A stretch of 64,000 nt of DNA from Mesorhizobium huakuii. GTDB lineage: Bacteria; Pseudomonadota; Alphaproteobacteria; Rhizobiales; Rhizobiaceae. Location of the stretch: the NCBI RefSeq assembly GCF_014189455.1, contig NZ_CP050296.1, positions 744,001 to 808,000 of the forward strand. Direction: 5' to 3'. The notes under the pieces were generated by a model. It was given only the letters and a program-made list of their open reading frames with translations. It was not told where the DNA came from and did no database searches. Shown here piece by piece: positions 1-64,000 of the stretch. Positions within the stretch are counted from its first letter, which is position 1. Each line of letters starts with the position of its first letter. A program made the translations under genes and the position numbers.

Positions 1-140
1 CCGACGCCGCCAACGCCGCCTGGACGAAAGGCGACAGCGACTTCCGCGCCTGCCTGGGCAAGAGTTTGCCGACGGATGCGGCTTTCCCCGCGCTACAGGC
101 GCAGGCGCAGGCGCTGGCGGATCGGATGGCGGGGAAGTAG
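1..140 (+). CDS. C-terminal tail of an unidentified protein (5' truncated by window)
   Basis: The reading frame that starts at base 3 is open from the window edge to a TAG at 138-140 and gives 45 residues, ending in a helix-prone Ala/Gln stretch (ALQAQAQALADRMAGK). It is the only frame here without a stop and its codon use matches the neighbouring genes, so it is probably the end of a real upstream gene. There is too little sequence to name a family. The next gene, htpG, starts 162 bases downstream on the same strand. Confidence 0.55.
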   Translation, partial: DAANAAWTKGDSDFRACLGKSLPTDAAFPALQAQAQALADRMAGK

Positions 141-302
141 GCGCGGCGCCCATTCCTCACCCCTTGTCGCCTTCGCATCGCGCTACGATATTGTCGGTCG
201 CGCTGGGACCTGCCGAGTTGCCGGCGCAATTGAAAATGGTTGAAGGATGAGCCCGGAACGTGCATGGCGCGGCGGGCGGATGAACAGCGTGGGAAAATCT
301 GA

Positions 303-2189
303 ATGACGACGGATACGAAAGCGACGGAAACCAGGGCGTTCGAGGCGGATGTCTCGCGGTTGCTGCACATGATGGTGCATTCGGTCTATTCCGATAAGGA
401 CGTCTTCCTGCGCGAGCTGATTTCCAATGCCGCCGACGCTTGCGAGAAGCTGCGCTTCGAGGCCGTCAGCCGTCCGGAATTGCTGGGCGAGGATCCCAAG
501 CCGCGCATCTCGATTTCGGCCGATCCGGACAACAAGCAGATCACCGTCGAGGACAACGGCATCGGCATGAGCCGCGACGACATGGCCGAGGCGCTGGGCA
601 CGATCGCCCGCTCCGGCACGCGCGCCTTCATCGAGCGTGTCGGCTCAGGCAGCGAGGACACGCAACTCATCGGCCAGTTCGGCGTCGGCTTCTATTCCGC
701 CTTCATGGTCGCCGACCGGGTCGACGTCATCAGCCGCCTGGCGGGAAGTGAAGAGGCCTGGCGCTGGTCCTCCGACGGCAAGGGTTCCTACGACATCGCC
801 CCCGCCCCGATCGAAGCAGCCCCCAAACGCGGCACCCGCGTCGTGCTGCATCTGATGGACGACGCCGTCTCCTACACCGGCTCCTACCGGCTCGAGCAGC
901 TGGCCAAGTCGCAGTCGGGCCATGTGCCGGTGCCGATCACGCTCGTCGAAAAACCCGGCGCCGAGGCGCGCGACATAGCCGACGGCACCGCCCTCTGGGT
1001 CCGCCCCAAGAGTGAGATCAAGCCCGAGGAATACACCGACTTCTACCGCAGCGTCGCCGGCCAGTATGACGAGCCGGCCGCCACCATCCATTTCCGCGCC
1101 GAGGGAAGGCAGGAATACTCCGTGCTCGCCTTCGTGCCGGGATCGCGTCCGTTCGATCTGTTCGACCAGGACCGCAAGGGCCGCATGAAGCTCTATGTGC
1201 GCCGCGTCTTCATCACCGACGACGCCGACCTTCTGCCGCGCTATCTGCGCTTCGTGCGCGGGCTGGTCGATTCCGCCGACCTGCCGCTCAACGTCTCGCG
1301 CGAGATGATCCAGGAAAGCCCGCTGTTGGCCTCGATCCGCAAGGGCCTGACCAACCGCGTGCTCGGCGACCTCGTCAAGCTGGCCGAGAACGAGGCCGAG
1401 GCCTATGCGAAGATCTGGGACAATTTCGGCGTCGTCCTGAAGGAAGGGCTCTACGAGGATTACGAACGGCGCGAGCAATTGCTGAAGCTCGCCCGCTTCC
1501 ATTCGAGTGCCTCGGGCGAAGGCTGGCGTGGCCTTGCCGACTATGTCGGCGCGATGAAGGAAGGCCAGAAGGCGATCTTCTTCATGGCCGGCGACGACCG
1601 CGCCCGGCTCGAAGCCTCGCCGCAGCTCGAAGGATTCAAGGCGCGCGGCATCGAGGTGCTGCTGCTCACCGACCCCGTCGACAGTTTCTGGGTGACGATG
1701 GCGCCGGACTTCGATGGCAAGCCGTTCAAGTCGGTCACGCAGGGCGTGGCCGAACTGTCCGACATCCCGCTGCTCGACGAGGCCAAGAAGCCGGATGCGG
1801 CCGCAACACCCGAGGTCGACGGCTTCCTGGCTTTCGTTAAGTCCGCGCTCGGCGATGCCGTCTCGGACGTCAAGGCTTCCGACCGTCTGACCGAAAGCGC
1901 CGTTTGCCTGGTCGCGCCCGAACATGGCCCCGACCGGCAGTTCGAGCGGCTGATGAACGCCGCCGGCCGCCTCGACAAGACGGCCAAGCCCATCCTCGAA
2001 ATCAACCCAAGGCATGAGCGCGTGCTGGCGCTGGCCAGCCTCGGCGAAGAGGACCAGGCCTTCAAGGACGACGCCGCCCACCTTCTCTACGACGAGGCGC
2101 GCGTGCTCGATGGCGACAAGCCGGCGGACGCCAGGGCATTTTCGGCGCGTCTGGCCCGGTTGATAGAGCGTGGCATTTCGAAGGGCTGA
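303..2189 (+). CDS. htpG: Molecular chaperone HtpG (bacterial Hsp90)
   Basis: This 628-residue protein is the bacterial Hsp90, a cytoplasmic ATP-dependent homodimeric chaperone. The N-terminal GHKL ATPase motifs are all visible: ELISNAADACEKLR at about 37-50, VEDNGIGM at about 81-88 and GQFGVGFYSAFMVAD at about 123-137. The middle domain carries the conserved NVSREMIQE segment, and the C-terminal dimerisation region runs to the end. Length is normal for the family. The ATG at 303 is preceded only by a weak purine stretch (gtgggaaa). No terminator is obvious in the 21 bases before the convergent GlxA-type gene. Identification is secure. Confidence 0.97.
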   Translation: MTTDTKATETRAFEADVSRLLHMMVHSVYSDKDVFLRELISNAADACEKLRFEAVSRPELLGEDPKPRISISADPDNKQITVEDNGIGMSRDDMAEALGTIARSGTRAFIERVGSGSEDTQLIGQFGVGFYSAFMVADRVDVISRLAGSEEAWRWSSDGKGSYDIAPAPIEAAPKRGTRVVLHLMDDAVSYTGSYRLEQLAKSQSGHVPVPITLVEKPGAEARDIADGTALWVRPKSEIKPEEYTDFYRSVAGQYDEPAATIHFRAEGRQEYSVLAFVPGSRPFDLFDQDRKGRMKLYVRRVFITDDADLLPRYLRFVRGLVDSADLPLNVSREMIQESPLLASIRKGLTNRVLGDLVKLAENEAEAYAKIWDNFGVVLKEGLYEDYERREQLLKLARFHSSASGEGWRGLADYVGAMKEGQKAIFFMAGDDRARLEASPQLEGFKARGIEVLLLTDPVDSFWVTMAPDFDGKPFKSVTQGVAELSDIPLLDEAKKPDAAATPEVDGFLAFVKSALGDAVSDVKASDRLTESAVCLVAPEHGPDRQFERLMNAAGRLDKTAKPILEINPRHERVLALASLGEEDQAFKDDAAHLLYDEARVLDGDKPADARAFSARLARLIERGISKG

Positions 2190-2210
2190 GACAGCGCTTC
2201 GCGGCCGGCT

Positions 2211-3188
2211 TCAGTGCGCCGCGGCGGCGGGCATGCGGTTGGGATGCCTGAGATGGGTTGGCGTGATGCCGGTCTGCTGGCGGAACACGCGGCTGAAATG
2301 GCCGGCATTGGTGAAGCCGCAGCGATAGGCGATATCGCCGATCTGCAGGTCGCTGCCTTCGAGCAGTGACTTGGCATGATGGACTCTCAGCGCCAGATAG
2401 GCCGCCATCGGGCCGATGCCGAGCTCGGTGCCGAAAAGCCGCTCGAGCTGGCGCCGTGAACAATTCAGCCGGCCCGCGATCTCGCCGACCGTCAGCGTCT
2501 CCTGCAGGTTGCTCTCCATCAAGAGAAGCGCGCGCTTCACCGCACGGCTCGATGCCGCCGGAAACAGGTCGCCGACGGGCTGCACGTCGCGGCTGCTCCT
2601 GATCCGGTCGAGCACCAGGATCTTGGCGGCCTTTTCCGCCGCCTTCTGGCCGATGAACTGGGACACGAAATAGCCGGCGAGGTCGGCGGCACCCGTGCCG
2701 CCGGCGCAGGTCGAGCGGCCACGGTCGACGGAAAACAGGCTGTCGGCATGGGCGTTGACATCGGGGAACTGGCTGCGGAAATCCTTGATGTGGAACCAGC
2801 TGACGGCGGCGCTATAGCCGTCGAGCAGGCCATAGCGCGCCAGCACGAAGCTTCCCGTGCACAGCGCCGTCAGCGGCACACCCTTCTCGGCGGCCCGCAA
2901 CAGGAACGCCTCCTTGTCGGAACTCAGGCTGCGGTTGGTGTCGAGCAGGCCGCCGACCACCACGACATTGTCGAAATCCTCCGGATTGCCGATCCCTTTG
3001 GTCGGCAGCAATTCGACGCCGCAGCTTGCCCGGATCGGCAGGCCGCGTTCGCCGACGATCTCCCAGTCGAACTCGATCCTGCGGCTGCGGTCGCCCTCAT
3101 CGCCCGCCAGCCGCAGCGTGTCGATGAACAGCGACAGCGGCGACAGCGTGAAGTCGCGAACCAGGAGAAACGCAAACCGCCTTGCCAT
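2211..3188 (-). CDS. GlxA family transcriptional regulator (DJ-1/PfpI domain plus AraC HTH)
   Basis: The 325-residue protein has an N-terminal DJ-1/PfpI-like domain (about 5-185), including the FDNVVVVGGL and LTALCTGSFVLARYGLLDG segments, followed by a C-terminal AraC-type double helix-turn-helix (about 220-318: AGRLNCSRRQLERLF and IAYRCGFTNAGHFSRVFRQQTGITP). Proteins of this build regulate catabolic genes such as those for glycine betaine or carnitine, or glyoxylate-related functions; the effector here cannot be read from sequence. It is convergent with htpG. An orphan ORF upstream on the same strand runs into its first 265 bases in another frame. The family call is certain, the target unknown. 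Confidence 0.93.
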   Translation of the reverse strand: MARRFAFLLVRDFTLSPLSLFIDTLRLAGDEGDRSRRIEFDWEIVGERGLPIRASCGVELLPTKGIGNPEDFDNVVVVGGLLDTNRSLSSDKEAFLLRAAEKGVPLTALCTGSFVLARYGLLDGYSAAVSWFHIKDFRSQFPDVNAHADSLFSVDRGRSTCAGGTGAADLAGYFVSQFIGQKAAEKAAKILVLDRIRSSRDVQPVGDLFPAASSRAVKRALLLMESNLQETLTVGEIAGRLNCSRRQLERLFGTELGIGPMAAYLALRVHHAKSLLEGSDLQIGDIAYRCGFTNAGHFSRVFRQQTGITPTHLRHPNRMPAAAAH

Positions 3189-4102
3189 TTGTTTCCGGAA
3201 CCGCCTGTCTTAAGCTTATTCAGCCAGCACATTATCCTGGAACACCGGACGATGTGTTTGCCAAAAGCGGCATCGGACTTCTTGCTTGTTGCCGGCCACG
3301 CAGTCCATAGCGCCTTCCCTCGACACGTGCCGTCACGGCTTTTAGGGTCATAGGATCGCCCTCCGGCTCGGACCACGTGCAATTCCAGCGGTCGAGGCGC
3401 CGATGGGACAAAGAGAGGTTTGGTCAGCGCCTCGGGAATTTCAATTTCGCAACGATCTGACCCGTCGTTGTAGACCAGCGCTCCTTGCGAAATCCGTAGC
3501 GCAATATTCGAACCACGCTGGGGTTCATTGGACCACCTATCCAGGGCCGCTATGCTGTCCGGCACGGCAAACCTTTGAAACAGTTGGATCTCGGGAATGA
3601 GGAATTTTGGTCGCAGCATTGCTGACCAAATTCTATAAGGGAGGAACGTGATCGAAAAATCACTCTTGCTTTCCAGGTCATCGATATCGGCCATCACTCG
3701 CTGAAGTCCGCCCATGCAACTCAGGAGCATGCGATGGAAATTTGGTGGCCAAGGTGAGAACAGAAGATGGCCGGGCAGTTTGCAGCTCATATTGCCACTT
3801 TTTGTTCGCCTCCACGGCCAAGGGCAATCTTGGTCCGAGTCAGTCGGTCGAACGAGAAGCACACCCTTGGTCTCGCGGATTACCGGCCAGAAATTTCTCG
3901 CGGGTGAACGGCGAATTGCTTCGTGAAGCTGTGCAATAGCCTGAGCGACGGGGACAGCTTTGGCCAACGCATCGATGGCTGTGGATACATTCGGCCTTTG
4001 CTGGCGTATGTATTCCTCCGCCAAGGGCCGATTTAGACTCCTCAAATATCCGCGATAAGTCCGCATATGCTCATTGTGGCCATCATCCTCGCGCTTAGTC
4101 AC
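2924..4102 (-). CDS. Orphan hypothetical protein, low GC, overlapping the next gene (possibly degraded)
   Basis: A GTG-started frame of 392 codons. Roughly the first 250 residues look protein-like, with mixed hydrophobic and charged composition (for example DIDDLESKSDFSITFLPYRIWSAMLRPKFLIPEIQLFQ) and lower GC than the flanks. The last 85 or so residues lie in the GlxA-type gene in a different frame and are Arg/Ser/Cys-rich, which is typical of a shadow reading frame. The natural stop has therefore probably been lost, or the gene is frameshifted near 3200-3330. No family is recognised. An internal ATG at 4066 is an alternative start. It may be a horizontally acquired or decaying gene. Confidence 0.4.
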   Translation of the reverse strand: MTKREDDGHNEHMRTYRGYLRSLNRPLAEEYIRQQRPNVSTAIDALAKAVPVAQAIAQLHEAIRRSPARNFWPVIRETKGVLLVRPTDSDQDCPWPWRRTKSGNMSCKLPGHLLFSPWPPNFHRMLLSCMGGLQRVMADIDDLESKSDFSITFLPYRIWSAMLRPKFLIPEIQLFQRFAVPDSIAALDRWSNEPQRGSNIALRISQGALVYNDGSDRCEIEIPEALTKPLFVPSAPRPLELHVVRAGGRSYDPKSRDGTCRGKALWTAWPATSKKSDAAFGKHIVRCSRIMCWLNKLKTGGSGNKWQGGLRFSWFATSRCRRCRCSSTRCGWRAMRATAAAGSSSTGRSSANAACRSGQAAASNCCRPKGSAIRRISTMSWWSAACSTPTAA

Positions 4103-4235
4103 TGATCAAATCCATTTGCCCAACCCGCAACCTATTATTCTATCTATTATCCACTCAACTTCGCAGCCAAATATGGATACCAGTTTCATTTCCTAAAGCT
4201 AAACTGAAGAGTGTCTCCGGGTCAAAACAGCAAAT

Positions 4236-4259
4236 GCCCGGACGCACCAACGTCCGGGC
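4236..4259 (-). terminator. Hairpin downstream of the alpha/beta hydrolase gene
   Basis: A perfect 9-bp stem (GCCCGGACG / CGTCCGGGC) with a 6-base loop lies 28 bases beyond the stop of the minus-strand hydrolase. On the minus strand it is followed by a T-rich but interrupted tract (atttgctgtttt), so it is a plausible but not ideal intrinsic terminator. Confidence 0.5.
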
Positions 4260-4287
4260 TGTCCTTCAAAGCAGAGGCAGGCTCGCT

Positions 4288-4989
4288 TCACTTCTTGCCG
4301 ACGCTCGTCGCCGCCTGTTCGATGATCTTGGCGACAGCCGAGGGATCGGAGACATAGACCGCGTGGCTGCCGGGCACTTCGACCGTTGTCGCGCCGGCCC
4401 GGGTCGCCATCTGGCGCTGTGCCGGCGGCGGGATCATATGATCGTCGGTGGCGACGAGATACCAGCTCGGCTTCACCCTCCAGGCCGGCTTGGTGACCTT
4501 ACCTTCGAGCGCCGGAATGCCCCACGGAACCTGCGAGTCCGCCATGAAGGCAGCGAGCGAGGGACGCACATCGGCGGCGAAGGCAGCGGCGAACTTGGCC
4601 TTGTCGAGCATCAGGAAGCCGTCGACGGGCGGCAGGATCGGCGGCACGGAAGCGCCGGGAGGCGGGTTGGCGATCAGGGTCGAGACCGACTCGCCGGCAT
4701 CCGCCGCGAAAGCCGCGATATAGACGACAGCAGCCACTTTGGGGTCGGTGCCGGCTTCCGACACCACGACGCCGCCATAGGAGTGGCCGACCAGGATGAC
4801 ATCGCCCTTCGCCTCTGCGATGGCGCGCTTGGTCACCGCGACATCGTCGGCGAGCGAGGTGGTCGGGTTCTGAACGATGGTGACGTCGTAGCCGTCCTTC
4901 TTGAGCTGGTGGTAGACGCCTTCCCAGCCGGAGCCATCGACGAAGCCGCCATGCACGAGGACGACGGAATTTGCTGCATTGTTCGACAT
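4288..4989 (-). CDS. Alpha/beta fold hydrolase (EstC-like esterase)
   Basis: A 233-residue alpha/beta hydrolase. The oxyanion segment LVHGGF (about 11-16), the nucleophile elbow GHSYGG with Ser70, the acid in VATDDHMIPP and the C-terminal GSHAVYVS histidine are all present, so the enzyme should be active. Substrate is unknown; family members hydrolyse small esters. The start at 4989 was chosen because MSNNAANSVVLVHGG follows a GGAG ribosome site seven or so bases upstream; the longer open frame to 5280 overlaps the divergent regulator and is not believed. It is divergent from the TolB/TPR regulator gene, which may control it. Confidence 0.88.
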   Translation of the reverse strand: MSNNAANSVVLVHGGFVDGSGWEGVYHQLKKDGYDVTIVQNPTTSLADDVAVTKRAIAEAKGDVILVGHSYGGVVVSEAGTDPKVAAVVYIAAFAADAGESVSTLIANPPPGASVPPILPPVDGFLMLDKAKFAAAFAADVRPSLAAFMADSQVPWGIPALEGKVTKPAWRVKPSWYLVATDDHMIPPPAQRQMATRAGATTVEVPGSHAVYVSDPSAVAKIIEQAATSVGKK

Positions 4990-5175
4990 TTGAGTTCTCC
5001 GTTTCAAAGTGTTGTTTGCGTTGGTTGCAGGAGGACTATGCGACGCGGCCGCCGCGCCCGCTTTGAGGCGACCTTCAGGACCGCTTGATTTTCCCTTGAG
5101 ATGGCTTTGATTTTGCGGCCACGACACGGCTACAGTGTCCAGTGCCGTTATAAGCCGCGTTCCGGAGCCAGCAAT

Positions 5176-6726
5176 TTGCCGTATCTTTTCGAGGATTTCG
5201 CCCTGGACGGCGACCGGCGCGAACTGCGTCGCGGCAATGACCTGATTTCCGTCGAGCCGCAGGTGTTCGACCTCCTGCAATATCTGATCCGCAATCGCGA
5301 GCGTGTGGTCAGCAAGGACGATCTGGTCGATGCGGTCTGGCAGGGACGCATCGTCTCGGATGCGACGCTGGCCAGCCGCGTCAACGCCGCGCGCGGCGCC
5401 CTGCGGGACAATGGCGAGCAGCAGCGCCTCGTCCGCACCTTCCCGCGCCGGGGCTTTCGCTTCGTCGGCACCGTGCGCGAGGAGGCCGGCGCCGAGGCCA
5501 TCGCACCGGTCGAGCAGGCGAAGCCGGGGCTGGGCATTCCCGCCCGCCCTTCCATCGCCGTGCTGCCCTTCGTCAACCTGAGCGGTGATGCCGATCAGGA
5601 CTATTTCGCCGACGGCATGGTCGAGGACATCATCACCGGCCTGTCGCGCATCCGCTGGCTGTTCGTGATCGCGCGGAATTCAAGCTTCACCTACAAAGGC
5701 CGCGCGGTCGACGTGAAGCAGGTCGGGCGCGAACTCGGCGTGCGCTACGTGCTGGAAGGCTCAGTGCGCAAGGTGGGCAGCCGGGTGCGCATCACCGGCC
5801 AGCTCGTCGACGCCGAAGACGGCAGCCATCTCTGGGCCGAGCGCTACGACCGCGAGCTGACCGATGTGTTCGCGCTGCAGGACGAGATCACCATCAGCGT
5901 GGTCGCGGCCATCGAGCCCAATCTGCGCCGGGCCGAGATCGAACGCGTCAAGCGCCAGCGCCCGAACAGTCTCGACGCCTACGATCTTTTTCTGCGCGCG
6001 CTGCCCGACGTGTACACCTTCATGCCGCAAGGCGCCGCCAAAGGCCTGCCGCTGCTCGACCAGGCGCTGGCCATCGAGCCGAGTTATGCGCTCGTCCACG
6101 GCTTTGCCGCCTGGGCGCATCAAACCCTTTTCATCCGCGGGGGCATGCTGGCGGACCACCGCGAGAAGGCGTCCCGCCATGCCCATGCCGCCATCGAGCA
6201 CGGCTCGGGCGACGCCATGGCGCTGGCGCTGGCCGGCTTCACCATCGGCCTGGTCGAGCATGACCGCAGGCTGGCCGACGAGGCGTTTTCGCAGGCGCTG
6301 GCGCTCAGCGCCTCCTGCGCCTTCGTCTACACGTTCGGCTGCGTGCCAGTGGCCTATGGCGGCGACGCGGCCCGCGCCATCGACTGGTGCGAGCAGGCGT
6401 TGCGGCTGAGCCCGTTGGACGCCATGAACTGCGTGCCGCAAGGCATGATCGGCTTCGGCAATTTCCTCGCCGGCCGGCATGAGCAGGCTGTCGCCGCAGG
6501 CCGGCGGGCGGTGGAGATGAACCCCGGCTTCAGCATCCTGCACGGATGGCTGGCCGCACCGCTTGCCAGGCTCGGCCGGCTCGACGAGGCCAAGGCGGCG
6601 GGAGCGCGGATGTTGGCGCTCGATCCGCATTTTACGATTGGCCGCTGGTCAGCGGCGGTGGGGCTGGCGCCCGAGATTGTCGGCGAGGTGACCGACGCGA
6701 TGCGGATGGCGGGATTGCCGGCATGA
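5176..6726 (+). CDS. Winged-helix / TolB-like / TPR transcriptional regulator
   Basis: The protein has an N-terminal OmpR-type winged helix (YLFEDFALDGDRRELRRG through RTFPRRGFRFVGTVRE), then a TolB-like domain (IAVLPFVNLSGDADQDYFADGMVEDIITGLSRI) and a C-terminal TPR-like helical region. Such proteins are common in Rhizobiales and used to be annotated as adenylate cyclases, although no cyclase domain is present. The start is placed at a TTG (5176) because GGAG lies nine bases upstream and homology to the family begins there; an in-frame ATG at 5101 would add 25 atypical residues. It is divergent from an esterase gene. Signal and targets are unknown. Confidence 0.87.
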   Translation: MPYLFEDFALDGDRRELRRGNDLISVEPQVFDLLQYLIRNRERVVSKDDLVDAVWQGRIVSDATLASRVNAARGALRDNGEQQRLVRTFPRRGFRFVGTVREEAGAEAIAPVEQAKPGLGIPARPSIAVLPFVNLSGDADQDYFADGMVEDIITGLSRIRWLFVIARNSSFTYKGRAVDVKQVGRELGVRYVLEGSVRKVGSRVRITGQLVDAEDGSHLWAERYDRELTDVFALQDEITISVVAAIEPNLRRAEIERVKRQRPNSLDAYDLFLRALPDVYTFMPQGAAKGLPLLDQALAIEPSYALVHGFAAWAHQTLFIRGGMLADHREKASRHAHAAIEHGSGDAMALALAGFTIGLVEHDRRLADEAFSQALALSASCAFVYTFGCVPVAYGGDAARAIDWCEQALRLSPLDAMNCVPQGMIGFGNFLAGRHEQAVAAGRRAVEMNPGFSILHGWLAAPLARLGRLDEAKAAGARMLALDPHFTIGRWSAAVGLAPEIVGEVTDAMRMAGLPA

Positions 6727-6947
6727 TCGCTTCGAGCGTCATCGATATCGGAAGAATGCGAAGCGGTTTATCCCGACTCGGCAAAGCCAGCCCCCACATT
6801 GGCGCTTCGTCGAGTATCTGGCCCCGACGCGTCCGGAAGCACCGGCGACGCCGGTCGTTTAGGCACTGCTCCGCCCGGCAAGTTGAAATGCCCCGCGTAG
6901 GCTAATGCTGAAACTTCCTGCCAGCCTGGAAGGGCAAATTTAAGCGT

Positions 6948-9635
6948 TTGCTACTAAGCTGGACCGATGAGCTATTGTTCAGGACAGCTACCCGGGTCGA
7001 ATTGACCACAACAAGATTCAGTCTTGGCCGCACGAGCCGGGCCATTTTTTCTACCGCCAACTTGCCGGCGGCGATCGCTTTTGTCGTGCTTCTGGTCTGC
7101 GCCGTCGTTGCCGACCAGCAGAACAGCAGGGTCTCCGATCAACTGGCCCGTGCCGACGTGCTGGCCAAGGTCAACATCATTCGCGCCAAGCTCGAAGGCA
7201 ATATAAACGGCAATCTTCAGCTTGTGCAGGGGTTGGTTTCGGCCATCGATACCGAACCCTATATGGGCCAGCAAAGATTTGCCTCGCTTGCCCGCAATCT
7301 GTTCGAACAGAAATCGCAATTGCGCAACATTGCCGGCGCGCCCGACCTCGTCATCTCGTTGATGTATCCGATACAGGGCAACGAGAAGGCGATCGGGCTC
7401 GATTACCGCAAGAACGAAGCGCAGCGCACGGCAGCGCTCCGGGCGCGCGACCAGCGGGTGCTGGTGTTTGCCGGCCCGGTCGACCTTGCCCAAGGCGGGC
7501 GCGGCTTCATCGGCCGCATTCCGGTCTTTGTGCCGACCGCCGGCGGCGGCGATCGCTTCTGGGGCATCGTCTCGGCGGTGGTCGATGTCGATCGGCTCTA
7601 CGCGGCGAGCGGGCTGACCGATCAGGATCTCGATATCGATGTCGCGCTCACAGGCAAGGATGCGCTGGGCGGCGGCGGCGACCGCTTTTTCGGCGGCGAC
7701 CAGGTCGTCGCCGGAAATCCGGTATCGGCCGACGTGCAGTTGCCATCAGGCTCCTGGCAGATTTCGGCCATTCCCAAGGGCGGCTGGTCGGCGGCTCCGA
7801 AGAACGAGTGGACCTTGCGGTCGCTGATGTTGCTCGCCGGAGCGCTGGTGGTGCTGCCGATCATGGTGGCCGGCCGGCTATTCGGCGAAAGGCAGAAAAA
7901 CTACGCCGAGCTGAGGCGCCTGTCCGGGCGCCTGGAGCTGGCGCTTGAAGCCTCCGGCATCGGCGTTTGGGAACACGACCTCACCAGCAACGAAATGGTG
8001 TGGGATGACCGCGTCAACGAGATCTACGGCAAGTCAGCCGACGGCAAGCCGCGCGGCTATGATGACTGGGCGCAGACGATCCATCCTGAAGATCTCGGGC
8101 GGGCAAGACAGGACTTTGATTCGGCCTCGGCCAGTAAAGGCCCCTATTCCTCACAATACCGGCTCCTGCGCCCCGACGGCACCGTCCGCCATGTGCGCAC
8201 GCGCGCAACCTACTTCCAGGACATAGGCGGCACACCCAAGTTGATCGGCGCCGAGTGGGACGTGACCAGCGACGTGCTGCTCAACGAAAACCTCATTCGC
8301 GAGCGCCAGTTGACAGAATCGAAGAACGCCGAGCTCAATCTCGCCAAGGCGCATATCGAGTATGCGGCGCTGCACGATTCGCTGACCGGCCTGCCCAACC
8401 GCCGCTATCTCGATGAACTGCTGGCCGAAAACGGCGAACCGGACCGGCGCACGGCACTGCTGCACCTGGACCTCGATCGCTTCAAGCAGATCAACGACAC
8501 GCTCGGCCACGCCGCGGGCGATGCCATGCTGATGCATGCCTCCAGGGTCATCAAGGCCAATGCCAGCCGTGACGATTTCGTTGCGCGCATCGGCGGCGAC
8601 GAGTTCGTTTTGGTCAGCCATGGGCTTGATGACGACGAGCTCTCGGCACTTGCCGACCGCATCATCGAGGAGATGCGCCAGCCTGTCGATTATCGCGGCC
8701 ATCCGTGCCGCTTCGGGGTCAGCATCGGCATTGCCGCCAACAGCGGCGTCGACGTGAAGCAGTTGCTGGTCAACGCCGATCTCGCGCTTTATCGGGCGAA
8801 AAGTCGTGGCCGCAACCGCTTCGAATTCTTCAACGAGGAATTGCAGAGCGAGATCGTGCGGACCAAGCAGATCGCCGACGAGATTCTCGGCGGGCTGGAG
8901 CGGCACGAATTCATCGCCTACTATCAGCCGCAGTTCGACGCGAGCACGCTTGAGATCGTCGGCGTCGAGGCGTTGTCGCGCTGGAAGCATCCGCGAAGGG
9001 GTATCCTGGCCCCCGACGCCTACCTCAAGGTGGCCGACGAACTCAACGTCGTGGCGCTGATCGACCGCATCGTCCTCAAACACGCGCTGGAGAATTTCGA
9101 GCGCTGGTCGCGCAGTCATCTCAACATCCCGCGCGTGTCGGTCAACGTCTCTGCCAGGCGGCTGGAGGATAAGGACCTGATCGAGGGCCTGCGCAAGCTC
9201 GCCATCAAGGCGGGAACCGTGTCGTTCGAGCTGGTGGAGTCCATCTTCCTCGATGAAAACGACGATCTGGTCACCTGGAATATCGACCACATCAAGGAGC
9301 TCGGCATAGACATCGAGATCGACGATTTCGGCACCGGCCACGCCTCGATCGTCTCGCTGCTCAAGCTGCGGCCGCGTCGCCTCAAGATCGACCGTCAACT
9401 GATCACACCCATTGCCGGTTCAATGGCGCAACGGCACCTTGTGGCGTCGATCATCGAGATCGGCAAATCGCTCGGCATCGAAGTGGTTGCCGAGGGCGTC
9501 GAGACGATGGAGCACGCGCGTATCCTCAAGGAACTTGGCTGCGATATCTTGCAAGGCTACCTTTTTGGCCGGCCCATGGAGGCCAAGGCCTTCAAGGCCT
9601 TCGCCCAGTCGCGCAAATGGCTGGCCGCGGGGTAG
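6948..9635 (+). CDS. CHASE-PAS-GGDEF-EAL cyclic-di-GMP signalling protein
   Basis: An 895-residue membrane sensor. A first transmembrane helix lies at about 40-56, a periplasmic CHASE domain at about 75-225, and a second helix at about 291-311. A PAS domain follows (about 330-445, LEASGIGVWEHDL), then a GGDEF domain with an intact GGDEF motif at 549-553 and an EAL domain. In the EAL domain the catalytic motif is EALSRW, with NVSARRL, ELVESIFLDE, DDFGTGHAS and VVAEGVET all present. Both synthase and phosphodiesterase activities are therefore possible. No RxxD inhibitory site is obvious. The assigned start is a TTG. It stands alone, with about 220 bases free of genes upstream. Confidence 0.93.
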   Translation: MLLSWTDELLFRTATRVELTTTRFSLGRTSRAIFSTANLPAAIAFVVLLVCAVVADQQNSRVSDQLARADVLAKVNIIRAKLEGNINGNLQLVQGLVSAIDTEPYMGQQRFASLARNLFEQKSQLRNIAGAPDLVISLMYPIQGNEKAIGLDYRKNEAQRTAALRARDQRVLVFAGPVDLAQGGRGFIGRIPVFVPTAGGGDRFWGIVSAVVDVDRLYAASGLTDQDLDIDVALTGKDALGGGGDRFFGGDQVVAGNPVSADVQLPSGSWQISAIPKGGWSAAPKNEWTLRSLMLLAGALVVLPIMVAGRLFGERQKNYAELRRLSGRLELALEASGIGVWEHDLTSNEMVWDDRVNEIYGKSADGKPRGYDDWAQTIHPEDLGRARQDFDSASASKGPYSSQYRLLRPDGTVRHVRTRATYFQDIGGTPKLIGAEWDVTSDVLLNENLIRERQLTESKNAELNLAKAHIEYAALHDSLTGLPNRRYLDELLAENGEPDRRTALLHLDLDRFKQINDTLGHAAGDAMLMHASRVIKANASRDDFVARIGGDEFVLVSHGLDDDELSALADRIIEEMRQPVDYRGHPCRFGVSIGIAANSGVDVKQLLVNADLALYRAKSRGRNRFEFFNEELQSEIVRTKQIADEILGGLERHEFIAYYQPQFDASTLEIVGVEALSRWKHPRRGILAPDAYLKVADELNVVALIDRIVLKHALENFERWSRSHLNIPRVSVNVSARRLEDKDLIEGLRKLAIKAGTVSFELVESIFLDENDDLVTWNIDHIKELGIDIEIDDFGTGHASIVSLLKLRPRRLKIDRQLITPIAGSMAQRHLVASIIEIGKSLGIEVVAEGVETMEHARILKELGCDILQGYLFGRPMEAKAFKAFAQSRKWLAAG

Positions 9636-9898
9636 TTGGCCCTGCCCCTGGCGTTGCCCTTGGTCGCCACCTCACCCTGTTGCAGACCAATCGCCACATC
9701 GCTATATAGCCGCTGTCGGAAAAGGCAGAGTTGGTTTGGTAAGCCCAACTCCTCTCGGTAACGAGAGCTCTGGTCTTTGGCTTCGTGCACGAGATCCCCA
9801 CGACGAACATCGGACGCTGTTGAGCGCCCAATCGTTCGTCCGTGTGGCTCTCAACTCGAGGAACGCTCCGGTCGAACACATCGACCAAGGAGTAGTTC
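9636..9898. other. Intergenic region with a small perfect hairpin
   Basis: No gene is supported here. At 9752-9767 there is a 6-bp perfect stem closed by a GTAA (GNRA-type) tetraloop (CTCTCG-GTAA-CGAGAG). It is not followed by a T run, so it is not a terminator. It lies about 130 bases upstream of the FAD monooxygenase start and might be part of its leader. Confidence 0.3.
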
Positions 9899-11434
9899 AT
9901 GCCCAACCCGATCCCCTATGATGTCGTAATTGCCGGTGCCGGTCCGGTCGGCCTGTTTCTCGCCTGCGAGCTGCGCCTGGCAGGCCTCTCTGTGTTGGTG
10001 CTGGAGCAGGCCGAGAGCCCCAACTCGCCATTGAAGCGGCTTCCCTTCGGCATGCGCGGCCTTAACGTGCCCACCATCGAGGCCTTCCACCGCCGCGGCC
10101 TGCTGGACGACATTGCGCCGCCTGCCAACGATGGCTCGGGCGGCAAATTGGCCGCCGCGCACTGGATGCAGCAGCCGCGCCGCCCCGGCGGCCATTTCGC
10201 CGGCATCCAGTTCCACCTCGACGCCGTCGACAGCTCGAAATGGCCCTATCGCCTGCCAGACCCGGCGGGTAACAGCATGGCGGTCGAGATGGAGCAGTTG
10301 GAAACCATGCTCGCCACCCGCGCGACCGCGATGGGCGTCGAGATCAGGCGCAGCCTCGGCGTCGACGGCTTCACCCAGTCGGACGAAGGCGTGACCATCC
10401 GCGCCGGTGGCGAGACCTTTCACGCAAGCTGGCTCATCGGTTGCGATGGCGGCCGCAGCACGGTTCGCAAGCTTGGCGGCTTTGCCTTCACCGGCACCGA
10501 TGCCGAATTCACCGGCTATTCCGTCGAAGTCGAAATCGCCGATCCGGACACACTCAGCCTCGGCCGCCACTACACGCCGACGGGCATGTACACCTACTCC
10601 CGGCCAGGCACGATCGCGATGGTCGAGTTCGACGGGGCCGCTTTCCACCGGACAGAGCCGATCACGCTGGAGCATGTGCAGGCGGTGTTGCGCCGCGTGT
10701 CGGGCGCGGACGTCACCTTGGCGGCGCTGCGCCTCGCCACGACCTGGACCGATCGCGCCTACCAGGCGACCACCTACCGCAACAAGCGGGTGCTGCTTGC
10801 CGGCGACGCCGCCCACATCCATTCACCGCTCGGCGGCCAGGGGCTCAATCTCGGGCTCGGCGACGCGATGAACCTCGGCTGGAAGCTTGCCGCCACCATT
10901 CGCGGCGACGCGCCGGCCGGCCTGCTCGACAGCTATTTCGCTGAGCGGCATCCGGTGGGGGCGCAGGTTCTCGACTGGTCGCGCGCCCAGGTCGCGCTGA
11001 TGCGGCCAAGCCGCAGTTCGCGCGCGCTCGAAGCCATCATCCGCGATCTCATCGCCACAGGCGACGGCGCGACCTATTTCGCCGAGCGCGTCTGGGGCGT
11101 GTCGCTGCGCTACGATCTTGGCGGCAGCCACCCACTGGTCGGCCGCAGCGCGCCCGATTTCGAGCTGGCCGACGGGACGAGGCTCGGCGAACGCTTGAGG
11201 ACCGGGCAAGGCCTGCTGTTGGACTTCGATGCCCACCCTCCCCTGCAAGCGCTGGCCAGCCGCTGGCGCGGCCGGATCAGCTATGTCGCCGAGAATGCCA
11301 GGGAGCGGCTCGGCCTGGGCGCCCTGCTCGTGCGCCCGGATGGCTTCGTCGCCTGGGCTGCCGATGCTGAGCCTGATCTTGAGGAGGCTGCTCAGGCCGC
11401 GTCGAAGTGGTTAGGCGAGGCGGCGACGCTGTGA
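9899..11434 (+). CDS. FAD-dependent aromatic monooxygenase (PheA/TfdB-type hydroxylase)
   Basis: A 511-residue class A flavoprotein monooxygenase. The N-terminal Rossmann motif VVIAGAGPVGLFLACELRLAG (about 7-27), the DG motif GCDGGRSTVRK and the second FAD motif LLAGDAAHIHSPLGGQGLNLGLGDAMNLGWKLA are intact. The C-terminal thioredoxin-like extension typical of pentachlorophenol/phenol hydroxylases follows. It would hydroxylate an aromatic or polyketide-like substrate with NAD(P)H and O2; the substrate is unknown. It stands alone, followed by a cluster of palindromic repeats. Confidence 0.92.
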   Translation: MPNPIPYDVVIAGAGPVGLFLACELRLAGLSVLVLEQAESPNSPLKRLPFGMRGLNVPTIEAFHRRGLLDDIAPPANDGSGGKLAAAHWMQQPRRPGGHFAGIQFHLDAVDSSKWPYRLPDPAGNSMAVEMEQLETMLATRATAMGVEIRRSLGVDGFTQSDEGVTIRAGGETFHASWLIGCDGGRSTVRKLGGFAFTGTDAEFTGYSVEVEIADPDTLSLGRHYTPTGMYTYSRPGTIAMVEFDGAAFHRTEPITLEHVQAVLRRVSGADVTLAALRLATTWTDRAYQATTYRNKRVLLAGDAAHIHSPLGGQGLNLGLGDAMNLGWKLAATIRGDAPAGLLDSYFAERHPVGAQVLDWSRAQVALMRPSRSSRALEAIIRDLIATGDGATYFAERVWGVSLRYDLGGSHPLVGRSAPDFELADGTRLGERLRTGQGLLLDFDAHPPLQALASRWRGRISYVAENARERLGLGALLVRPDGFVAWAADAEPDLEEAAQAASKWLGEAATL

Positions 11435-11900
11435 TCTCCCCCTTGTGGGTCCCTCTGGAGGGAAAGGAAAGACGCCAAGGGCGGCGAACTCGCGCCCTTC
11501 CTCTCCCCCGTCGATCGGGGGAGAGGTGTCGAGCGAAGCTCGACGGAGTGTGGGGTCGACCTGGCTCGGCCATCGTTACTTCAAGCCGGGGCGATGCCTC
11601 GCCAGATTGAGGCTCCGTGGCGAGTTGTTAGCGGCAGTGACTTTGAGAACCGCCTTCCCCCACTCCGTCGCTGCTTCGCAGCGCCACCTCTCCCCTCCGG
11701 AGGGAGAGGAAGGGCGCCTGTCCGAACCGGATAGATGGGTAACAGTTTGAACCGGATACATGGGGAGAGGTGGCCTCGAAGCGGCCGGAGTGGGGGCTGG
11801 CGCCGCGATATGCGATCGCCCTGCCCACGAGGGGGGAGATCGGGCAGCTTCGGCGCCGCCCCTACCCTCCCGTGACTGAAAAACAAGGTAGGGTGTCGGG
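11435..11900. repeat. Cluster of palindromic intergenic repeats, copy R1
   Basis: The 535-base gap between the monooxygenase and the glutathione transferase holds several palindromes and no gene. Examples are CCTCTCCCCCG-TCGAT-CGGGGGAGAGG at 11500-11526 and GTCGAGC-GAA-GCTCGAC at 11528-11544, then a second set near 11660-11880. The same style of element (ctcccc...ggggag arms plus a cggagtg or cactccg core) recurs near 16.5, 29.1, 44.5, 46.9, 58.9 and 62.9 kb. It resembles the short dispersed palindromes known from rhizobial genomes. Confidence 0.7.
11724..11764. repeat. Two 16-bp direct repeats, possible insertion-sequence end remnant
   Basis: The words GAACCGGATAGATGGG (11724-11739) and GAACCGGATACATGGG (11749-11764) lie 25 bases apart and interrupt the palindromic repeat cluster. 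Closely spaced short direct repeats of this kind are typical of the ends of some transposons, but no transposase is nearby, so this is at most a scar. Confidence 0.35.
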
Positions 11901-11970
11901 TATGACGCCCGCCGTTCGTCCTCTGGATGCAAAACACAGACACACCCCACCAACCACCCGGAGCCTGCCA

Positions 11971-12612
11971 ATGCCCCCCACCATCACAGCCTTTGAACGA
12001 TCCCCCGATGGCGGCAAGGGACTGGCGCGCGATACGCGCGTTCGCTGGGCGCTCGAAGAGGTGGGGCAGCCTTATGAGGTTCGGCTTGTTTCCTTTGCCG
12101 GGATGAAGGCGCCTGGCCATCTGGCCATCCATCCCTTCGGCCAGATCCCCACCTATGAGGAAGGCTCTCTGTGCCTGTTCGAGACCGGCTCGATCGTCTT
12201 TCATCTTGCCGAGCAGCATGCCGGCCTGCTGCCCAGGGATCGCGATGCCCGCGCCCGCGCGATCACCTGGATGTTTGCCGCGCTCAACACCGTGGAGCCG
12301 CCGATCCTCGAGTTGACGACGGCAAGAATATTCGAAGCCGGCAGGTCCTGGGCCGAGGAGCGCCTGCCGCTGGTGAAAGACCGTGTTCGGGCAGTGCTGG
12401 GCAAGCTCTCGGCCTATCTGGGCGCCGCAGAATGGCTTGATGGTGCGTTCAGCGCGGGCGATCTGTTGATGGTATCGGTGCTGCTGCGCCTGAGAATGTC
12501 GGGCATTCTGGACGAATATAAAAACCTGGCTGCCTATGTGGCGCGCGGGGAAGCGCGGCCCGCTTATGCCAGGGCCTTCGCCGCGCAATTCGTCTTCAAC
12601 GCCCCATCATAA
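11971..12612 (+). CDS. Glutathione S-transferase family protein
   Basis: A 213-residue cytosolic glutathione transferase. The N-terminal thioredoxin-fold domain (about 1-80) shows HPFGQIPTYEEGSLCLFETGSIVFHLAEQH, containing the cis-Pro and the ESG/ETGSI glutathione-binding loop; the C-terminal domain is all-helical with a GAFSAGDLLMVSVLLRL segment near the usual N-capping box. The ATG at 11971 is chosen because GGAG lies seven bases upstream; a longer open frame upstream runs through repeats. It stands alone; the substrate is unknown. Confidence 0.9.
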   Translation: MPPTITAFERSPDGGKGLARDTRVRWALEEVGQPYEVRLVSFAGMKAPGHLAIHPFGQIPTYEEGSLCLFETGSIVFHLAEQHAGLLPRDRDARARAITWMFAALNTVEPPILELTTARIFEAGRSWAEERLPLVKDRVRAVLGKLSAYLGAAEWLDGAFSAGDLLMVSVLLRLRMSGILDEYKNLAAYVARGEARPAYARAFAAQFVFNAPS

Positions 12613-12670
12613 GGCTGAGCTGACAGCAACTTGAGCGCTTCGGCGCGACCACAGCGGCGGTGAGCGGGCG

Positions 12671-13563
12671 TCAGGCGAACGCGGCCGCTGCGGGCGGCGG
12701 ATCGCGGCCGTCAGGCCCTGGAACGGGAACGTATCGGGCATAGGAGGCGCTCAAGCGCGCCTGCCCGTTCGAACGCGACCGGAGTATGTCCTCCAGTTTG
12801 AACATGTTTACGAGCGGCACCATCGCGTTGATGACGACTGCACTGTAGCGAGCTTCCTGGTCCCCGATCCGGCCACGACGGCTCTTCAGTTCGCCGGTGA
12901 TGCTGCCGGCATAGTCTGCCGGCGTCACCACCTCGACCTTCATGATCGGCTCGAGCAGTTGTATGCCGAGGCGCGGCGCGGCTTCGCGAAAGCAGGCGCG
13001 GCCGGCAACCTCGAAAGCCAGGGCCGAGGAGTCGGTCTCGTGCCAGGCGCAGTCCACCAGCATCGCCTTGACGCCGATCATCGGAAAGCCCGCGAACGGC
13101 CCCGCCGACAGGGCGCTGCGCAGCCCCTTTTCGACCCCCGCCACATACTCGTCCGGGATCGCACCGCCGACGATCCTGGACGCGAACACCAAGTCCGGAT
13201 TGTACGCGTTCGGCTCGAACATGATCTTGACGCGGGCGAACTGACCCGTGCCGGCGAACAGCTTCTTGTGGGTGTAGTCCTGCTGATGGCTGCGGGTGAT
13301 CGTCTCGCGATAGGCCACCTGCGGGGCGCCGACATTCACCGCAAGATTGAACTCGCGGCGCACGCGGTCGATGATGCCCTCGAGTTCAACTTCGCCCATG
13401 GCGGCGACGATCGTCTGACCGGATCCTCGTCCCACTTGACGTGGAGCCAGGGATCCTCGTCCGCCAGCCTCGACAGGGCGATACGCAGCTTCCCCTCGTC
13501 GGCTCTCGATTTCGCCTCGATCGCGATTTGCAGCAAAGGCCATGGCGCGGCAGGTTTTTCCAT
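12671..13563 (-). pseudogene. Elongation factor G fragment (domains III-V), frameshifted
   Basis: The sequence matches the C-terminal part of EF-G in two frames. Codons from 13563 give the domain III stretch [28 protein letters not shown]; after a one-base loss (or two-base gain) at about 13421-13428 a second frame continues with [25 protein letters not shown], the domain [22 protein letters not shown] and the domain [32 protein letters not shown]. The GTPase domain and domain II are absent upstream. It cannot act as a translocase. It looks like a decayed second fusA-type gene or a fragment. Confidence 0.85.
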
Positions 13564-13648
13564 GACGATATGGTTGCAGGTTGACCAGAAGTCCGCAACG
13601 GTGAGGACGAGCGCCGTCAACAGCCGCTTCCTTGCCCCGGCGAGACGG

Positions 13649-14011
13649 CTATGGATATTTCGCCTTTGCGCCCGCCGGGCTCAAATCGCCCTGCAATTCC
13701 TTGGGCAGCGGCAGGCTCGAGCATTGCAGGTGCACGTTGCGGGCGTAAAACTTCCGATGCTTCTGCTCGGCCTCCTTGGTGGCCGCTATGATGCCCAGCC
13801 CATACGGGCCAAGTGCCGCGAATTCCCAGCCCGGATGCTGTTTCTCGCGAACCGCATAGTCGGCAGCCGCCGCCCGGGCCTGCTGGCATTGCGGCGACGC
13901 CCACTTCGGGTCCTGTGGCGAAAGCGACGCGCCGTAGTCGACCGGAGAGGTCGCGCATCCCGCCACCGTCGCGGCCAATGCGGACATTGCAATGCGCATC
14001 GCAATTCTCAT
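13649..14011 (-). CDS. Small putative lipoprotein
   Basis: A 120-residue protein whose N-terminus (MRIAMRIAMSALAATVAGCATSP) is a lipoprotein signal peptide with a VAGC lipobox. The mature part has one more cysteine pair candidate (PQCQQAR and LQCSSLP) and no recognised domain. The start at 14011 gives the signal peptide directly; an upstream in-frame start would add an Arg-rich stretch. Function unknown, probably anchored in the inner or outer membrane. Confidence 0.7.
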   Translation of the reverse strand: MRIAMRIAMSALAATVAGCATSPVDYGASLSPQDPKWASPQCQQARAAAADYAVREKQHPGWEFAALGPYGLGIIAATKEAEQKHRKFYARNVHLQCSSLPLPKELQGDLSPAGAKAKYP

Positions 14012-14250
14012 CTCTGAAGCCCTTCCCGGTCTCCGCAGACCTGGCCGGCGTCCCCGCCATGCCAATCACGTATCCGCGATGTCCCGCCCCTGCGCTTGCC
14101 ATAGGCCTCGCTTCATGTCGATCTTCCCGAAGCCAGATTCGGGCTGTGTGCCGGGAACCAAATGACAGGCGAGACTGTTCAGTTGTAACTTTGACACAGC
14201 GCTGACACGCCCAGCCGGTTGGGCACGCGGCGACCTTGAGGAGTTCTCAT

Positions 14251-14691
14251 ATGAAGATTTCGTCCAGTTTTCGTTCCATCGCGGTTGCCGCCATCGCCAC
14301 TGCCGGCATTGGCTTTGCCAGCGCAGCACACGCCGACAGCGGCACGATCCGTTTCGCCGTTTACAAGGCGGCCTTCTTCGTCGGCGGCTCCGGCGGCGAA
14401 GGCACGTTCACCTTCCACGGTAAGTCTTATCCGATCTCCATCGGCGCCGTTTCGGGCGGCCTCGCCTTCGGCGTTTCCAAGACCTATTTCCACGGCACGG
14501 TGCGCCATATCAGGCGCGCCCGCGATGTGACGGGGGTCTATGGCGCGGCGGGTGGCGGCGGCACGATCGGCAAGGGCGCCCAGGTAATCGTCATGACAAA
14601 CGACAAGGGTGCCCAGCTCGAACTCACCGGCAAGCAGGTTGGCCTGCAGGTCAACGCCGATCTCAGCGGCTTTGCCATCTCGCTGAAGTAA
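14251..14691 (+). CDS. Conserved periplasmic protein of unknown function
   Basis: A 146-residue protein with a Sec signal peptide (cleavage after about ASAAHA, residue 28). The mature part is Gly-rich (GGSGGEGTFTFHG, GVYGAAGGGGTIGKGAQ) and predicted beta-rich, weakly reminiscent of SYLF/EipA-like envelope proteins, but that link is only an impression. The ATG at 14251 follows a strong GAGGAG site at about 14238-14243. It is convergent with the ABC-F gene. Confidence 0.75.
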   Translation: MKISSSFRSIAVAAIATAGIGFASAAHADSGTIRFAVYKAAFFVGGSGGEGTFTFHGKSYPISIGAVSGGLAFGVSKTYFHGTVRHIRRARDVTGVYGAAGGGGTIGKGAQVIVMTNDKGAQLELTGKQVGLQVNADLSGFAISLK

Positions 14692-14729
14692 TGGCCTCCG
14701 CCCTTTCGGGGGCACGCTGGACACCAAAG

Positions 14730-14757
14730 AGGGCGGCGTCAGCTCGACGACCGCCCT
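14730..14757. terminator. Bidirectional hairpin between convergent genes
   Basis: An AGGGCGG / CCGCCCT stem with a 14-base loop, followed on the plus strand by tgttgt, lies between the stops of the periplasmic protein gene (14691) and the ABC-F gene (14763). It could end transcripts from the plus strand; the short stem makes it moderate evidence. Confidence 0.45.
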
Positions 14758-14762
14758 TGTTG

Positions 14763-16385
<1,623 letters not shown>

Positions 16386-16483
16386 GCGGTTTCCGGACTG
16401 GGCCTGCGCTGAAAGGATTTGCCCGGCGCCTTACGCGAATGCGTCTGTCGGGGGAAGAGGCCCAAGCGCCGCAGCAGGCGGCG

Positions 16484-16600
16484 AGGTCGGATGAGGGGTG
16501 CTCCAGCTTGGCGCCGACAGCACTCCGTCACCCACCCCTCAACCGTCTCGGCGCTAGCGCGCCGATCCACCTTCTCCCACAGGGGGAGAAGGAAAAACCC
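16484..16600. repeat. Palindromic intergenic repeat, copy R2
   Basis: Between the divergent ABC-F and small secreted protein genes there is no other gene. This part contains ggtcggatgaggggtg ... cacccctcaaccgtctcggcgc followed by ggcgctagcgcgcc and cttctcccacagggggagaag palindromes. It is the same family as the copies near 29.1 and 44.5 kb, with the same gaggggtg/cacccctc core. Confidence 0.65.
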
Positions 16601-16726
16601 GCCCAGAAACACTCCAGAAACAAGATTCAACATCCCGGAAAAACTGGCGAAAAGATCGTCTGCGATAACCATTCCTGTAGCAACCGAACGGCGGTCGCCA
16701 CACAACGCAGAGGGATGGTCCCGACA

Positions 16727-17038
16727 ATGCAACGACGTTCGACCGGATGGATGGCTGCCGTAACCGGCATTTCGCTTGCCATGCTTGCGATCGCACAGTC
16801 GGGTGCACAGGCGGCGGTTACCCGGAGCGAATATTGCAGCCGGCTCGGTCTTCAACTCGACGGAGCCATCCAGACCAAAGCCGAACCCGGTGCCAGTGCA
16901 AGCCAGATCGCGCAGGCAACGGCACTGCAGGACAAGGCAAACCGGTTCTGTGCCGAGCGCAAGCAGGCGCAAGGCATCCGGACTTACGCCAACGCCCTGA
17001 AACTTCTCGGCGTGACACCGGTCGACCTCGACCAGTGA
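16727..17038 (+). CDS. Small secreted protein, two conserved cysteines
   Basis: A 103-residue protein with a Sec signal peptide (cleavage after SGAQA) and two cysteines in the mature part (SEYCSRLG and NRFCAERK) that could form a disulfide across a helical hairpin. No family is recognised. The ATG at 16727 is preceded by AGAGGG at a long 12-base spacing; an ATG at 16715 is also possible. The His/Lys-rich protein gene follows after 26 bases, so the two are probably cotranscribed. Confidence 0.65.
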   Translation: MQRRSTGWMAAVTGISLAMLAIAQSGAQAAVTRSEYCSRLGLQLDGAIQTKAEPGASASQIAQATALQDKANRFCAERKQAQGIRTYANALKLLGVTPVDLDQ

Positions 17039-17064
17039 CAGCAGCCATCAAAGGAAAGCCCATC

Positions 17065-17415
17065 ATGAACAAGCCCTTCCTCTCCGCCCTCGGCCTGGCC
17101 ATCGCTCTCGGTCTGGCAATGCCGGTTATCGGCACCGCCAATGCGGCGGCCACGACCACCACCACGACCGCTCCGGCGACGACGACCGCCCCCGCGACCG
17201 CTCCGGCGGCTCCCGCTGCCGTGGACGCGGCGAAGACGCCGGTCAAGGCGGCCGCGCACAAGCGTCACCGGTACCACAAGAAGCACCACGGGCATGTGCG
17301 CAAGCACGCTCACCGGCACGCGGGCAAGAGGCACGGCCACAAGCACGTCGCCAAGAAGCACCACCACAAGCGCACCCACAAGAAGCACGGTCACAAGCAC
17401 GCCAAGGCGGCTTGA
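17065..17415 (+). CDS. Secreted His/Lys-rich protein
   Basis: A 116-residue protein. A signal peptide (MNKPFLSALGLAIALGLAMP..., cleavage after about TANA) is followed by a Thr/Ala/Pro-rich spacer and then a C-terminal half made almost wholly of His, Lys, Arg and Gly (HKRHRYHKKHHGHVRKHAH and on). Such a tail would be strongly basic and could bind metal ions, polyanions or nucleic acid; this is inference. It has a shorter relative at 33583-33795 with the same N-terminus and a KHKKH tail. AAGGAA at 17051-17056 is the ribosome site. A hairpin terminator follows. Confidence 0.8.
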   Translation: MNKPFLSALGLAIALGLAMPVIGTANAAATTTTTTAPATTTAPATAPAAPAAVDAAKTPVKAAAHKRHRYHKKHHGHVRKHAHRHAGKRHGHKHVAKKHHHKRTHKKHGHKHAKAA

Positions 17416-17451
17416 TCGCTAACTTTCTTTCTGACTTCCTCCCGGGAAAAG

Positions 17452-17485
17452 GCCGCCACTCGCTAGAAAGCGAGGGCGGCTTTTT
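17452..17485 (+). terminator. Intrinsic terminator after the His/Lys-rich gene
   Basis: Stem GCCGCC-a-CTCGCT / AGCGAG-GGCGGC with an AGAA loop and one bulged base, followed by TTTTT. This is a textbook rho-independent terminator 36 bases after the stop codon. Confidence 0.85.
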
Positions 17486-17570
17486 CTGTGTGCAAATGGC
17501 GAGACTACCTAGCTGAAAGTGCGCGAAAACAGGCGCATACAGCAATTCCACGATTCAGATCGTGAACGCC

Positions 17571-18203
17571 TCAAGCCTCGCCGAGCGCCGCCCGAACCTC
17601 CCGCCCGCTCATGCCGCTGTCGAAGACTGAGGTGCCAGGATCGAAGCGCCTGGCCTGCGACAGCGGCCCGACCACGACCGGATCGAAGCCGGCGTCGCTC
17701 ACCAGCCGCACCGCCAAGGCAACAGCCTCTTCGTCATCTCCGGCAAGCGGGATGCCGATCCTGTCGCCAACGCGGTGCGCCTGCGATTGCAGCGTCGTCC
17801 ACATCACCGTGCTGAAGGCGCGAACCAGTTTCGCGCGCGGCAGCAGGCGCGCGACGGCAAAAGCCACGCCGTCCTTACGGGCCAGCCCTGCGTCGCCGGA
17901 GGCCGCGCCGTCGCGCGGCGGGTCGGGCACGGTGGCGTCGAGCAGCACCTTGTCGCCGAGCGCTGCCGCGATCTCGGCCGCGACACCAGGCCAGGCCCGA
18001 AACGGGATGGCGGCCAGCACGACATCCTCGCCCGCGACGGCATCGATGGCCGAGCCCGCCACGGCCTTGCCGCCAAGGCCGGAAAGCATCGAGCGCAGCC
18101 GCTCGGGATGCCGTACGCCAAAGGTCACCTCATGTCCGGCCTCAGCCCACAGCCGTCCGACCGTGCCGCCGATCATGCCGGCGCCCAGAATTCCTATTTT
18201 CAT
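17571..18203 (-). CDS. NAD(P)-binding oxidoreductase, F420-dependent NADP reductase-like
   Basis: A 210-residue Rossmann protein. The N-terminus MKIGILGAGMIGGTVGRLWAEAGHEV is a GxGxxG dinucleotide site, and the whole resembles the NADP oxidoreductase coenzyme F420-dependent fold found in bacterial NADPH reductases of unknown substrate (AFSTVMWTTLQ region near the middle). AGGAGG five bases before the ATG at 18203 decides the start; the longer frame to 18236 overlaps the preceding SDR gene. It follows the SDR gene by 26 bases and is probably cotranscribed with it. Confidence 0.83.
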   Translation of the reverse strand: MKIGILGAGMIGGTVGRLWAEAGHEVTFGVRHPERLRSMLSGLGGKAVAGSAIDAVAGEDVVLAAIPFRAWPGVAAEIAAALGDKVLLDATVPDPPRDGAASGDAGLARKDGVAFAVARLLPRAKLVRAFSTVMWTTLQSQAHRVGDRIGIPLAGDDEEAVALAVRLVSDAGFDPVVVGPLSQARRFDPGTSVFDSGMSGREVRAALGEA

Positions 18204-18229
18204 CCTCGCCTCCTGCTGAACTGCCACAC

Positions 18230-18928
18230 TCACCACGGCAGTCTTTTGCCGTCGCGGAAAAAGCCGCCGGTCGGGCCATCATCCGGCAAGGTCGCGGCCC
18301 ACACGATCCCGGCCGCCCCTTGCGCCACCGGGCGTCCGCCCGGCCCGCCCATATCGGTGGCGACCCATCCCGGGCAGATGGCGTTGACCAGCACGCCGGA
18401 GCCGCGCAGTTCCGCCGCCAGCACGCAGGTCAGCGCATTGAGCGTCGCCTTCGAGGTCGAATAGGCCGGGGCGCCTGCCCCCATCGAGGCCAGCGAACCG
18501 CCTTCGGAGGAGACATTGACCAGCCGGCCGTGACCGCCCGCCCTGAGCAGCGGCGCGAAAGCCGCCGCCACCCGCCAGGCGCCGAAGACATTGGTCTCGA
18601 ACGCCTCGCGGATGACTGTCCAGTCGGGCCGCGAGGCGCGCGAACCGGTGTCGTAGTGGATGGCGGCATTGTTGATCAGCACGTCGAGCCGGCCGAACCG
18701 GCGCTCGACCTCAGCGGCGGCTTGCGCTGCTGCGTCAGGCGCTGCGACATCGAGCGCAATCGCCTCGAGATGGCCCTCGAGCCCTTTCGCCGCCGCCGCG
18801 CCCTTGGCGACATCGCGCACGCCAAGCAGCACCGTGAAGCCGAGTTTCGCCAACTGGCGGCCGGTCTCCAGCCCGATGCCGCGATTGGCGCCGGTGACGA
18901 GGGCGACTTTGTTGGGATGTGTGGTCAT
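18230..18928 (-). CDS. SDR family oxidoreductase (carbonyl reductase-like)
   Basis: A 232-residue classical short-chain dehydrogenase: TGANRGIG cofactor motif (about 13-20), NNAAIHY (about 86-92), catalytic Ser in NVSSEGGSL and the YSTSK active site (Tyr and Lys intact), then CPGWVATDMGG. It resembles plant and bacterial carbonyl reductases that reduce small ketones or aldehydes with NADPH. It is the first gene of a two-gene unit with the F420-reductase-like gene and is divergent from a glutathione transferase gene, suggesting a detoxification role (inference). Confidence 0.92.
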   Translation of the reverse strand: MTTHPNKVALVTGANRGIGLETGRQLAKLGFTVLLGVRDVAKGAAAAKGLEGHLEAIALDVAAPDAAAQAAAEVERRFGRLDVLINNAAIHYDTGSRASRPDWTVIREAFETNVFGAWRVAAAFAPLLRAGGHGRLVNVSSEGGSLASMGAGAPAYSTSKATLNALTCVLAAELRGSGVLVNAICPGWVATDMGGPGGRPVAQGAAGIVWAATLPDDGPTGGFFRDGKRLPW

Positions 18929-19000
18929 GTGGGAATGCCTCTGTATGTCGTCTCAGGGAAAGATGGCACGGACGGAATTGATTTATTAGGCGGTGGAGAT

Positions 19001-19038
19001 CGCAATCATTGCGCGATGGAATGCATGAATTGATTGCG
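19001..19038. promoter_or_regulatory. Inverted repeat in the SDR/GST divergent promoter region
   Basis: CGCAATCA (19001-19008) and TGATTGCG (19031-19038) form 8-bp perfect arms separated by 22 bases, between the starts of the divergent SDR and glutathione transferase genes. It may be an operator for a regulator encoded elsewhere; no regulator gene is adjacent. Confidence 0.3.
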
Positions 19039-19100
19039 CAGGAATCGGGTGTCTTCCGGCATCGCGTCATGCGATCGTCCAGCCATCACGAGGACGGTCC

Positions 19101-19730
19101 ATGCTCACGCTTCACGATTATCTGCCATCGCAAAATGGCTGGAAAGTCCGGGTCCTGCTCGGCCTGCTGGAGATCCCTTACGAGACCCGCATCGTCTCGA
19201 TTTTCGAGGGCGAGAGCCACACCGATGCGTTCCAAAAACTCAACCCGGCAGGCGCCGTTCCCGTGCTCCAGCTCGAGGACGGCAGTGCCATCGCCGAATC
19301 CAATGCGATCCTCGCCTACCTCGCCGAAGGCACGCCGCTCCTGCCGGCGGATCGCTACCGCCGCGCCAAAATCATGCAATGGCTGTTCTTCGAACAGTAC
19401 AATGTCGAGCCCGTCATCGGCTCGCTGCGCTTCTGGACCTTGACCGGACGGCTCGAGCGCAACCAGGCCATGGTTGCCGGCAAGCGCGAGGCCGGCGCAC
19501 GCACGCTCGCCGCTCTGAACCGCAGCCTTGGCGAGACGCCGTTCCTCACCGGAAACGACCTCACGATCGCCGACATCGCCGTCTATGCCTACAGCCACCG
19601 CGCCGGGGATTGCGGCTTTTCTCCAACGGACTACCCGGCATTCCTCGCCTGGGCCGGCCGCGTGCGCGGCGCCATCGGCGAGGGCTATCCTGTCCACCCC
19701 TACAGCATCGACCCGCATTCGGGTGGCTGA
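19101..19730 (+). CDS. Glutathione S-transferase family protein
   Basis: A 209-residue glutathione transferase. The N-terminal domain shows NGWKVRVLLGLLEIPYE, NPAGAVPVLQLEDGSAIAESNAILAYLAEG (cis-Pro and ESNAI glutathione site); the C-terminal helical domain has FLTGNDLTIADIAVYAYSHRAGDCGF, the canonical N-capping box region. GAGGAC upstream of the ATG serves as ribosome site. It is divergent from an SDR gene and followed by an Rrf2 regulator 100 bases downstream, from which it is separated by an operator-like palindrome. The substrate is unknown. Confidence 0.92.
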   Translation: MLTLHDYLPSQNGWKVRVLLGLLEIPYETRIVSIFEGESHTDAFQKLNPAGAVPVLQLEDGSAIAESNAILAYLAEGTPLLPADRYRRAKIMQWLFFEQYNVEPVIGSLRFWTLTGRLERNQAMVAGKREAGARTLAALNRSLGETPFLTGNDLTIADIAVYAYSHRAGDCGFSPTDYPAFLAWAGRVRGAIGEGYPVHPYSIDPHSGG

Positions 19731-19784
19731 GAGCTGGCTCATCCCACCCGCCAGAACCTGTCTGTTTACACCATGGCAGAATAG

Positions 19785-19799
19785 GGATATTTAATATCC
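19785..19799. promoter_or_regulatory. 15-bp palindrome upstream of the Rrf2 gene, candidate Rrf2 operator
   Basis: GGATATTTAATATCC has perfect 7-bp arms around one base and lies 31 bases before the Rrf2 start. The same 15-mer recurs once, with a near-copy beside it, in front of the AhpD-like gene at 22200-22233. A shared palindrome before a regulator gene and a nearby operon is the usual sign of autoregulation plus a local target. Confidence 0.65.
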
Positions 19800-19830
19800 T
19801 TAATAGAGTTCGGTCGGCCGGAATCCGTGG

Positions 19831-20319
19831 ATGATCCTGAAAAGCCAAGTCGAATGGGCGCTGCACTGCTGCGCCATTCTCGCCGGCCTGCCCGAGGGGC
19901 GCTATCTCTCCACAAAAGCGCTTGCCGAGTTCCACGGCCTTCCCAAGGAGTATCTCTCCAAGGCACTGCAAAGCCTGTCGCAGGCGGGACTGGTCGACAC
20001 GACGCTGGGTCCGTCAGGTGGATACCGGTTGGCGCGGCCACCGGCCGAACTGACCTTCCTCGACATCGTGGAGGCGGTGGAGGGCAAGGCACGGACGTTT
20101 GTGTGCAACAATATCCGCGAGAACAATCCGTGTCGCCCGCAGGGCTATTGCGAAAGCGGCCCTTGCCCGGTGGCACGCATCATGTGGGAAGCCGATGAGG
20201 CCTGGCGTGAAAAATTGCGCGCCGTCAGGCTTTCCGACCTCACTGAAGCGCTGGCCCTCGACATTCCGGCGGACCTTTGGAAAAGCAGCTTCGAATGGGT
20301 GCTGGAGCGCGCCGGATGA
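19831..20319 (+). CDS. Rrf2 family transcriptional regulator with cysteine cluster
   Basis: A 162-residue Rrf2-family protein. The winged helix is N-terminal (LSTKALAEFHGLPKEYLSKALQSLSQAGLVDTTLGPSGGYRLARPP), and four cysteines at about 92, 101, 107 and 112 (VCNN, NPCR, GYCESGPC) sit where IscR, NsrR and RirA bind an iron-sulfur cluster. It probably senses redox state, nitric oxide or iron. A 15-bp palindrome in its own promoter and twice before the AhpD-like operon suggests those genes are its targets (inference). Two further cysteines (13, 14) lie in the HTH. Confidence 0.92.
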   Translation: MILKSQVEWALHCCAILAGLPEGRYLSTKALAEFHGLPKEYLSKALQSLSQAGLVDTTLGPSGGYRLARPPAELTFLDIVEAVEGKARTFVCNNIRENNPCRPQGYCESGPCPVARIMWEADEAWREKLRAVRLSDLTEALALDIPADLWKSSFEWVLERAG

Positions 20320-20365
20320 CCATGACGGGTCGCAACGGGCGACGGGCCTCTCGTCGCGGATAGAA

Positions 20366-20417
20366 CCCCCGTGATCCGGGTTCACGGGGACTGCCGGACG
20401 CCAGGAAGGCGTCCGGC
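20366..20417. terminator. Two hairpins between convergent Rrf2 and cupin genes
   Basis: CCCCGTGA / TCACGGGG (20367-20389) and GCCGGACGCC / GGCGTCCGGC (20393-20417) are perfect inverted repeats lying between the stop codons of the Rrf2 gene (20319) and the minus-strand cupin gene (20427). Neither is followed by a clear T run, but the position between convergent genes fits transcription termination. Confidence 0.55.
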
Positions 20418-20426
20418 CTGCTCGGT

Positions 20427-20855
20427 TTACTTCTTGGCCGGATAGGTCAGTTCTTTCTGAGCGGTATCGACCACGAACACCGCCAGCAGCTTTGCGGGCT
20501 TCGTCTTGCTGCCGTTCTCGCTCACGCTGTGGCGATCGCCCGGCATCTCCGAGAAGCTCTCGCCGGCCTTGTAGACCTTGACCGGCCCGTCATTGACCTG
20601 GCTGCGGATGGAGCCTTCCAGGACCGTCGCGTAGATGAAGGCGGAGCTTGGATGCGTATGCGCCGGCGAGGTGCCGCCGGGGCCATACTCGACCAGAATA
20701 CCCCTAATGCTTTTGCCCGGAACATTCGGCAGTTCATGCTCATAGACGAGGGTGACCTTGGCCGCCTTCTCGCCCGCGTGATGGGCCCCTGTGGCTCCGG
20801 CCGGGCCGGCCAGTGCTGCCGTCACGACGAGAGCAGCAGTGATTGACTTGATCAT
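20427..20855 (-). CDS. Secreted cupin domain protein
   Basis: A 142-residue protein with a signal peptide (MIKSITAALVVTAALAGPAGA) and one cupin barrel. The metal-binding motif is visible as GGTSPAHTHPSSAFIYATVLEGSI with the His and Glu positions, and the second motif as PGDRHSVSENG. AGGAG upstream of the ATG at 20855 supports this start; the longer open frame is not believed. It is the last gene of a unit with the NmrA-like and AhpD-like genes (41-base gap). Role unknown; perhaps binding or oxidising a small periplasmic molecule. Confidence 0.85.
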   Translation of the reverse strand: MIKSITAALVVTAALAGPAGATGAHHAGEKAAKVTLVYEHELPNVPGKSIRGILVEYGPGGTSPAHTHPSSAFIYATVLEGSIRSQVNDGPVKVYKAGESFSEMPGDRHSVSENGSKTKPAKLLAVFVVDTAQKELTYPAKK

Positions 20856-20896
20856 TTGAAAACTCCTGTGGGTTGAGCGATGGCCGCGCCTGCCGG

Positions 20897-21649
20897 TCAT
20901 TTCCGCGCCGAGGCGGCGAACCACTGTTCGAAGGTGATGCGGCCAAGGCGGGGATCGTTGTCGGAGACGAGCGACGTGTCGTTGAGCCGCGCGCCGAAGT
21001 AGAGCGCCTCCGGATCGGCCACCACCTCGCGGGGATCGCCGACAGCCTTGAGGTAGCGGGCAACGAGCTCGCTCATGCGCACGCGCTCCGGACCCGAAAT
21101 CTCGATCATGCCGTTGATCGGCGCGGCGAGCGCGACCCCGGCCATGACATCGGCGACATCGTCGGATGCGATGGGCTGCACATAGGCCGGCGACAGATGC
21201 ACGGCCTCGCCAACTGTCCCCGACTTGGCGATGCCGGCCAGGAATTCCATGAACTGCGTGGAATGCACGATGGTGTAGGGAATGCCGGAAGCCTTGATCA
21301 GATTCTCCTGGGCGAGCTTGGCGCGGAAATAGCCGCAATCCTGCAGGCGTTCGGTTCCGACAACCGAGAGCGCGATATGGTGCTTGACGCCGGCGACCTT
21401 GTCCGCGGCGAGCAGGTTGCGGCCCGACGTCTCGAAGAAGTCCATCGCCGCCTTGTCCTCGAAGGAGGGTGAGTTGGCGAGGTCGATCACGACGTCGGCG
21501 CCTTCGAGCGCTTCCCGCAGGCCTTCGCCGGTGATGGTGTTGACGCCGGTATTCGGCGCGGCTGCGATCACCTCGTGGCCCTGCTTGCGCAGGCGTTCGG
21601 TGGTCTTGGAACCGATGAGACCGGTGCCTCCGATGATAACGATTTTCAT
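20897..21649 (-). CDS. NmrA-like NAD(P)-binding SDR family protein
   Basis: A 250-residue atypical SDR. The N-terminus MKIVIIGGTGLIGSKTTERLRKQGHEV has the GGTGxxG motif; the protein then resembles NmrA/NAD-dependent epimerase-like quinone or redox sensors (VVIDLANSPSF, HHIALSVVGTERL, YTIVHSTQFMEFLAGI). GGAG upstream of the ATG is clear. It sits between the AhpD-like and cupin genes in the same direction (53 and 41-base gaps), so it shares their promoter with the tandem Rrf2-type palindromes. Confidence 0.88.
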   Translation of the reverse strand: MKIVIIGGTGLIGSKTTERLRKQGHEVIAAAPNTGVNTITGEGLREALEGADVVIDLANSPSFEDKAAMDFFETSGRNLLAADKVAGVKHHIALSVVGTERLQDCGYFRAKLAQENLIKASGIPYTIVHSTQFMEFLAGIAKSGTVGEAVHLSPAYVQPIASDDVADVMAGVALAAPINGMIEISGPERVRMSELVARYLKAVGDPREVVADPEALYFGARLNDTSLVSDNDPRLGRITFEQWFAASARK

Positions 21650-21702
21650 AAGATGTCTCCGTTTGGGGTCGCGCCGCTTCGATTGATGGGCCGAGGAAAG
21701 GT

Positions 21703-22182
21703 TTAGTTCAGGCCGGCCTTGTCGAGGCCATAAGCCTTGTCCGCGGAGCCCGGCACGGTCCTGAAGGCGACGTTGACACGGTTCCAGGCGTTGATGGCCA
21801 TGACCGAGAAGGTGAGGTCGGAGATTTCCTTTTCCGAAAGCTGCCCGCGCACGCGCTCGTAGAGCTCGTCCGGGATGCCACTCTCGGGCAGTTTGGTGAC
21901 GGCTTCGGTCCAGGCAAGGGCGGCACGTTCACGGGGAATGAAAAGGGTCGATTCCCGCCAGACGGCGACATGATGGAGCCGCAGCTCGCTCTCACCGTGG
22001 ATTTTGGCTTCCTTGACATGCATGTCGAGGCAGAAGGCGCAGCCATTGATCTGCGAGGCCCGGATGTGGACCAGATCGCGGATCTTCTCTTCGATGGCGC
22101 CGCGTGTCTCGGCCATGCTGAGATCGATGAGCTTCTTGAACAATTCAGGCGATTGCTGCGCGGCGTTGAGGCGCTGTGTCAT
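21703..22182 (-). CDS. Carboxymuconolactone decarboxylase family protein (AhpD-like peroxidase)
   Basis: A 159-residue alkylhydroperoxidase AhpD/CMD family protein. The redox-active motif is CAFCLDMHVKEA with Cys48, Cys51 and His55, as in AhpD-type peroxidases, so a peroxidase rather than a decarboxylase role is likely. A good ribosome site (AGGGAAA) precedes the ATG. It is the first gene of a three-gene unit; two copies of the Rrf2-type palindrome lie 18-51 bases upstream. Confidence 0.92.
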   Translation of the reverse strand: MTQRLNAAQQSPELFKKLIDLSMAETRGAIEEKIRDLVHIRASQINGCAFCLDMHVKEAKIHGESELRLHHVAVWRESTLFIPRERAALAWTEAVTKLPESGIPDELYERVRGQLSEKEISDLTFSVMAINAWNRVNVAFRTVPGSADKAYGLDKAGLN

Positions 22183-22199
22183 GGCTTTCCCTTTTTTGA

Positions 22200-22233
22200 G
22201 GATATTTGATGTCCTTAAGGATATTTAATATCC
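22200..22233. promoter_or_regulatory. Tandem Rrf2-type palindromes upstream of the AhpD-like operon
   Basis: GGATATTTGATGTCC (22200-22214) and GGATATTTAATATCC (22219-22233) lie side by side just before the ribosome site of the AhpD-like gene. The second is identical to the palindrome before the Rrf2 gene at 19785. They would overlap the minus-strand promoter, which suggests repression. Confidence 0.65.
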
Positions 22234-22273
22234 ATAATCTCTGGACAGTAAAGCGCCACCGGCCTAGGATGCG

Positions 22274-22290
22274 GACATAAGGCTTATGTC
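22274..22290. promoter_or_regulatory. Perfect 17-bp palindrome at the LysR gene start
   Basis: GACATAAGGCTTATGTC is a perfect inverted repeat around one base, 20 bases before the preferred LysR start at 22310. LysR regulators commonly bind such sites in the region they share with a divergent gene, so it may be the LysR autoregulatory site. It includes the in-frame ATG at 22286, arguing against that codon as the start. Confidence 0.55.
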
Positions 22291-22309
22291 GAAAAGTATG
22301 AGGGCGAGG

Positions 22310-23281
22310 ATGGATGTCGTATCGGCATTGCGAACGTTCCTGCGCGTGGCGCAGACAAAGTCCTTCTCAGCGGCTGCCATCGACCTTGATCTGACACAGC
22401 CGGCGGTATCCCGGCAGGTCTCCGCGCTGGAGGCGCATCTGAAGACCCGCCTTCTGCATCGCACCACGAGCGCGCTCGCCCTGACGGCGGAGGGCGAACA
22501 GATGCTGCCGATGGCGCTGCGTGTCATCGAAGCCGTCGAAGCGCTCGGCCAGGCCGGCTGCACCGAAGCGGCAGCCGTATCGGGGAAGGTGAGGCTCAGC
22601 CTGCCGACGCCGCTCGGCTTCTTCATCAGCGACCGCCTGGCAACGTTGTTGGAGCGCCATCCCGACCTGCAAGTCGAGCTCGTCCTTCGCGACGGGCCGT
22701 CGGACCTGGTCGCCAACGCAATCGATCTCGAGGTGCGCCTCGGGCCGGTCGGCGACAGCAGCCTGATGTGCCGCCGGATCGGCTGGACAACCGCCTTTCT
22801 CGTGGCCTCGCCAGCCTATCTCGAGGGACGCGGCACGCCGCGAGTGCCGCAAGACATCAGGGATCACGCCTGCATCTGTTACAGTCGTGGCGGCGACGGC
22901 CGGTCATGGTCGTTCTCCGGTGGAGCGGATGAAGTTGTGCTGCGCATCGAGCCCCGCCTTGTCGCCAACAATTCGATGGCCGTCCATCGCGCGGCATTGG
23001 CAGGAGCCGGGCTTGCGGTGCTCTCCCACATTCTGGCCGGGCCGGACATCGAAGCAGGCAGGCTGGTCAGGCTGATGCCGGACTTTCCGCCGACGCGCCT
23101 GCCGATCAACGTCGTCTACCCCTCGCGCAAGAACGTGCCGCTGCGTGTGACGACGGTCCTCGACTTTCTTGTCCAGGCCGTCCGCGGCGATATTTTGATG
23201 GCATCATCAGCCCCCTCGCAGGCCGAACCATCGCCCCTCATTCCCGCGTCCGAAGGCTCCTACTTCTTGCCCTGCGGATAG
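22310..23281 (+). CDS. LysR family transcriptional regulator
   Basis: A 323-residue LysR protein: N-terminal winged helix (SALRTFLRVAQTKSFSAAAIDLDLTQPAVSRQVSALEAHL) and a C-terminal LysR substrate-binding domain. The start at 22310 (MDVVSALRTF) follows GAGGGCGAGG; an ATG at 22286 lies inside a palindrome. The last 25 or so residues are an extension that overlaps the convergent YdeI-family gene by 22 bases. It is divergent from the AhpD-like operon. Confidence 0.92.
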   Translation: MDVVSALRTFLRVAQTKSFSAAAIDLDLTQPAVSRQVSALEAHLKTRLLHRTTSALALTAEGEQMLPMALRVIEAVEALGQAGCTEAAAVSGKVRLSLPTPLGFFISDRLATLLERHPDLQVELVLRDGPSDLVANAIDLEVRLGPVGDSSLMCRRIGWTTAFLVASPAYLEGRGTPRVPQDIRDHACICYSRGGDGRSWSFSGGADEVVLRIEPRLVANNSMAVHRAALAGAGLAVLSHILAGPDIEAGRLVRLMPDFPPTRLPINVVYPSRKNVPLRVTTVLDFLVQAVRGDILMASSAPSQAEPSPLIPASEGSYFLPCG

Positions 23282-23859
23282 ATCGTCTCGCCGCGTTTCA
23301 GCATCGCCACGAAGGTCTCGATCTTCTTCCGGCGGCCAGCCTCGGTCTTCATGTTGTGGGTGCGGAAGGCGAGCGAGAAGCGGTTTTGCGCGCTGAGCTT
23401 TTCCAGCATGGCCTTGGCCGCCGGCTCGGCGTTGATCGCCGCCAGCAAATCGTCAGGGATTTTCATCTCCTTGCCGCTGCCATAGGCGCGCGCCCAGCGC
23501 CCGTCGGCCTTGGCGGCCTCGACCTGGCTCAGCCCATGCCCGGTCATGCGGCCCTCCTCGATGAGCCGCGCGACATTGTCGATGTTGATCTTGCTCCAGA
23601 TGCTTTTCTTGCCGCGCGGCGTGTAGCGCTGCAGAAAACTGGTCTCGTCCAGCCCCTTGCGCACCGCATCGATCCAGCCAAAGCACAGCACGACGTCGAT
23701 GGCCTCTTTCGGCGTGATCGACTTCAGTCCCGACCCGACCTTGTGCACCTTGATCCACACCTCGCTTTCCGTGGCGTGGTGCTGGCCGAGCCAGGCATAA
23801 AAACTCGCCGCGTCGGGGAATTCCCGGACCTTGTCGGGATCGACCTTGACCGGCGCCAT
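23260..23859 (-). CDS. YdeI/OmpD-associated family protein
   Basis: A 199-residue protein of the YdeI (bacteriocin-protection, OmpD-associated) family, recognised by the SEVWIKVHKVGSG and ITPKEAIDVVLCFGWIDAVRKGLDE segments, the RYTPRGKKSIWSKINIDNVARLIEEGRMT stretch and the terminal MKTEAGRRKKIETFVAMLKRGE. The biochemical role of the family is poorly known; E. coli YdeI is linked to stress and peptide resistance. It is divergent from a VOC gene and its 3' end overlaps the LysR gene. Confidence 0.9.
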   Translation of the reverse strand: MAPVKVDPDKVREFPDAASFYAWLGQHHATESEVWIKVHKVGSGLKSITPKEAIDVVLCFGWIDAVRKGLDETSFLQRYTPRGKKSIWSKINIDNVARLIEEGRMTGHGLSQVEAAKADGRWARAYGSGKEMKIPDDLLAAINAEPAAKAMLEKLSAQNRFSLAFRTHNMKTEAGRRKKIETFVAMLKRGETIYPQGKK

Positions 23860-24054
23860 CAGCGGGCCCGCCGGTTCTGTATTGTTGTCGCTGGCGTCAG
23901 TGTCATCTCGCCTCCGTCATCCCGCGATTCCCGGCATCATGGCTTGGTCCACTGCCAGTTTTCGTCAGCAATGGGACACGCTGCCGCAAAGTAGGGAACA
24001 CACTATCCATCGCCGCGTTGCCGCAAGAGTGCAACCGCCCGATGGAGGGTCCCG

Positions 24055-24399
24055 ATGGCAATAGAGACCATTTTCGCCCATGTCAGCTGCTCCAACCTCG
24101 AGGCCAGCATCGGCTGGTACGAAAAGCTCTTCGGTAAGCCGCCGCTGCGCCGGCCCATGCCGGGGCTGGCCGAGTGGCAGTTCACCGACAGCGCCGAGGT
24201 GCAGCTCTTCGAGGACAAGGACAAGGCCGGCACCTCGACCCTGACGCTCGGCGTGCTGCCGCTGGCGCCCGAAAGGCAGAGGTTGGTGAATGCCGGCCTT
24301 CAACCCGGCCCGATCGAGGAAGCCGACCATTTCTGGATCATGCGCATGCGCGATCCCGACGGGAACCTGGTGGTGTTTGCGAGTACTGAGCGCGACTAA
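24055..24399 (+). CDS. VOC family protein (glyoxalase/bleomycin resistance fold)
   Basis: A 114-residue single VOC module: IFAHVSCSNLEASIGWYEKLFGKPP at the start and HFWIMRMRDPDGNLVVFAST at the end, the second carrying the usual metal or substrate-binding Asp-Pro-Asp-Gly-Asn loop. GGAGGG five bases before the ATG fixes the start. Family members include glyoxalases, dioxygenases and antibiotic-binding proteins; the substrate here is unknown. Confidence 0.88.
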   Translation: MAIETIFAHVSCSNLEASIGWYEKLFGKPPLRRPMPGLAEWQFTDSAEVQLFEDKDKAGTSTLTLGVLPLAPERQRLVNAGLQPGPIEEADHFWIMRMRDPDGNLVVFASTERD

Positions 24400-24493
24400 C
24401 GCTCCCTTCTCTCCCTGCGGCGGGAAGGAGAAGCGCTGGCGCCTCCGCGCGCTCTGCTGTACCACAGCGGGTGCCGCACTCGGGGAACACGCT

Positions 24494-25105
24494 ATGAAAT
24501 CTCTGCTCCTCGCCTTTGCCCTCGCGCTCCCCACAACCGCCCTCGCCGAACCGGTCGAAACCCGCAAGATCATCACCGCGGTGACCGGCGACTTCAACGG
24601 CGACGGCGCTCCCGACCTTGCCATGGTGGTCGAGACCGGGCCGAGCGACCCGATGGACATCCATTTCTTCCTCAGGGATATCGAGCACAATTACCTCAAG
24701 CCCGTCGAAATCGTGCGCGAGCAGATCGGTGGCGATTGGAACGGCTACGACCGGCCGGGCTACGAGAACTCCGACGCCGAGCCGGAGCTGACGATGCTGC
24801 CCAACGGCTCGATCAAATTCTATCTGCCGGCGCCGGAGATCGGCAGCGAGCGCACCAACCAGACGCTGACCATCGCCTACCGCAACGGCGCCTTCATCGT
24901 TGCCGGCTTCGCCTATGAGTCCGTGGATTACCTGCAGGAGAATGTCGCCAGCGCCTGTGACTACAATGTGCTGACCGGCAAGGGCACCAGCTCGAAGCAG
25001 CAGCCGGACGGCAGCACCAAGCACAAGACCGTGTCGGCTGAAGGCCAGATCGTTGCCTTCAAGGACTGGAATTCAGGCGACGCCTTCGCCGCTTGCCAGG
25101 AATAA
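24494..25105 (+). CDS. Secreted protein with one FG-GAP/VCBS-like motif
   Basis: A 203-residue protein with a Sec signal peptide (MKSLLLAFALALPTTALA). Just after it comes TGDFNGDGAPDLAMVVE, a calcium-binding DxNxDGxxD loop as in FG-GAP/VCBS repeats, but only a single copy. Two cysteines near residues 154 and 201 may pair. No enzyme motif is visible. The ATG at 24494 gives the signal peptide directly; the longer upstream frame is not believed. Confidence 0.75.
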   Translation: MKSLLLAFALALPTTALAEPVETRKIITAVTGDFNGDGAPDLAMVVETGPSDPMDIHFFLRDIEHNYLKPVEIVREQIGGDWNGYDRPGYENSDAEPELTMLPNGSIKFYLPAPEIGSERTNQTLTIAYRNGAFIVAGFAYESVDYLQENVASACDYNVLTGKGTSSKQQPDGSTKHKTVSAEGQIVAFKDWNSGDAFAACQE

Positions 25106-25131
25106 CTGGCGCCCTGCCCCTGCGGCCGGCA

Positions 25132-25605
25132 TCAGGCCGGTGGCGGCATTGCCGGCGTCAGGCCGTGGCGGCGCATGATCTCCATCATCGCAGCCTTGTC
25201 CGGCGGCCCGCCGGCAGCGGCGTTGAGCAAGCCGAATGCCTCACGAAAATAGTCCGGACCGATCGCCGCCGGCGTGATGACGCACAACGCCTTGGCATCC
25301 CGGGTGCCATTGTTGTCGAAGCGGTGGACGGCGCCGCGTGGAATGCATAGCGCCTCCCCCGGCCCAACCTCGATCGGCTTGCCGTCGACGGTCCAGGTCA
25401 AAACCCCATCGATGCCGTAGATCGTTTCCTCGTAATGGTCGTGGCTGTGCGCCGGCGCGGGCAGGCGCTGGGCGCCCGGCACCATCAGCTCGAAAGCGGC
25501 GACACTGCCGTTCGAATTTTCGCCCGACACCAGGAAGCGGACCGACAGCCCCTTGGTGCCGATGATCTCATTGGCAGGGTTGATCTGAAGATCCATGGCA
25601 GACAT
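25132..25605 (-). CDS. Cupin domain protein
   Basis: A 157-residue cytoplasmic cupin. Motif 1 is PAPAHSHDHYEETIYGIDGVLTWTVDG with the HxH...E metal ligands, and motif 2 is PRGAVHRFDNNG with the last His. A strong GGAGGGG site precedes the ATG. It is divergent from a MarR gene, with a long palindrome covering both promoters, so it is probably MarR-controlled. Substrate unknown; quercetinase/pirin-like or dioxygenase-type cupins have this layout. Confidence 0.88.
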   Translation of the reverse strand: MSAMDLQINPANEIIGTKGLSVRFLVSGENSNGSVAAFELMVPGAQRLPAPAHSHDHYEETIYGIDGVLTWTVDGKPIEVGPGEALCIPRGAVHRFDNNGTRDAKALCVITPAAIGPDYFREAFGLLNAAAGGPPDKAAMMEIMRRHGLTPAMPPPA

Positions 25606-25620
25606 TGCGCAAACCCCTCC

Positions 25621-25661
25621 GGTAAATTACATTTACTAGTCATCAGTAAACTTAATTTACC
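25621..25661. promoter_or_regulatory. Long inverted repeat between cupin and MarR genes, candidate MarR operator
   Basis: The 41-base stretch has outer arms GGTAAATTA / TAATTTACC and inner arms TTTACT / AGTAAA, so 15 of 17 arm bases pair. It lies 15 bases from the cupin start and 9 bases from the MarR start. Its AT-rich nature suggests overlapping divergent promoters blocked by the MarR protein. Confidence 0.65.
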
Positions 25662-25670
25662 GGATCGTCA

Positions 25671-26126
25671 ATGGCCACCTCCACCGAAGTTCTCCAGACC
25701 AAGACCACAGACCTTTTGATCGGCGCCCTGCTGCGCGTGCCGGCACAGGCGATCCAGCGCCGGCTGATCAAGGAACTCAACGCCGCCGGTTTCGACGAAT
25801 TGCGCCTGCCGCATATGGCGGTGCTGCAGTTTCCCGGCCCGGACGGCGCGCGCCCCGGCACCATCGCCGAACGTGCCGGCATGAGCAAACAGGCCATCAA
25901 CCAGTTGCTCAGCAGCCTCGAAAATTACGGCTATATCGTCCGCTCCGACGGCGAAGGCAGCGCGCGCGTGGTGCATGCCACCGAACGCGGCCACGCCGCC
26001 TTCTGGAAAATGGTCGACATATTGCGCGACATCGAGGAGGAGTGGCGCAGCGAGCTCGGGCCGGAGCGCTTCGACCAGCTGAAAGGACTGCTGTTCACCG
26101 TCTGGGATAGTCCGCTGGTGCGCTGA
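25671..26126 (+). CDS. MarR family transcriptional regulator
   Basis: A 151-residue MarR-type regulator. The winged helix is seen in LPHMAVLQFPGPDGARPGTIAERAGMSKQAINQLLSSLENYGYIVRSDGEGSARVVHATERG. No strong ribosome site precedes the ATG. It is divergent from a cupin gene across a palindromic operator and followed after 126 bases by an SDR gene. MarR proteins usually respond to phenolic or oxidising compounds; the ligand here is unknown. Confidence 0.9.
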   Translation: MATSTEVLQTKTTDLLIGALLRVPAQAIQRRLIKELNAAGFDELRLPHMAVLQFPGPDGARPGTIAERAGMSKQAINQLLSSLENYGYIVRSDGEGSARVVHATERGHAAFWKMVDILRDIEEEWRSELGPERFDQLKGLLFTVWDSPLVR

Positions 26127-26252
26127 CCGAAACCGCGTTCGTTCACGGCACCATCGGCATTTCCGATGGTGCCATCGGTTTCTTCCGTTTCCTCCGGGCA
26201 CGCCGACCTGCCAATCCCCTGCCCTTGTCCAATCCAGCAAAGGCAGAGCGAT

Positions 26253-26981
26253 ATGAACCTTTCAAACCAGAAAATCCTGATCGTCGGCGGCGGCTCCGGC
26301 ATGGGTCTGGCGCTGGCCAGGCGCTGCGTCGAGGCCGGTGCCACAGTCATCATCGCCGGGCGTAGTGAGCAGAGGCTGCGACAGGCGCGTGAGGGGCTTG
26401 GCAATCCCGCCGGCGTGGAGGTCGCCGTCGTCGACATCGCCCGGGAAGACCAGGTCGCCGCGCTGTTCGCCGAGATCGGCGGCCTCGACCACATCGTCAG
26501 CACGGCGGCCGACATAGAAGGCGCCTACAGGCTGCTGCCGGAGCTCGACCTCAAGGCGGCGCAACGCGCGGTCGACAGCAAACTCTTCGGCCCATTGCTG
26601 CTTGCCAAGCACGGTGCGCCACGGCTGGCCGCGAACGGCTCGATGACATTCGTCTCCGGCATCGCCGCCTACCGGCCGGCCGCGCGCGGCTCGGTCGTCG
26701 CCGCCGTCAACGCCGCGCTCGAAGGGCTGGTGCGGGCGCTGGCCGTCGAACTCGCGCCGATCCGCGTCAACGCCGTCTCGCCCGGCTGGGTCGACACCGA
26801 GATCTGGGCGCAGGTTGCGGGTGACCGCAAGGCCGAAATGCTTGCCGCGATGGCCGAGCGGTTGCCGGTCGGCAGGGTCGGCCAACCCGAAGACATCGCC
26901 GACGCTCTCTTCTTCCTCATCGGCAACGGATTTACCACCGGCACGACGCTGCATGTCGAAGGCGGGCACCGGCTGGTCTAG
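26253..26981 (+). CDS. SDR family protein lacking the usual catalytic Tyr and Lys
   Basis: A 242-residue Rossmann protein of the SDR class with a GGGSGMG cofactor motif (about 12-18) and VNAVSPGWVDTEIW and GRVGQPEDIADALFFL near the end. The catalytic Ser is present (TFVSGIAAY), but in the block where classical SDRs have YxxxK before AALEGL this protein has V-x-x-x-N. It may be a redox-inactive or differently working SDR. The start at 26253 follows AGGCAGAG. Its stop overlaps the end of the convergent LysR gene by four bases. Confidence 0.87.
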   Translation: MNLSNQKILIVGGGSGMGLALARRCVEAGATVIIAGRSEQRLRQAREGLGNPAGVEVAVVDIAREDQVAALFAEIGGLDHIVSTAADIEGAYRLLPELDLKAAQRAVDSKLFGPLLLAKHGAPRLAANGSMTFVSGIAAYRPAARGSVVAAVNAALEGLVRALAVELAPIRVNAVSPGWVDTEIWAQVAGDRKAEMLAAMAERLPVGRVGQPEDIADALFFLIGNGFTTGTTLHVEGGHRLV

Positions 26982-27964
26982 CCGGTGGCGGCTTTCGACA
27001 GGGAGTTGTTTGAAAACAATGCTTTGGAGCTATCCCCCGATTCAAGTTCTGAACCCGTCTCGACGCGTTCCGGCACCAGCGTGTCGCGCGCGGCGGCGAG
27101 CAATCGCCGGAGCGCCGGCGGCTGGATGCGCCGGCGTCGCCAGACCATCGTCAGCGGTGCCGCCTGGGCCCGGCCGGGCCAAGGCAGTTCGACGAGGTCA
27201 CCGCGCGCCAGCGCATCGCTGACGGCAAGGCGCGGAACGAGGCCCAACCCAGCCCCCGCCGCCACCAGCCGGGCAATGGCGCCGATGCTGCCGACTTCGG
27301 AGGCAAGCCTTGGCGCCACGACACCCGCCTCGGCAAAAGCAGTGTCGAACATGTGCCGGTAGATGCATCCGGGCTCCGTCACCACGAAGCGCAGCGCTGC
27401 AAGGTCTGCCAAGTCGCGCGGCGCGGTGCCTTGTCCCGGGGCCGCGACCAGAACCAGCGGTTCGGCCCCTATCGCACGTCTGGCCAGGCGCGCATCGGCG
27501 TCCTTCGCACCGTCGCGACGCTCGAAGCAGAAGGCGACGTCGATGTCGCCGTCCTCCAGCAGGCGCCGCAGTGTGCCGCTGTCGGTCACCTTCATCCGCA
27601 CGGTGATATCGGGATGCCGGGCTTGGAATCCCGGCAGCCAGGGCGCCAGCCGGGCCGAGGCGATCGTCTCCAGCGCGCCTATGGTCAATGCCCCGCTGGT
27701 GCGCCCGGCGGCCGCCAGCACCGCGGCACGCGCCTCGCCGTCGAGCCGCAGCAGCTCTTCGGCGATCGGCTGCAGCGCGAGTCCCGCCGGCGTCAGCTCC
27801 AGGCCGGACTTCGAGCGTGTGAACAGGGCAGCACCAAGCTCAGCCTCCAGCGCCTGGATCTGATCGCTGACACTCGATTGCGCGAGGTGAACCGCCTCGG
27901 CGGCGCGCGTCATGTTGCGGCTGCGCGCCACCGCGAGGAAGGTTTTGAGCAGTCTTGGATGCAT
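26978..27964 (-). CDS. LysR family transcriptional regulator
   Basis: A 328-residue LysR protein. The N-terminal HTH reads LLKTFLAVARSRNMTRAAEAVHLAQSSVSDQIQALEAELGAALFTRSKSGLELTPAG; the substrate-binding domain contains GALTIGALETIASARLAPWLPGFQARHPDI and GDIDVAFCF. It lies 18 bases after the HtrA-like gene on the same strand, so the two may be cotranscribed, and it converges on the SDR gene with a four-base overlap. Confidence 0.92.
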   Translation of the reverse strand: MHPRLLKTFLAVARSRNMTRAAEAVHLAQSSVSDQIQALEAELGAALFTRSKSGLELTPAGLALQPIAEELLRLDGEARAAVLAAAGRTSGALTIGALETIASARLAPWLPGFQARHPDITVRMKVTDSGTLRRLLEDGDIDVAFCFERRDGAKDADARLARRAIGAEPLVLVAAPGQGTAPRDLADLAALRFVVTEPGCIYRHMFDTAFAEAGVVAPRLASEVGSIGAIARLVAAGAGLGLVPRLAVSDALARGDLVELPWPGRAQAAPLTMVWRRRRIQPPALRRLLAAARDTLVPERVETGSELESGDSSKALFSNNSLSKAATG

Positions 27965-27982
27965 CGCCTGGCCGACACCGGC

Positions 27983-28888
27983 CTATTGCAACTGCGGCTT
28001 CTTCAAGAAACTGCCGCGGTCGGCGGATTTGACGCGCAGCCAGGTCTCACGGCCGTCGCGCACCACCCGCATCGGGATCTCGGCGCCGGCCGAACCGCTG
28101 TCCCACAGCTTGCGATAGAAATCGGCGAGCCCGTCGACCGCGCCGTCGCGGACCTCGGAGATGACATCGCCCTGGCGCAGGCCGGCCTTAGCGGCCGGAC
28201 CGCCTTCGGTCACGCTCATCACCACCACCTTGCCGTCGCTTTCGGCCGACAGCGCGCCGAGCCACGGACGCGGCGGCTTGGCCACCTGGCCACGCGTCAA
28301 GAGATCGTCGAGAATCGGCGGCAACAGATCGATCGGCACCACCATGTTGATATCGGCGACCTCGCCGGCGCGGCTCATCTGCAGGCGCAGCGAACCGATG
28401 CCGAGCAACGCGCCATCGGCACTGAACAGCGGCGCGCCGCCCCAGGACGGGTGCGCCGGCGCGATGAAGATCGCCTCGTCGAGCAGATACTCCCAATAGC
28501 CGGCGAATTCCTGCTTGGTGACGATCTTGGCCTCGACCGCCCGACCGACGCCGTCGGCAAGCACCACCGCGTCGCCGATCCGGGCCTTGCCGGCGTCGCC
28601 CAGCGCCACGGCCGGCAGCCCCGTCGGCGCCAGCGCCTGGACCAGGCCGAAGCCGGACTCCTGATCATAGGCCAGTGCGTGCGCCGGGATGACGCGGCCG
28701 TCATGCGCGGTCAGCCAGACCTCCTCGGCCTCGGTGATGAGATAGCCGATGGTCAGCACCAACCCGTCATTGCGGATGACGACACCACTGCCTTCCCTGA
28801 GCGTGCCCAGCGCGCCGGCGGTAAAAGCATCCTCGGGAACGGTGGCGCGCACGGCAACGACGGAGCGCGGATTGGGATTGATGGCCAT
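27983..28888 (-). CDS. HtrA/S1C-like protein with lost catalytic triad, PDZ domain
   Basis: A 301-residue protein with the fold of an S1C serine protease followed by a PDZ domain (about 205-290, GGPAAKAGLRQGDVISEVRDG). Aligning by eye to DegP, GSGVVIRNDGLVLT-IGYLIT replaces the histidine segment (His to Tyr49), DQESGFGLV replaces the aspartate segment (Asp to Gly79) and HPSWGGAPL replaces GNSGGxL (Ser to Trp149). All three catalytic residues are therefore gone. No signal peptide is visible, so it is cytoplasmic. It is likely a non-catalytic binding protein. Confidence 0.85.
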   Translation of the reverse strand: MAINPNPRSVVAVRATVPEDAFTAGALGTLREGSGVVIRNDGLVLTIGYLITEAEEVWLTAHDGRVIPAHALAYDQESGFGLVQALAPTGLPAVALGDAGKARIGDAVVLADGVGRAVEAKIVTKQEFAGYWEYLLDEAIFIAPAHPSWGGAPLFSADGALLGIGSLRLQMSRAGEVADINMVVPIDLLPPILDDLLTRGQVAKPPRPWLGALSAESDGKVVVMSVTEGGPAAKAGLRQGDVISEVRDGAVDGLADFYRKLWDSGSAGAEIPMRVVRDGRETWLRVKSADRGSFLKKPQLQ

Positions 28889-28972
28889 GATTTTGTCCTG
28901 CGATGCGAATGTCCGGCGGCTTCTTCTATACGTATGCCTTGGAGGGGATGGTGCAAGGTGCGTATCGCTAGT

Positions 28973-29192
28973 TCTTCCTTCTCCCCCTGTGGGGTCGAAG
29001 GACGGGGCGAGACAAGTGGCTCGCCCCCGGCGGTGGATCGGCGCGTTAGCGCCGAGACAGTTGAGGGGTGTTCCAGCGGAGTGAGGCGTTGGCGTTCCCT
29101 AGAACACCCCCGACCTCGCTTCGCGAGGCCACCCCCGGGGCGAGCCAACGGTCTCGCCCGCCCTTCGGGCCCCACAAGGGGAGAAGGAAGGG
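28973..29192. repeat. Palindromic intergenic repeat, copy R3
   Basis: The 422-base gap between divergent HtrA-like and yghU genes is mostly this element. It is bounded by ccttctccccctgtgggg and ccccacaaggggagaagg, with internal cggcgcgttagcgccg, ttgaggggtgtt ... aacacccccga and cctcgcttcgcgagg palindromes. It shares the outer arms and the gaggggtg core with copies near 16.5 and 44.5 kb. Confidence 0.7.
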
Positions 29193-29210
29193 CCAACGTC
29201 ATCGCCAACA

Positions 29211-29238
29211 TTGACAATAGTTCAACGCAAGTTGAACT
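29211..29238 (+). promoter_or_regulatory. Perfect 8-bp inverted repeat beside a -35-like box upstream of yghU
   Basis: AGTTCAAC-GCAA-GTTGAACT (29219-29238) follows directly on TTGACA (29211-29216). The palindrome is where an operator would lie if TTGACA is the -35 box, although no good -10 box is seen. It starts 92 bases before the yghU start codon. The regulator is not evident nearby. Confidence 0.5.
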
Positions 29239-29310
29239 TCCGCCTCCGCAGCCCTAGCTGTAGATGGATCCGCTCAATCCCGTTCTCTCCTCCCCAACCC
29301 GAGGCCCGAC

Positions 29311-30177
29311 ATGACAGACTACACCCCGCCGAAAGTATGGACCTGGAACAAGGCAAATGGCGGCGCCTTTGCCAGCATCAACCGGCCGATCGCCGGACCG
29401 ACGCATGACAAGGAATTGCCCGTCGGCAAGCACCCGCTGCAGCTTTATTCACTGGCGACGCCGAACGGCGTTAAGGTGACGGTCATGCTGGAAGAGCTTT
29501 TGGCGCGCGGCCACAAGGGCGCCGAATACGACGCCTGGCTCATCAGGATCAACGATGGCGACCAGTTCGGCAGCGGCTTCGTCGAGGTCAACCCCAACTC
29601 CAAGATCCCGGCTCTGATGGACCGCAGCGGTGCGACGCCGGTGCGCATCTTCGAATCCGGCTCGATCCTGGTCTATCTCGCCGAAAAATTCGGCGAATTC
29701 CTGCCCACCGAACAACCGGCGCGTGCGGAAGTCCTGTCCTGGTTGTTCTGGCAGATGGGCTCGGCGCCGTATCTGGGCGGCGGCTTCGGCCATTTCTATG
29801 CCTATGCGCCACAGAAATTCGAATACGCCATCGACCGCTTCGCCATGGAAACCAAGCGGCAACTCGACGTGCTCGACCGCCGGCTGGCCGAGACCGAATA
29901 TCTCGGCGGCAAGGATTACACGATCGCCGATATGGCGGTGTGGCCCTGGTATGGCGGGCTGGCGCTCGGCCGCATGTACAATGATTCCGCCGACTTCCTG
30001 TCCGTCCAGGAGTACAAGCACGTTCAGCGCTGGGCCAAGGCGATCGACGCCCGCCCCGCGGTCAAGCGCGGCCGCATGGTCAACCGCGCCTTCGGCGAGC
30101 CGGCCATGCAACTGCATGAGCGCCACGACGCCAGCGATTTCGACACGAACACGCAGGACAAGCTGGCCGCCGAATAA
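29311..30177 (+). CDS. yghU: Glutathione-dependent disulfide-bond oxidoreductase YghU
   Basis: This 288-residue protein is a YghU-type Nu-class glutathione transferase, recognised by VWTWNKANGGAFASINRPIAGPTHDKELPVGKHPLQLYSLATPNGVKVTVMLEE (N-terminal extension plus thioredoxin domain), EVNPNSKIPALMD, FESGSILVYLAEKFGEFLP and the GGGFGHFYAYAPQKFEYAIDRF segment. The E. coli enzyme binds two glutathiones per subunit and reduces disulfides and organic peroxides. A GAGG site precedes the ATG, and a clear terminator follows. A palindromic operator candidate lies upstream. Confidence 0.93.
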   Translation: MTDYTPPKVWTWNKANGGAFASINRPIAGPTHDKELPVGKHPLQLYSLATPNGVKVTVMLEELLARGHKGAEYDAWLIRINDGDQFGSGFVEVNPNSKIPALMDRSGATPVRIFESGSILVYLAEKFGEFLPTEQPARAEVLSWLFWQMGSAPYLGGGFGHFYAYAPQKFEYAIDRFAMETKRQLDVLDRRLAETEYLGGKDYTIADMAVWPWYGGLALGRMYNDSADFLSVQEYKHVQRWAKAIDARPAVKRGRMVNRAFGEPAMQLHERHDASDFDTNTQDKLAAE

Positions 30178-30203
30178 GAGGCGGCAACGCCAACCTCACA
30201 AGA

Positions 30204-30232
30204 AAGCCCGCCACGACCCGTGGCGGGCTTTT
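30204..30232 (+). terminator. Intrinsic terminator after yghU
   Basis: A perfect 12-bp stem (AAGCCCGCCACG / CGTGGCGGGCTT) with a three-base loop, followed by TT. It lies 26 bases after the yghU stop and could also serve the convergent DUF1236 gene. Confidence 0.85.
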
Positions 30233-30274
30233 CTCGACGCTACACTGACGTCACACTCACTGCCACACCATGGA

Positions 30275-30574
30275 TCAGTGCAGCACTTCGACGATCTGAC
30301 GGGTCTCGGGGTCGACCAGGACGGTCTGGTCGTTGATCACGGCGACGCGGTACTTGACGTTGGGCACTTCGCGCAGTTCGACCTTGTCAGGAACGGGCGA
30401 GCCGAGCTTGAGCTCGAGGCCGAGCAGATTGACCGAAGCCAGCGGCTGCTTCTTGACGTATTCGCGAACCACCGTCTCCTGCTCGGGCTGAACGACGATT
30501 GTGTCCGCCATGGCCGCACCAATGCCGCCCATCAGAACGATCGCAGCTGCCGCACTCGAAAGATAATGTTTCAT
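30275..30574 (-). CDS. Secreted DUF1236 domain protein
   Basis: A 99-residue protein with a signal peptide (MKHYLSSAAAAIVLMGGIGAAMA) and one DUF1236 module: VREYVKKQPLASV, GSPVPDKVELREVP, YRVAVINDQTVLVDPETRQIVEVLH. DUF1236 proteins are common in Rhizobiales and thought to be periplasmic; function unknown. GGAGG seven bases before the ATG at 30574 decides the start over the ATG four codons upstream. Confidence 0.87.
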   Translation of the reverse strand: MKHYLSSAAAAIVLMGGIGAAMADTIVVQPEQETVVREYVKKQPLASVNLLGLELKLGSPVPDKVELREVPNVKYRVAVINDQTVLVDPETRQIVEVLH

Positions 30575-31099
30575 AGTAACCTCCATTATTGGGTATCAAA
30601 CTGCCACCCAGGAGGAAAACTCAGCCAGCGCCGTGAAGTTCCATCGCGATTTTCGGAATAAATTCGGCACGCCCGACAAATTCCGATTCTGTATATTCGC
30701 GCAAGAAAGGCATCACCCAAGCTATGCTTAAAAATACGTGATGAATTTCAACACTTAGAGCGAATATTCAATACATCCGCACCTCAAGATGCGTCTGGGC
30801 GCTTCTTCAGGAAAACACGATCCGTCGATTGCCTTAGCGATACCTAACGTAGAGCGCGCGGTGTCGTTCCCGAATGCGTCGTCCGGCGCCACGAAAAAGG
30901 CCCGCTCTGCCGGGAGCAAAGCGAGCCTTTAAACGGTGCCGGCGGAGGTGGCAGCCTCACCGGTCACATCGGGAAAACGCCGGCGTCGGCATCCGGTTCC
31001 AGCCATGAGCGGCGTGCCTGTATGGTTGCAACCATGCCGCCGTGGCGACGTTGTTCCCCGCATTTCCCCGATGAACCTGCCAGCAAGGATGATCGCGAC
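30575..31099. other. Intergenic region without a supported gene
   Basis: No convincing coding sequence. The part at 30600-30850 is AT-richer than the surroundings and probably contains the promoter of the DUF1236 gene. A terminator-like hairpin at 30891-30930 is described separately. Confidence 0.4.
30891..30930 (-). terminator. Terminator-like hairpin not attached to a known gene
   Basis: AAAGGCCCGCT / AGCGAGCCTTT forms an 11-bp stem with one mismatch. Read on the minus strand it is followed by TTTTT, the arrangement of an intrinsic terminator, yet no minus-strand gene ends just upstream of it. It could end a small RNA transcribed leftward from about 31.0-31.2 kb, or the plus strand could use it less efficiently. 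Confidence 0.5.
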
Positions 31100-31216
31100 A
31101 TGGCACCCAGACCCTCCGCCACCAAGCACCCGTTCATGCTGATGTTTGTCGTTATCGCGTTGATCGCGCCCTTTGCCGGCCTTGCCTGGCGCACGCGCGA
31201 ATGGATGGGCTGGTAG
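31100..31216 (+). CDS. Small single-pass membrane protein (38 residues)
   Basis: A 38-codon frame: MAPRPSATKHPF, one hydrophobic segment (MLMFVVIALIAPFAGLAW) and a charged end (RTREWMGW). An AAGGA lies about ten bases before the ATG. Small proteins of this build are common but hard to prove; the membrane segment and ribosome site support it. Function unknown. Confidence 0.5.
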   Translation: MAPRPSATKHPFMLMFVVIALIAPFAGLAWRTREWMGW

Positions 31217-31281
31217 ACCTTCCCAGGAAGCCGCGTCAGAGGCATGCTTGGGCACCTTCCCCACGGCACTATGGCTGCCTA

Positions 31282-31397
31282 ATTATATCTCATCCGGCTA
31301 AAATAGCGGAACATCCAATGGACATTGCCGGAACCGAACAGGGCCTATCGGACCTTTTACGGACGCCACTTAAGACCTTGGTCCCACAAGGAAAACC
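31282..31397 (+). repeat. Duplicated ~110-bp upstream element, copy 1
   Basis: This stretch upstream of the VirK/YbjX gene matches 32600-32712 upstream of a small membrane protein gene. A 47-base core (31296-31342 and 32614-32660) differs at two positions only and includes GGAACATCCAATGGACATTG; a second conserved block, aagaccttggtccca(c/a)aagga, follows. In this copy CCTTG-GTCCCA-CAAGG can form a small hairpin. An ATG within the core (31318) begins a 43-codon frame. It may be a regulatory leader or small RNA. Confidence 0.7.
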
Positions 31398-31535
31398 GAG
31401 CGGTTCGATGTCGCTGGAGCGAGCCCGCCAAGGGAGACATTGGGCATGAGCGCCTCTCTGGCCTCGTGGGTCCAGCGCAATGTCCGCGCAATGCCCCGGG
31501 GATAGCCACCCGCGACACGAGCCGCGGGACACATC

Positions 31536-32507
31536 TTGACCATCCAAACGAACAAGCAGCGGGACACCTGGCTGAGGGAAACCGCTGGCGTCCTCAGCCA
31601 AGTCATGGCCCTTTGCGGGCGGCTGGGGCTGCGGCAGTCCGGGATCTTTCTCACCCGCTTCGCCTGCAAGCCGGTGAGCTTCTTCAAATGGTTCCGCTTC
31701 CTCATGGACTTCCGGCGAGAGCACGCTCTGGGCTGCCCGCATGACGACCTGCTGCGCAAAAAACCCTACAAATTCTTCGCCCTTGGGCTGCCCGGTCATC
31801 GCGGCTTCGACCTTCTGGTCGACCATTTCAATCTCGCGGCGGCGGGCTTGCCGCGGCATCGGCTGGACGAAGCCTGGCGCGGGCGGGCCATCGACATCGG
31901 CCAGGTGACCGGGCGACGCGATGCCTATGTGCTGACCATGCGGCTGTCCGTTCATTCCGGCACCGGCCACGAAGGCGCCTTCTCGATCAGGCTGACGCGG
32001 CAGAGCGACCGGCTCGACCTGGTCAGGCTGAGCTTCATCCTCTATCCCTTGGGCGCCAGCCCCCTGGGCAAGGGCCGCTACACCGTCGCCATTGGCGGGC
32101 TCCAGGGCAGCCGGCAGCCGGAGGCCAAGCGTGCCGTCATCGACGCCACGCGCGACCTGTGCGGGCTCAGGCCCAAGGATGCCGCACTGCTGGTCGTGGA
32201 AGGCATCGCGATCGGCGGCGGCGCCAACCATTTTCTCGGCGTCTGCGACGCCAGGCACACCATCAACTTCCGCTCGCCCGAAAAAAGGGCCGGCAAGCGT
32301 GCCGACATGGACCAGTACTGGATCGACCGCGGCGGATGGCAGGGCGGCGAATTCGGCTTTGCCATGCCCGTGCGCCGGCGCGACATGGCAGAGCCGCTCA
32401 GCCGGCGAGAGGGCTACAAGTTCGCATTCCTGGCGTTTGGCATGAGCCTCTTTGCTCCGCCGCCCGGACTGAACGAAGTTCCTCACGAAGGGCCTTTGGC
32501 CCGATGA
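31536..32507 (+). CDS. VirK/YbjX family protein (DUF535)
   Basis: A 323-residue protein of the DUF535 family. The typical segments are visible: HRGFDLLVDHFNLA, GAFSIRLTRQSDRLDLVRLSFIL, YTVAIGGLQGSRQPEAKRAVIDATRDLCGLRPKDAAL, FLGVCDARHTINF and DMDQYWIDRGGWQGGEFGFAMPVRRRDM. Relatives VirK and YbjX in enterobacteria are linked to virulence and antimicrobial peptide resistance; the biochemical role is unknown. The frame starts with TTG at 31536. The duplicated upstream element lies about 190 bases before it. Confidence 0.85.
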   Translation: MTIQTNKQRDTWLRETAGVLSQVMALCGRLGLRQSGIFLTRFACKPVSFFKWFRFLMDFRREHALGCPHDDLLRKKPYKFFALGLPGHRGFDLLVDHFNLAAAGLPRHRLDEAWRGRAIDIGQVTGRRDAYVLTMRLSVHSGTGHEGAFSIRLTRQSDRLDLVRLSFILYPLGASPLGKGRYTVAIGGLQGSRQPEAKRAVIDATRDLCGLRPKDAALLVVEGIAIGGGANHFLGVCDARHTINFRSPEKRAGKRADMDQYWIDRGGWQGGEFGFAMPVRRRDMAEPLSRREGYKFAFLAFGMSLFAPPPGLNEVPHEGPLAR

Positions 32508-32599
32508 AATGTGGAGAATGACACATCACTGCGGGCATGTCGGACGGGCGCCATTTTGCTCTTTCGACGCCCGCATTTGCCCCTCAAGAGGGTAAAGGC

Positions 32600-32712
32600 A
32601 TTACATCTCAATTGGCTAAAATATTGGAACATCCAATGGACATTGCCGGAACCGAACAGGACTCACCGGACCTTTGCTTCAGTCACCTAAGACCTTGGTC
32701 CCAAAAGGAAAC
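32600..32712 (+). repeat. Duplicated ~110-bp upstream element, copy 2
   Basis: Second copy of the element at 31282-31397, placed about 100-150 bases before the small membrane protein gene at 32809. The core differs from copy 1 at two of 47 bases, whereas the sequence after the core is more diverged, and a frame opened by the shared ATG (32638) codes the same first eight residues (MDIAGTEQ) and then differs. That pattern favours a DNA or RNA function over a conserved peptide. Confidence 0.7.
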
Positions 32713-32808
32713 GCAAAGGGCCGATGCAGCTCTTCATCGGGAACATCCCGCCTCTGCCGTCGTTTGCCGCAAGGTCTCCGGACCGGACTCGATTTCGGAG
32801 GAAGAGCG

Positions 32809-33015
32809 ATGCACCATCGGTCCATCATCACCAGAACAGGCCACGGCCCGGCTACGGCGATCGCCGTGTTGATGGTCGGACTTGTGGCGGTGGGGATTGT
32901 ATTCCTCGTGCTCGGCGGCGCGCTGTATTTCGGCGAGCAGCCGTCGAACCAAGACGCGCTCTCCTCCGTACCAGCCCGATCGGCCCAGGCAGTCGATAGC
33001 AGGGCGGCGAATTGA
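32809..33015 (+). CDS. Small membrane protein
   Basis: A 68-residue protein with a short basic N-terminus (MHHRSIITRTGHGPATA), one long transmembrane helix (IAVLMVGLVAVGIVFLVLGGALYF) and a polar C-terminus. A strong GGAGGAAG site lies just before the ATG at 32809. No family is recognised. The duplicated upstream element precedes it. Confidence 0.7.
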   Translation: MHHRSIITRTGHGPATAIAVLMVGLVAVGIVFLVLGGALYFGEQPSNQDALSSVPARSAQAVDSRAAN

Positions 33016-33237
33016 TGGGCCAGCCATCACACATCAGACATCAGAGATTGCGGCGACGGCTGCCCCTCGTTGAAGACGGAGCGGTAGCAGTCATATTGAC
33101 TCGCGAAGCACCGGCGATGCCGCCCTCCATGTCGACCGCACGCAACATTACCAAACCGTAATGTAGCGGCAAGACGTCAGACAGATCGCTTCGTCACAGT
33201 GTCCACCGGCGATAGGGGCCAAGTGGAGGAAAATGAA

Positions 33238-33465
33238 ATGTACAGGAAGCTTCTTTCCGCGGCAATTCTGGTCACGCTCGCGACCGCTCCAGCGCTTGCG
33301 GCGACAGAATATTTCGTCGCCCAGAAGGCGAGTGATAAGACGTGTTCCGTCGCCACGACAAAGCCTGACGGCAAGACCGTCATGATGATCGGCAAGACGT
33401 CCTACAAAACCGAGGCCGAAGCGACGGCAGCAATGAAGGCATCCGCCGACTGCAAGAAAAAGTAG
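33238..33465 (+). CDS. Small secreted protein
   Basis: A 75-residue protein with a signal peptide (MYRKLLSAAILVTLATAPALA) and a mature part of about 54 residues with two cysteines (DKTCSVATT and SADCKKK) at opposite ends, probably disulfide-bonded. GGAGG lies nine bases before the ATG. The layout TEYFVAQKASDKTCSVA...MIGKTSYKTEAEATAAMKA recalls small rhizobial periplasmic proteins of unknown role. A His/Lys-rich secreted protein gene follows, as at 16727-17415. Confidence 0.75.
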   Translation: MYRKLLSAAILVTLATAPALAATEYFVAQKASDKTCSVATTKPDGKTVMMIGKTSYKTEAEATAAMKASADCKKK

Positions 33466-33514
33466 GGTTCCCGAGAAATGCCCGATGGCGCCGCGTGCGC
33501 CATCGAAGCCTCTT

Positions 33515-33567
33515 GCTCGAACATGATTTTTTCCGAAAACGGTTTCCGTTTCGGTTCGGCGTGATCC
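33515..33567. repeat. Degenerate rhizobial palindrome
   Basis: The stretch gctcgaacatgattttttccgaaaac ... gtttcggttcggcgtgatcc is an imperfect inverted repeat of the same kind as the well-formed one at 46642-46690 (gagcatgat arms, ccgaaaac/cggtttccg centre). It separates the two small secreted protein genes. Confidence 0.5.
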
Positions 33568-33582
33568 AAAAGGAATAAATCC

Positions 33583-33795
33583 ATGAACAAATCCATCCTC
33601 GCGGCTCTCGGCCTCGCGTTCGCGCTGGTCGTCTCCATGCCGGTTGTCGAAGCCAACGCGGCTGCCACCACTGCCGCCGTGACCGCTGGGGTCACGACGG
33701 CTGCCCCGGCCGCCGTTCAAAAGGTCGCCGCCAAGAAGCACAAGAAACACAGGAAACATTCCAAGAAGCACAAGACGGCAGCCAAGGCCTACTGA
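33583..33795 (+). CDS. Secreted Lys/His-rich protein, relative of the 17065 gene
   Basis: A 70-residue protein. Its N-terminus (MNKSILAALGLAFALVVSMPVVEANAAAT) closely matches that of the 116-residue protein at 17065-17415, then comes an Ala/Thr-rich spacer and a short basic tail (KKHKKHRKHSKKHKTAAK). The two are clearly paralogous, with the tail expanded or shrunk. An AAAAGGA site precedes the ATG. Function unknown; a cell-envelope polybasic or metal-binding role is inference. Confidence 0.75.
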   Translation: MNKSILAALGLAFALVVSMPVVEANAAATTAAVTAGVTTAAPAAVQKVAAKKHKKHRKHSKKHKTAAKAY

Positions 33796-33820
33796 TACCC
33801 GGGCGGTCATCGCCTGCTAA

Positions 33821-33849
33821 GACCCATCCCGGGTTCATCGGGACGGGTC
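33821..33849. terminator. Hairpin between convergent genes
   Basis: GACCCATCCCG / CGGGACGGGTC pairs over 11 bp with one mismatch and a seven-base loop. It lies 25 bases after the Lys/His-rich gene and touches the stop codon of the convergent amidohydrolase gene. There is no T run. Confidence 0.45.
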
Positions 33850-35101
33850 AGGCTTGAATGATGCCCATCATCCTGCCATCCTTGGCCACCGCCCGGCCCC
33901 GGCGATAGACCGTGCGGTCCTTCGGCACGGCCACCACCGCCTCGGGCACGTGCTGCGCCCGCATGGCGACGAAGTCGGCGCTGGCACCGACGGCGATGCC
34001 ATAGTCCTCCAGCCCCAGCGCCTTGGCGCCGGCATGGGTCACCACATCGAAGGCGGCGGCCAGCTCGTGGTCTTCATAGAAGCCGGAGCGGTAGCCGATC
34101 ATATTGGCCCGGTTCAGCATGTCGCCATCGCCATAGGGCCACCAGGAATCGCGGATGTTGTCGGAGCCGCTGAACACGGTGACGCCGGCCTGCCGCAGAG
34201 CCGCCACCGGCGGGAAGGCATGGTTGCCGGGCGCGTTGGTCATGATCGCCACGCCAGCCGCCGCCAGCCTCGCGCCGGCCTTCTTGAGCGCATCGGCCGG
34301 GATGTCGCCCAGCCCATAGGCGTGGCTGACGGCGACATGGCCTGCCATGCCGAGCGCCTTTGCCCGCCCCGCGATCTCCTCGACCTGGAACAGGCCGAGC
34401 GTGCCGCCATCATGCAGGTGGATGTCGACGCCGGCGCCATGTTTCCGCGCCAGGGCGAACACCACGTCGAGATGGCCCTTAACATCGCGGTCGAAGCTGG
34501 CGGGGTCGAGCCCGCCGACGAGGTCGCAGCCAAGTTTCAACGCCTCATCCAGAAGCTCCGCCGTACCGGGCGAGGACAGAATGCCGCTTTGCGGGAAGGC
34601 GACGAGCTGGATGTCGATGAGGTCGCGGTATTTTTCGCGCACGGCTAGGATGGTTTCGACATGTTTCAGCCCGACCGAGCTGTCGACCATGACATGGCTG
34701 CGCATGGCCAGGCTGCCGTGGCCGATACAGAGTTCGAGCTGGTTCTTCGCCCGATCCGCCATCGGCGCCGCGGCGGCAAGGTTCTGCGCCTGGAAGGCGA
34801 CACGCTCGCGCACGTCGAACCCATTGGTGCAGGGAATATGCGGGCGCCAGGCATCGCCATAAAACGAGGTGTCGAGATGGATATGCCCCTCGACGAAGGC
34901 CGGCACGACAAGCTGGCCGCCAAGGTCGATAATGATGGGATCGATGGTGGCATGATCAGATGGGAGCGCCTTGCCGGCCGGCGCGATGGCGCTGAAGCGG
35001 CCGCCGGTGACGAAAAAATCCGCCAGCGAGCCATCGGCCAGTTTCGCGTTGCGGAAAATCGTCTGTTCGCTCAAAATTGTCTGCTCGCCCATGGGCGCCA
35101 T
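33848..35101 (-). CDS. Amidohydrolase family protein (cytosine deaminase-like)
   Basis: A 417-residue amidohydrolase superfamily enzyme. The first metal motif is FVEGHIHLDTSF (HxH), further ligands are in VDIHLHDGGTLG and VSHAYGLGD, and the final Asp in FSGSDNIRDSWWPYGDGDMLNRA, the arrangement of cytosine deaminase and related purine or pyrimidine-analogue deaminases. It should be a metal-dependent deaminase or hydrolase of a ring nitrogen compound; the true substrate is uncertain. The first ATG (35101) has no good ribosome site; an ATG at 35092 is equally possible. Confidence 0.88.
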   Translation of the reverse strand: MAPMGEQTILSEQTIFRNAKLADGSLADFFVTGGRFSAIAPAGKALPSDHATIDPIIIDLGGQLVVPAFVEGHIHLDTSFYGDAWRPHIPCTNGFDVRERVAFQAQNLAAAAPMADRAKNQLELCIGHGSLAMRSHVMVDSSVGLKHVETILAVREKYRDLIDIQLVAFPQSGILSSPGTAELLDEALKLGCDLVGGLDPASFDRDVKGHLDVVFALARKHGAGVDIHLHDGGTLGLFQVEEIAGRAKALGMAGHVAVSHAYGLGDIPADALKKAGARLAAAGVAIMTNAPGNHAFPPVAALRQAGVTVFSGSDNIRDSWWPYGDGDMLNRANMIGYRSGFYEDHELAAAFDVVTHAGAKALGLEDYGIAVGASADFVAMRAQHVPEAVVAVPKDRTVYRRGRAVAKDGRMMGIIQA

Positions 35102-35418
35102 CCCTGTTGCAAGCGCCAGTCCTCGCCGCCCGCCCGCCGCGGGTCAATGCGGCTGGGACGAAAAACTGTTTCACACAATTGCCCGGGCGGACCGGCATCT
35201 CGAATCCGCACCGCGGGTCCTGCCTATTCCGCTTTCACGGAAGTTTCGGCGGCCCGGCAATATGCAATGGTGTTGTTGCGGCGGTACGAGCCGCCCTGGT
35301 TGACGCGGGCGCCGAGCACACCCCAACAATGCGCCCCCCGCCCGCGTCGACCATGGCACGTGCCTGGACTTGTGATCCGGTCCGGGCAGGCCGGGCTGCT
35401 ATGATGGGCGTTGCCGCT
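35102..35418. other. Intergenic region, no gene seen
   Basis: About 317 bases between the amidohydrolase start and the isochorismatase-like stop. Only Arg-rich shadow frames are present. No palindrome or terminator stands out. Confidence 0.4.
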
Positions 35419-35970
35419 TCAGCCGCCGACCAGCACCTTCGTTGTCATCAGATTGACACCGGCTTCGGCGAATTCGCCATTGTGCCGGGCAATGATCTGC
35501 TCAGCGCTCTCGCTGGCGCTGTCCAGCGTGCTGTGGGCATCGGAAACCACGGTGACGCCGAGCCCTCTGGCGATCGCGCCCGTGACGGTTGCTGCGACGC
35601 AAAAATCGGTCTGCGCGCCAAGGAGCACCACAGCGCCGGCCCCCTGCCCGGCGACCCAGTCGCCGAAGGCAGGATTGCTGAAGGCATCGCGCACGGATTT
35701 GGCAAAGGTCGGTTCATCATCGGCCTGGCCAAGGGCGGGCCAGACCGGCCAGCCCGATTCACCCGGCGCCAACGGATCGCCTTCGGGTCCATCATGCCTG
35801 ACAAAGGCAACCTTGCGCCCACCCCGCCTTGCCCAGTCGATCACCGCCCGGGTCCGCTTTGCAATGGCGGGCGCATCATGGATCGGCGGCTCGTGTACCC
35901 CGTCGAACATGCCGGTCTGGAGGTCGATGACGATGAGAGGCGCGTTGGCCACGAGGCTGGGTGCTGACAT
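35419..35970 (-). CDS. Isochorismatase family cysteine hydrolase
   Basis: A 183-residue cysteine hydrolase of the isochorismatase/nicotinamidase family. The catalytic triad is visible: Asp16 in LIVIDLQTGMFDG, Lys in PTFAKSVRDAF and Cys in GAQTDFCVAATVTGA, with the cis-peptide region before it. The enzyme would hydrolyse an amide or vinyl ether; substrate unknown. No strong ribosome site is seen before the ATG. It stands between the amidohydrolase and the Fic gene, all on the minus strand but separated by large gaps. Confidence 0.9.
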   Translation of the reverse strand: MSAPSLVANAPLIVIDLQTGMFDGVHEPPIHDAPAIAKRTRAVIDWARRGGRKVAFVRHDGPEGDPLAPGESGWPVWPALGQADDEPTFAKSVRDAFSNPAFGDWVAGQGAGAVVLLGAQTDFCVAATVTGAIARGLGVTVVSDAHSTLDSASESAEQIIARHNGEFAEAGVNLMTTKVLVGG

Positions 35971-36032
35971 GATTTTTACATAGCACGGCGGGCCAACCGA
36001 TCAAGGTTGGGGTGGCGTGATAGCGGTGCCGG

Positions 36033-36644
36033 TCACGACTGTAGCCGACCTGCCAGTCCGACAAAAGTCAGCAGCGGACCAATGTCGTGCCGGTCGGCTG
36101 CCTTCAATGCCAAGATATAGGCCGCCCGCCTTTCATTCATTTTCAGCAGATCCGCCCCGGCGGTCCAATCGATCGGATCGACGCCGTAGAGCTTCTCAAG
36201 CATGGCGTCCGCCAGGATACGGGCATGGCGCCCATTGCCATTCGCAAACGGATGGATGAACACGACCCGGCGGTGAAGCCGCACGGCTGCTTCGATAGGC
36301 GCATATGTGCCCCGGTTCATCCAGTAGAGCGCATCATCCAGCGCTGCGCGCAATTGCACCCCGATTTGCATGGGATCGACGCCGATGTTCTTGCCGGTGG
36401 TCCTGAAGGTTCCAGCCCAGTTCCACACCTCGCCGAACAGCCGCCGATGAAGTTCGATGGCGAAACCGTCGGTGAGGATGTCCTTTCTTCGTGTCCGGGA
36501 AAGCCACAGCAGGCCGGACGTGATGTTGGCCTGCTCCAGTTCATTGAGCTCGGCCTGGGTGGTGATGTGCCTGTGCTTCAGTCCGCCGAGTTCGTTGGGA
36601 TCAAGTGGCGTCGCACCCTCGGGATAATCAGGCGCAATCGTCAT
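36033..36644 (-). CDS. Mobile mystery protein B (Fic family)
   Basis: A 203-residue Fic-domain protein of the mobile mystery protein B family. The Fic motif HPFANGNGRHAR is complete except that the acidic residue before GNGR is Asn, as in a known subset of Fic proteins; LWLSRTRRKDILTDGFAIELHRRLFGEVWNWAGTFR is typical of the group. Fic proteins transfer AMP or other groups to target proteins. Its ATG overlaps the stop of the mobile mystery protein A gene by four bases, so the two are translationally coupled. A toxin-antitoxin-like role is inference. Confidence 0.9.
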   Translation of the reverse strand: MTIAPDYPEGATPLDPNELGGLKHRHITTQAELNELEQANITSGLLWLSRTRRKDILTDGFAIELHRRLFGEVWNWAGTFRTTGKNIGVDPMQIGVQLRAALDDALYWMNRGTYAPIEAAVRLHRRVVFIHPFANGNGRHARILADAMLEKLYGVDPIDWTAGADLLKMNERRAAYILALKAADRHDIGPLLTFVGLAGRLQS

Positions 36645-37099
36645 TTGTCCTGCCAGAAATCGGATGGCATTTCATACATCAGTTCGTTCGTCAGCCGGGT
36701 CACCTCTTGCCGAGTCCGGTTGCCGACCACAGCCTGGTCTTCGAGTGCCATGTGTTTGCCGGCCGTGGCGACAATCGCCTCCGCCTTTTTCCGCGCCTGG
36801 GCGACGATGATGGCCTCGATGGTGTCTGGCGGGACGAACGCGTAGACGAACCGGCACCCCATCGCTTCGGCGGTGGCCTGCATCGACTTCAAGGTGACGC
36901 CACCTTCGAGCTCGGCCTGCTCCACCTGGGCAATGCGGGCGCGAGTCACGCCCATCCGCCCTGCAAGCTGGGCGCCCGACATGCCGAGCGCCTTGCGCAC
37001 AGTCCTTATCCAACCTTCCGCAGGAATCTGGATGTTCCCGGCTTGGGCGAGATCCACCAAAGCCTGGTACTGTTGGCGAACGGCCTGTTTAACACCCAT
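36641..37099 (-). CDS. Mobile mystery protein A (Xre-type HTH)
   Basis: A 152-residue protein of the mobile mystery protein A family. A Cro/C1-type helix-turn-helix lies at about 32-68 (IRTVRKALGMSGAQLAGRMGVTRARIAQVEQAELEGGVTLKSMQATAEAMGCRFVYAFVPPDTIE). It always pairs with a Fic partner, here directly downstream and overlapping. It probably represses the pair through the AT-rich palindromes upstream and may restrain the Fic protein. Confidence 0.9.
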   Translation of the reverse strand: MGVKQAVRQQYQALVDLAQAGNIQIPAEGWIRTVRKALGMSGAQLAGRMGVTRARIAQVEQAELEGGVTLKSMQATAEAMGCRFVYAFVPPDTIEAIIVAQARKKAEAIVATAGKHMALEDQAVVGNRTRQEVTRLTNELMYEMPSDFWQDK

Positions 37100-37128
37100 T
37101 GTAAACTCATAAGTTGACAGATAGGAAC

Positions 37129-37156
37129 ATATTGTAAATATTTATATATACAATAT
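37129..37156. promoter_or_regulatory. AT-rich palindromes upstream of the mobile mystery operon
   Basis: ATATTGTA / TACAATAT (37129-37156, 12-base spacer) lies about 30 bases before the mobile mystery A start. A second inverted repeat, ATGTCAA / TTGACAT, lies at 37165-37186. The region is markedly AT-rich against a GC-rich background, so it probably holds both promoter and operator for the HTH protein and marks acquired DNA. Confidence 0.55.
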
Positions 37157-37200
37157 ACCCTTAAATGTCAACTTCAATATTGACATATCTCTCCAACTAC

Positions 37201-38829
37201 TCACCCCGGCGCTCCCGCAAACAGCACCACGCCATCCCCGCCCGCCGCCGGCCAATCCCTGATGGTGCGGTCGTAGCCGCCGGTCAGCACCGTGCCGTCG
37301 GGGGCGAAGGCCACGGCGTAGATCGGCCCGGTCTGGCTGTCGAACATGGCGATCTGGTTGCCGGTTTCCATGTCCCACAGCCGTGCCGTGCCATCGAGCG
37401 AACCCGACAGCAGCCGCTTGCCGTCGGCGGACAGCGCCAGCGTATAGACCGTGCCTTCATGGCCTTCGAAACGCTTCACCTCGCGGCCGCTGTCGAGATC
37501 CCAGACCTTGATCGTCAGGTCGCCGCTGCCGGTGATCACATGGTGCCCGTCGGCGGTGAACACGGCGCCATAGGTGCCCTGCTCGTGGCCGTGCCAGCTA
37601 CGCAACTGCTTGCCGCTTTCGATGTCCCAGAGCTTCAGCGTGCCGTCGATGCTGCCGCTGAGCGCCTGCTTGCCATCGGGCGAGACGGCGACGGCGCTGA
37701 CCGACCAGTCGTGTCCGGTCAGCACATGCAGCACGGAATTGTTGACGAGGTCCCAGACGATGACGTTGCCGGTGTCGTGTCCGCTGACGGCGCGCTTGCC
37801 GTCCGGGCTGATCGCCAGCTGCCTGACGCCGCCATTCTGGCCGGACTGGAAGACATGCAGCACAGCGCCATCGGCAAGTTTGCGCAGCACGATCTCGCCG
37901 TCGTCGCCGGCCGTCAGCGCGCTGACGCCGTCGGGCATATAGAGCGCGGTGCGCGCCATGTCCTTGTGGACGCCGAGGTTGCGGATCAGGTGCTTGCCGC
38001 CAATGTCCCACAGCTTGATCACACGATCGGTGCTGGCGCTCATGATCGATCGGCCGTCCGGCGCCACCGCCAGCCAGACGACCGCTTCGCGATGGCCGTC
38101 GGGCTGCGTCGGCGCCGCCGGCGGCGGTGGCGGCAATGGCGCCACCGTGGGCGGCGGAATGACCGCGACCTCCGGCGGGGCAACGGGCGTCGGCACAGGC
38201 ACGGCGACGGGCGGCACAGGCGGCACCGGTGCGGCCGGCGGGTTGGCGGCTACCGGTGGCGGGGCGGGTGGCGCCGGCGGAGCTGGTGGCGTTACCGGCT
38301 CCGGAGCCGGCGGCGCGCTGGCGACATCCTGGCCCTTCGGTTCAGCGGGTTTGGGTTCGGCAAGTTTCGGTTCATCGGCCTTGGGTTCACTGGGCTTGGG
38401 TTCACTGGACTTGGGTTCGGCCGGCTTGGGTTCGCTGGGTTGGCTGGCAATCACCCTGCCGCCATCATGCCACGGGCCGAACCGGTCGACGGCCAGCACT
38501 GCCAGCACAAGCAACGGCAAAGCGAGAAAGACCTTGCGCAGGCCGGGCCTGCCGGTCTCCTGCACTTCGGCCGCGCGGCCGAACAGCGGTGCTCCGGCCA
38601 GGTGCGCAGGGCGCCCCGGCAACAGGCCAGCCCAGAACAGCAAGGCGCCGGCCAGGCAGGCAAGTGCCGCCACGGCGAAAGCCAGAAGCCGCAAGGAGGC
38701 TGCACTCGACAGCAGCCCGGAAACGCCATGCCAGGCAAAGGCACCGGCGAGCGGATAGATCCGCACCAGACAGGCTAAGGCAACCGCGACCAGCACAAAC
38801 GCCAGCACCTTGTCAGCCAATCTGTTCAT
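37201..38829 (-). CDS. Membrane-anchored WD40 repeat protein
   Basis: A 542-residue protein. The N-terminus has three hydrophobic segments (about 8-24, 45-70 and 98-115), followed by seven tandem xxEPK pentapeptides (131-165), a long Pro/Ala/Val-rich stalk (170-243) and a C-terminal propeller of about seven WD40 repeats (from EAVVWLAVAPDGRSIMSASTDRVIKLWDI to TVLTGGYDRTIRDWPA). WD40 propellers bind partner proteins; which ones is unknown. The propeller would be held away from the membrane by the stiff stalk; side of the membrane is not certain. Confidence 0.87.
   Translation of the reverse strand: MNRLADKVLAFVLVAVALACLVRIYPLAGAFAWHGVSGLLSSAASLRLLAFAVAALACLAGALLFWAGLLPGRPAHLAGAPLFGRAAEVQETGRPGLRKVFLALPLLVLAVLAVDRFGPWHDGGRVIASQPSEPKPAEPKSSEPKPSEPKADEPKLAEPKPAEPKGQDVASAPPAPEPVTPPAPPAPPAPPPVAANPPAAPVPPVPPVAVPVPTPVAPPEVAVIPPPTVAPLPPPPPAAPTQPDGHREAVVWLAVAPDGRSIMSASTDRVIKLWDIGGKHLIRNLGVHKDMARTALYMPDGVSALTAGDDGEIVLRKLADGAVLHVFQSGQNGGVRQLAISPDGKRAVSGHDTGNVIVWDLVNNSVLHVLTGHDWSVSAVAVSPDGKQALSGSIDGTLKLWDIESGKQLRSWHGHEQGTYGAVFTADGHHVITGSGDLTIKVWDLDSGREVKRFEGHEGTVYTLALSADGKRLLSGSLDGTARLWDMETGNQIAMFDSQTGPIYAVAFAPDGTVLTGGYDRTIRDWPAAGGDGVVLFAGAPG
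38335..38439 (-). repeat. Seven tandem 15-bp repeats inside the WD40 gene
   Basis: The DNA codes for seven EPK pentapeptides (PSEPK, PAEPK, SSEPK, PSEPK, ADEPK, LAEPK, PAEPK). The unit reads ggttc(a/g)... on the plus strand with period 15. Such a tract may vary in copy number between strains. Confidence 0.75.
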
Positions 38830-38936
38830 CGCGCTCTCCGCCCGCGGATTTGGATGAGGTTAGCAGCGCCGGCTGTATACCGCAAAGCGCCAGCCTCGCC
38901 TCCTGCCCTCATGTATATCGCCTGATATATCCTGGT

Positions 38937-39091
38937 TTGGGCTGGGGATACGCATAGAAACAACGGCTTAAGCGTGACGACGCGCGCTCTACATTGCCGA
39001 TTTATGCCCGATCGGACCGAAGCAATCGGCAATCCTGAAGCCAAGATCTTCGATGTTCTGGTTGGGATAATCTGGACTATCCCCAGCCCAA
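38937..39091. repeat. 155-bp segment bounded by 14-bp inverted repeats
   Basis: TTGGGCTGGGGATA (38937-38950) and TATCCCCAGCCCAA (39078-39091) are perfect inverted repeats 127 bases apart. The segment lies between the WD40 gene and the small peptide gene and contains no ORF of its own. It could be a miniature transposable element, although no target duplication is seen, or the stem of a long leader RNA. Confidence 0.45.
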
Positions 39092-39151
39092 CATTGACAG
39101 AAGACCATGATGTGTCACACTCGCGGCGGGATATAGTGGAGAGCTTGCATC

Positions 39152-39262
39152 ATGAAGAAGATCTACGAGCGGCCGGCTCTGATCAAGAAGGGCAATCTGA
39201 AATCGATCACGGCTGCGACCAACGGCCCGGTCGTGACCTCGAATCCTCCGATACCGCAATAA
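39152..39262 (+). CDS. Putative RiPP precursor with lasso-type leader (36 residues)
   Basis: A 36-codon gene. The N-terminal part contains YERPALIKKGNLKSIT, which fits the YxxPxLxxxGxxxxxT leader of lasso peptide precursors bound by the RRE/B1 protein; Thr20 would be the residue before last of the leader. Cleavage after Ala21 would leave a 15-residue core, ATNGPVVTSNPPIPQ, that has no Asp or Glu at position 7-9, so the normal lasso ring cannot form. GGAGAG lies about nine bases before the ATG. No maturation genes are near. It ends one base from the convergent gene. Confidence 0.65.
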   Translation: MKKIYERPALIKKGNLKSITAATNGPVVTSNPPIPQ

Positions 39263-39263
39263 G

Positions 39264-40457
39264 TCAGCCCGTCAGCATCAGGTCGTCCAGCACCATTTGC
39301 CAAGAGTGTTTCGTCGAGAGACGGACACGGGTTACTGCCTTGAGCATCGGCGCGTAGTGCAGCGGCGTCAGTGCCGATAGCGCCAACTGGTCGCTGGCGA
39401 CCAGTTGCTCGCCCAGCCAACACTCGATCAGCGCGATCTCCCCTTCAGACTTCAGCCACGCTGCGCTCAGCAGCACCGAGTGGAACCCGAACGGGGTCTC
39501 GCGGCTGAATTCGGCCGGGTAGCCGCTGCTGGTATAGGCGACGTGATCGCCCGAGACATTGCCGTTGACATAGCCTTCGCTGCCCTTGGTGTGATCCTGC
39601 GCCATGGCATTGAGGTTGCGCCATTGCAGCCCGGCATGGCCGCACGGGATCTTGCGGAAGCCGCGTCCGGTGACGTCGTCGAAGCCTATCGTCCGCAGCG
39701 AGGCCCCGCTCAACAGTGTTTGCGATGACAACAGCCCGAGATCGGTCGGATAGGGCGAAAGCGCAAGCTGCCGGTCCAGCCCGCTACCGGCGATCGCCAC
39801 CATGTCGGCCTCGGCGGCAAGGTCGAGTTGGAAGGGTGAACCCGGCGCCAGCGCCCGGCTCTCCAGCTCTTGCCCGTCCGCCATCACCGACAGTGTCGCG
39901 GTGCTCTCCGCCGCCATCCGGCCGGCCAGGCTGCGCGTAGGCGCCAGGCCGACCGGATGGGGCAGATCCTGCGACACCAGCCCGGCGGGCGAGCCGGAGG
40001 CCAGCCGGAACTCCTGCGATTGCGTCTCATTGGCGCTGGGCGAGCGCCAGCCCGGCGGCATCGAAACCGCGAACCGGTAGGCGCCGGGCGCGCGGATCAC
40101 GGCATTGGTCGAAGACGTCGACATGGCGAAGTTGGCAAAGCCGCCATTGTTTGTCCTGGTTGAAGCGACGTAGCCGGCTTGTTCGTCGAACAGCCGCACC
40201 ATGATGCCGGCCATCGGCCGGTCGCCCACGCCATACGTCCCGTCGCGGTCGACATCGAAATAGACGAAGGACGAGTAGTTGACCGTACCGGTGCTGCGTT
40301 CCCAGTCGCTGCGTGGGGCATAGTCGCTGGTCGGATCCGCCCGACGTTGGGTGCGGCGCCGGGCTCGCGCCTTGCGCAACAGCCAGACGACGCATGCCGC
40401 GACCACAAGAATGGCAGCGGCCGCGAGCAGGATTTCGACCAGGCCGAAATCATGCAT
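39264..40457 (-). CDS. Membrane-anchored protein with SdrD B-like domain
   Basis: A 397-residue protein. One N-terminal transmembrane helix (about 7-27) is followed by an Arg-rich stop-transfer, then an SdrD B-like/prealbumin-type domain (SFVYFDVDRDGTYGVGDRPMAGIMVRLFDEQAGYVASTRTNNGGFANFAM) with a calcium-loop-like DVDRDGTYGVGD. The C-terminal half (GFDDVTGRGFRKIPCGHAGLQWRNLNAM to SWQMVLDDLML) resembles the FDD-type jelly-roll modules of PEP-CTERM-like surface proteins (impression). Probably faces the periplasm and acts in the envelope; function unknown. Confidence 0.75.
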   Translation of the reverse strand: MHDFGLVEILLAAAAILVVAACVVWLLRKARARRRTQRRADPTSDYAPRSDWERSTGTVNYSSFVYFDVDRDGTYGVGDRPMAGIMVRLFDEQAGYVASTRTNNGGFANFAMSTSSTNAVIRAPGAYRFAVSMPPGWRSPSANETQSQEFRLASGSPAGLVSQDLPHPVGLAPTRSLAGRMAAESTATLSVMADGQELESRALAPGSPFQLDLAAEADMVAIAGSGLDRQLALSPYPTDLGLLSSQTLLSGASLRTIGFDDVTGRGFRKIPCGHAGLQWRNLNAMAQDHTKGSEGYVNGNVSGDHVAYTSSGYPAEFSRETPFGFHSVLLSAAWLKSEGEIALIECWLGEQLVASDQLALSALTPLHYAPMLKAVTRVRLSTKHSWQMVLDDLMLTG

Positions 40458-40573
40458 GGCGGGAGAGTCTCGATAGTGATCGACGGTCGCTGTTGGGAAC
40501 GGCGTTCATGGATAATCTGGCTGCGCGATTGCTTTGTCGCAGCCTAGCTTGCGATACAGCCGCTGCACAGATG

Positions 40574-40665
40574 GGCGCTGGCGATCGGCCGCGTAGCCGT
40601 CAAGGCATCGCCAGCGCCATCACGTGCCCGGCCTCGGCGGTGCAGTGACCTGGTCCGTGACCAGG
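40574..40665 (-). terminator. Two hairpins downstream of the heme peroxidase gene
   Basis: CCTGGTC-CGT-GACCAGG (40649-40665) and GGCGCTGGCGAT / ATCGCCAGCGCC (40574-40585 and 40607-40618) are perfect inverted repeats 30-120 bases after the peroxidase stop and before the start region of the SdrD-like gene. Neither has a T run. They may limit read-through between the two minus-strand genes. Confidence 0.4.
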
Positions 40666-40694
40666 AGCTTTCTCACAAGTCCGACCGGACCGGG

Positions 40695-42389
40695 TCAGCC
40701 ACCAAGCGCATATTTCACCAGATGGCCCATGGTCAGGGACCTGCCTCCGATAGGCGGTTCCCAGTTCGGATCCTGGATCAGATACGAATGACCGTCTCCA
40801 TAGGCCAGGCCGACCAGCGTTTCCGCAACGATACGACCTCCCACCGGGCCCAGATGGACCGGCTCCTCGTCGCCCTTGCTGCCCTTTTTCGAAGCGCGCT
40901 TGAACCAGTCGTGCTGCGCCTCCGCCAGCACATAGTACCAAAGCGGCGCATTGCCAGCGAATTCCCCATCGATGTCGACTACGCTCTTTGCACCTTTCAT
41001 CTCGTCGAGGACGGCTTTTCCTATCTTCAGATCGGCATCGGGAATAACAGGCACCCCCATCGCCTGCGCCACGCTCTGTCCGCTTGGCATGCGCAAGGCG
41101 AGGCCGCGGAGCAGATTCCGCGCCGCGAGGTTGGCCGGGTCGTTTTTCGGATCGATCGGCTTGGCTTGCAGTTGTTCGAGCGTGAGCGGTGGTGAAGCCG
41201 GCACCGTCTTTGAAAACTCGGGAAGGAACCCAAGCGGATTCACCAGCGACGTGTCGATCTTGTACGCCGGCTGAGCCCGATGCTTGCCGCCCTTTTTACC
41301 TGACCCGTCAATGTCGAAGAACAAGCTCCAGTCGATGGCCCATTGGGTTGGAAATTCGTCGAAGCCGTTCAGGCCTCTGTTGGCGACGCCCGCGAATATG
41401 AAGAAGCGGCCGGCAAGTCCGCGAGCCTTCTCGTCAGGCGTTGCCGACAACGGATCGTCGCCCCCATTCAGCTCGGTATTCAGCCGATAGATCGGCCTCA
41501 CCATCGAATGGCCAAACCGGTAGCCGGCGACCGAAAATTCCAGGGGCATGTAGGGCGCGTTGCGCCAGTGGAAGAACTGAAGCTTGGGCTTCTTTTCGGC
41601 GGCACTGGCAACTGACCGGCGGTGGGGGAGGATTTCGTCGATCAACTCAGCACCGCAGATACGCGGCAGGAAGTCGTTGAGAACCACATACTGATAGTGC
41701 CAACGCACCATGCGCTGGACTTCATCGAAGGTGGCTCCTTTCAGTTTTGGCTCGTCCATCAGCCGGTTGTGCAAGCGCATGAATATGCCGTGTAACTGGG
41801 AGACGATGACGTTCTCGTCGTTGCGCTTGTCCCCGATGAGTGCGCGGGCCGCGGTAGCGGGATTTTCCGGATCGCGGTAGCGCGGGAGATCCCGCGACGG
41901 TGAAGGCTTGTTCAGCTCGAGCAGCTGTTTCCCCAGCCGAAACTTGCCGTCGATATACAAATAGGGCTGGTCTGCCGGCCCACGGCCGTAGACGCTGTCC
42001 AGGTCAAGGCGGGGCGTCCTGAAATCCACCAGGCTGTCCGGATCATTCATCTGCATCAGCAAGGACGAAGGGTCGAAAGTGATGTCGTGGTCGATGAACT
42101 GACCGAGATAGGTATATCCAGCCGCGATGCCGGTGTTTTCTTCGTCATCCTGAATATGCTTGTCTGTCTCCGCCGCGGCCGTAGGCCTGTTGTCCGCGGT
42201 TTTCTCGGGATCGGCCGTCATCGCGTTCCCCAACGCCAGAAGCGCGCTCTGGGAATGAACCGCTGGAGCGAGCTCCCTGAACATCCGGCCGAAGCGGCCT
42301 TCGAACAAGGATGACCGGCGCGAGACATCGGCGCCTCTGATGCCGCCACCATGTGGGCTGAACGAACTTTTGGCTGCACTGGATTCCAT
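40695..42389 (-). CDS. Animal-type heme peroxidase family protein
   Basis: A 564-residue protein of the animal heme peroxidase (peroxidase-cyclooxygenase) superfamily. The distal site GYTYLGQFIDHDITFDP has the Gln and His (about 97 and 101) and the Ca-binding Asp; the proximal His is in GYRFGHSMVRPIYRL, with HGIFMRLHNRL and WHYQYVVLNDFLPRICG in between. No signal peptide is visible. Bacterial members often are secreted by type I systems and form hypohalous acids; whether this one is exported is unclear. The family assignment is firm, the substrate unknown. Confidence 0.92.
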   Translation of the reverse strand: MESSAAKSSFSPHGGGIRGADVSRRSSLFEGRFGRMFRELAPAVHSQSALLALGNAMTADPEKTADNRPTAAAETDKHIQDDEENTGIAAGYTYLGQFIDHDITFDPSSLLMQMNDPDSLVDFRTPRLDLDSVYGRGPADQPYLYIDGKFRLGKQLLELNKPSPSRDLPRYRDPENPATAARALIGDKRNDENVIVSQLHGIFMRLHNRLMDEPKLKGATFDEVQRMVRWHYQYVVLNDFLPRICGAELIDEILPHRRSVASAAEKKPKLQFFHWRNAPYMPLEFSVAGYRFGHSMVRPIYRLNTELNGGDDPLSATPDEKARGLAGRFFIFAGVANRGLNGFDEFPTQWAIDWSLFFDIDGSGKKGGKHRAQPAYKIDTSLVNPLGFLPEFSKTVPASPPLTLEQLQAKPIDPKNDPANLAARNLLRGLALRMPSGQSVAQAMGVPVIPDADLKIGKAVLDEMKGAKSVVDIDGEFAGNAPLWYYVLAEAQHDWFKRASKKGSKGDEEPVHLGPVGGRIVAETLVGLAYGDGHSYLIQDPNWEPPIGGRSLTMGHLVKYALGG

Positions 42390-42906
42390 GGCTGCCTCCG
42401 CAAATCATTTCGCTGATAGGAAATACGCGCGCATAAGTGCTGAGCCACGCGCATGCAGCGGCCCTCGGCACCATTTCATGATCAAGATCAACGGAATGGC
42501 CAATCGTTCCGCATTTTAACTCTGGGATTGGCCTATGCTTTTCAGTCCATGCTAATATCACAATAAAATATGACGACAGTCAAGATACCGATCAGTAAAC
42601 TTGATAATTGATGCCAACAAATCTATCGTATTATACAACTCTAGGGAATCATTGCATTTTCACAGAGTTGCTGCTGGGCATTGGACTAGGCGCCCTCTCC
42701 AGTGAGGTTCTCAAAACCTGCTTCGGCCGATCAAAAAACCGACAAACAGGCTTTTATTCAAACCCGTTGTACCGGTTGCAATGCTGTGGCATTCCGGCGA
42801 TCACTGGTGACCTCACCGACGCCCTCAGGACGGACAAGGAAGAACCACCAATCCGGTTTTCTTCGATCTGGATGCCGAGCTTGAGACAGACCGGTGTTCC
42901 ATCCCC
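42390..42906. other. AT-richer intergenic region, no supported gene
   Basis: About 517 bases between the peroxidase start and the exonuclease III stop. Much of it (42490-42790) is AT-richer than the genes around it. An open frame from 42608 runs on into the exonuclease gene in antisense and has no family features. No repeat of the dispersed type is present. It may be remnant DNA plus the peroxidase promoter. Confidence 0.4.
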
Positions 42907-43677
42907 CTATTTCAGCTCTACCCAGACCGGCGCGTGGTCGCTGGCGCCATCCTGCCCGCGCACGTCGCGGTCGATACCCGCCCCCTTCAGCCGGCGGGCG
43001 AGCGTCTTCGACAGCAATATGTGGTCGAGCCGCAAGCCCGCATCGCGCGGCCAGCGGTTCCGACGGTAGTCCCAGAAGGTGTAGAGCGTCTCCTTCGGAT
43101 AGACCTTGCGCAGCGCATCAAGCCAGCCCTGATCGAGGAGGGCCGCGAAGGCAGCACGACTTTCCGGCTGCACCAGCGCATTGTCGTCATAGGAGCGGGT
43201 GGCGTAGATGTCGCGCGGCTCGGGCACGATGTTGTAGTCGCCGGCCAGCACCACCGGCAGGCCCGTGTCGAGAAGCTGTTCGGCATGCGCCTCCAGCCGC
43301 TTGTGCCAGGCGAGCTTGTACTGAAATTTCGGCCCCGGCTGCGGGTTGCCGTTCGGCGCATAGAGGCAGGCGATGACGATGCCGTCGACCGCCGCCTCGA
43401 TGTAGCGGCTCTGCCGGTCGGCATCGTCGCCAGGCAGCGCATCACGGGTCAGCACCGGCTCCGCGCCGCGCGCGAGTATGGCAACGCCGTTCCAGGTTGG
43501 CTCGCCCTTCCACACCGCGCCGTAGCCGGCACCGGCCAGCGCAGTGCGCGGAAACTGCATATCGCGCGCCTTGAGTTCCTGCAGGCAGACGACATCGGGC
43601 TTTGTGGCCGCCAGCCATGCCAGCAGGTTGTCCAGCCGGCTGTTGATGTTGTTGATGTTGAAGGTGGCGAGTTTCAT
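42907..43677 (-). CDS. xth: Exodeoxyribonuclease III (Xth-type AP endonuclease)
   Basis: A 256-residue exonuclease III. MKLATFNINNINSRL at the start, the metal-binding Glu in VVCLQELKARD, IACLYAPNG, LAGDYNIVPEPRDIY with the catalytic Asp and Asn, and the final GLRLDHILLS and GASDHAPVWVEL (Asp-His pair) are all intact. It incises abasic sites in base-excision repair. The start at 43677 is used because it gives the family N-terminus. It lies 40 bases after a hydrolase gene and near the ku/ligD genes. Confidence 0.94.
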   Translation of the reverse strand: MKLATFNINNINSRLDNLLAWLAATKPDVVCLQELKARDMQFPRTALAGAGYGAVWKGEPTWNGVAILARGAEPVLTRDALPGDDADRQSRYIEAAVDGIVIACLYAPNGNPQPGPKFQYKLAWHKRLEAHAEQLLDTGLPVVLAGDYNIVPEPRDIYATRSYDDNALVQPESRAAFAALLDQGWLDALRKVYPKETLYTFWDYRRNRWPRDAGLRLDHILLSKTLARRLKGAGIDRDVRGQDGASDHAPVWVELK

Positions 43678-43717
43678 GAGGGTCTGCAACGTTGGCGATT
43701 GGCGAGGCGTACGCGCC

Positions 43718-44356
43718 CTAAATCCTCTCCGCCCAACCCCTCACCGTCTCCGCCAGCGTCTTCAGATGATCAGCCGTCGAGAACCCCGACACACTCTTGC
43801 GCGGCTTGAGATCATGGTCGCCATCCTCGAGCCAGATCACCTCGATGCTGTCGGAGAGCCCATACCCCGCCACCTCATCCCGCGTGCCGAACTCGTCGCG
43901 CGTACCCTGAAAAATCAGCGTCGGCGTCTTCAGCCCGGTCAGATGTTTGGTACGCAACTGGTCAGGTTTGCCGGGCGGATGGAAGGGATAGCCGAGGCAC
44001 AGCAGACCCGAAATCTCGCCTTTGGCGAACATCTCGTCCGCGACCATGGAGGCGACCCGCCCCCCCATCGACTTGCCGCCGATGATGAGCTTGCCGGTCA
44101 CGCCCTTGGCCCTGAGGTCCGCGATCGCCTTGATATATTCCGGATTGACCGTCTCGGCGCGCGGCGGCGGCTTGCGGTGGCCGTAGCGGCGGGCGGCCAT
44201 ATAGTGGAATTCGAAGCGCGCCACCTGGAAGCCGCCGGTGGCCAGAGCCTTGGCGGTGGCGGTCATCGAAGGGGAATCCATCGACGCGCCGGCGCCATGC
44301 GCGAGCAGGATGGTGACGGGGGCGGTGTCGAAGCCGTCGAAGAGGAAGTGGGTCAT
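43718..44356 (-). CDS. Alpha/beta hydrolase (KANL3/Tex30 type)
   Basis: A 212-residue alpha/beta hydrolase of the KANL3/Tex30 group: LLAHGAGASMDSPSM (oxyanion region), GGKSMGGRVASM (nucleophile elbow, here GKSMGG), FQGTRDEFGTRDEV (Asp) and LEDGDHDLKP (His). The set of residues needed for hydrolysis is complete. GGAG upstream of the ATG at 44356 decides the start. Function unknown. It is followed by xth after 40 bases. Confidence 0.87.
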   Translation of the reverse strand: MTHFLFDGFDTAPVTILLAHGAGASMDSPSMTATAKALATGGFQVARFEFHYMAARRYGHRKPPPRAETVNPEYIKAIADLRAKGVTGKLIIGGKSMGGRVASMVADEMFAKGEISGLLCLGYPFHPPGKPDQLRTKHLTGLKTPTLIFQGTRDEFGTRDEVAGYGLSDSIEVIWLEDGDHDLKPRKSVSGFSTADHLKTLAETVRGWAERI

Positions 44357-44379
44357 GGAAACTCCAGCGTTGGCGACCC

Positions 44380-44573
44380 CTTCTCCCCTTGTGGGAGAAG
44401 GTGGCCGAGCGAAGCTCGGTCGGATGAGGGGTGTTCCAGCTTGGCGCACACGCTCATCGACGCCTCGGCAAGCAACAAGCTCGTCAATCTCTCATTCCTT
44501 CACGCACCCCTCGTCCGTCTCGGCGCTGACGCGCCGATCCACCTTCTCCCACAAGGGGAGAAGGAAAGACGTT
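44380..44573. repeat. Palindromic intergenic repeat, copy R4
   Basis: Bounded by ccccttctccccttgtgggagaagg and ccttctcccacaaggggagaagg, with gagcgaagctcgg and gatgaggggtg ... cacccctcgtcc core and a cggcgctgacgcgccg palindrome. Between the arms is a 60-base insert not present in copy R2. It fills the gap between the BRCT-TPR gene and the hydrolase gene. Confidence 0.7.
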
Positions 44574-45697
44574 TACCCCGCCGTCCGCGCCAGCTGCATA
44601 TCGACGAACTGCACGCCCTTGGCCGCCACCCCGCCCCATTCCGACTCCGGATCGAGCTCCAGATACCGCACCCAAAGCCGCCGCGCCTCGGCGAGATTGC
44701 CGGCGTCGAATTCCAGCCTGGCCAGGTTGAACACCGGATCGGCATAGCTCTTGTCGAGCGCGATCGCCTTCTGCAAATGCCGCCGCGCTGAGGCGTCGCG
44801 GCCTTGCTCGCTCATCAGCCCGGCAAGGTTGAACCAGGCTTCGACGAAGGCCGGGTCGAGCTTTATCGCTCGGGCATAGTCGTGCGCGGCCTCCGCCGCG
44901 TGGCCGCCGGCGCGCAGGCAGTTGGCGCGATTGAAGGCGGCGATGGCGTCGCTCGGGTCGATGGCGAGACAGCGCTGGTAAAGTGCCGCGGCGCCATCAT
45001 GGTAGCCGCCCTCCTCCGCCGCTTCCGCCTCGGCGAACAACTCTTCCAGCGTGTCGTCGCCCTGTGCCGCGCTACCCAGATCAAACAGCAGTTGGCCGTC
45101 GAGCTCGCTCTGCCCGCCTTCGAGATAGATCGCGTCGGGCCGGCCATGCTGCGAGCCGACATTGAGCGACTTGGCGGTGAGCGAGGCGACCGGGCCGGAG
45201 CGGTGCACGGAGCGCGCGATCGCGCCCCAGGTCGCATCGCCGGCCACCAGCCCGGCATATTTGCGCGCCAGGATCAGGTCGCGGAAGGAATAGGGTTCCC
45301 CGTCATGTTCAAAGGCATCGAACAGCGACAGCAGATCAAGGTCGGCGCCTGATAGCCGCGATTGCTCGATCAGCGATTGCCTGGACAGTGACGACGCCTC
45401 CGGCCCCTTCATCAGGCCGAGCAGGCGCAGAAAACCGTTCTCGCTGATCAGAGCGCGCCCCGCCGCACGCTCGGCGGCGATGCGGCGCTCGATCTCGGCA
45501 TCGCCGTTTTTCGTCAATCCAGCCTTGGCAAGAAGTGTGCGGCCGAACACGACATGCGTGGTGCGCCGCGTGATGCCCCGCCTGAGCTGGCCGTGCTGGC
45601 GCTCAACCTCGCGAGCCGCCAGCCTCAGCGGAAACGCCGCCAGCGCGCCGATCGTGCCGAAGACGGCCCCCGGAACCGAAACGGCCGGTGCCGTCAT
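44573..45697 (-). CDS. BRCT-TPR protein cotranscribed with ku
   Basis: A 374-residue protein. The first 95 residues look like a BRCT domain of the LigA type (VPGAVFGTIGALA, EVERQHGQLRRGITRRTTHVVFGRTLLAKAG, GRALISENGFLRLLG). A middle helical region (about 105-200) includes LSLFDAFEHDGEPYSFRDLILARKYAGLVA, and the C-terminal third has TPR-like repeats (YHDGAAALYQRCLAIDPSDAIAAFNRANCLRAGG, AAHDYARAIKLDPAFVEAWFNLAGLM). Its first codon overlaps the ku stop by four bases. A role in DNA break handling is inference from BRCT and neighbours. Confidence 0.8.
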   Translation of the reverse strand: MTAPAVSVPGAVFGTIGALAAFPLRLAAREVERQHGQLRRGITRRTTHVVFGRTLLAKAGLTKNGDAEIERRIAAERAAGRALISENGFLRLLGLMKGPEASSLSRQSLIEQSRLSGADLDLLSLFDAFEHDGEPYSFRDLILARKYAGLVAGDATWGAIARSVHRSGPVASLTAKSLNVGSQHGRPDAIYLEGGQSELDGQLLFDLGSAAQGDDTLEELFAEAEAAEEGGYHDGAAALYQRCLAIDPSDAIAAFNRANCLRAGGHAAEAAHDYARAIKLDPAFVEAWFNLAGLMSEQGRDASARRHLQKAIALDKSYADPVFNLARLEFDAGNLAEARRLWVRYLELDPESEWGGVAAKGVQFVDMQLARTAG

Positions 45698-46602
45698 TTC
45701 TTGCTCTTGCCGACCGCCTTGAGCAGACTGGCCTTCAGCGGATTCTCAGGCGCACCGCCCGCTGCCGCTTTCTTGGCGGCGGGGTTTGCCGCCACTTCGT
45801 CGGCCTTGCTCTTCGACTTGGCCGGCGGCTTCGACTGCGACAGGCTCGCCTTCAGGGCATCCATCAGATTGATGACATTGCCGCGCTCGGGTGCGGCCGC
45901 GATGATCGGCTTGTGACCCTTGAGCTTCTCGCGGATCATCGCCATCAGCGCGATCTCGTAGCGGTCTTCGTAGTTCTTCGGATCGAAGGTGGTTTCCTTT
46001 TGCTTGATCAGCGCTTCGGCCAGTTCGAGCATTTCCTGGTCCGGCTTGCCGGCGGGGATGTTGCCGAAATATTCAACCGTGCCGCGCACTTCGTTCGGGT
46101 TCCTCAAGGTGCACACAAACATGCCGTTCTCGCGCGCGCCGATCGTCACCACGCGTTCGCGGCTCGACAGCACCAGCCGCGCGATCGCCAGCTTGCCGGA
46201 TTTGCGCATGGCTTCGCGCAGCACGGCAAAGGTCTCTTCCGCCATCGCCCCATCCGGCGCCAGGTAATAGGGCGCATCCTGGTAGATGACATCGACTTCG
46301 CCCTCGTCGACGAAGGCCTCGATGTTCATCGTGTGGTTGGATTCGATGCGCACCGCGTCGAGGTCGGCATCATCGATGATGATGTACTGCTTGTCCTCAT
46401 ACTCATAACCCTTGACCAGGTCCGAGCGCTCGACCAGCCCGAGTTCCGGATCGACCGGCTTCATGTTGATGCGATTGTGCGTCTTCTTGTGAAGCTGATT
46501 GAACGAGATGCGCTCGCTGGTGGTCGTTGCGGGGTATAGCCGCACCGGACAGCTGACGAGGCTGAGCTTGAGATAACCCTTCCAACTTGCCCTGGGCGCC
46601 AT
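45694..46602 (-). CDS. ku: Non-homologous end joining protein Ku
   Basis: A 302-residue bacterial Ku: MAPRASWKGYLKLSLVSCPVRLYPAT, NQLHKKTHNRINMKPVDPELG, LVKGYEYEDKQYIIIDDADLDAV, IDRV-type core and a Lys/Ala-rich C-terminal tail (about 265-302). Ku forms a homodimeric ring on DNA ends and recruits LigD. The gene is intact and followed by the BRCT-TPR gene with a four-base overlap. The partner gene ligD lies 407 bases upstream on the same strand, separated by repeats. Confidence 0.94.
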   Translation of the reverse strand: MAPRASWKGYLKLSLVSCPVRLYPATTTSERISFNQLHKKTHNRINMKPVDPELGLVERSDLVKGYEYEDKQYIIIDDADLDAVRIESNHTMNIEAFVDEGEVDVIYQDAPYYLAPDGAMAEETFAVLREAMRKSGKLAIARLVLSSRERVVTIGARENGMFVCTLRNPNEVRGTVEYFGNIPAGKPDQEMLELAEALIKQKETTFDPKNYEDRYEIALMAMIREKLKGHKPIIAAAPERGNVINLMDALKASLSQSKPPAKSKSKADEVAANPAAKKAAAGGAPENPLKASLLKAVGKSKK

Positions 46603-46641
46603 GATACACTCCTACGCGGCCATGCACTGACATTTTTGACT

Positions 46642-46690
46642 GAGCATGATCTTACCCAAAAACCGGTTCCCACTTTTTGGGATCATGCTC
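46642..46690. repeat. Rhizobial palindrome between ku and ligD
   Basis: GAGCATGATC (46642-46651) and GATCATGCTC (46681-46690) are perfect 10-bp arms, with inner CCAAAAA / TTTTTGG arms and an accggttcccac centre. This well-formed hairpin matches a type of intergenic palindrome common in rhizobia. It lies 40 bases upstream of the ku start. Confidence 0.65.
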
Positions 46691-46844
46691 TCTGCAGCGC
46701 TTTTCGTCCGAAGGACGATTGGCGCCATGGAAATCCTACACCGACCGCGCACAATACCGGCAAATCCCTGACGAAATGTTCCGCTGCGTCTTTGAGGTCG
46801 TTGGGAGAGAATAATTCAAATTGTCGGAAGCGTCGATGGCGGAG

Positions 46845-47034
46845 CGCCAGTTCCTCGCCCCCCACGGGAGTGGGGGAGAGGTGGCTCGGCAAAGCCGAGA
46901 CGGAGAGGGGGAATGGCGCGAACCTGTCCTTGGGCGGGCTCGGGGAGCCATATTCCAACCGTCGGCGCAGCCCCCTCTCCGACCGCTTCGCGGCCACCTC
47001 TCCCCGTTTCACGGGGGCGAGGAACCCAAAGTCT
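46845..47034. repeat. Palindromic intergenic repeat, copy R5
   Basis: Paired elements cgccagttcctcgccccccacggga ... gaggtggctcggcaaagccgagacgga and cccctctccgaccgcttcgcggccacctctccccgtttcacgggggcgaggaac form nested palindromes between the ligD end and the ku promoter. No gene is seen in 46603-47008. Confidence 0.6.
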
Positions 47035-49518
47035 GAAAGGGCAAATCCCGCGCAAATTCCTCGATCTCCGCCCACGGATCGCCCGACGTCTCCAGCAGCC
47101 CCGGCAGCGAGGAATAATTCAAATCCTGCGGCGCATCGATCGCCTCCAGATCGCTCCAGCTCACCGGCGTCGAGGCCGGCAGATTGGTGCGCGCGCGCAG
47201 CGAATAAGGCGCCGCGGAGGTGTGGCCGCGGGCGTTGCGGTGATAGTCGATGAAGATGCGCTTCTTGCGGTTGTCCTTGCCCATGGTGGTGGTGAATGTG
47301 TCGGGCGCGGTGGCGGCCAGATGGGTTGATATGGCGCTGGTCGCCTGGTGCAGCTTCTTCCAGTTGTGCTTCTTCGTCACCGGCACGGTGATGTGGATGC
47401 CGCTGCCGCCGGAGGTTTTGGCGAAAGGCACCAGCCCCAGCGCTTCCAGCTCGCCCTTGATGTGGACGGCGGCCTCGACCACCTCGCGCCAGGAAATCCC
47501 CTCGCCCGGGTCGAGGTCGAAGACGATCTGGTCAGGCTTGTCGAGGCTCAAACGGTGCGTGCCCCAGGTGTGGAACTCGACGACGCCGAACTGCGCCAGC
47601 GCCAGATAGCCCTTTGCCCCCTCGACCGAGAGATAGGATTTGGTCTCGCCCTCGGAGTTGGTCGCCTGGAACGTCACCACCGAAGGCGGCATGCCGGTGA
47701 AGGCGTGGCGCTGGAAGAAACAGTCCTTTGGCAGGCCGGTCGGGCAGCGCACCAGCGACACCGGGCGGCCAAGATGTGCGGCAGCATGAAGTCGCCGACC
47801 AGCGCGTAGTAGACGGCGATATCGAGCTTGGTCGGCCCGGTCTTGCCGAACAGCCGCCGCTCCGGATTGGTCACCCAGATGGTGGCAAGGTCTGCCTCCG
47901 AGATCAGCCGCTTGCGTTTGGCCGAGACCGGCGTCGACAGGCCGACATCCCTCAGACCGCGAAACACGCCATGGCGCAGCGCATTGTCCGCCGTGCGGTT
48001 GGCATAATGGATGCGCGCCGAAAACAGCGGTTTCACCCAGTGCATCTCGCGCATGATTTCGCGCGGCACCCCTTCGGGCGGCGTCGCACCCGATGTCAGC
48101 GGCTCCAGCCGGGCGAGCAGGTCGGCCGCCGTCTCGGCATCGAAGCCGGTGCCAACCTTGCCGCGATAGTGCAGTTCGCCATCCTCCCACTCGGCCATGC
48201 CGAGTGCGGCCAGCCCTTCGGCCGCTTGCGAAATCGTGTAACCCGCGATGACGAAATCGTCCTTCTGCAGCGCCTTGCACTTGGTCCAGCTCTTGGTGCG
48301 GCCGCTCTGGTAGATCGCGCTGGCGCGCTTGGAGATGACGCCTTCAAGCCCGAGCTCCGTCGCCTGGTCGTAAAGTCCCTGCCCCGAGCCCTCGACATGG
48401 TCGGAGAACTGGATGGCGGAACTGGCGCCAAGGCCGCCAAGCAGTTCGGCCAGCAGCGCCTTGCGCCGGATGAGCGGCACCTTCATCAGGTCCCAGCCGT
48501 CGAGGTGCAGCAGGTCGAAGGCGTAGAAATGCAGCTTGCTGCCGGCGCCCTCGGCCAGCGCATCCTGCAGCAGCGCGAAGCGGCTGATGCCCTTGGCATC
48601 CAGCACCATGATCTCGCCGTCGACAATCGCCTCGCGGCACGGCAGTTTGGCGAAGGCATGCGGCAGGTCGCCATAGCGCTTCGTCCAGTCGATGCCGCCT
48701 CGGGTAATCAGCCGCACCTGCCCGTCGCCGAGATGCGCCATGGTGCGGTAGCCGTCGAATTTGATCTCGTGCAGCCAGAGCTCGTTCGTGTTCTCGGCAG
48801 GGCTTTCACCGCCCGGCGGCTTCGGCACCTGCGTCGCCAGCTGCGGCTCGATGCGGCTCAGCGCCGGCGCCTTCACCGCGCCTGGCAGCATACCGGGTTT
48901 CAAGGAACCCGGCTTGGGCGCGGGCTTCGCGATCGGCTTCGCGGCTGCCGCCAGTTCCTCGATGCGCAACCCGGATTTCACGCTTTCCGGCCGCGCTTCC
49001 AGAATGTTCAGGGCCGTATCTGCGGCGAGATCGCGCTCCTTGAACAGCAGCCAGTTCTTCTTGTTCTCATCCTCGCCGGGCTTGGGCTTCAGCCGGGTCA
49101 GCATCCAGCCGCCATTGAGCTTTTCGCCGGCGAGGCGAAACTTGAAGGCGCCCGTGCGAAGGCTTTTGCCGACATCGTCCATCGGTGCCCAGGTGCCGGT
49201 GTCCCAGACGATCATCGGCCCGCCGCCATATTCGCCCTCGGGAATGACGCCCTCGAAGTCGATATATTCGAGCGGATGGTCCTCGGTCTCGACCGCCAGC
49301 CTCTTGTCGGCCGGGTTGAGCGAAGGCCCGCGCGGCACCGCCCAGCTCTTCAGCACGTCGCCGACCTGAAGTCTGAGGTCATAGTGATCCGCAGTGGCAT
49401 GGTGCTTGTGCACGACGAAGCGGTTGCCGTCGCCAGTGATCAGCCCGCCCGCCGGCTCCGGCGTCTTCGAGAATTCACGCTTGGCGCGATAGGTCTTGAG
49501 TTTGGCGGGAGCGGGCAT
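47009..49518 (-). pseudogene. ligD: DNA ligase D (PE-Lig-Pol), split by a frameshift
   Basis: The gene codes for the NHEJ ligase LigD in the order phosphoesterase (FVVHKHHATADHYDLRLQ ... GVIPEGEYGGG, about 30-120), ATP ligase (motif I IKFDGYR, then VDGEIMVLD and LEGVISKRAS) and primase-polymerase (VVFDLDPGEG and KTSGGSGIHITVPV). The first frame (49518-47674) ends in garbled sequence after GDFMLPHIL; the second frame resumes with RPVSLVRCPTGLPKDCFFQ, so one base is missing at about 47764-47771. Ligase and polymerase parts are thereby separated. A sequencing error is possible. Confidence 0.87.
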
Positions 49519-49576
49519 GGGTCAGGCGGCGGTGGCAGGTGCGCCAGCATGGTGCGCGGAAACGGCGGTCACGCTC

Positions 49577-49903
49577 TCAATCGTCGGCGGCCGGCGTCAG
49601 CTCGAGCTCGGCCGGCGTAAGCCCCTGCCGCAGCTGGGCGAGGCGGAATTCGTCGACCCAGTAGGCCTCGCCGTCGACCAGCACGCGTGCCCGGTAGGCG
49701 CCGTCCGAGAAGCTTTGCGCGGTGATGTAGACCTTGTGGGCGTCGAGCGCCTTGCGCACCGCGGCGCGCTTGGCATTCTGGCCGATGACGGGACTGAACA
49801 TGACGCTGCCCTCGGTCGCCCTGGCACGCCGGCGACTGCCCTCAAGGATGACGGAGACGCGCCGTCCTGTCAATTTGGCGGTGCCGGGCCAACCCTTGGT
49901 CAT
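49577..49903 (-). CDS. Conserved hypothetical protein upstream of ligD
   Basis: A 108-residue basic protein, MTKGWPGTAKLTGRRVSVILEGSRRRAR then AAVRKALDAHKVYITAQSFSDGAYRARVLVDGEAYWVDEFRLAQLRQG. The last part looks like a small beta-rich module; no family is recognised. The start at 49903 is chosen because upstream codons look non-coding. It is 58 bases before ligD on the same strand, so cotranscription is possible. Confidence 0.6.
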   Translation of the reverse strand: MTKGWPGTAKLTGRRVSVILEGSRRRARATEGSVMFSPVIGQNAKRAAVRKALDAHKVYITAQSFSDGAYRARVLVDGEAYWVDEFRLAQLRQGLTPAELELTPAADD

Positions 49904-50002
49904 GCCAAAAACCCCGCATCCCTGTCGAAATCCGCTCCCTGCGAACGACATTGGTGCGGCGCCGACGAGGCGCGATCACGTCAAACGACAGGGAGCACCA
50001 TC

Positions 50003-50314
50003 ATGGCCAAGATGCTTGTCATCTACAAAACCCCCGCCGATCCGGCGGCCTTCGACCGGCACTATTTCGACATCCATCTGCCGCTCGCAAAACAGCTTCC
50101 GGGGCTGCGGCGCTACGATGTCAGCAAACAGCCGATCGTGAACATGCTACCAGGCGAGACACCCTACATCGTGGCGACCCTCTATTTCGACAGCCTGGAC
50201 GCCATGCGTGCGGCCTTTGCCACCGAGATCGGCAAGGCCTGCGCCGTCGACCGTCGCAAATACGCGCCTGACGACCGTGTGACGATGCTGCTTTTCGATT
50301 CCGAGGCGATGTGA
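50003..50314 (+). CDS. EthD family protein
   Basis: A 103-residue dimeric alpha/beta-barrel protein of the EthD family: MLVIYKTPADPAAFDRHYFDIHLPLAKQLPGLRRYDVSKQ and VATLYFDSLDAMRAAFAT. EthD-like proteins are needed for ethyl tert-butyl ether oxidation in Rhodococcus but most relatives have no known substrate. GGGAG precedes the ATG at 50003. It has a paralogue at 50614-50922, convergent across a terminator and a repeat. Confidence 0.88.
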   Translation: MAKMLVIYKTPADPAAFDRHYFDIHLPLAKQLPGLRRYDVSKQPIVNMLPGETPYIVATLYFDSLDAMRAAFATEIGKACAVDRRKYAPDDRVTMLLFDSEAM

Positions 50315-50348
50315 ATCGTTAATTCGCGGGCAGGCCTCAGGGGCAGAA

Positions 50349-50376
50349 AAACCCGCCGTCTTGCGGCGGCGGGTTT
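50349..50376. terminator. Bidirectional intrinsic terminator
   Basis: AAACCCGCCG / CGGCGGGTTT is a perfect 10-bp stem around an eight-base loop, 35 bases after the first EthD stop. The A and T ends suit either direction. Confidence 0.7.
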
Positions 50377-50420
50377 GATGGTCACGTCGAACGACTGTTT
50401 GATGTCAGAACGTGGACGGG

Positions 50421-50555
50421 AGCGCTAGCGCAATTTCAGGAAAAGTGTGAAACGGTTTTCCAAGGCAAAGCGCAAGCGCTTTGCCTTGGGAATTGCGTCA
50501 AAACAAAGAGTTAGAGCGGTTCGCCGTTTCCATGAAACGGTGAAACGCTCTAGCG
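50421..50555. repeat. Compound palindromic repeat between the EthD genes
   Basis: The stretch contains CCAAGGCAAAGCGC-AA-GCGCTTTGCCTTGG (50460-50489, perfect 14-bp arms) and CCGTTTC-CAT-GAAACGG (50524-50540), flanked by agcgctag and ctctagcgc. It is of the kind found in multiple copies in Rhizobiales genomes. No gene is present. Confidence 0.65.
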
Positions 50556-50613
50556 CCGTCAAGCTGTGGCTGAAATACCTCGGCGGGAACGCCATCGCCG
50601 AGCGGCCCTTGTC

Positions 50614-50922
50614 TCAGACATCCTCACTGTCGAAGATCAGCATATCGGCGCCACCCGTCGCGAAGATCTGGAGATCGGCCGCGGCCGCCTGCCCTTCGGC
50701 GCTGGCAAACGCATTCTGGATGGCGGCCAGGTCGTCGAACTGCAAGGTGGCGATCAGATGGACCTTCGCTGGTCCCGCCGGCGTCATCACCGGGCCGCGG
50801 CTGATTTCATAGCGCCGCAACCCCGGGATGGTCTTGGCCAGCGGGATATGCTTTTCGCGATAGTAGGCATCGAACGCCGCCGGATCGCTGGGTGTGCCGT
50901 ACATCACCACCAGGCTTGCCAT
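50614..50922 (-). CDS. EthD family protein
   Basis: A 102-residue EthD protein, MASLVVMYGTPSDPAAFDAYYREKHIPLAKTIPGLRRYEISRGP and LIATLQFDDLAAIQNAFAS. It is clearly related to the neighbouring convergent EthD protein. The start at 50922 is preferred because AGGAGG lies five bases upstream; the ATG at 50937 lies before this site. Confidence 0.88.
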   Translation of the reverse strand: MASLVVMYGTPSDPAAFDAYYREKHIPLAKTIPGLRRYEISRGPVMTPAGPAKVHLIATLQFDDLAAIQNAFASAEGQAAAADLQIFATGGADMLIFDSEDV

Positions 50923-50999
50923 CATTGCCTCCTGCAATCATTGCGCTGCGGGAGCGTGATGACTTTGCCGGGAGCTTGTCAATCGGCTGGATGACAGCC

Positions 51000-52223
51000 T
51001 CAGTTCTTCAATCGCCGGAATCGCCGCATCACGCCCTGCACGGCCTTGTACAGCCCCGGCTTGGAGCGCACGAAGAGCTCGGTCTTGCCGCGCAGCTTGA
51101 TATAGGCGGTCGAGCCCCTGCCCTTCAGCGTCACCGCCTCGCACAACTCGGCCAGCACCGCGCTCGAAGCGCCGATATGCTGCTTATATCCCTGGCTGCC
51201 GACCGAGAGGTCGAAATAGCCGAGCCCCTGCTCGCGTGCCCACACCATCAGCTTGCCGATCGTCGTCAGGCCTGGCGAGACGTTGGGAACCGCGTCCTGG
51301 TCAATCCCGAGCAGAAGCGCGTGCAAGGTGCCCTTCATGACCAGCACGTAGATGACGGCGAGATAGGCTTCACCGACACGCAGCCCGAACAGCCGCACCG
51401 AGCCGTCGGACAGGCCCTGCAGGGCGGCGTTGCGGTAGAACTCGACGACTGGCGCCTGCGTCAGGAGGTCGAAACGCCCGAGCTCGCGGAAGCGGTTGAG
51501 CCTGAGCTCCAGAAGCGTGGCGAACTGCTCCTCCACCATGTCAGGCGTCTCGGCTTCGACCAGATCGAGCTTGCCCATCTGTTGGAAGCGGCGGCAGTGC
51601 TTGTGGAAATTCTTGGCAAAGGACGATTTGCAGATGCGCTTGATCAGCGTCTCCGGATTGCCATCCAGGGCCAGGCCCGAGGCGATCTGGATGGAGTCGC
51701 GCACCGCCGAAAGCAGCGCCAGCGGATTGTCGATGCCGTGAATCTGTCGCGGGATTCCCGCGATGTGGAAGCGGTCCGTCGGCGGCAGCACGGCGCACAC
51801 CGCCGCCCAGGCGGCGTCCGCACTCTGCCTGGTCCATGGTCTCGCATCGGCCAACAGTGGCGCCGAATAGTCGCACACGCCGCCGCTCAGCCATTCGATC
51901 ACAGTGTGGCCCCGAGCCCGGCGGCGCATCAGTGGCAGCAGCATGACCGGAGCATCCGTGGCGGCGTCATTCACCTCGACGACGAGCAGCTCCGCGTTTT
52001 CGGGCATCAGCCGTTTGGCGATCCCCTCCACCCAGGCAAAGCCCTGGTGGCCGGTGCACAGGCCAGTCTCCTCAAGGCGCAACCAGAGGGGCTTTACGGT
52101 GTCGAAGCTGGTGTGCAGCCGCGCCGCATAGCCCGCGACGGCGCCCAAACCGCCGACATCAGAGGAAAGTGGTTGGTCCGGTGCATCCCCCACCGCGACT
52201 ATTCGCATTGCCTGGCCTGCCAC
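51000..52223 (-). CDS. GNAT-like acyltransferase (BioF2/CelD type), copy 2
   Basis: A 407-residue protein with the BioF2-like acetyltransferase_6 domain typical of cellulose/exopolysaccharide loci (YAARLHTSFDTVKPLWLRLEETG at the start, then LLTQAPVVEFYRNAALQGLSDGSVRLFGLRVGEAYLAVIYVLVMKGTLHALLLGIDQ and VSPGLTTIGKLMVWAREQGLGYFDLSVGSQGYKQHIG). It likely adds an acyl group to a polysaccharide or its precursor. It starts with GTG at 52223 after AGGAGA. It is a tandem paralogue of the next gene and last in the operon. Confidence 0.83.
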   Translation of the reverse strand: MAGQAMRIVAVGDAPDQPLSSDVGGLGAVAGYAARLHTSFDTVKPLWLRLEETGLCTGHQGFAWVEGIAKRLMPENAELLVVEVNDAATDAPVMLLPLMRRRARGHTVIEWLSGGVCDYSAPLLADARPWTRQSADAAWAAVCAVLPPTDRFHIAGIPRQIHGIDNPLALLSAVRDSIQIASGLALDGNPETLIKRICKSSFAKNFHKHCRRFQQMGKLDLVEAETPDMVEEQFATLLELRLNRFRELGRFDLLTQAPVVEFYRNAALQGLSDGSVRLFGLRVGEAYLAVIYVLVMKGTLHALLLGIDQDAVPNVSPGLTTIGKLMVWAREQGLGYFDLSVGSQGYKQHIGASSAVLAELCEAVTLKGRGSTAYIKLRGKTELFVRSKPGLYKAVQGVMRRFRRLKN

Positions 52224-52250
52224 GTACTCTCCTGTCGTTCAGGCCTGCCT

Positions 52251-53483
52251 TCAACGTCCTCCACGCGAACGCCGCAAACCTCGCATCAGTCCCTGGGCCA
52301 CATTGAGCAGCCGTGGTTTGGATCGCACGAAGGCCTCGGTCCGGTTGCGGACATCGATTGCGGTGTTCGCCGCCCTGCCCCGCATCGTGTAGCCGTGGCA
52401 GAGTTCCACAAGAACCGAACCCTTGGCGCCCATATTTCCCTTGTAGCTCTGGTTGCCGACCGACAGGTCGAAATAGCCAAAGCCCTGCTGGCGTGCCCAG
52501 CTCATCAACCTGCCCATGATCAAGAGGCCCGGTGAGACGTTGGGCACGACGCTCTGGTCCATAGCTATCAGCAGAGCATGAACAGTCCCTTGATGGACCA
52601 GCAGATATTGAACCGCGATCAGCGCCTCGCCGACGCGCAGCCCGAACAGCCGCACCGAACCGTCCGTCAGGCCCTGCAGAGCTGCGTTGCGGTAGAACTC
52701 GACAACGGCCTCCTGCGTCAGCAGATCGAAGCGGCCAAGCTCGCGAAACCGGCTGAGCCGCATCCGCACCAGTTCGCCGAAGATATGCTCCACCTCGGCC
52801 GGCGTACCGGCCTCGACCAGTTCCACGCCACCGAGCCGTTCGAGGCGACGCCAGTCCTTGCCGAATTCCTTGACGAAGGAGGGCTTGCAAAGGCGCTTGA
52901 GGACGGTTTCCGGGTCGCCGTCGATGGCAAGACCAAAAGTGGTTTGGATGGAATCGCGCGCGGCCGCGAGCAAGGCCAGCGGATTGGCGACGCCGCTGAT
53001 CCGCTGCGGTATTCCCGTGATATGGAAGCGGTCCGCCGGTGGCAGCACGGAACGCACCGCCGCCCACGCAGCCTGCGCGGATTGTGCGGTCCACGCGCTC
53101 GCATCGGCCAGCAGCGGTGCCGAATAGTCGCAGACGCCACAGCTCAGCCATTCGATCACCCGATGGCTGAAGGCTGGCCGCAGCATCAGCGGCACCAGCA
53201 TTAAGGGCGCACCCGTCACCGCGTTGTTCACTTCAACGATGAGCAGTTCGGCACCTTGCGGCATCAGCCGCGCGACGATCCCCGCAGCCCACGCATAATT
53301 CTGGTGACCGGTGCACACACCGCTTTCCTGAAAGCGCAGCCAGAGCGGCCTGACCGCTTCGAGACTTGTGTGCAATCGCGCCGTGTAGGCGTCGTTCGCG
53401 AGAACGGCCACAGGATGGGAGGCTTCCCCTTCGGGCAAGCCGTCCACCGCAGCAATTTGCACTGCCTGGCCTGCCAAATCCAT
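52251..53483 (-). CDS. GNAT-like acyltransferase (BioF2/CelD type), copy 1
   Basis: A 410-residue paralogue of the protein at 51000-52223, with the same blocks (YTARLHTSLEAVRPLWLRFQESG, LLTQEAVVEFYRNAALQGLTDGSVRLFGLRVGEALIAVQYLLVHQGTVHALLIAMDQ, VSPGLLIMGRLMSWARQQGFGYFDLSVGNQSYKGNMG). The ATG at 53483 directly abuts AGGAG, so translation may begin at the TTG two codons later, which aligns with the GTG of the paralogue. It follows the flippase gene by three bases. Confidence 0.83.
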   Translation of the reverse strand: MDLAGQAVQIAAVDGLPEGEASHPVAVLANDAYTARLHTSLEAVRPLWLRFQESGVCTGHQNYAWAAGIVARLMPQGAELLIVEVNNAVTGAPLMLVPLMLRPAFSHRVIEWLSCGVCDYSAPLLADASAWTAQSAQAAWAAVRSVLPPADRFHITGIPQRISGVANPLALLAAARDSIQTTFGLAIDGDPETVLKRLCKPSFVKEFGKDWRRLERLGGVELVEAGTPAEVEHIFGELVRMRLSRFRELGRFDLLTQEAVVEFYRNAALQGLTDGSVRLFGLRVGEALIAVQYLLVHQGTVHALLIAMDQSVVPNVSPGLLIMGRLMSWARQQGFGYFDLSVGNQSYKGNMGAKGSVLVELCHGYTMRGRAANTAIDVRNRTEAFVRSKPRLLNVAQGLMRGLRRSRGGR

Positions 53484-53486
53484 CTC

Positions 53487-54788
53487 CTATCGCCTCGCCG
53501 CGGCGAACGTGACCGCCCGCCGCCAGGAACCCAAGCGGCTGTTACGCTGCTGGTCCGGGTGCTCGATATTCCACATGCGGTGATGCACGAAATACCATGA
53601 TGCCGCGAGCACGAAGATCTCGGAGACCGCGGAACCCAGCAGCGCCCACGGCGGGGACGCGATTGCCAGCAGCACGGCGATCAGCGCCAGCCCGACGATC
53701 GCGCCGCCCAAGGTTATGAAGGCGACGATGCGGAAATCGCCGAGGATCTCAAGCACGATGCGGGGCATGATGTAGAGCATGATCGGGATAAAATTCGCTG
53801 TCACGAAAAGCCCGATGAACCCGACCGAGGCATCCTGGAGAGCCTGGGATTTGATCATCGGCAGGACGAACAGGATGGCGCATCCATAGGCCAGGCCGCC
53901 GAGCCCCATGACCACCGACCAGATCTTCGCCTGCGCCCAGACGCGGCGCGTTTCGCCCAGCCGCATCAGCTTGGCCAGCTCCGGCTGCGTCATGTTCACG
54001 AAAGCAAGGCTGATGATGCGCAACGGGGCGAACAGCACGATCACCGCCGCCAGCGGTGCATAGGCGGCAGGCCCGGCAATGCCCGCGACCAGCAGCGCCA
54101 GGCATTGGCCCTGGATGTTGGTGGTGGTCGCGCTGAACGCCGACCAGCACAGCTGGCGCCACAGCCTGGTATAGCGCCGGCGCGTCGGCATGCGGAAGGA
54201 GATGCGGACCGTCCGGCGCGCCAGCCGGACCAGGACGAAGATGCCGACCACATTGGCCGCGGCAAGGGCATAGAACACGGTCTGCAGCGCGGCCCCCGCG
54301 AACCAGATCGCCAGCCCGGCGAACACGGTGCCGGAGATGGTGAAAGCCGCGTCGCTGATGGAGACGATCACCTGCTGGCGGCGCGCGAAGAAGGCCGTGC
54401 GCATATGGCTGCGCAGCGACCATGCGCCGACGAAGCAGCCGGCGGCAATGCCGCTCGGGTCGCCCAGGAGATGCATCAGGACAGCCGTGCCGACGGCCAT
54501 CAGCAGCGCCACGACCAGCGCCGCCGTTCCGAACGCCACGTCATGGGCATCGACGCCGGCGCTGTTGGTGCTCTTGCCCATCCATATCGAGGCGGGAACC
54601 GCGGTGAGCGATCTGATGTAGGACAGGCCGACGCCGCCCATCACCATGGCGATGGCGAAAAGGCCGTAGCCTTGCGCCGACAGCATGTGCAGCAGCGCGA
54701 TGTTGAGGGCAAAGTGAAAGCCGCTCTGCATCGCCTCGCCGCCGATCATCAGCACGAGGCGTCGTACCAGATGGATCGGGAACTTCAC
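53487..54788 (-). CDS. Polysaccharide flippase-like membrane protein (Wzx/MATE fold)
   Basis: A 433-residue integral membrane protein with about 12 hydrophobic segments in the pattern of polysaccharide flippases (MOP superfamily): MIGGEAMQSGFHFALNIALLHMLSAQGYGLFAIAMVMGGVGLSYI at the start and QPELAKLMRLGETRRVWAQAKI in a mid-protein loop. It should move lipid-linked oligosaccharide units across the inner membrane. Its start overlaps the glycosyltransferase stop by four bases and its end is three bases from the acyltransferase start: a tight operon. Confidence 0.85.
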   Translation of the reverse strand: MKFPIHLVRRLVLMIGGEAMQSGFHFALNIALLHMLSAQGYGLFAIAMVMGGVGLSYIRSLTAVPASIWMGKSTNSAGVDAHDVAFGTAALVVALLMAVGTAVLMHLLGDPSGIAAGCFVGAWSLRSHMRTAFFARRQQVIVSISDAAFTISGTVFAGLAIWFAGAALQTVFYALAAANVVGIFVLVRLARRTVRISFRMPTRRRYTRLWRQLCWSAFSATTTNIQGQCLALLVAGIAGPAAYAPLAAVIVLFAPLRIISLAFVNMTQPELAKLMRLGETRRVWAQAKIWSVVMGLGGLAYGCAILFVLPMIKSQALQDASVGFIGLFVTANFIPIMLYIMPRIVLEILGDFRIVAFITLGGAIVGLALIAVLLAIASPPWALLGSAVSEIFVLAASWYFVHHRMWNIEHPDQQRNSRLGSWRRAVTFAAARR

Positions 54789-55966
54789 GGCCGTGTCTCC
54801 GCCTGGCGGGTGCTTGCCGTCCTGCCCGGCCTTGCGATCGCCGCTTTCAGCTTGTCGGCGGCGATCGCCGCGATCGCGGCGGCGGCGACCGGCTCACTGA
54901 AAATCGTCTCGTAGCGCTTGCGCCCGGCGGCGACAAAACCGCGCCAGGCCTCGGGGACTAGGATGATCTCCTGCAGTTTCGCGGCAAGGGCCGCTGCATC
55001 GCCCGGCGGAACATGCCAGCCGGTCTCGCCATCGGCGACCACCTCGACCAGACCGCCGATCGCCGACACCAGCGGCGGCCGGCCATAGGCCATCGCCTCG
55101 ATGGCGACGCGGCCGAGCGATTCCGGACGCCGCGACGGCACGGTGACGATGTCGGCCCAGCGGTAATGCTCAGAAGGGTCCGGGATGAAGGGCAAGGCGC
55201 TGACCTGTCCGGCCAGCCCCATGGTCTCGACCAGTTCGGCGAGAGCGCGCTCGCGCTCGACGCTTTCGAAGGCGCCGCCGACCAGCCGCACCTCGATCCT
55301 CGACCTGAGTTCCGCCGGCAGCGAGGCGATCGCCTGCAAAAGCACTTCCTGGCCCTTGATCCGGTTGATGCGGCCAAGCAGCAGCACCCGCAGCGGGCGT
55401 TGGCCAGCATAGGTCATCGCTTGCGCCGCCGCCGGACCGGCAACGCCATTGTAGACAACGTAGGAGCGCGCGGATCTGGCCTCGCCGAAGGTGGCGCGCG
55501 TCGCTTTCGAGTTGAAGATGAGGTCGGCATGGCTCCAGTGCATCAGGCCGACGAGGATGCGGCGCAGCACGCCTTCGGGAATTTCGTGGATGTGCAGCAG
55601 TGCCTTGCTGGGCAACAGGCGCGACGCAAACGCATAGTCGGCGACGATCGAGGTGTTGACATAGACGAGGTCGCAAGCGCTGAGCCGCCGCCAGGCCCGC
55701 CACAGCGCCACCGGCAGCCGCGCCATCTCGACGGTCGCCAGCCTCAGCATTGCCTGGCGCCTCAGCACCCACAGCGGCTCGAAAACGATGCGGCTGGCAT
55801 GAGGCTCCAGGATTTCGACGATCGGTCCGCTGCGCGGCAAGACCACCTCGATGTCGGCGGATGGAAACGCGGCGCGCAACGCTGCCACGCTCTCCGCGAA
55901 GCTGCGGTCGGAACCGTAGAGTTCGTACCCCTGATGGATGCAAGCAATCCGCATCTTCACATGCAT
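54785..55966 (-). CDS. Glycosyltransferase family 4 (GT-B fold)
   Basis: A 393-residue GT-B glycosyltransferase: MRIACIHQGYELYGSDRSFAESV at the N-terminus, RPLRVLLLGRINRIKGQEVLLQAIASLP in the linker, and the donor site WADIVTVPSRRPESLGRVAIEAMAYGRPPLVSAIGGLVEVV with the ExxxxxxE pattern. It would extend a lipid-linked sugar chain from a nucleotide sugar on the cytoplasmic face. It is the first gene of the four-gene minus-strand operon, divergent from another glycosyltransferase. Confidence 0.92.
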   Translation of the reverse strand: MHVKMRIACIHQGYELYGSDRSFAESVAALRAAFPSADIEVVLPRSGPIVEILEPHASRIVFEPLWVLRRQAMLRLATVEMARLPVALWRAWRRLSACDLVYVNTSIVADYAFASRLLPSKALLHIHEIPEGVLRRILVGLMHWSHADLIFNSKATRATFGEARSARSYVVYNGVAGPAAAQAMTYAGQRPLRVLLLGRINRIKGQEVLLQAIASLPAELRSRIEVRLVGGAFESVERERALAELVETMGLAGQVSALPFIPDPSEHYRWADIVTVPSRRPESLGRVAIEAMAYGRPPLVSAIGGLVEVVADGETGWHVPPGDAAALAAKLQEIILVPEAWRGFVAAGRKRYETIFSEPVAAAAIAAIAADKLKAAIARPGRTASTRQAETRP

Positions 55967-56342
55967 CTTTCTGTCAGGGTGGTGAGACGATTCCGCAGCC
56001 TGACGCTATCGGCGGCCGGAAACTTCAAGCCAACACCCCTTTGGACTTCCCTCGTTGCCAGTGTGGTCATGAAACGGATGTTGAACCCGGATCACCACAC
56101 CAATGCTGCACGCCCTCCGCCGATTCTGGCGCGCAGAAGTCCATTTGCAAGGATTATGCCGAGCTAATATATCCATTTGCGGGTCAACAAGCCCCGGCAT
56201 CGCCTCGTTTCGATACACATACGTTGGGAAGGTTGACCGATAATGAAACAACCACGGCGGTTGGAACAAATATTTTACAACCCGGGTGCGACAATGGCTG
56301 GAATCGCGCCTGGCAGGGATATTGCAAGGCTGCGGTTTTAAG
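55967..56342. other. Divergent promoter region of the polysaccharide genes
   Basis: About 375 bases between two divergent glycosyltransferase genes, AT-richer than the coding parts (for example ggaacaaatattttacaaccc at 56256-56284). Promoters for both directions must lie here. No strong palindrome or clear -35/-10 pair could be fixed by eye. Confidence 0.45.
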
Positions 56343-57551
56343 ATGAGACAGTCAGCGGATCGAGCGGACCTGAAAGCAGCCATGAAATCGGAACAGCCTT
56401 CCATCCTGATCCTGGGGACGCGCGGCATCCCCGCCGCCCATGGCGGCTTCGAGACCTTCGCCGAGAAGCTGGCGCTGTTTCTGGCCGGGCGCGGCTGGAA
56501 GGTCGGCGTCTACTGCCAGGAGGAGGTCGAGCGGGTCGACCAGAGGGTGCGCGTCGACACATGGCGCGGCATCGACCTCATTCACGTCCAGGTCGCCTCG
56601 AAAGGCCCGCGCGCGACGCTGGAATTCGACTGGCAATGCGTGCTCGACGCCGCCCGGCGGCCCGGCGTTTGCCTTGTGCTCGGCTACAATGGCGCGGTCT
56701 TCCTGACCTGGCTCAGGCTGATGCGGCGCAAGGTCATCACCAATATGGACGGCATCGAGTGGCGCCGCCCCAAATGGGGGCGCGCGGCGCGCACATGGTT
56801 CTGGCTCAACGAGTGGATCGGCGCCTGGGCCTCGCACCGCCTGGTCGCCGACCATCCAGTGATTGCCGATCACCTGGCGACGCGCCGGCCGCGCAGCGCC
56901 ATCGCCACCATCGCCTATGGCGCCGACCCGGTGACAGCGGCGCCCGAGGCGCCGGTGCGCGCGCTCGGCCTCGAGCCTGGAAAATACCTGATCTCGATCG
57001 CGCGGATCGAGCCCGACAACAACATCCTGCCGATCGTCGAAGCTTTCTGCAGCCAGAAGCGCGACATGAAACTGGTGGTGCTGGGCACGCTGTCCGACCA
57101 GATTCCCTATCACGTCGCGGTCCGCAAGGCGGCGAACGCCTCGGTGGTGCTGCCCGGCGCTATCTATGACCAGGCGGCGGTCAAGGCGCTCCGCTATCAC
57201 GCCCGCGCCTATATGCATGGCCACACGGTCGGCGGCACCAACCCGTCGCTGGTCGAGGCGCTGGCCGCCGGCAACATGGTGATCGCGCATGACAATCCCT
57301 ACAACAGATGGGTCGCGGGTGCGGCCGCCATCCATTTCACCGACACGCAAAGCTGCGCCGAGCGGATGCAGCAGGCGATGGAGGATGACGCGCTGGTCAA
57401 GGCCTGCGGCGAGGCCGCCAGGACACGCGCCCGCGAAGCCTTCCGCTGGGACGATGTCCTCTTGGCCTATGAGAACGAAGCCTACCGGCTTCTCGGCGTG
57501 AGCGCCCCAAGAACGGCCGCGATCGAACGCCCCTCGCCCGGCGCGGTATGA
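56343..57551 (+). CDS. Glycosyltransferase (DUF1972 / rhamnosyltransferase-like)
   Basis: A glycosyltransferase of about 400 residues. The N-terminus ILILGTRGIPAAHGGFETFAEKLALFLAGRGW is the DUF1972 signature found before a GT-B domain; VLGYNGAVFLTWLRLMRRKVITNMDGIEWRRPKWG and KYLISIARIEPDNNILPIVEAF, then HGHTVGGTNPSLVEALAAGNMVIAHDN follow. Such enzymes add rhamnose or related sugars. Two starts are possible (56343 and 56382). It overlaps the GH5 gene start by four bases. Confidence 0.88.
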   Translation: MRQSADRADLKAAMKSEQPSILILGTRGIPAAHGGFETFAEKLALFLAGRGWKVGVYCQEEVERVDQRVRVDTWRGIDLIHVQVASKGPRATLEFDWQCVLDAARRPGVCLVLGYNGAVFLTWLRLMRRKVITNMDGIEWRRPKWGRAARTWFWLNEWIGAWASHRLVADHPVIADHLATRRPRSAIATIAYGADPVTAAPEAPVRALGLEPGKYLISIARIEPDNNILPIVEAFCSQKRDMKLVVLGTLSDQIPYHVAVRKAANASVVLPGAIYDQAAVKALRYHARAYMHGHTVGGTNPSLVEALAAGNMVIAHDNPYNRWVAGAAAIHFTDTQSCAERMQQAMEDDALVKACGEAARTRAREAFRWDDVLLAYENEAYRLLGVSAPRTAAIERPSPGAV

Positions 57552-58822
57552 CGGACTGGTCGCGACGGCGGGTTCTCGGCACCGCGCTGTCAACGGCGCT
57601 GGTGCCTGCCGCCGCTGCTCTGGCGCCGCTTTCCGTGCCATCCGCTCATGCCGCCGTCGGCGCATGGCCATTCCGCCGCGGTGTCAACGCCTGGCCCTGG
57701 TTTGCGCTGACGCGCGAATTTCCGGCACCGCGCACCGACTATGACTGGCCGCCCTTCCAGTCGCAGCGGCCGGTGCCAACCCCAGACGACCTCCGCCGGC
57801 TGCGCCAGACAGGGCTCGACTTCATCCGCCTGCCCGTCGATCCCGGCCCATTCCTGGCCGGAGACGCCACTACCCGCGGCAAGTTGCTGGACATGCTGGA
57901 CGCCGCCGTCGCCGCCACGCTCGACGCTGGTCTCGGCATCATCGTCAACGTCCAGGCCAATGGCGCCACCCACTACTGGAACCCCGATCGCATGGTCTCC
58001 AGCACCGAAGCACCCGAATTCGCGGCCTATCGCGGGCTGGTCGGCGAGCTTGCCGGCAGGCTGGACCGGTTCACGCCAGGCATGGTGGCGCTGGAACCGG
58101 TCAACGAACCGGCGCAATCCTGCGATTCCAACGTCTGGTCGCAAGTCCAGGCGTCCCTGCTGACGGCGGCCAGGGCGTCATCCCGGACCTTGCCGCTGGT
58201 CGTCACCGGCGGCTGCGGCTCGATGGTGAGGGGGCTCTTGGCACTCGATCCGGCGCCGCTGGCTGCCTTCGAGCCGATCCTGTTCACCTTCCACTTCTAT
58301 GAGCCCTATCTGTTCAGCCATCAGGGCGCGCCGTGGATGCGCGAGCCGGTCTATCACGCGCTGAACAACGTGCCATGGCCGGCCTCCGCCGGTTCGCTTG
58401 AGCAGACGCTGACCTCCGTCAAGGCACGCATGGCCGGGGATACCGAGACCTCCGAAGCCGACAAGAAGGCCGCCTATGCGGAAACCGAGCGCGTGCTGAA
58501 AGTCTATTTCGACGCTAAGCCCGACCGCTGGTTCATCGACAAATATCTCAGCCAGGCGCGCGACTGGGCCGACAGAAACGGCATCGCGCCGCAGCGCGTC
58601 ATCATGGGCGAATTCGGCGCCCTGCGCACCGACGCCCACTATGTCGCCGCGCCAAACCCCGACCGCGCCCGCTACATATCAGATGTCAGGCAGAGCGCCG
58701 AGGCGGCCGGCTTCCCCCTGGGCCTTCTGGGACCTCTTCGACGGCATGGGCATGATGGACGGCACCAGCGCGCGCTGGACCCGGCGATGGTAGAGGCGCT
58801 TGGGTTGAGGATGCCGCAGTAG
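57548..58822 (+). CDS. Tat-exported glycoside hydrolase family 5 (endoglucanase-like)
   Basis: A 424-residue secreted hydrolase. SRRRVLGTALSTALVPAAAALA is a twin-arginine signal. The GH5 barrel has the acid/base in LEPVNEPAQSC and the nucleophile in VIMGEFGALRTD, with FTFHFYEPYLFSHQG between. It probably trims the exopolysaccharide. Near the C-terminus, about 14 residues (58726-58770) read out of frame: a one-base shift would give AFWDLFDGMGMMDGTS, as in the second copy at 62641-62755. The net reading frame is restored afterwards by a second shift. Confidence 0.85.
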   Translation: MTDWSRRRVLGTALSTALVPAAAALAPLSVPSAHAAVGAWPFRRGVNAWPWFALTREFPAPRTDYDWPPFQSQRPVPTPDDLRRLRQTGLDFIRLPVDPGPFLAGDATTRGKLLDMLDAAVAATLDAGLGIIVNVQANGATHYWNPDRMVSSTEAPEFAAYRGLVGELAGRLDRFTPGMVALEPVNEPAQSCDSNVWSQVQASLLTAARASSRTLPLVVTGGCGSMVRGLLALDPAPLAAFEPILFTFHFYEPYLFSHQGAPWMREPVYHALNNVPWPASAGSLEQTLTSVKARMAGDTETSEADKKAAYAETERVLKVYFDAKPDRWFIDKYLSQARDWADRNGIAPQRVIMGEFGALRTDAHYVAAPNPDRARYISDVRQSAEAAGFPLGLLGPLRRHGHDGRHQRALDPAMVEALGLRMPQ

Positions 58823-59027
58823 GCACCGCTCCATACAGGCTATCGTCGAGTTCCTTCGCGCCCCCCTCTGTCCTGCCGGACATCTCCCCCACAAGGGGGG
58901 AGATCGAACACGCGCCGGCTTTCGCCAATCGCCTATGCTGCAAGGGAGAGCCGGCGCCGAAACTGCCAATCTCCCCCAAGTGGGGGAGATGCCCGGCAGG
59001 GCAGAGGGGGCGCCGTAGAGCGCTACC
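58702..59027. repeat. Direct repeat, left copy (GH5 3' end plus palindrome R6)
   Basis: The last ~120 bases of the GH5 gene and the following ~200 bases recur, with clear similarity and the same order, at 62641-62959. The palindrome R6 has arms gccccctctgtcctgccggacatctccccc and gatgcccggcagggcagagggggc around a core containing ttcgccaatcgcctatgctgcaagg. In the right copy the core is inverted. Outside the repeat the flanks differ. Confidence 0.75.
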
Positions 59028-59115
59028 TGCTGAAGCCTGGTAACTCCAGTCTCCCCGGTCCGGTCCGAATGGACAACCTCCCGAAAGCTCACACTTTAGA
59101 GCAGCCCGCCGCCCC

Positions 59116-62100
59116 TCAAAACACCATCTTCACCCCGACATTGGTGTCGATGCTGGCATTGTTGTTCAAGGCCGTGCCGTTGATGGCGCCGTAGAGCGAG
59201 ACGGTGTCGGTCATCTTCCAGTTGCCACCAAGACCAAAGCTGATGCCGAAGAGGTTGCTGTCGCCTTCCGCCACTGTCGAGGCGATGCCGAGAAGGCTGA
59301 CATCCGTGCCCGAGCCCTGGACGCGCTGCAGGGCGACGACACCGAGGGTGGTGGAGAGGCTCCAGCGCTCATTGTCGAATTCAAGCTTGGCCAGCGCCCG
59401 CTCCTCCAGGAAGCCGGTATAGTGCGAGGACACCGTCATGTCGGCGCTGGAGCCGGTTTCGCCGTAGCCCTCGGCGTCGACGCCGAGATAGCGGACGCGC
59501 AGTTGCGGCGTCAGGCTGACGCCGGGCTGCAGGGCGACCCGATAGCCAAGGGCGAGTTCAGGCGAGACGAAAGTCGAGCCATAGTCGCCGCTGGCCGTTT
59601 CCGTGGCGAGGCCGTTGGTGACCATGCGCTCGGAACGGTTCTTGGCATAGCCGCCAGTAACATTCCCCTCGACAAAGGCGGCACCGGGCGACCAGCTGCC
59701 ATAGAGCCCTGCATAGTACCATTTGGACTTGAGCGAGGAATTGCCGTCGGTCCGGCTGTCCGCGAGACCGAAGAAGCCGCCGAGGCGCAGCGTGTCCGAG
59801 AAGCGATGATCGCCGCCGAAGGCAGCGCCGACGAAATTCATCCAGGAGGCTGCGCTGGCCGCGTCCTGCGAAGCGACGCTCCGCCCGGCCAGGACGCGCG
59901 ACCAGACGATGTTGCCGGCGGCGTCGCCGACGGCGCCGTTCGAGAAGCCCGAGAACGCGTTTTCCTGGCCTGAGCCGGTCAGCGCCGCGGAGGTAAATGC
60001 CCTGTCGACGGCATTGTCGTCGGCATAGGCGAGCGCACCGCCGGAGGAACTGGCAACCGGCAGGGAGGAGGACGACAGCGACAGGGCGTCGCTGGCGATG
60101 CCCGAGAGCGAGCGGGTGATGTCGAGCGCGCTGCGCGCGCTGGCCTGCACCGCGGAACCATCGGCGACGATGATCTGGTTTTCCTTCACGACATAGGCGC
60201 TGCCGGCGGTGACGATCGCGTTGTCCGCGGCATCGTAGTTGGCGACGTCGAGGACCCAGCTGCCACGGCCGAAGCGGGTGGTGTTGCCGGTGGTGCCGGC
60301 ATAGTCGATGACACCATCGAAGCGAGCGCCCTTGTCCAGGCCGATGCTATTGCCGTTGCTGTTCAACAGGACCGCCGCGTTGGCACCGGAGATCAGGCCG
60401 CTATTGGTCAGCGCGAGCATGCCATTGGCGTAGATTCCGGAATCGGAACCGGCGATGGTCCCCGAATTGTCGATCGTCGTCGTGGCAGCCAGCGAATAGA
60501 CGCCGTGCAAGCCGGTGATCGTGCCGCTGTTGGTCAATGCCAGGGACCCATTGGCGGCCGCGGAATTAGCAGAGATGGCATCGTCATTCGTGCCGGTAAT
60601 GCTCCCCGAATTGCTGATCGTCGTGGTTGCGAATCGCGAATAGACGCCGGAGTCGTTGGTGATCGTGCCGCTGTTGGTCAACGCCAGAGACGCATTGGCG
60701 GGTGCGTAGGCGGCAAAGACGCCAAAGCCACCCGTACCGGCGATCGTCCCCGAATTGTCGATCGTCGTGGTGACCTGCGAAAAGACGCCGGACGGGCCAG
60801 TGATCGTGCCGCTGTTGGTCAGCGCCAGGGACGCGTTGGCGACCAAGTTGTAAGTTTCGATGCCATAGGTCGCGCCGGCGATCGTGCCGGAATTGGCGAT
60901 CGTTGTCGTTGCCAGCGAGACGACGCCGATGTCGCCGGTGATCGAGCCGCTGTTGGTCAATACCAGGGACGCGTCGGCGGCAGCGTCTTCCGCATACACG
61001 CCATACGCCTGGCCGAACGTGCCGGATATGGTCCCGGAATTGTCGATCGTCGTCGTGGCGAGCCGCGAATGGACACCGTACGCGCCGGTGATCGTGCCGC
61101 TGTTGGTCACCGTCAGAGATGCGTCGGCGGCCGCGTTTTCGGCATAAACGCCGGCATCGTAGACGCCGGTGATCGTGCCCGAATTGCCGATCGTCGTTTT
61201 GTCGACCAGCGAATCGACACCGTACTCGCCGGTGATCGTGCCGCTCTTGCCGTTGGTCAACGCCAGGGACGCGTTGGCGGCCGGGCTGTCCGCGTAGACG
61301 CCAGCGCCCCCCGTGCTGGTGATGCTTCCCGAATTGTCGATCGTCGTCGTGACGACCTGCGAGGAAACGCCGAATGTTGCGGTGATCGTGCCGCTGTTGG
61401 TCAACGCCAGGGACGTGTTGGCGTCGGTGCCGTCGGCGACGATGCCCGTGCCATAGACGCCTGAGTTGTAGATGTTGCCCGAATTGGTGATCTTCGTGGT
61501 GACGCCGTGGGCCGCGACACCATTCCAATTGCCCGAGTTGCCGATGGCGGAGATCCAGCCCGAATTGTCGAGTGTCAGGTCGCCGCCGGTCCAAATAGCC
61601 GCCGAAGCGCCCGAAATCGTGCCGGAATTGACAATAGTCGCACCGACAGTGGTGAAACCGTTGAAGACCGTATAGACTCCGATGTCGCCGCCGATCGTGC
61701 CGGTATTGGTCAGGCTGAAAGAGCCGACCGGCGTGTTTTTTATGTAGACTTCGGCGTGGATCCCATAGCCGCTGTCGGTCCAGATGCGCCCCGAATTCGT
61801 GATCACGGTGGTTCCGCCCCAGGCCCTGACAGCCGTGCTGTTGGTCGATGGGTCGGTGTCCGTGACGATGTCGCCCGAATTGTCCAGGGTCAGGTCGCCG
61901 ATGGCCCTGAGGGCGAAGTAGCCGCCCGAGATCGTGCCGGAATTGGTCGCCTTCACCGTGTAGCCGTCGATGCCGAATGCCTGCCCCGCCATGATCCCTG
62001 TGTTCGTCAGGTCAAGGTAGTGGTCCCCATCGAGGGCGTACGCGCCTTCGATCCTGCCATCGTTGACGATCGTAGTGATGCCGCCAGAGCCCACGTTTAT

Positions 62101-62424
62101 GGCTCCGCTCGATCCAAAGATGGTGGCGCCCAAGCGATTGGTCAGGGTCAGCGTTCCCTGCAACCGTATTGCCGAGGAGCCGTTGATCGAGCCGGCATTG
62201 TCGATCGTGGTGGTGTCGGTGCTCGCCGTATCCCGAACGCCGCCGATCATGCCCGTATTGGTGTTGGTCAGGTCGACAACGCCGCTCGTGCTGACCAGGC
62301 AGATCGCCGTCGCATTGGTGTAGGTCTGGTTGCTGAGGGACAGCTGGGGGCAACTGGCTCGCGCCACCGCGGGCGCGGCGAGGAGCGCGAGGATCGATGC
62401 GGAGGCGAGGAGAAACGGCTTCAT
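59116..62424 (-). CDS. Autotransporter domain protein with repeat-rich passenger
   Basis: A 1102-residue type Va autotransporter. A signal peptide (MKPFLLASASILALLAAPAVARA) leads a passenger of roughly 800 residues made of beta-helix-like repeats of about 30 residues with the theme TTIDNSGTITG... and SLALTNSGTITG. The last 270 residues form the barrel (NAFSGFSNGAVGDAAGNIVWSRVLAG to NVGVKMVF, ending in the required Phe). The start at 62424 is preferred over a TTG at 62457. The passenger may be an adhesin; no catalytic motif is seen. The gene lies between direct repeats. Confidence 0.9.
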   Translation of the reverse strand: MKPFLLASASILALLAAPAVARASCPQLSLSNQTYTNATAICLVSTSGVVDLTNTNTGMIGGVRDTASTDTTTIDNAGSINGSSAIRLQGTLTLTNRLGATIFGSSGAINVGSGGITTIVNDGRIEGAYALDGDHYLDLTNTGIMAGQAFGIDGYTVKATNSGTISGGYFALRAIGDLTLDNSGDIVTDTDPSTNSTAVRAWGGTTVITNSGRIWTDSGYGIHAEVYIKNTPVGSFSLTNTGTIGGDIGVYTVFNGFTTVGATIVNSGTISGASAAIWTGGDLTLDNSGWISAIGNSGNWNGVAAHGVTTKITNSGNIYNSGVYGTGIVADGTDANTSLALTNSGTITATFGVSSQVVTTTIDNSGSITSTGGAGVYADSPAANASLALTNGKSGTITGEYGVDSLVDKTTIGNSGTITGVYDAGVYAENAAADASLTVTNSGTITGAYGVHSRLATTTIDNSGTISGTFGQAYGVYAEDAAADASLVLTNSGSITGDIGVVSLATTTIANSGTIAGATYGIETYNLVANASLALTNSGTITGPSGVFSQVTTTIDNSGTIAGTGGFGVFAAYAPANASLALTNSGTITNDSGVYSRFATTTISNSGSITGTNDDAISANSAAANGSLALTNSGTITGLHGVYSLAATTTIDNSGTIAGSDSGIYANGMLALTNSGLISGANAAVLLNSNGNSIGLDKGARFDGVIDYAGTTGNTTRFGRGSWVLDVANYDAADNAIVTAGSAYVVKENQIIVADGSAVQASARSALDITRSLSGIASDALSLSSSSLPVASSSGGALAYADDNAVDRAFTSAALTGSGQENAFSGFSNGAVGDAAGNIVWSRVLAGRSVASQDAASAASWMNFVGAAFGGDHRFSDTLRLGGFFGLADSRTDGNSSLKSKWYYAGLYGSWSPGAAFVEGNVTGGYAKNRSERMVTNGLATETASGDYGSTFVSPELALGYRVALQPGVSLTPQLRVRYLGVDAEGYGETGSSADMTVSSHYTGFLEERALAKLEFDNERWSLSTTLGVVALQRVQGSGTDVSLLGIASTVAEGDSNLFGISFGLGGNWKMTDTVSLYGAINGTALNNNASIDTNVGVKMVF

Positions 62425-62640
62425 CTTCACTGGGCGGGTCTCGATGGCTGGAACCAAATTGCCCCACCCTTGCCATGAATCCTTTGCGCAATCTTCTCAT
62501 TCCAGAGAGCCGCGTCCGACTTTTTCTGGGAGGACTTTTGCGACTAAGTGCCTGGTATCCATGTCGCGAAGATCAGATGAGGCAACGGTCCAAACCTGGC
62601 GTGTTGCGCTTGACAATGGCCGCTGGGAGAAGCGCTGGCG

Positions 62641-62755
62641 CGGCGGATTTCCCCTGGCGTTCTGGGACCTCTTTGACGGCATCATGGACGACACCACGCA
62701 CGCGCTGGACCCGGAGATGGTCGAGGCGCTTGGGTTGAGGATGCCCGCAGAATAG
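62641..62755 (+). pseudogene. Fragment of a GH5 gene 3' end
   Basis: The frame reads GGFPLAFWDLFDGIMDDTTHALDPEMVEALGLRMPAE and ends in TAG at 62753-62755. It matches the C-terminal 35 residues of the GH5 gene at 57548-58822 but without the local frameshift found there. The bases upstream (to 62500) do not resemble the rest of the GH5 gene, so this is a duplicated gene end. Confidence 0.8.
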
Positions 62756-62784
62756 GCACCGTTCCTTGTAGGCAGCCGTCGCGT

Positions 62785-62959
62785 TCCTTGGCGCCCCCTC
62801 TGTCCTGCCGGACATCTCCCCACCAGGGGGAGATTGGCAGCTTTGGCGCCAGCTCGTTCCTTGCAACGTAGGCGATTGGCGAAGGCCGGCATGTATCCGA
62901 TCTCCCCCTCGTGGGGGAGATGTCCGGCAGGACAGAGGGGGGCGCCGTAGAGCGCTAGC
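62785..62959. repeat. Direct repeat, right copy palindrome (R7)
   Basis: This palindrome, with arms gccccctctgtcctgccggacatctcccc and ggggagatgtccggcaggacagaggggggc, continues the right copy of the direct repeat. Its core, containing gcaacgtaggcgattggcgaagg, is the reverse complement of the core of R6. It ends at the stop codon of the convergent polymerase gene. Confidence 0.75.
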
Positions 62960-64000
62960 TTCGCCCGGCTTGCACCCTCTGCCCCACACCTCTTGCCGGC
63001 CTATAAAGCACCAGCGCGATCACCACGAATTTGGTCATCAGCGTCGTCTTCGAGGCAAGGCTCTCGGAGGTGTTGAGCAGGATCAGCCAGCCCAGCATCG
63101 TCAGCCAGATGCCGGAATGGCAGCGGCGCGCCACTTCGTGCATGAACAGGGCGAAGCCGACAAACAACAGCAAGGTGAAGAAGGCGCCCTGGTAGAGGAC
63201 CAGGCGGATGATCGGGTTCTCGATGCCCTGCTCGAGACCACTGATGCGGCGCAGGCTTTCGATAAGGTCGATGTCCGGCCCGACGATCAGGTCGCGCAGT
63301 TCCACATGGTTGAACAGCTCGAACATCTCGACGCGGGCATTGGCGCTGCCACTGTCCGACACGAAGCGCTCCAGCAGCGCGTCGAAGAAACCGAATGACG
63401 CCGCGACCGCGATGACCACCGGCACCAGCGCGGCAAGGATGAGGCCGAGGGCCGCGCCAAGCAGGTTGACACGCCCCGTGCGCAGGCTACGCAGGCCCTG
63501 GATAAGCAAGTAGCAACCGCCGAGCACGATCGTCGTCACCATCGCGGACCGGCCGCCAAACGCGACCAGCGCCGCGAATTGCAGGCCGATCAGCCCGAGC
63601 CGCACTGGCATGGACAGCGATCGCGAACCGGAGAGCAGCGCCAGCACATAGACCGAGGTGACCGTGGCATTGGACAGCGGATGGCCCTGAAGCGCCGTCG
63701 AGCGCAGGTCGGCCATGAACACCTCGCCGTCGAGGCGATAGGGAAAGATCAGCGTCTTGCTGGCGAACTCGAACAAAGCGAGCAAAGCGTTCACGGTCAT
63801 GATCGCATGCACGACTGTCTGCATCCGAGCGAATGTCTTCTCGTCGTCCTCGCCCAGCATCATCACCAGCAGCGCCGGCGCCACGAAGGTGTCGATCATG
63901 CCGGCCATGCCGGGACGCTGCCTGGCGATGACGACGAACAGCAGCACGATCGAGATGACCGCCATCAGTGTGCTGGCCGGCCGCCGGTCGGCGACGGCAA
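62955..64000 (-). CDS. Wzy-like polysaccharide polymerase/ligase (5' end beyond window)
   Basis: The frame is open from 62955 to the window edge, so the start lies beyond 64000. The visible 348 codons encode a polytopic membrane protein with at least eight hydrophobic segments and a large periplasmic loop (about FVSDSGSANARVEMFELFNHVELRDLIVGPDIDLIESLRRISGLEQGIENPIIRL), the plan of O-antigen polymerases and ligases. It would join repeat units exported by the flippase. The ATG at 63965 is an internal methionine. Confidence 0.8.
   Translation of the reverse strand, partial: AVADRRPASTLMAVISIVLLFVVIARQRPGMAGMIDTFVAPALLVMMLGEDDEKTFARMQTVVHAIMTVNALLALFEFASKTLIFPYRLDGEVFMADLRSTALQGHPLSNATVTSVYVLALLSGSRSLSMPVRLGLIGLQFAALVAFGGRSAMVTTIVLGGCYLLIQGLRSLRTGRVNLLGAALGLILAALVPVVIAVAASFGFFDALLERFVSDSGSANARVEMFELFNHVELRDLIVGPDIDLIESLRRISGLEQGIENPIIRLVLYQGAFFTLLLFVGFALFMHEVARRCHSGIWLTMLGWLILLNTSESLASKTTLMTKFVVIALVLYRPARGVGQRVQAGRS

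Follow-up and report, generated by a model that had tools for sequence, protein, structure and literature searches.

Short precursors with lasso-type leaders scattered in Mesorhizobium genomes are probably trimmed and phosphorylated by a distant cyclase-free cluster

A short gene with a lasso-type leader

The window, that is the whole stretch of 64 kb analysed from the genome of Mesorhizobium huakuii (C1:744001-808000), carries on its + strand an ORF of 36 codons (39152-39262) whose product is MKKIYERPALIKKGNLKSITAATNGPVVTSNPPIPQ. Its leader region MKKIYERPALIKKGNLKSITA (39152..39214, + strand), which is under purifying selection, fits the pattern Y(-17)xxP(-14)xL(-12)xxxG(-8)xxxxxT(-2), with Ala at -1, and thus reproduces exactly the YxxPxLxxxGxxxxxT spacing of lasso leaders. 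Placing the threonine at -2 leaves a core of 15 residues, ATNGPVVTSNPPIPQ (39215..39259, + strand), the presumed cleavage after Ala(-1) being taken from the specificity of lasso B2 proteases, and a TAA stop codon follows (39260..39262, + strand). This core contains neither Asp nor Glu, including at positions 7-9 where one is needed for the isopeptide ring, and a lasso ring is therefore impossible. It does contain Thr, as well as a Ser that lies at position 9 and not 5 (codon 39239..39241, + strand) and that we propose as phosphate acceptor, given the conservation of Ser in the family described below. The initial annotation of this DNA had reported a frame of 36 residues with a lasso-type leader of exact spacing and a 15-residue core unable to close the ring, and both observations are confirmed by the sequence and its translation. 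No NCBIfam or Pfam model reaches its cut-off on the peptide; matches below cut-off were obtained with lasso_leader_L3 (15.9 of 19 bits), lasso_cyano (20.8 of 33) and DUF5972 (16 of 22.6).

The ORF is flanked by genes for a WD40 protein and for a product that matches SdrD_B below cut-off, and a nearby gene on the - strand (40695-42389) encodes an animal-type haem peroxidase domain (PF03098). A tblastn search of the 64-kb window with the PqqD, B2, cyclase, kinase and NTP_transf_5 proteins of the same genome retrieved none of them at E<=1e-3 and only two ABC-ATPase stretches, in agreement with the earlier remark that no B1, B2 or cyclase gene lies close by.

The gene also appears to have its own promoter, with a -35 element TTGACA (39094..39099, + strand), a spacer of 16 nucleotides and a -10 element CACACT (39116..39121, + strand) preceded by TG (extended -10), followed by a ribosome-binding site GGAGAG 8 nt 5' of the ATG (39138..39143, + strand). 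The -10 element was read against the family consensus TGnCATTAT, and the placement of TTGAC is common in the family. Indeed, among 181 distinct members with a leader-HMM score >=20 and at least 100 nt of upstream DNA, 115 have TTGAC 40-80 nt 5' of the start, 89 of them at 54-59 nt, compared with 5.4 on average and 12 at most when the mononucleotides were shuffled 50 times; these 115 cases are not independent events, since many upstream regions share descent, and 66 members have no TTGAC element. Similarly, GGAGAG occurs within 150 nt upstream of 86 of the 181 members, versus 16 of the downstream stretches. The spacing between TTGAC and the start suggests that most precursor genes are transcribed individually.

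Used as sole query, the window peptide finds a match at E<=0.1 in 94 of 146 Mesorhizobium genomes. The pN/pS of the leader codons is 0.23 over 17 homologues, and six orthologues of the window gene give a pS of 0.34 against a pN of 0.031. Judging from the exact leader spacing, the purifying selection and the promoter, the ORF is a real gene, and a chance ORF is ruled out by conservation, pN/pS and promoter. The initial annotation had proposed to collect homologues and would have been abandoned had the frame lacked conservation; the collection found the 36-residue frame conserved in relatives.

A large family of precursors with variable cores

A profile built from 25 such peptides, all from Mesorhizobium genomes (A1), has at least 813 matches at E<=1e-3, spread over 100 of the 146 genomes of the genus (about eight per genome on average); the counts per genome are possibly lower bounds, the best 54 candidates of each having been scored, and some matches arise by construction because the rows of A1 come from genomes of the genus. 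The window genome holds eight precursors, scattered across 2 Mb (C1:497, 587, 783, 821, 843, 1479, 1533 and 2582 kb). The window gene, which the initial annotation had treated as a lone odd peptide, is thus one of eight, and these copies also rule out a single relic gene. Cores from this genome include QVVTSRPAA, APATSGR, FVASGPV, GCGSSVCLT and QIVASGVILGE. In 64 of 136 precursor-holding loci, some of which overlap, two to four precursors with differing cores occur together. Precursors are 27-38 residues long, and their cores, mostly of 6-16 residues in relatives, are short, mostly neutral and rich in Pro and Gly.

Conservation was examined on 187 distinct peptides derived from 263 matches to a leader HMM (score >=15, with a start codon and a stop within the locus), which spans little beyond the leader; seven of these peptides come from outside the genus and also figure in the set of 37 outside cores discussed below. 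The commonest residues of the family spell YEKPVLVKKGRLSAVTA, and Gly(-8) and Thr(-2) are conserved in 133 and 147 of the 187 peptides, respectively. Asp or Glu is found in 34 of the 187 cores and at positions 7-9 in eight, being absent from these positions in the other 179. Ser is present in the core of 186 of the 187, a count that carries some selection bias since the loci were mostly picked with the full-length profile A1, versus 141 on average and 153 at most when the residues were shuffled 500 times. In 108 of the 186 full-length cores it occupies position 5. The only Ser-free core belongs to a shortened copy of 23 residues in genome G024 (L002, from 1344), directly 5' of the window gene's orthologue.

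Two clusters with PqqD and B2 in the window genome

The initial annotation had named the lack of any RRE protein in the whole genome as decisive against its reading, but the genome search found PqqD/RRE loci. Family matches above cut-off lie at C1:3.62, 3.65 and 3.45 Mb, the last with PqqD only. The two PqqD-B2 pairs of the genome are separated by about 30 kb from each other and by 2.84-2.87 Mb from the window gene.

The first, cluster A, is a lasso cluster of the canonical kind and encodes a precursor, PqqD, B2, a cyclase (NF033535, 794 bits for a cut-off of 525), an HprK-like protein, an ABC exporter and an NTP_transf_5 protein. The core of its precursor begins with GGGGSTAIDASFP and has Asp at position 9. 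The cluster (L077, G000 C1:3605001-3625000, positions 8866-19290) is of the phosphorylated-lasso type, its precursor combining Asp9 with a C-terminal Ser, and it adjoins genes that appear, by eye, to encode polysaccharide export and sugar transferase functions.

The second, cluster B (G000 C1:3651557-3654302), lies 2.87 Mb from the window gene and comprises four genes, of which those for PqqD/RRE, the B2 protease and an HprK-like kinase form one compact run, with a convergent NTP_transf_5 gene. The RRE (B1) and B2 both score above cut-off (PF05402, 46.7 bits; NF033537 lasso_biosyn_B2, 69.9 bits for a cut-off of 33), NTP_transf_5 reaches 91.9 bits with PF14907, and PqqD-B resembles TfuB1 (E 4.5e-6) and TbiB1 (7e-4). 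Each of the 23 aligned loci contains the four genes, as do G384 and G508. B2 keeps its Cys and His in the 23 loci, and the acidic third residue of the triad varies. The kinase matches HprK family models below cut-off (36.2 of 200 bits and 17.7 of 33.3), and the best fold matches of its predicted structure (mean pLDDT 92.6) are PEP carboxykinases (TM about 0.5), with no HPr kinase among the best 50 fold matches listed; HPr kinases and PEP carboxykinases have a P-loop core in common. A sequence search of solved structures for relatives of the kinase, B2 and NTP_transf_5 gave no meaningful match. The His, P-loop Lys and Asp-Asp of the kinase are invariant in 23 of 23 loci and correspond to the motif named for lasso kinases (PMC9266682).

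With cluster A proteins as tblastn queries, the fetched neighbourhoods of cluster B contain no cyclase, and no exporter within or adjoining the four genes; the exporter matches lie at least about 4 kb off and cover the ATPase part only, except in L155, where the cluster A exporter itself is found. In L079, a scan of five neighbouring proteins gave no signal peptidase match. Precursors are mostly far from cluster B, and precursor-like ORFs adjoin it in L080, L081, L083 and L085.

Precursors follow cluster B across Mesorhizobium

The cluster B kinase has a match at E<=1e-30 in 97 of the 146 Mesorhizobium genomes and the cluster A cyclase at E<=1e-100 in 103. All 97 kinase-positive genomes hold 3-26 precursor matches, compared with the 49 kinase-negative genomes, of which 46 have no precursor and three have one each. 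When both genes are considered, at least three precursors are found in 92 of 92 genomes with kinase and cyclase, a class that takes in G050 (split cyclase) and G077 (first third matches), and the five genomes with kinase only, including G122, which is 79% complete, have 6-15 precursors each. Of the 11 genomes with cyclase only, none reaches three precursors, eight having none and three having one, and precursors are found in none of the 38 genomes devoid of both genes. Precursors therefore follow cluster B, with the reservation that co-occurrence within one genus is partly shared ancestry and that the Fisher test applied to these classes ignores relatedness, so that its values are not probabilities. 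Cluster B, distributed over the genus in step with the precursor family, is the candidate trans-acting maturase.

Some individual genomes deserve mention. In G050 the cluster A cyclase is divided between two frames (C1:628807-630683), and in G077 only its first third is matched (C1:3583089-3583754); cluster B is retained in both genomes, alongside 12 and 6 precursor matches, respectively. The lone precursors of L248, L249 and L250 (genomes G134, G018 and G118) occur where cluster A is kept and cluster B is absent, and are perhaps relics left after its loss.

These distributions bear on the idea that the canonical lasso machinery, cluster A with its cyclase, matures the orphan precursors into peptides with unusual rings, or that the latter are decoys. 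Cluster A does exist in the window genome and the leader of its precursor has the same YxxPxL...T pattern, but profile A1 misses this precursor even at E<=5, and 179 of the 187 family cores lack an acidic residue at positions 7-9. Moreover, the five genomes without a cyclase match still have 6-15 precursors each, and those with cyclase and without cluster B have one at most. An ordinary lasso precursor served by cluster A is thus disfavoured by the genomes holding just one of the two clusters, and we regard maturation by cluster A as very unlikely.

A further idea is that the peptides are regulatory and bind, titrate or control the RRE through their leader-like part without giving rise to any mature product. 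Some copies are indeed very short, and in some Thr(-2) or Gly(-8) is missing; the shortened copy of G024 stands beside the orthologue of the window gene. Against this, the core Ser is constrained separately from the leader that would bind the RRE, and neighbouring copies with variable cores are typical of RiPP precursors. This is the least probable of the accounts considered here, and the separately conserved Ser, together with the joint occurrence with B1 and B2, likewise disfavours the suggestion of the initial annotation that a leader-like peptide could have another use.

Clusters and precursors outside the genus

In a set of 397 genomes of the order, the kinase was detected at E<=1e-30 in 11 from outside Mesorhizobium, and PqqD, B2, kinase and NTP_transf_5 are found together in all 11. 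A weaker kinase match in G182 (3e-11) has neither PqqD nor B2 within the 18 kb examined. Searches by tblastn with cyclase A found no cyclase in nine outside neighbourhoods of 10.9-18 kb, nor in the short loci of G384 and G508 or the 12.5 kb locus of Kaistia defluvii (L256).

A second profile (A2) detects precursors at E<=1e-3 in 10 of the 11 kinase-positive outside genomes, partly by construction for G471, G275, G508, G520 and G420, because A2 contains their peptides; it includes none from G188, G302, G303 and G531. Each positive genome has at least 2-13 precursors at E<=0.01, and no other outside genome has a match at E<=1e-3, the best 20 candidates per genome having been scored in both cases. 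Single weak matches (E 0.0017-0.0094) occur in G182, G217, G299 and G496. The eleventh genome, G221, has cluster B and no precursor detected by A2, and a scan of L146 for leader-like ORFs with a loose pattern was also empty. Precursor-like ORFs lie within about 3 kb of the cluster in L145, L147, L148, L150 and L151. Four-gene clusters together with precursors thus recur in other families of the order.

Ser is present in 37 of 37 outside cores, at position 5 in 25, the cores having been selected with A2, whose core columns include Ser. In the four genomes that gave no rows to A2, it is found in 17 of 17 cores, at position 5 in 12; one of the 37, and of the 17, is a long frame of G303 with a Peptidase_S74 domain, in which a Ser is expected anyway. 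In this frame (L143, 5908-6254, - strand), which is unlike the remaining, short precursors, a leader-like YHKPTLTKGSVLSDVTA is in frame with the Peptidase_S74 endosialidase chaperone domain.

Comparison with known systems

As in lasso peptides, the system has a leader of the expected pattern, an RRE (B1) and a Cys-protease (B2), both unlinked to the window gene, but it differs from them in lacking the ring Asp or Glu at positions 7-9 and a cyclase among the proposed maturation genes. It also resembles the phosphorylated lasso peptides paeninodin, pseudomycoidin and Bsf, which combine RRE, B2 and an HprK-like kinase as cluster B does, pseudomycoidin and Bsf having in addition an annotated nucleotidyltransferase comparable to NTP_transf_5 (PMC9266682, PMC10368454). 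In these pathways Ser is phosphorylated on the linear precursor, as we propose here, and the leader of BsfA has the register of the window leader (Y-17, P-14, L-12 and position -2), with Ile at -2 (PMC9266682, PMC10368454). They nevertheless possess a cyclase, as described there, which cluster B lacks. Phosphorylated lasso peptides also carry the ring-closing acidic residue, and the window core has no acidic residue.

The closest system found is that of the linear polyphosphorylated peptides (LPPs) of Bacillota, RiPPs described in 2026 with an RRE, an HprK-like kinase and an NTP transferase and without a cyclase (PMC13381572). LPPs are characterised by multiple phosphates on a core Ser, the residue that is near-invariant in the present cores. 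The likeness to cluster B extends from the discrete RRE, the kinase, the NTP transferase and the lack of an own cyclase to a YxxP leader motif, a Ser near the N-terminus of the core and a frequent location near a phosphorylated-lasso cluster of the same genome, the distance here being 30 kb. Several differences are nonetheless apparent from the same description: LPPs rely on a SpI-like signal peptidase where the present system has a lasso-type B2 protease; their cluster includes an MsbA-like exporter, none being linked to cluster B; their leader motif YxxPxVLxHQxIxFETxxS is not matched by the family studied here; and their precursors have 35-200 residues and are encoded in the cluster, contrary to the short and mostly distant ones reported above. 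The hosts differ too, LPPs being called restricted to Bacillota by their authors, compared with Alphaproteobacteria here (PMC13381572). The present system would thus work like LPPs yet without three of their features as described.

Prochlorosins provide another parallel, in which one ProcM matures many scattered precursors with a conserved leader and a variable core. The likeness lies in a single promiscuous maturase acting on many precursors, the enzymes and the chemistry being unrelated. No description of a rhizobial version of the system was found in the literature searched, which took in no preprints and few subscription papers.

Proposed maturation

We propose, with a probability of roughly 0.7, that the window gene is the orphan precursor of a linear RiPP that is matured in trans by cluster B, phosphorylated on Ser and cleaved by B2. 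The RRE would bind the YxxPxL leader and recruit the precursor, the HprK-like kinase would phosphorylate the conserved core Ser, B2 would cleave behind Ala(-1), and NTP_transf_5 may extend the phosphate with another group. A linear phosphorylated or phospho-decorated peptide, of 15 residues for the window gene, would result, and a single cluster B would serve many fast-changing precursors in trans. The distant four-gene cluster, devoid of cyclase, thus probably trims the precursors and attaches a phosphate to their conserved serine.

Several characterised enzymes are consistent with this scheme. HprK-like kinases phosphorylate Ser of RiPP precursors, namely Ser3 of BsfA, Ser3 of LppA and the C-terminal Ser of paeninodin (PMC10368454, PMC9266682, PMC13381572), with the help of the RRE in the case of Bsf (PMC10368454). 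The near-invariant Ser would thus be the type of residue on which such kinases act. The annotated nucleotidyltransferase PsmN of pseudomycoidin is described as required for the addition of hexoses to phosphorylated Ser (PMC9266682, PMC10368454). The NTP transferase of LPPs appeared inactive in reconstitution (PMC13381572).

A simpler scheme would consist of leader trimming alone, in which B1 and B2 free short signal peptides that bear no modification, and the targets of the kinase and NTP_transf_5 lie elsewhere. Short, mostly neutral cores rich in Pro and Gly would suit such signals, but kinase and NTP_transf_5 accompany RRE and B2 in all 23 aligned loci, Ser is the one near-invariant core residue, and the kinases of LPPs and Bsf are reported to act on the precursor itself (PMC13381572, PMC10368454). 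We consider trimming alone unlikely and favour maturation with phosphorylation by cluster B.

The initial annotation had also suggested a new RiPP class served by an unlinked maturase. The unlinked maturase now has a candidate 2.87 Mb away, but the concept is not wholly new in view of the LPPs (PMC13381572). We lean, with little more than even confidence, towards a new group of RiPPs in Hyphomicrobiales, in which a cyclase-free cassette of B1, B2, kinase and NTP_transf_5 would convert up to about two dozen precursors, encoded genome-wide and each transcribed separately, in trans into short linear Ser-phosphorylated or phospho-glycosylated peptides, and which may derive from a phosphorylated-lasso pathway that lost its cyclase, paralleling the LPPs of Bacillota.

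Significance

Genome mining seeks RiPP precursors next to their enzymes. The roughly 800 precursor matches reported here lie mostly away from the cluster that apparently serves them, and tools based on clusters would therefore miss them. The findings further suggest that a lasso-type B1-B2 pair acts without cyclase outside Bacillota. Short and simple substrates of 27-38 residues make the chemistry of kinase, protease and NTP_transf_5 directly testable, and the system could serve to study what the NTP transferase does. Since Mesorhizobium species live in symbiosis with legumes, a coded repertoire of modified peptides would have a wider interest. If they do form a new RiPP group, the variable cores may represent a secreted signal or recognition repertoire of soil and root-nodule bacteria.
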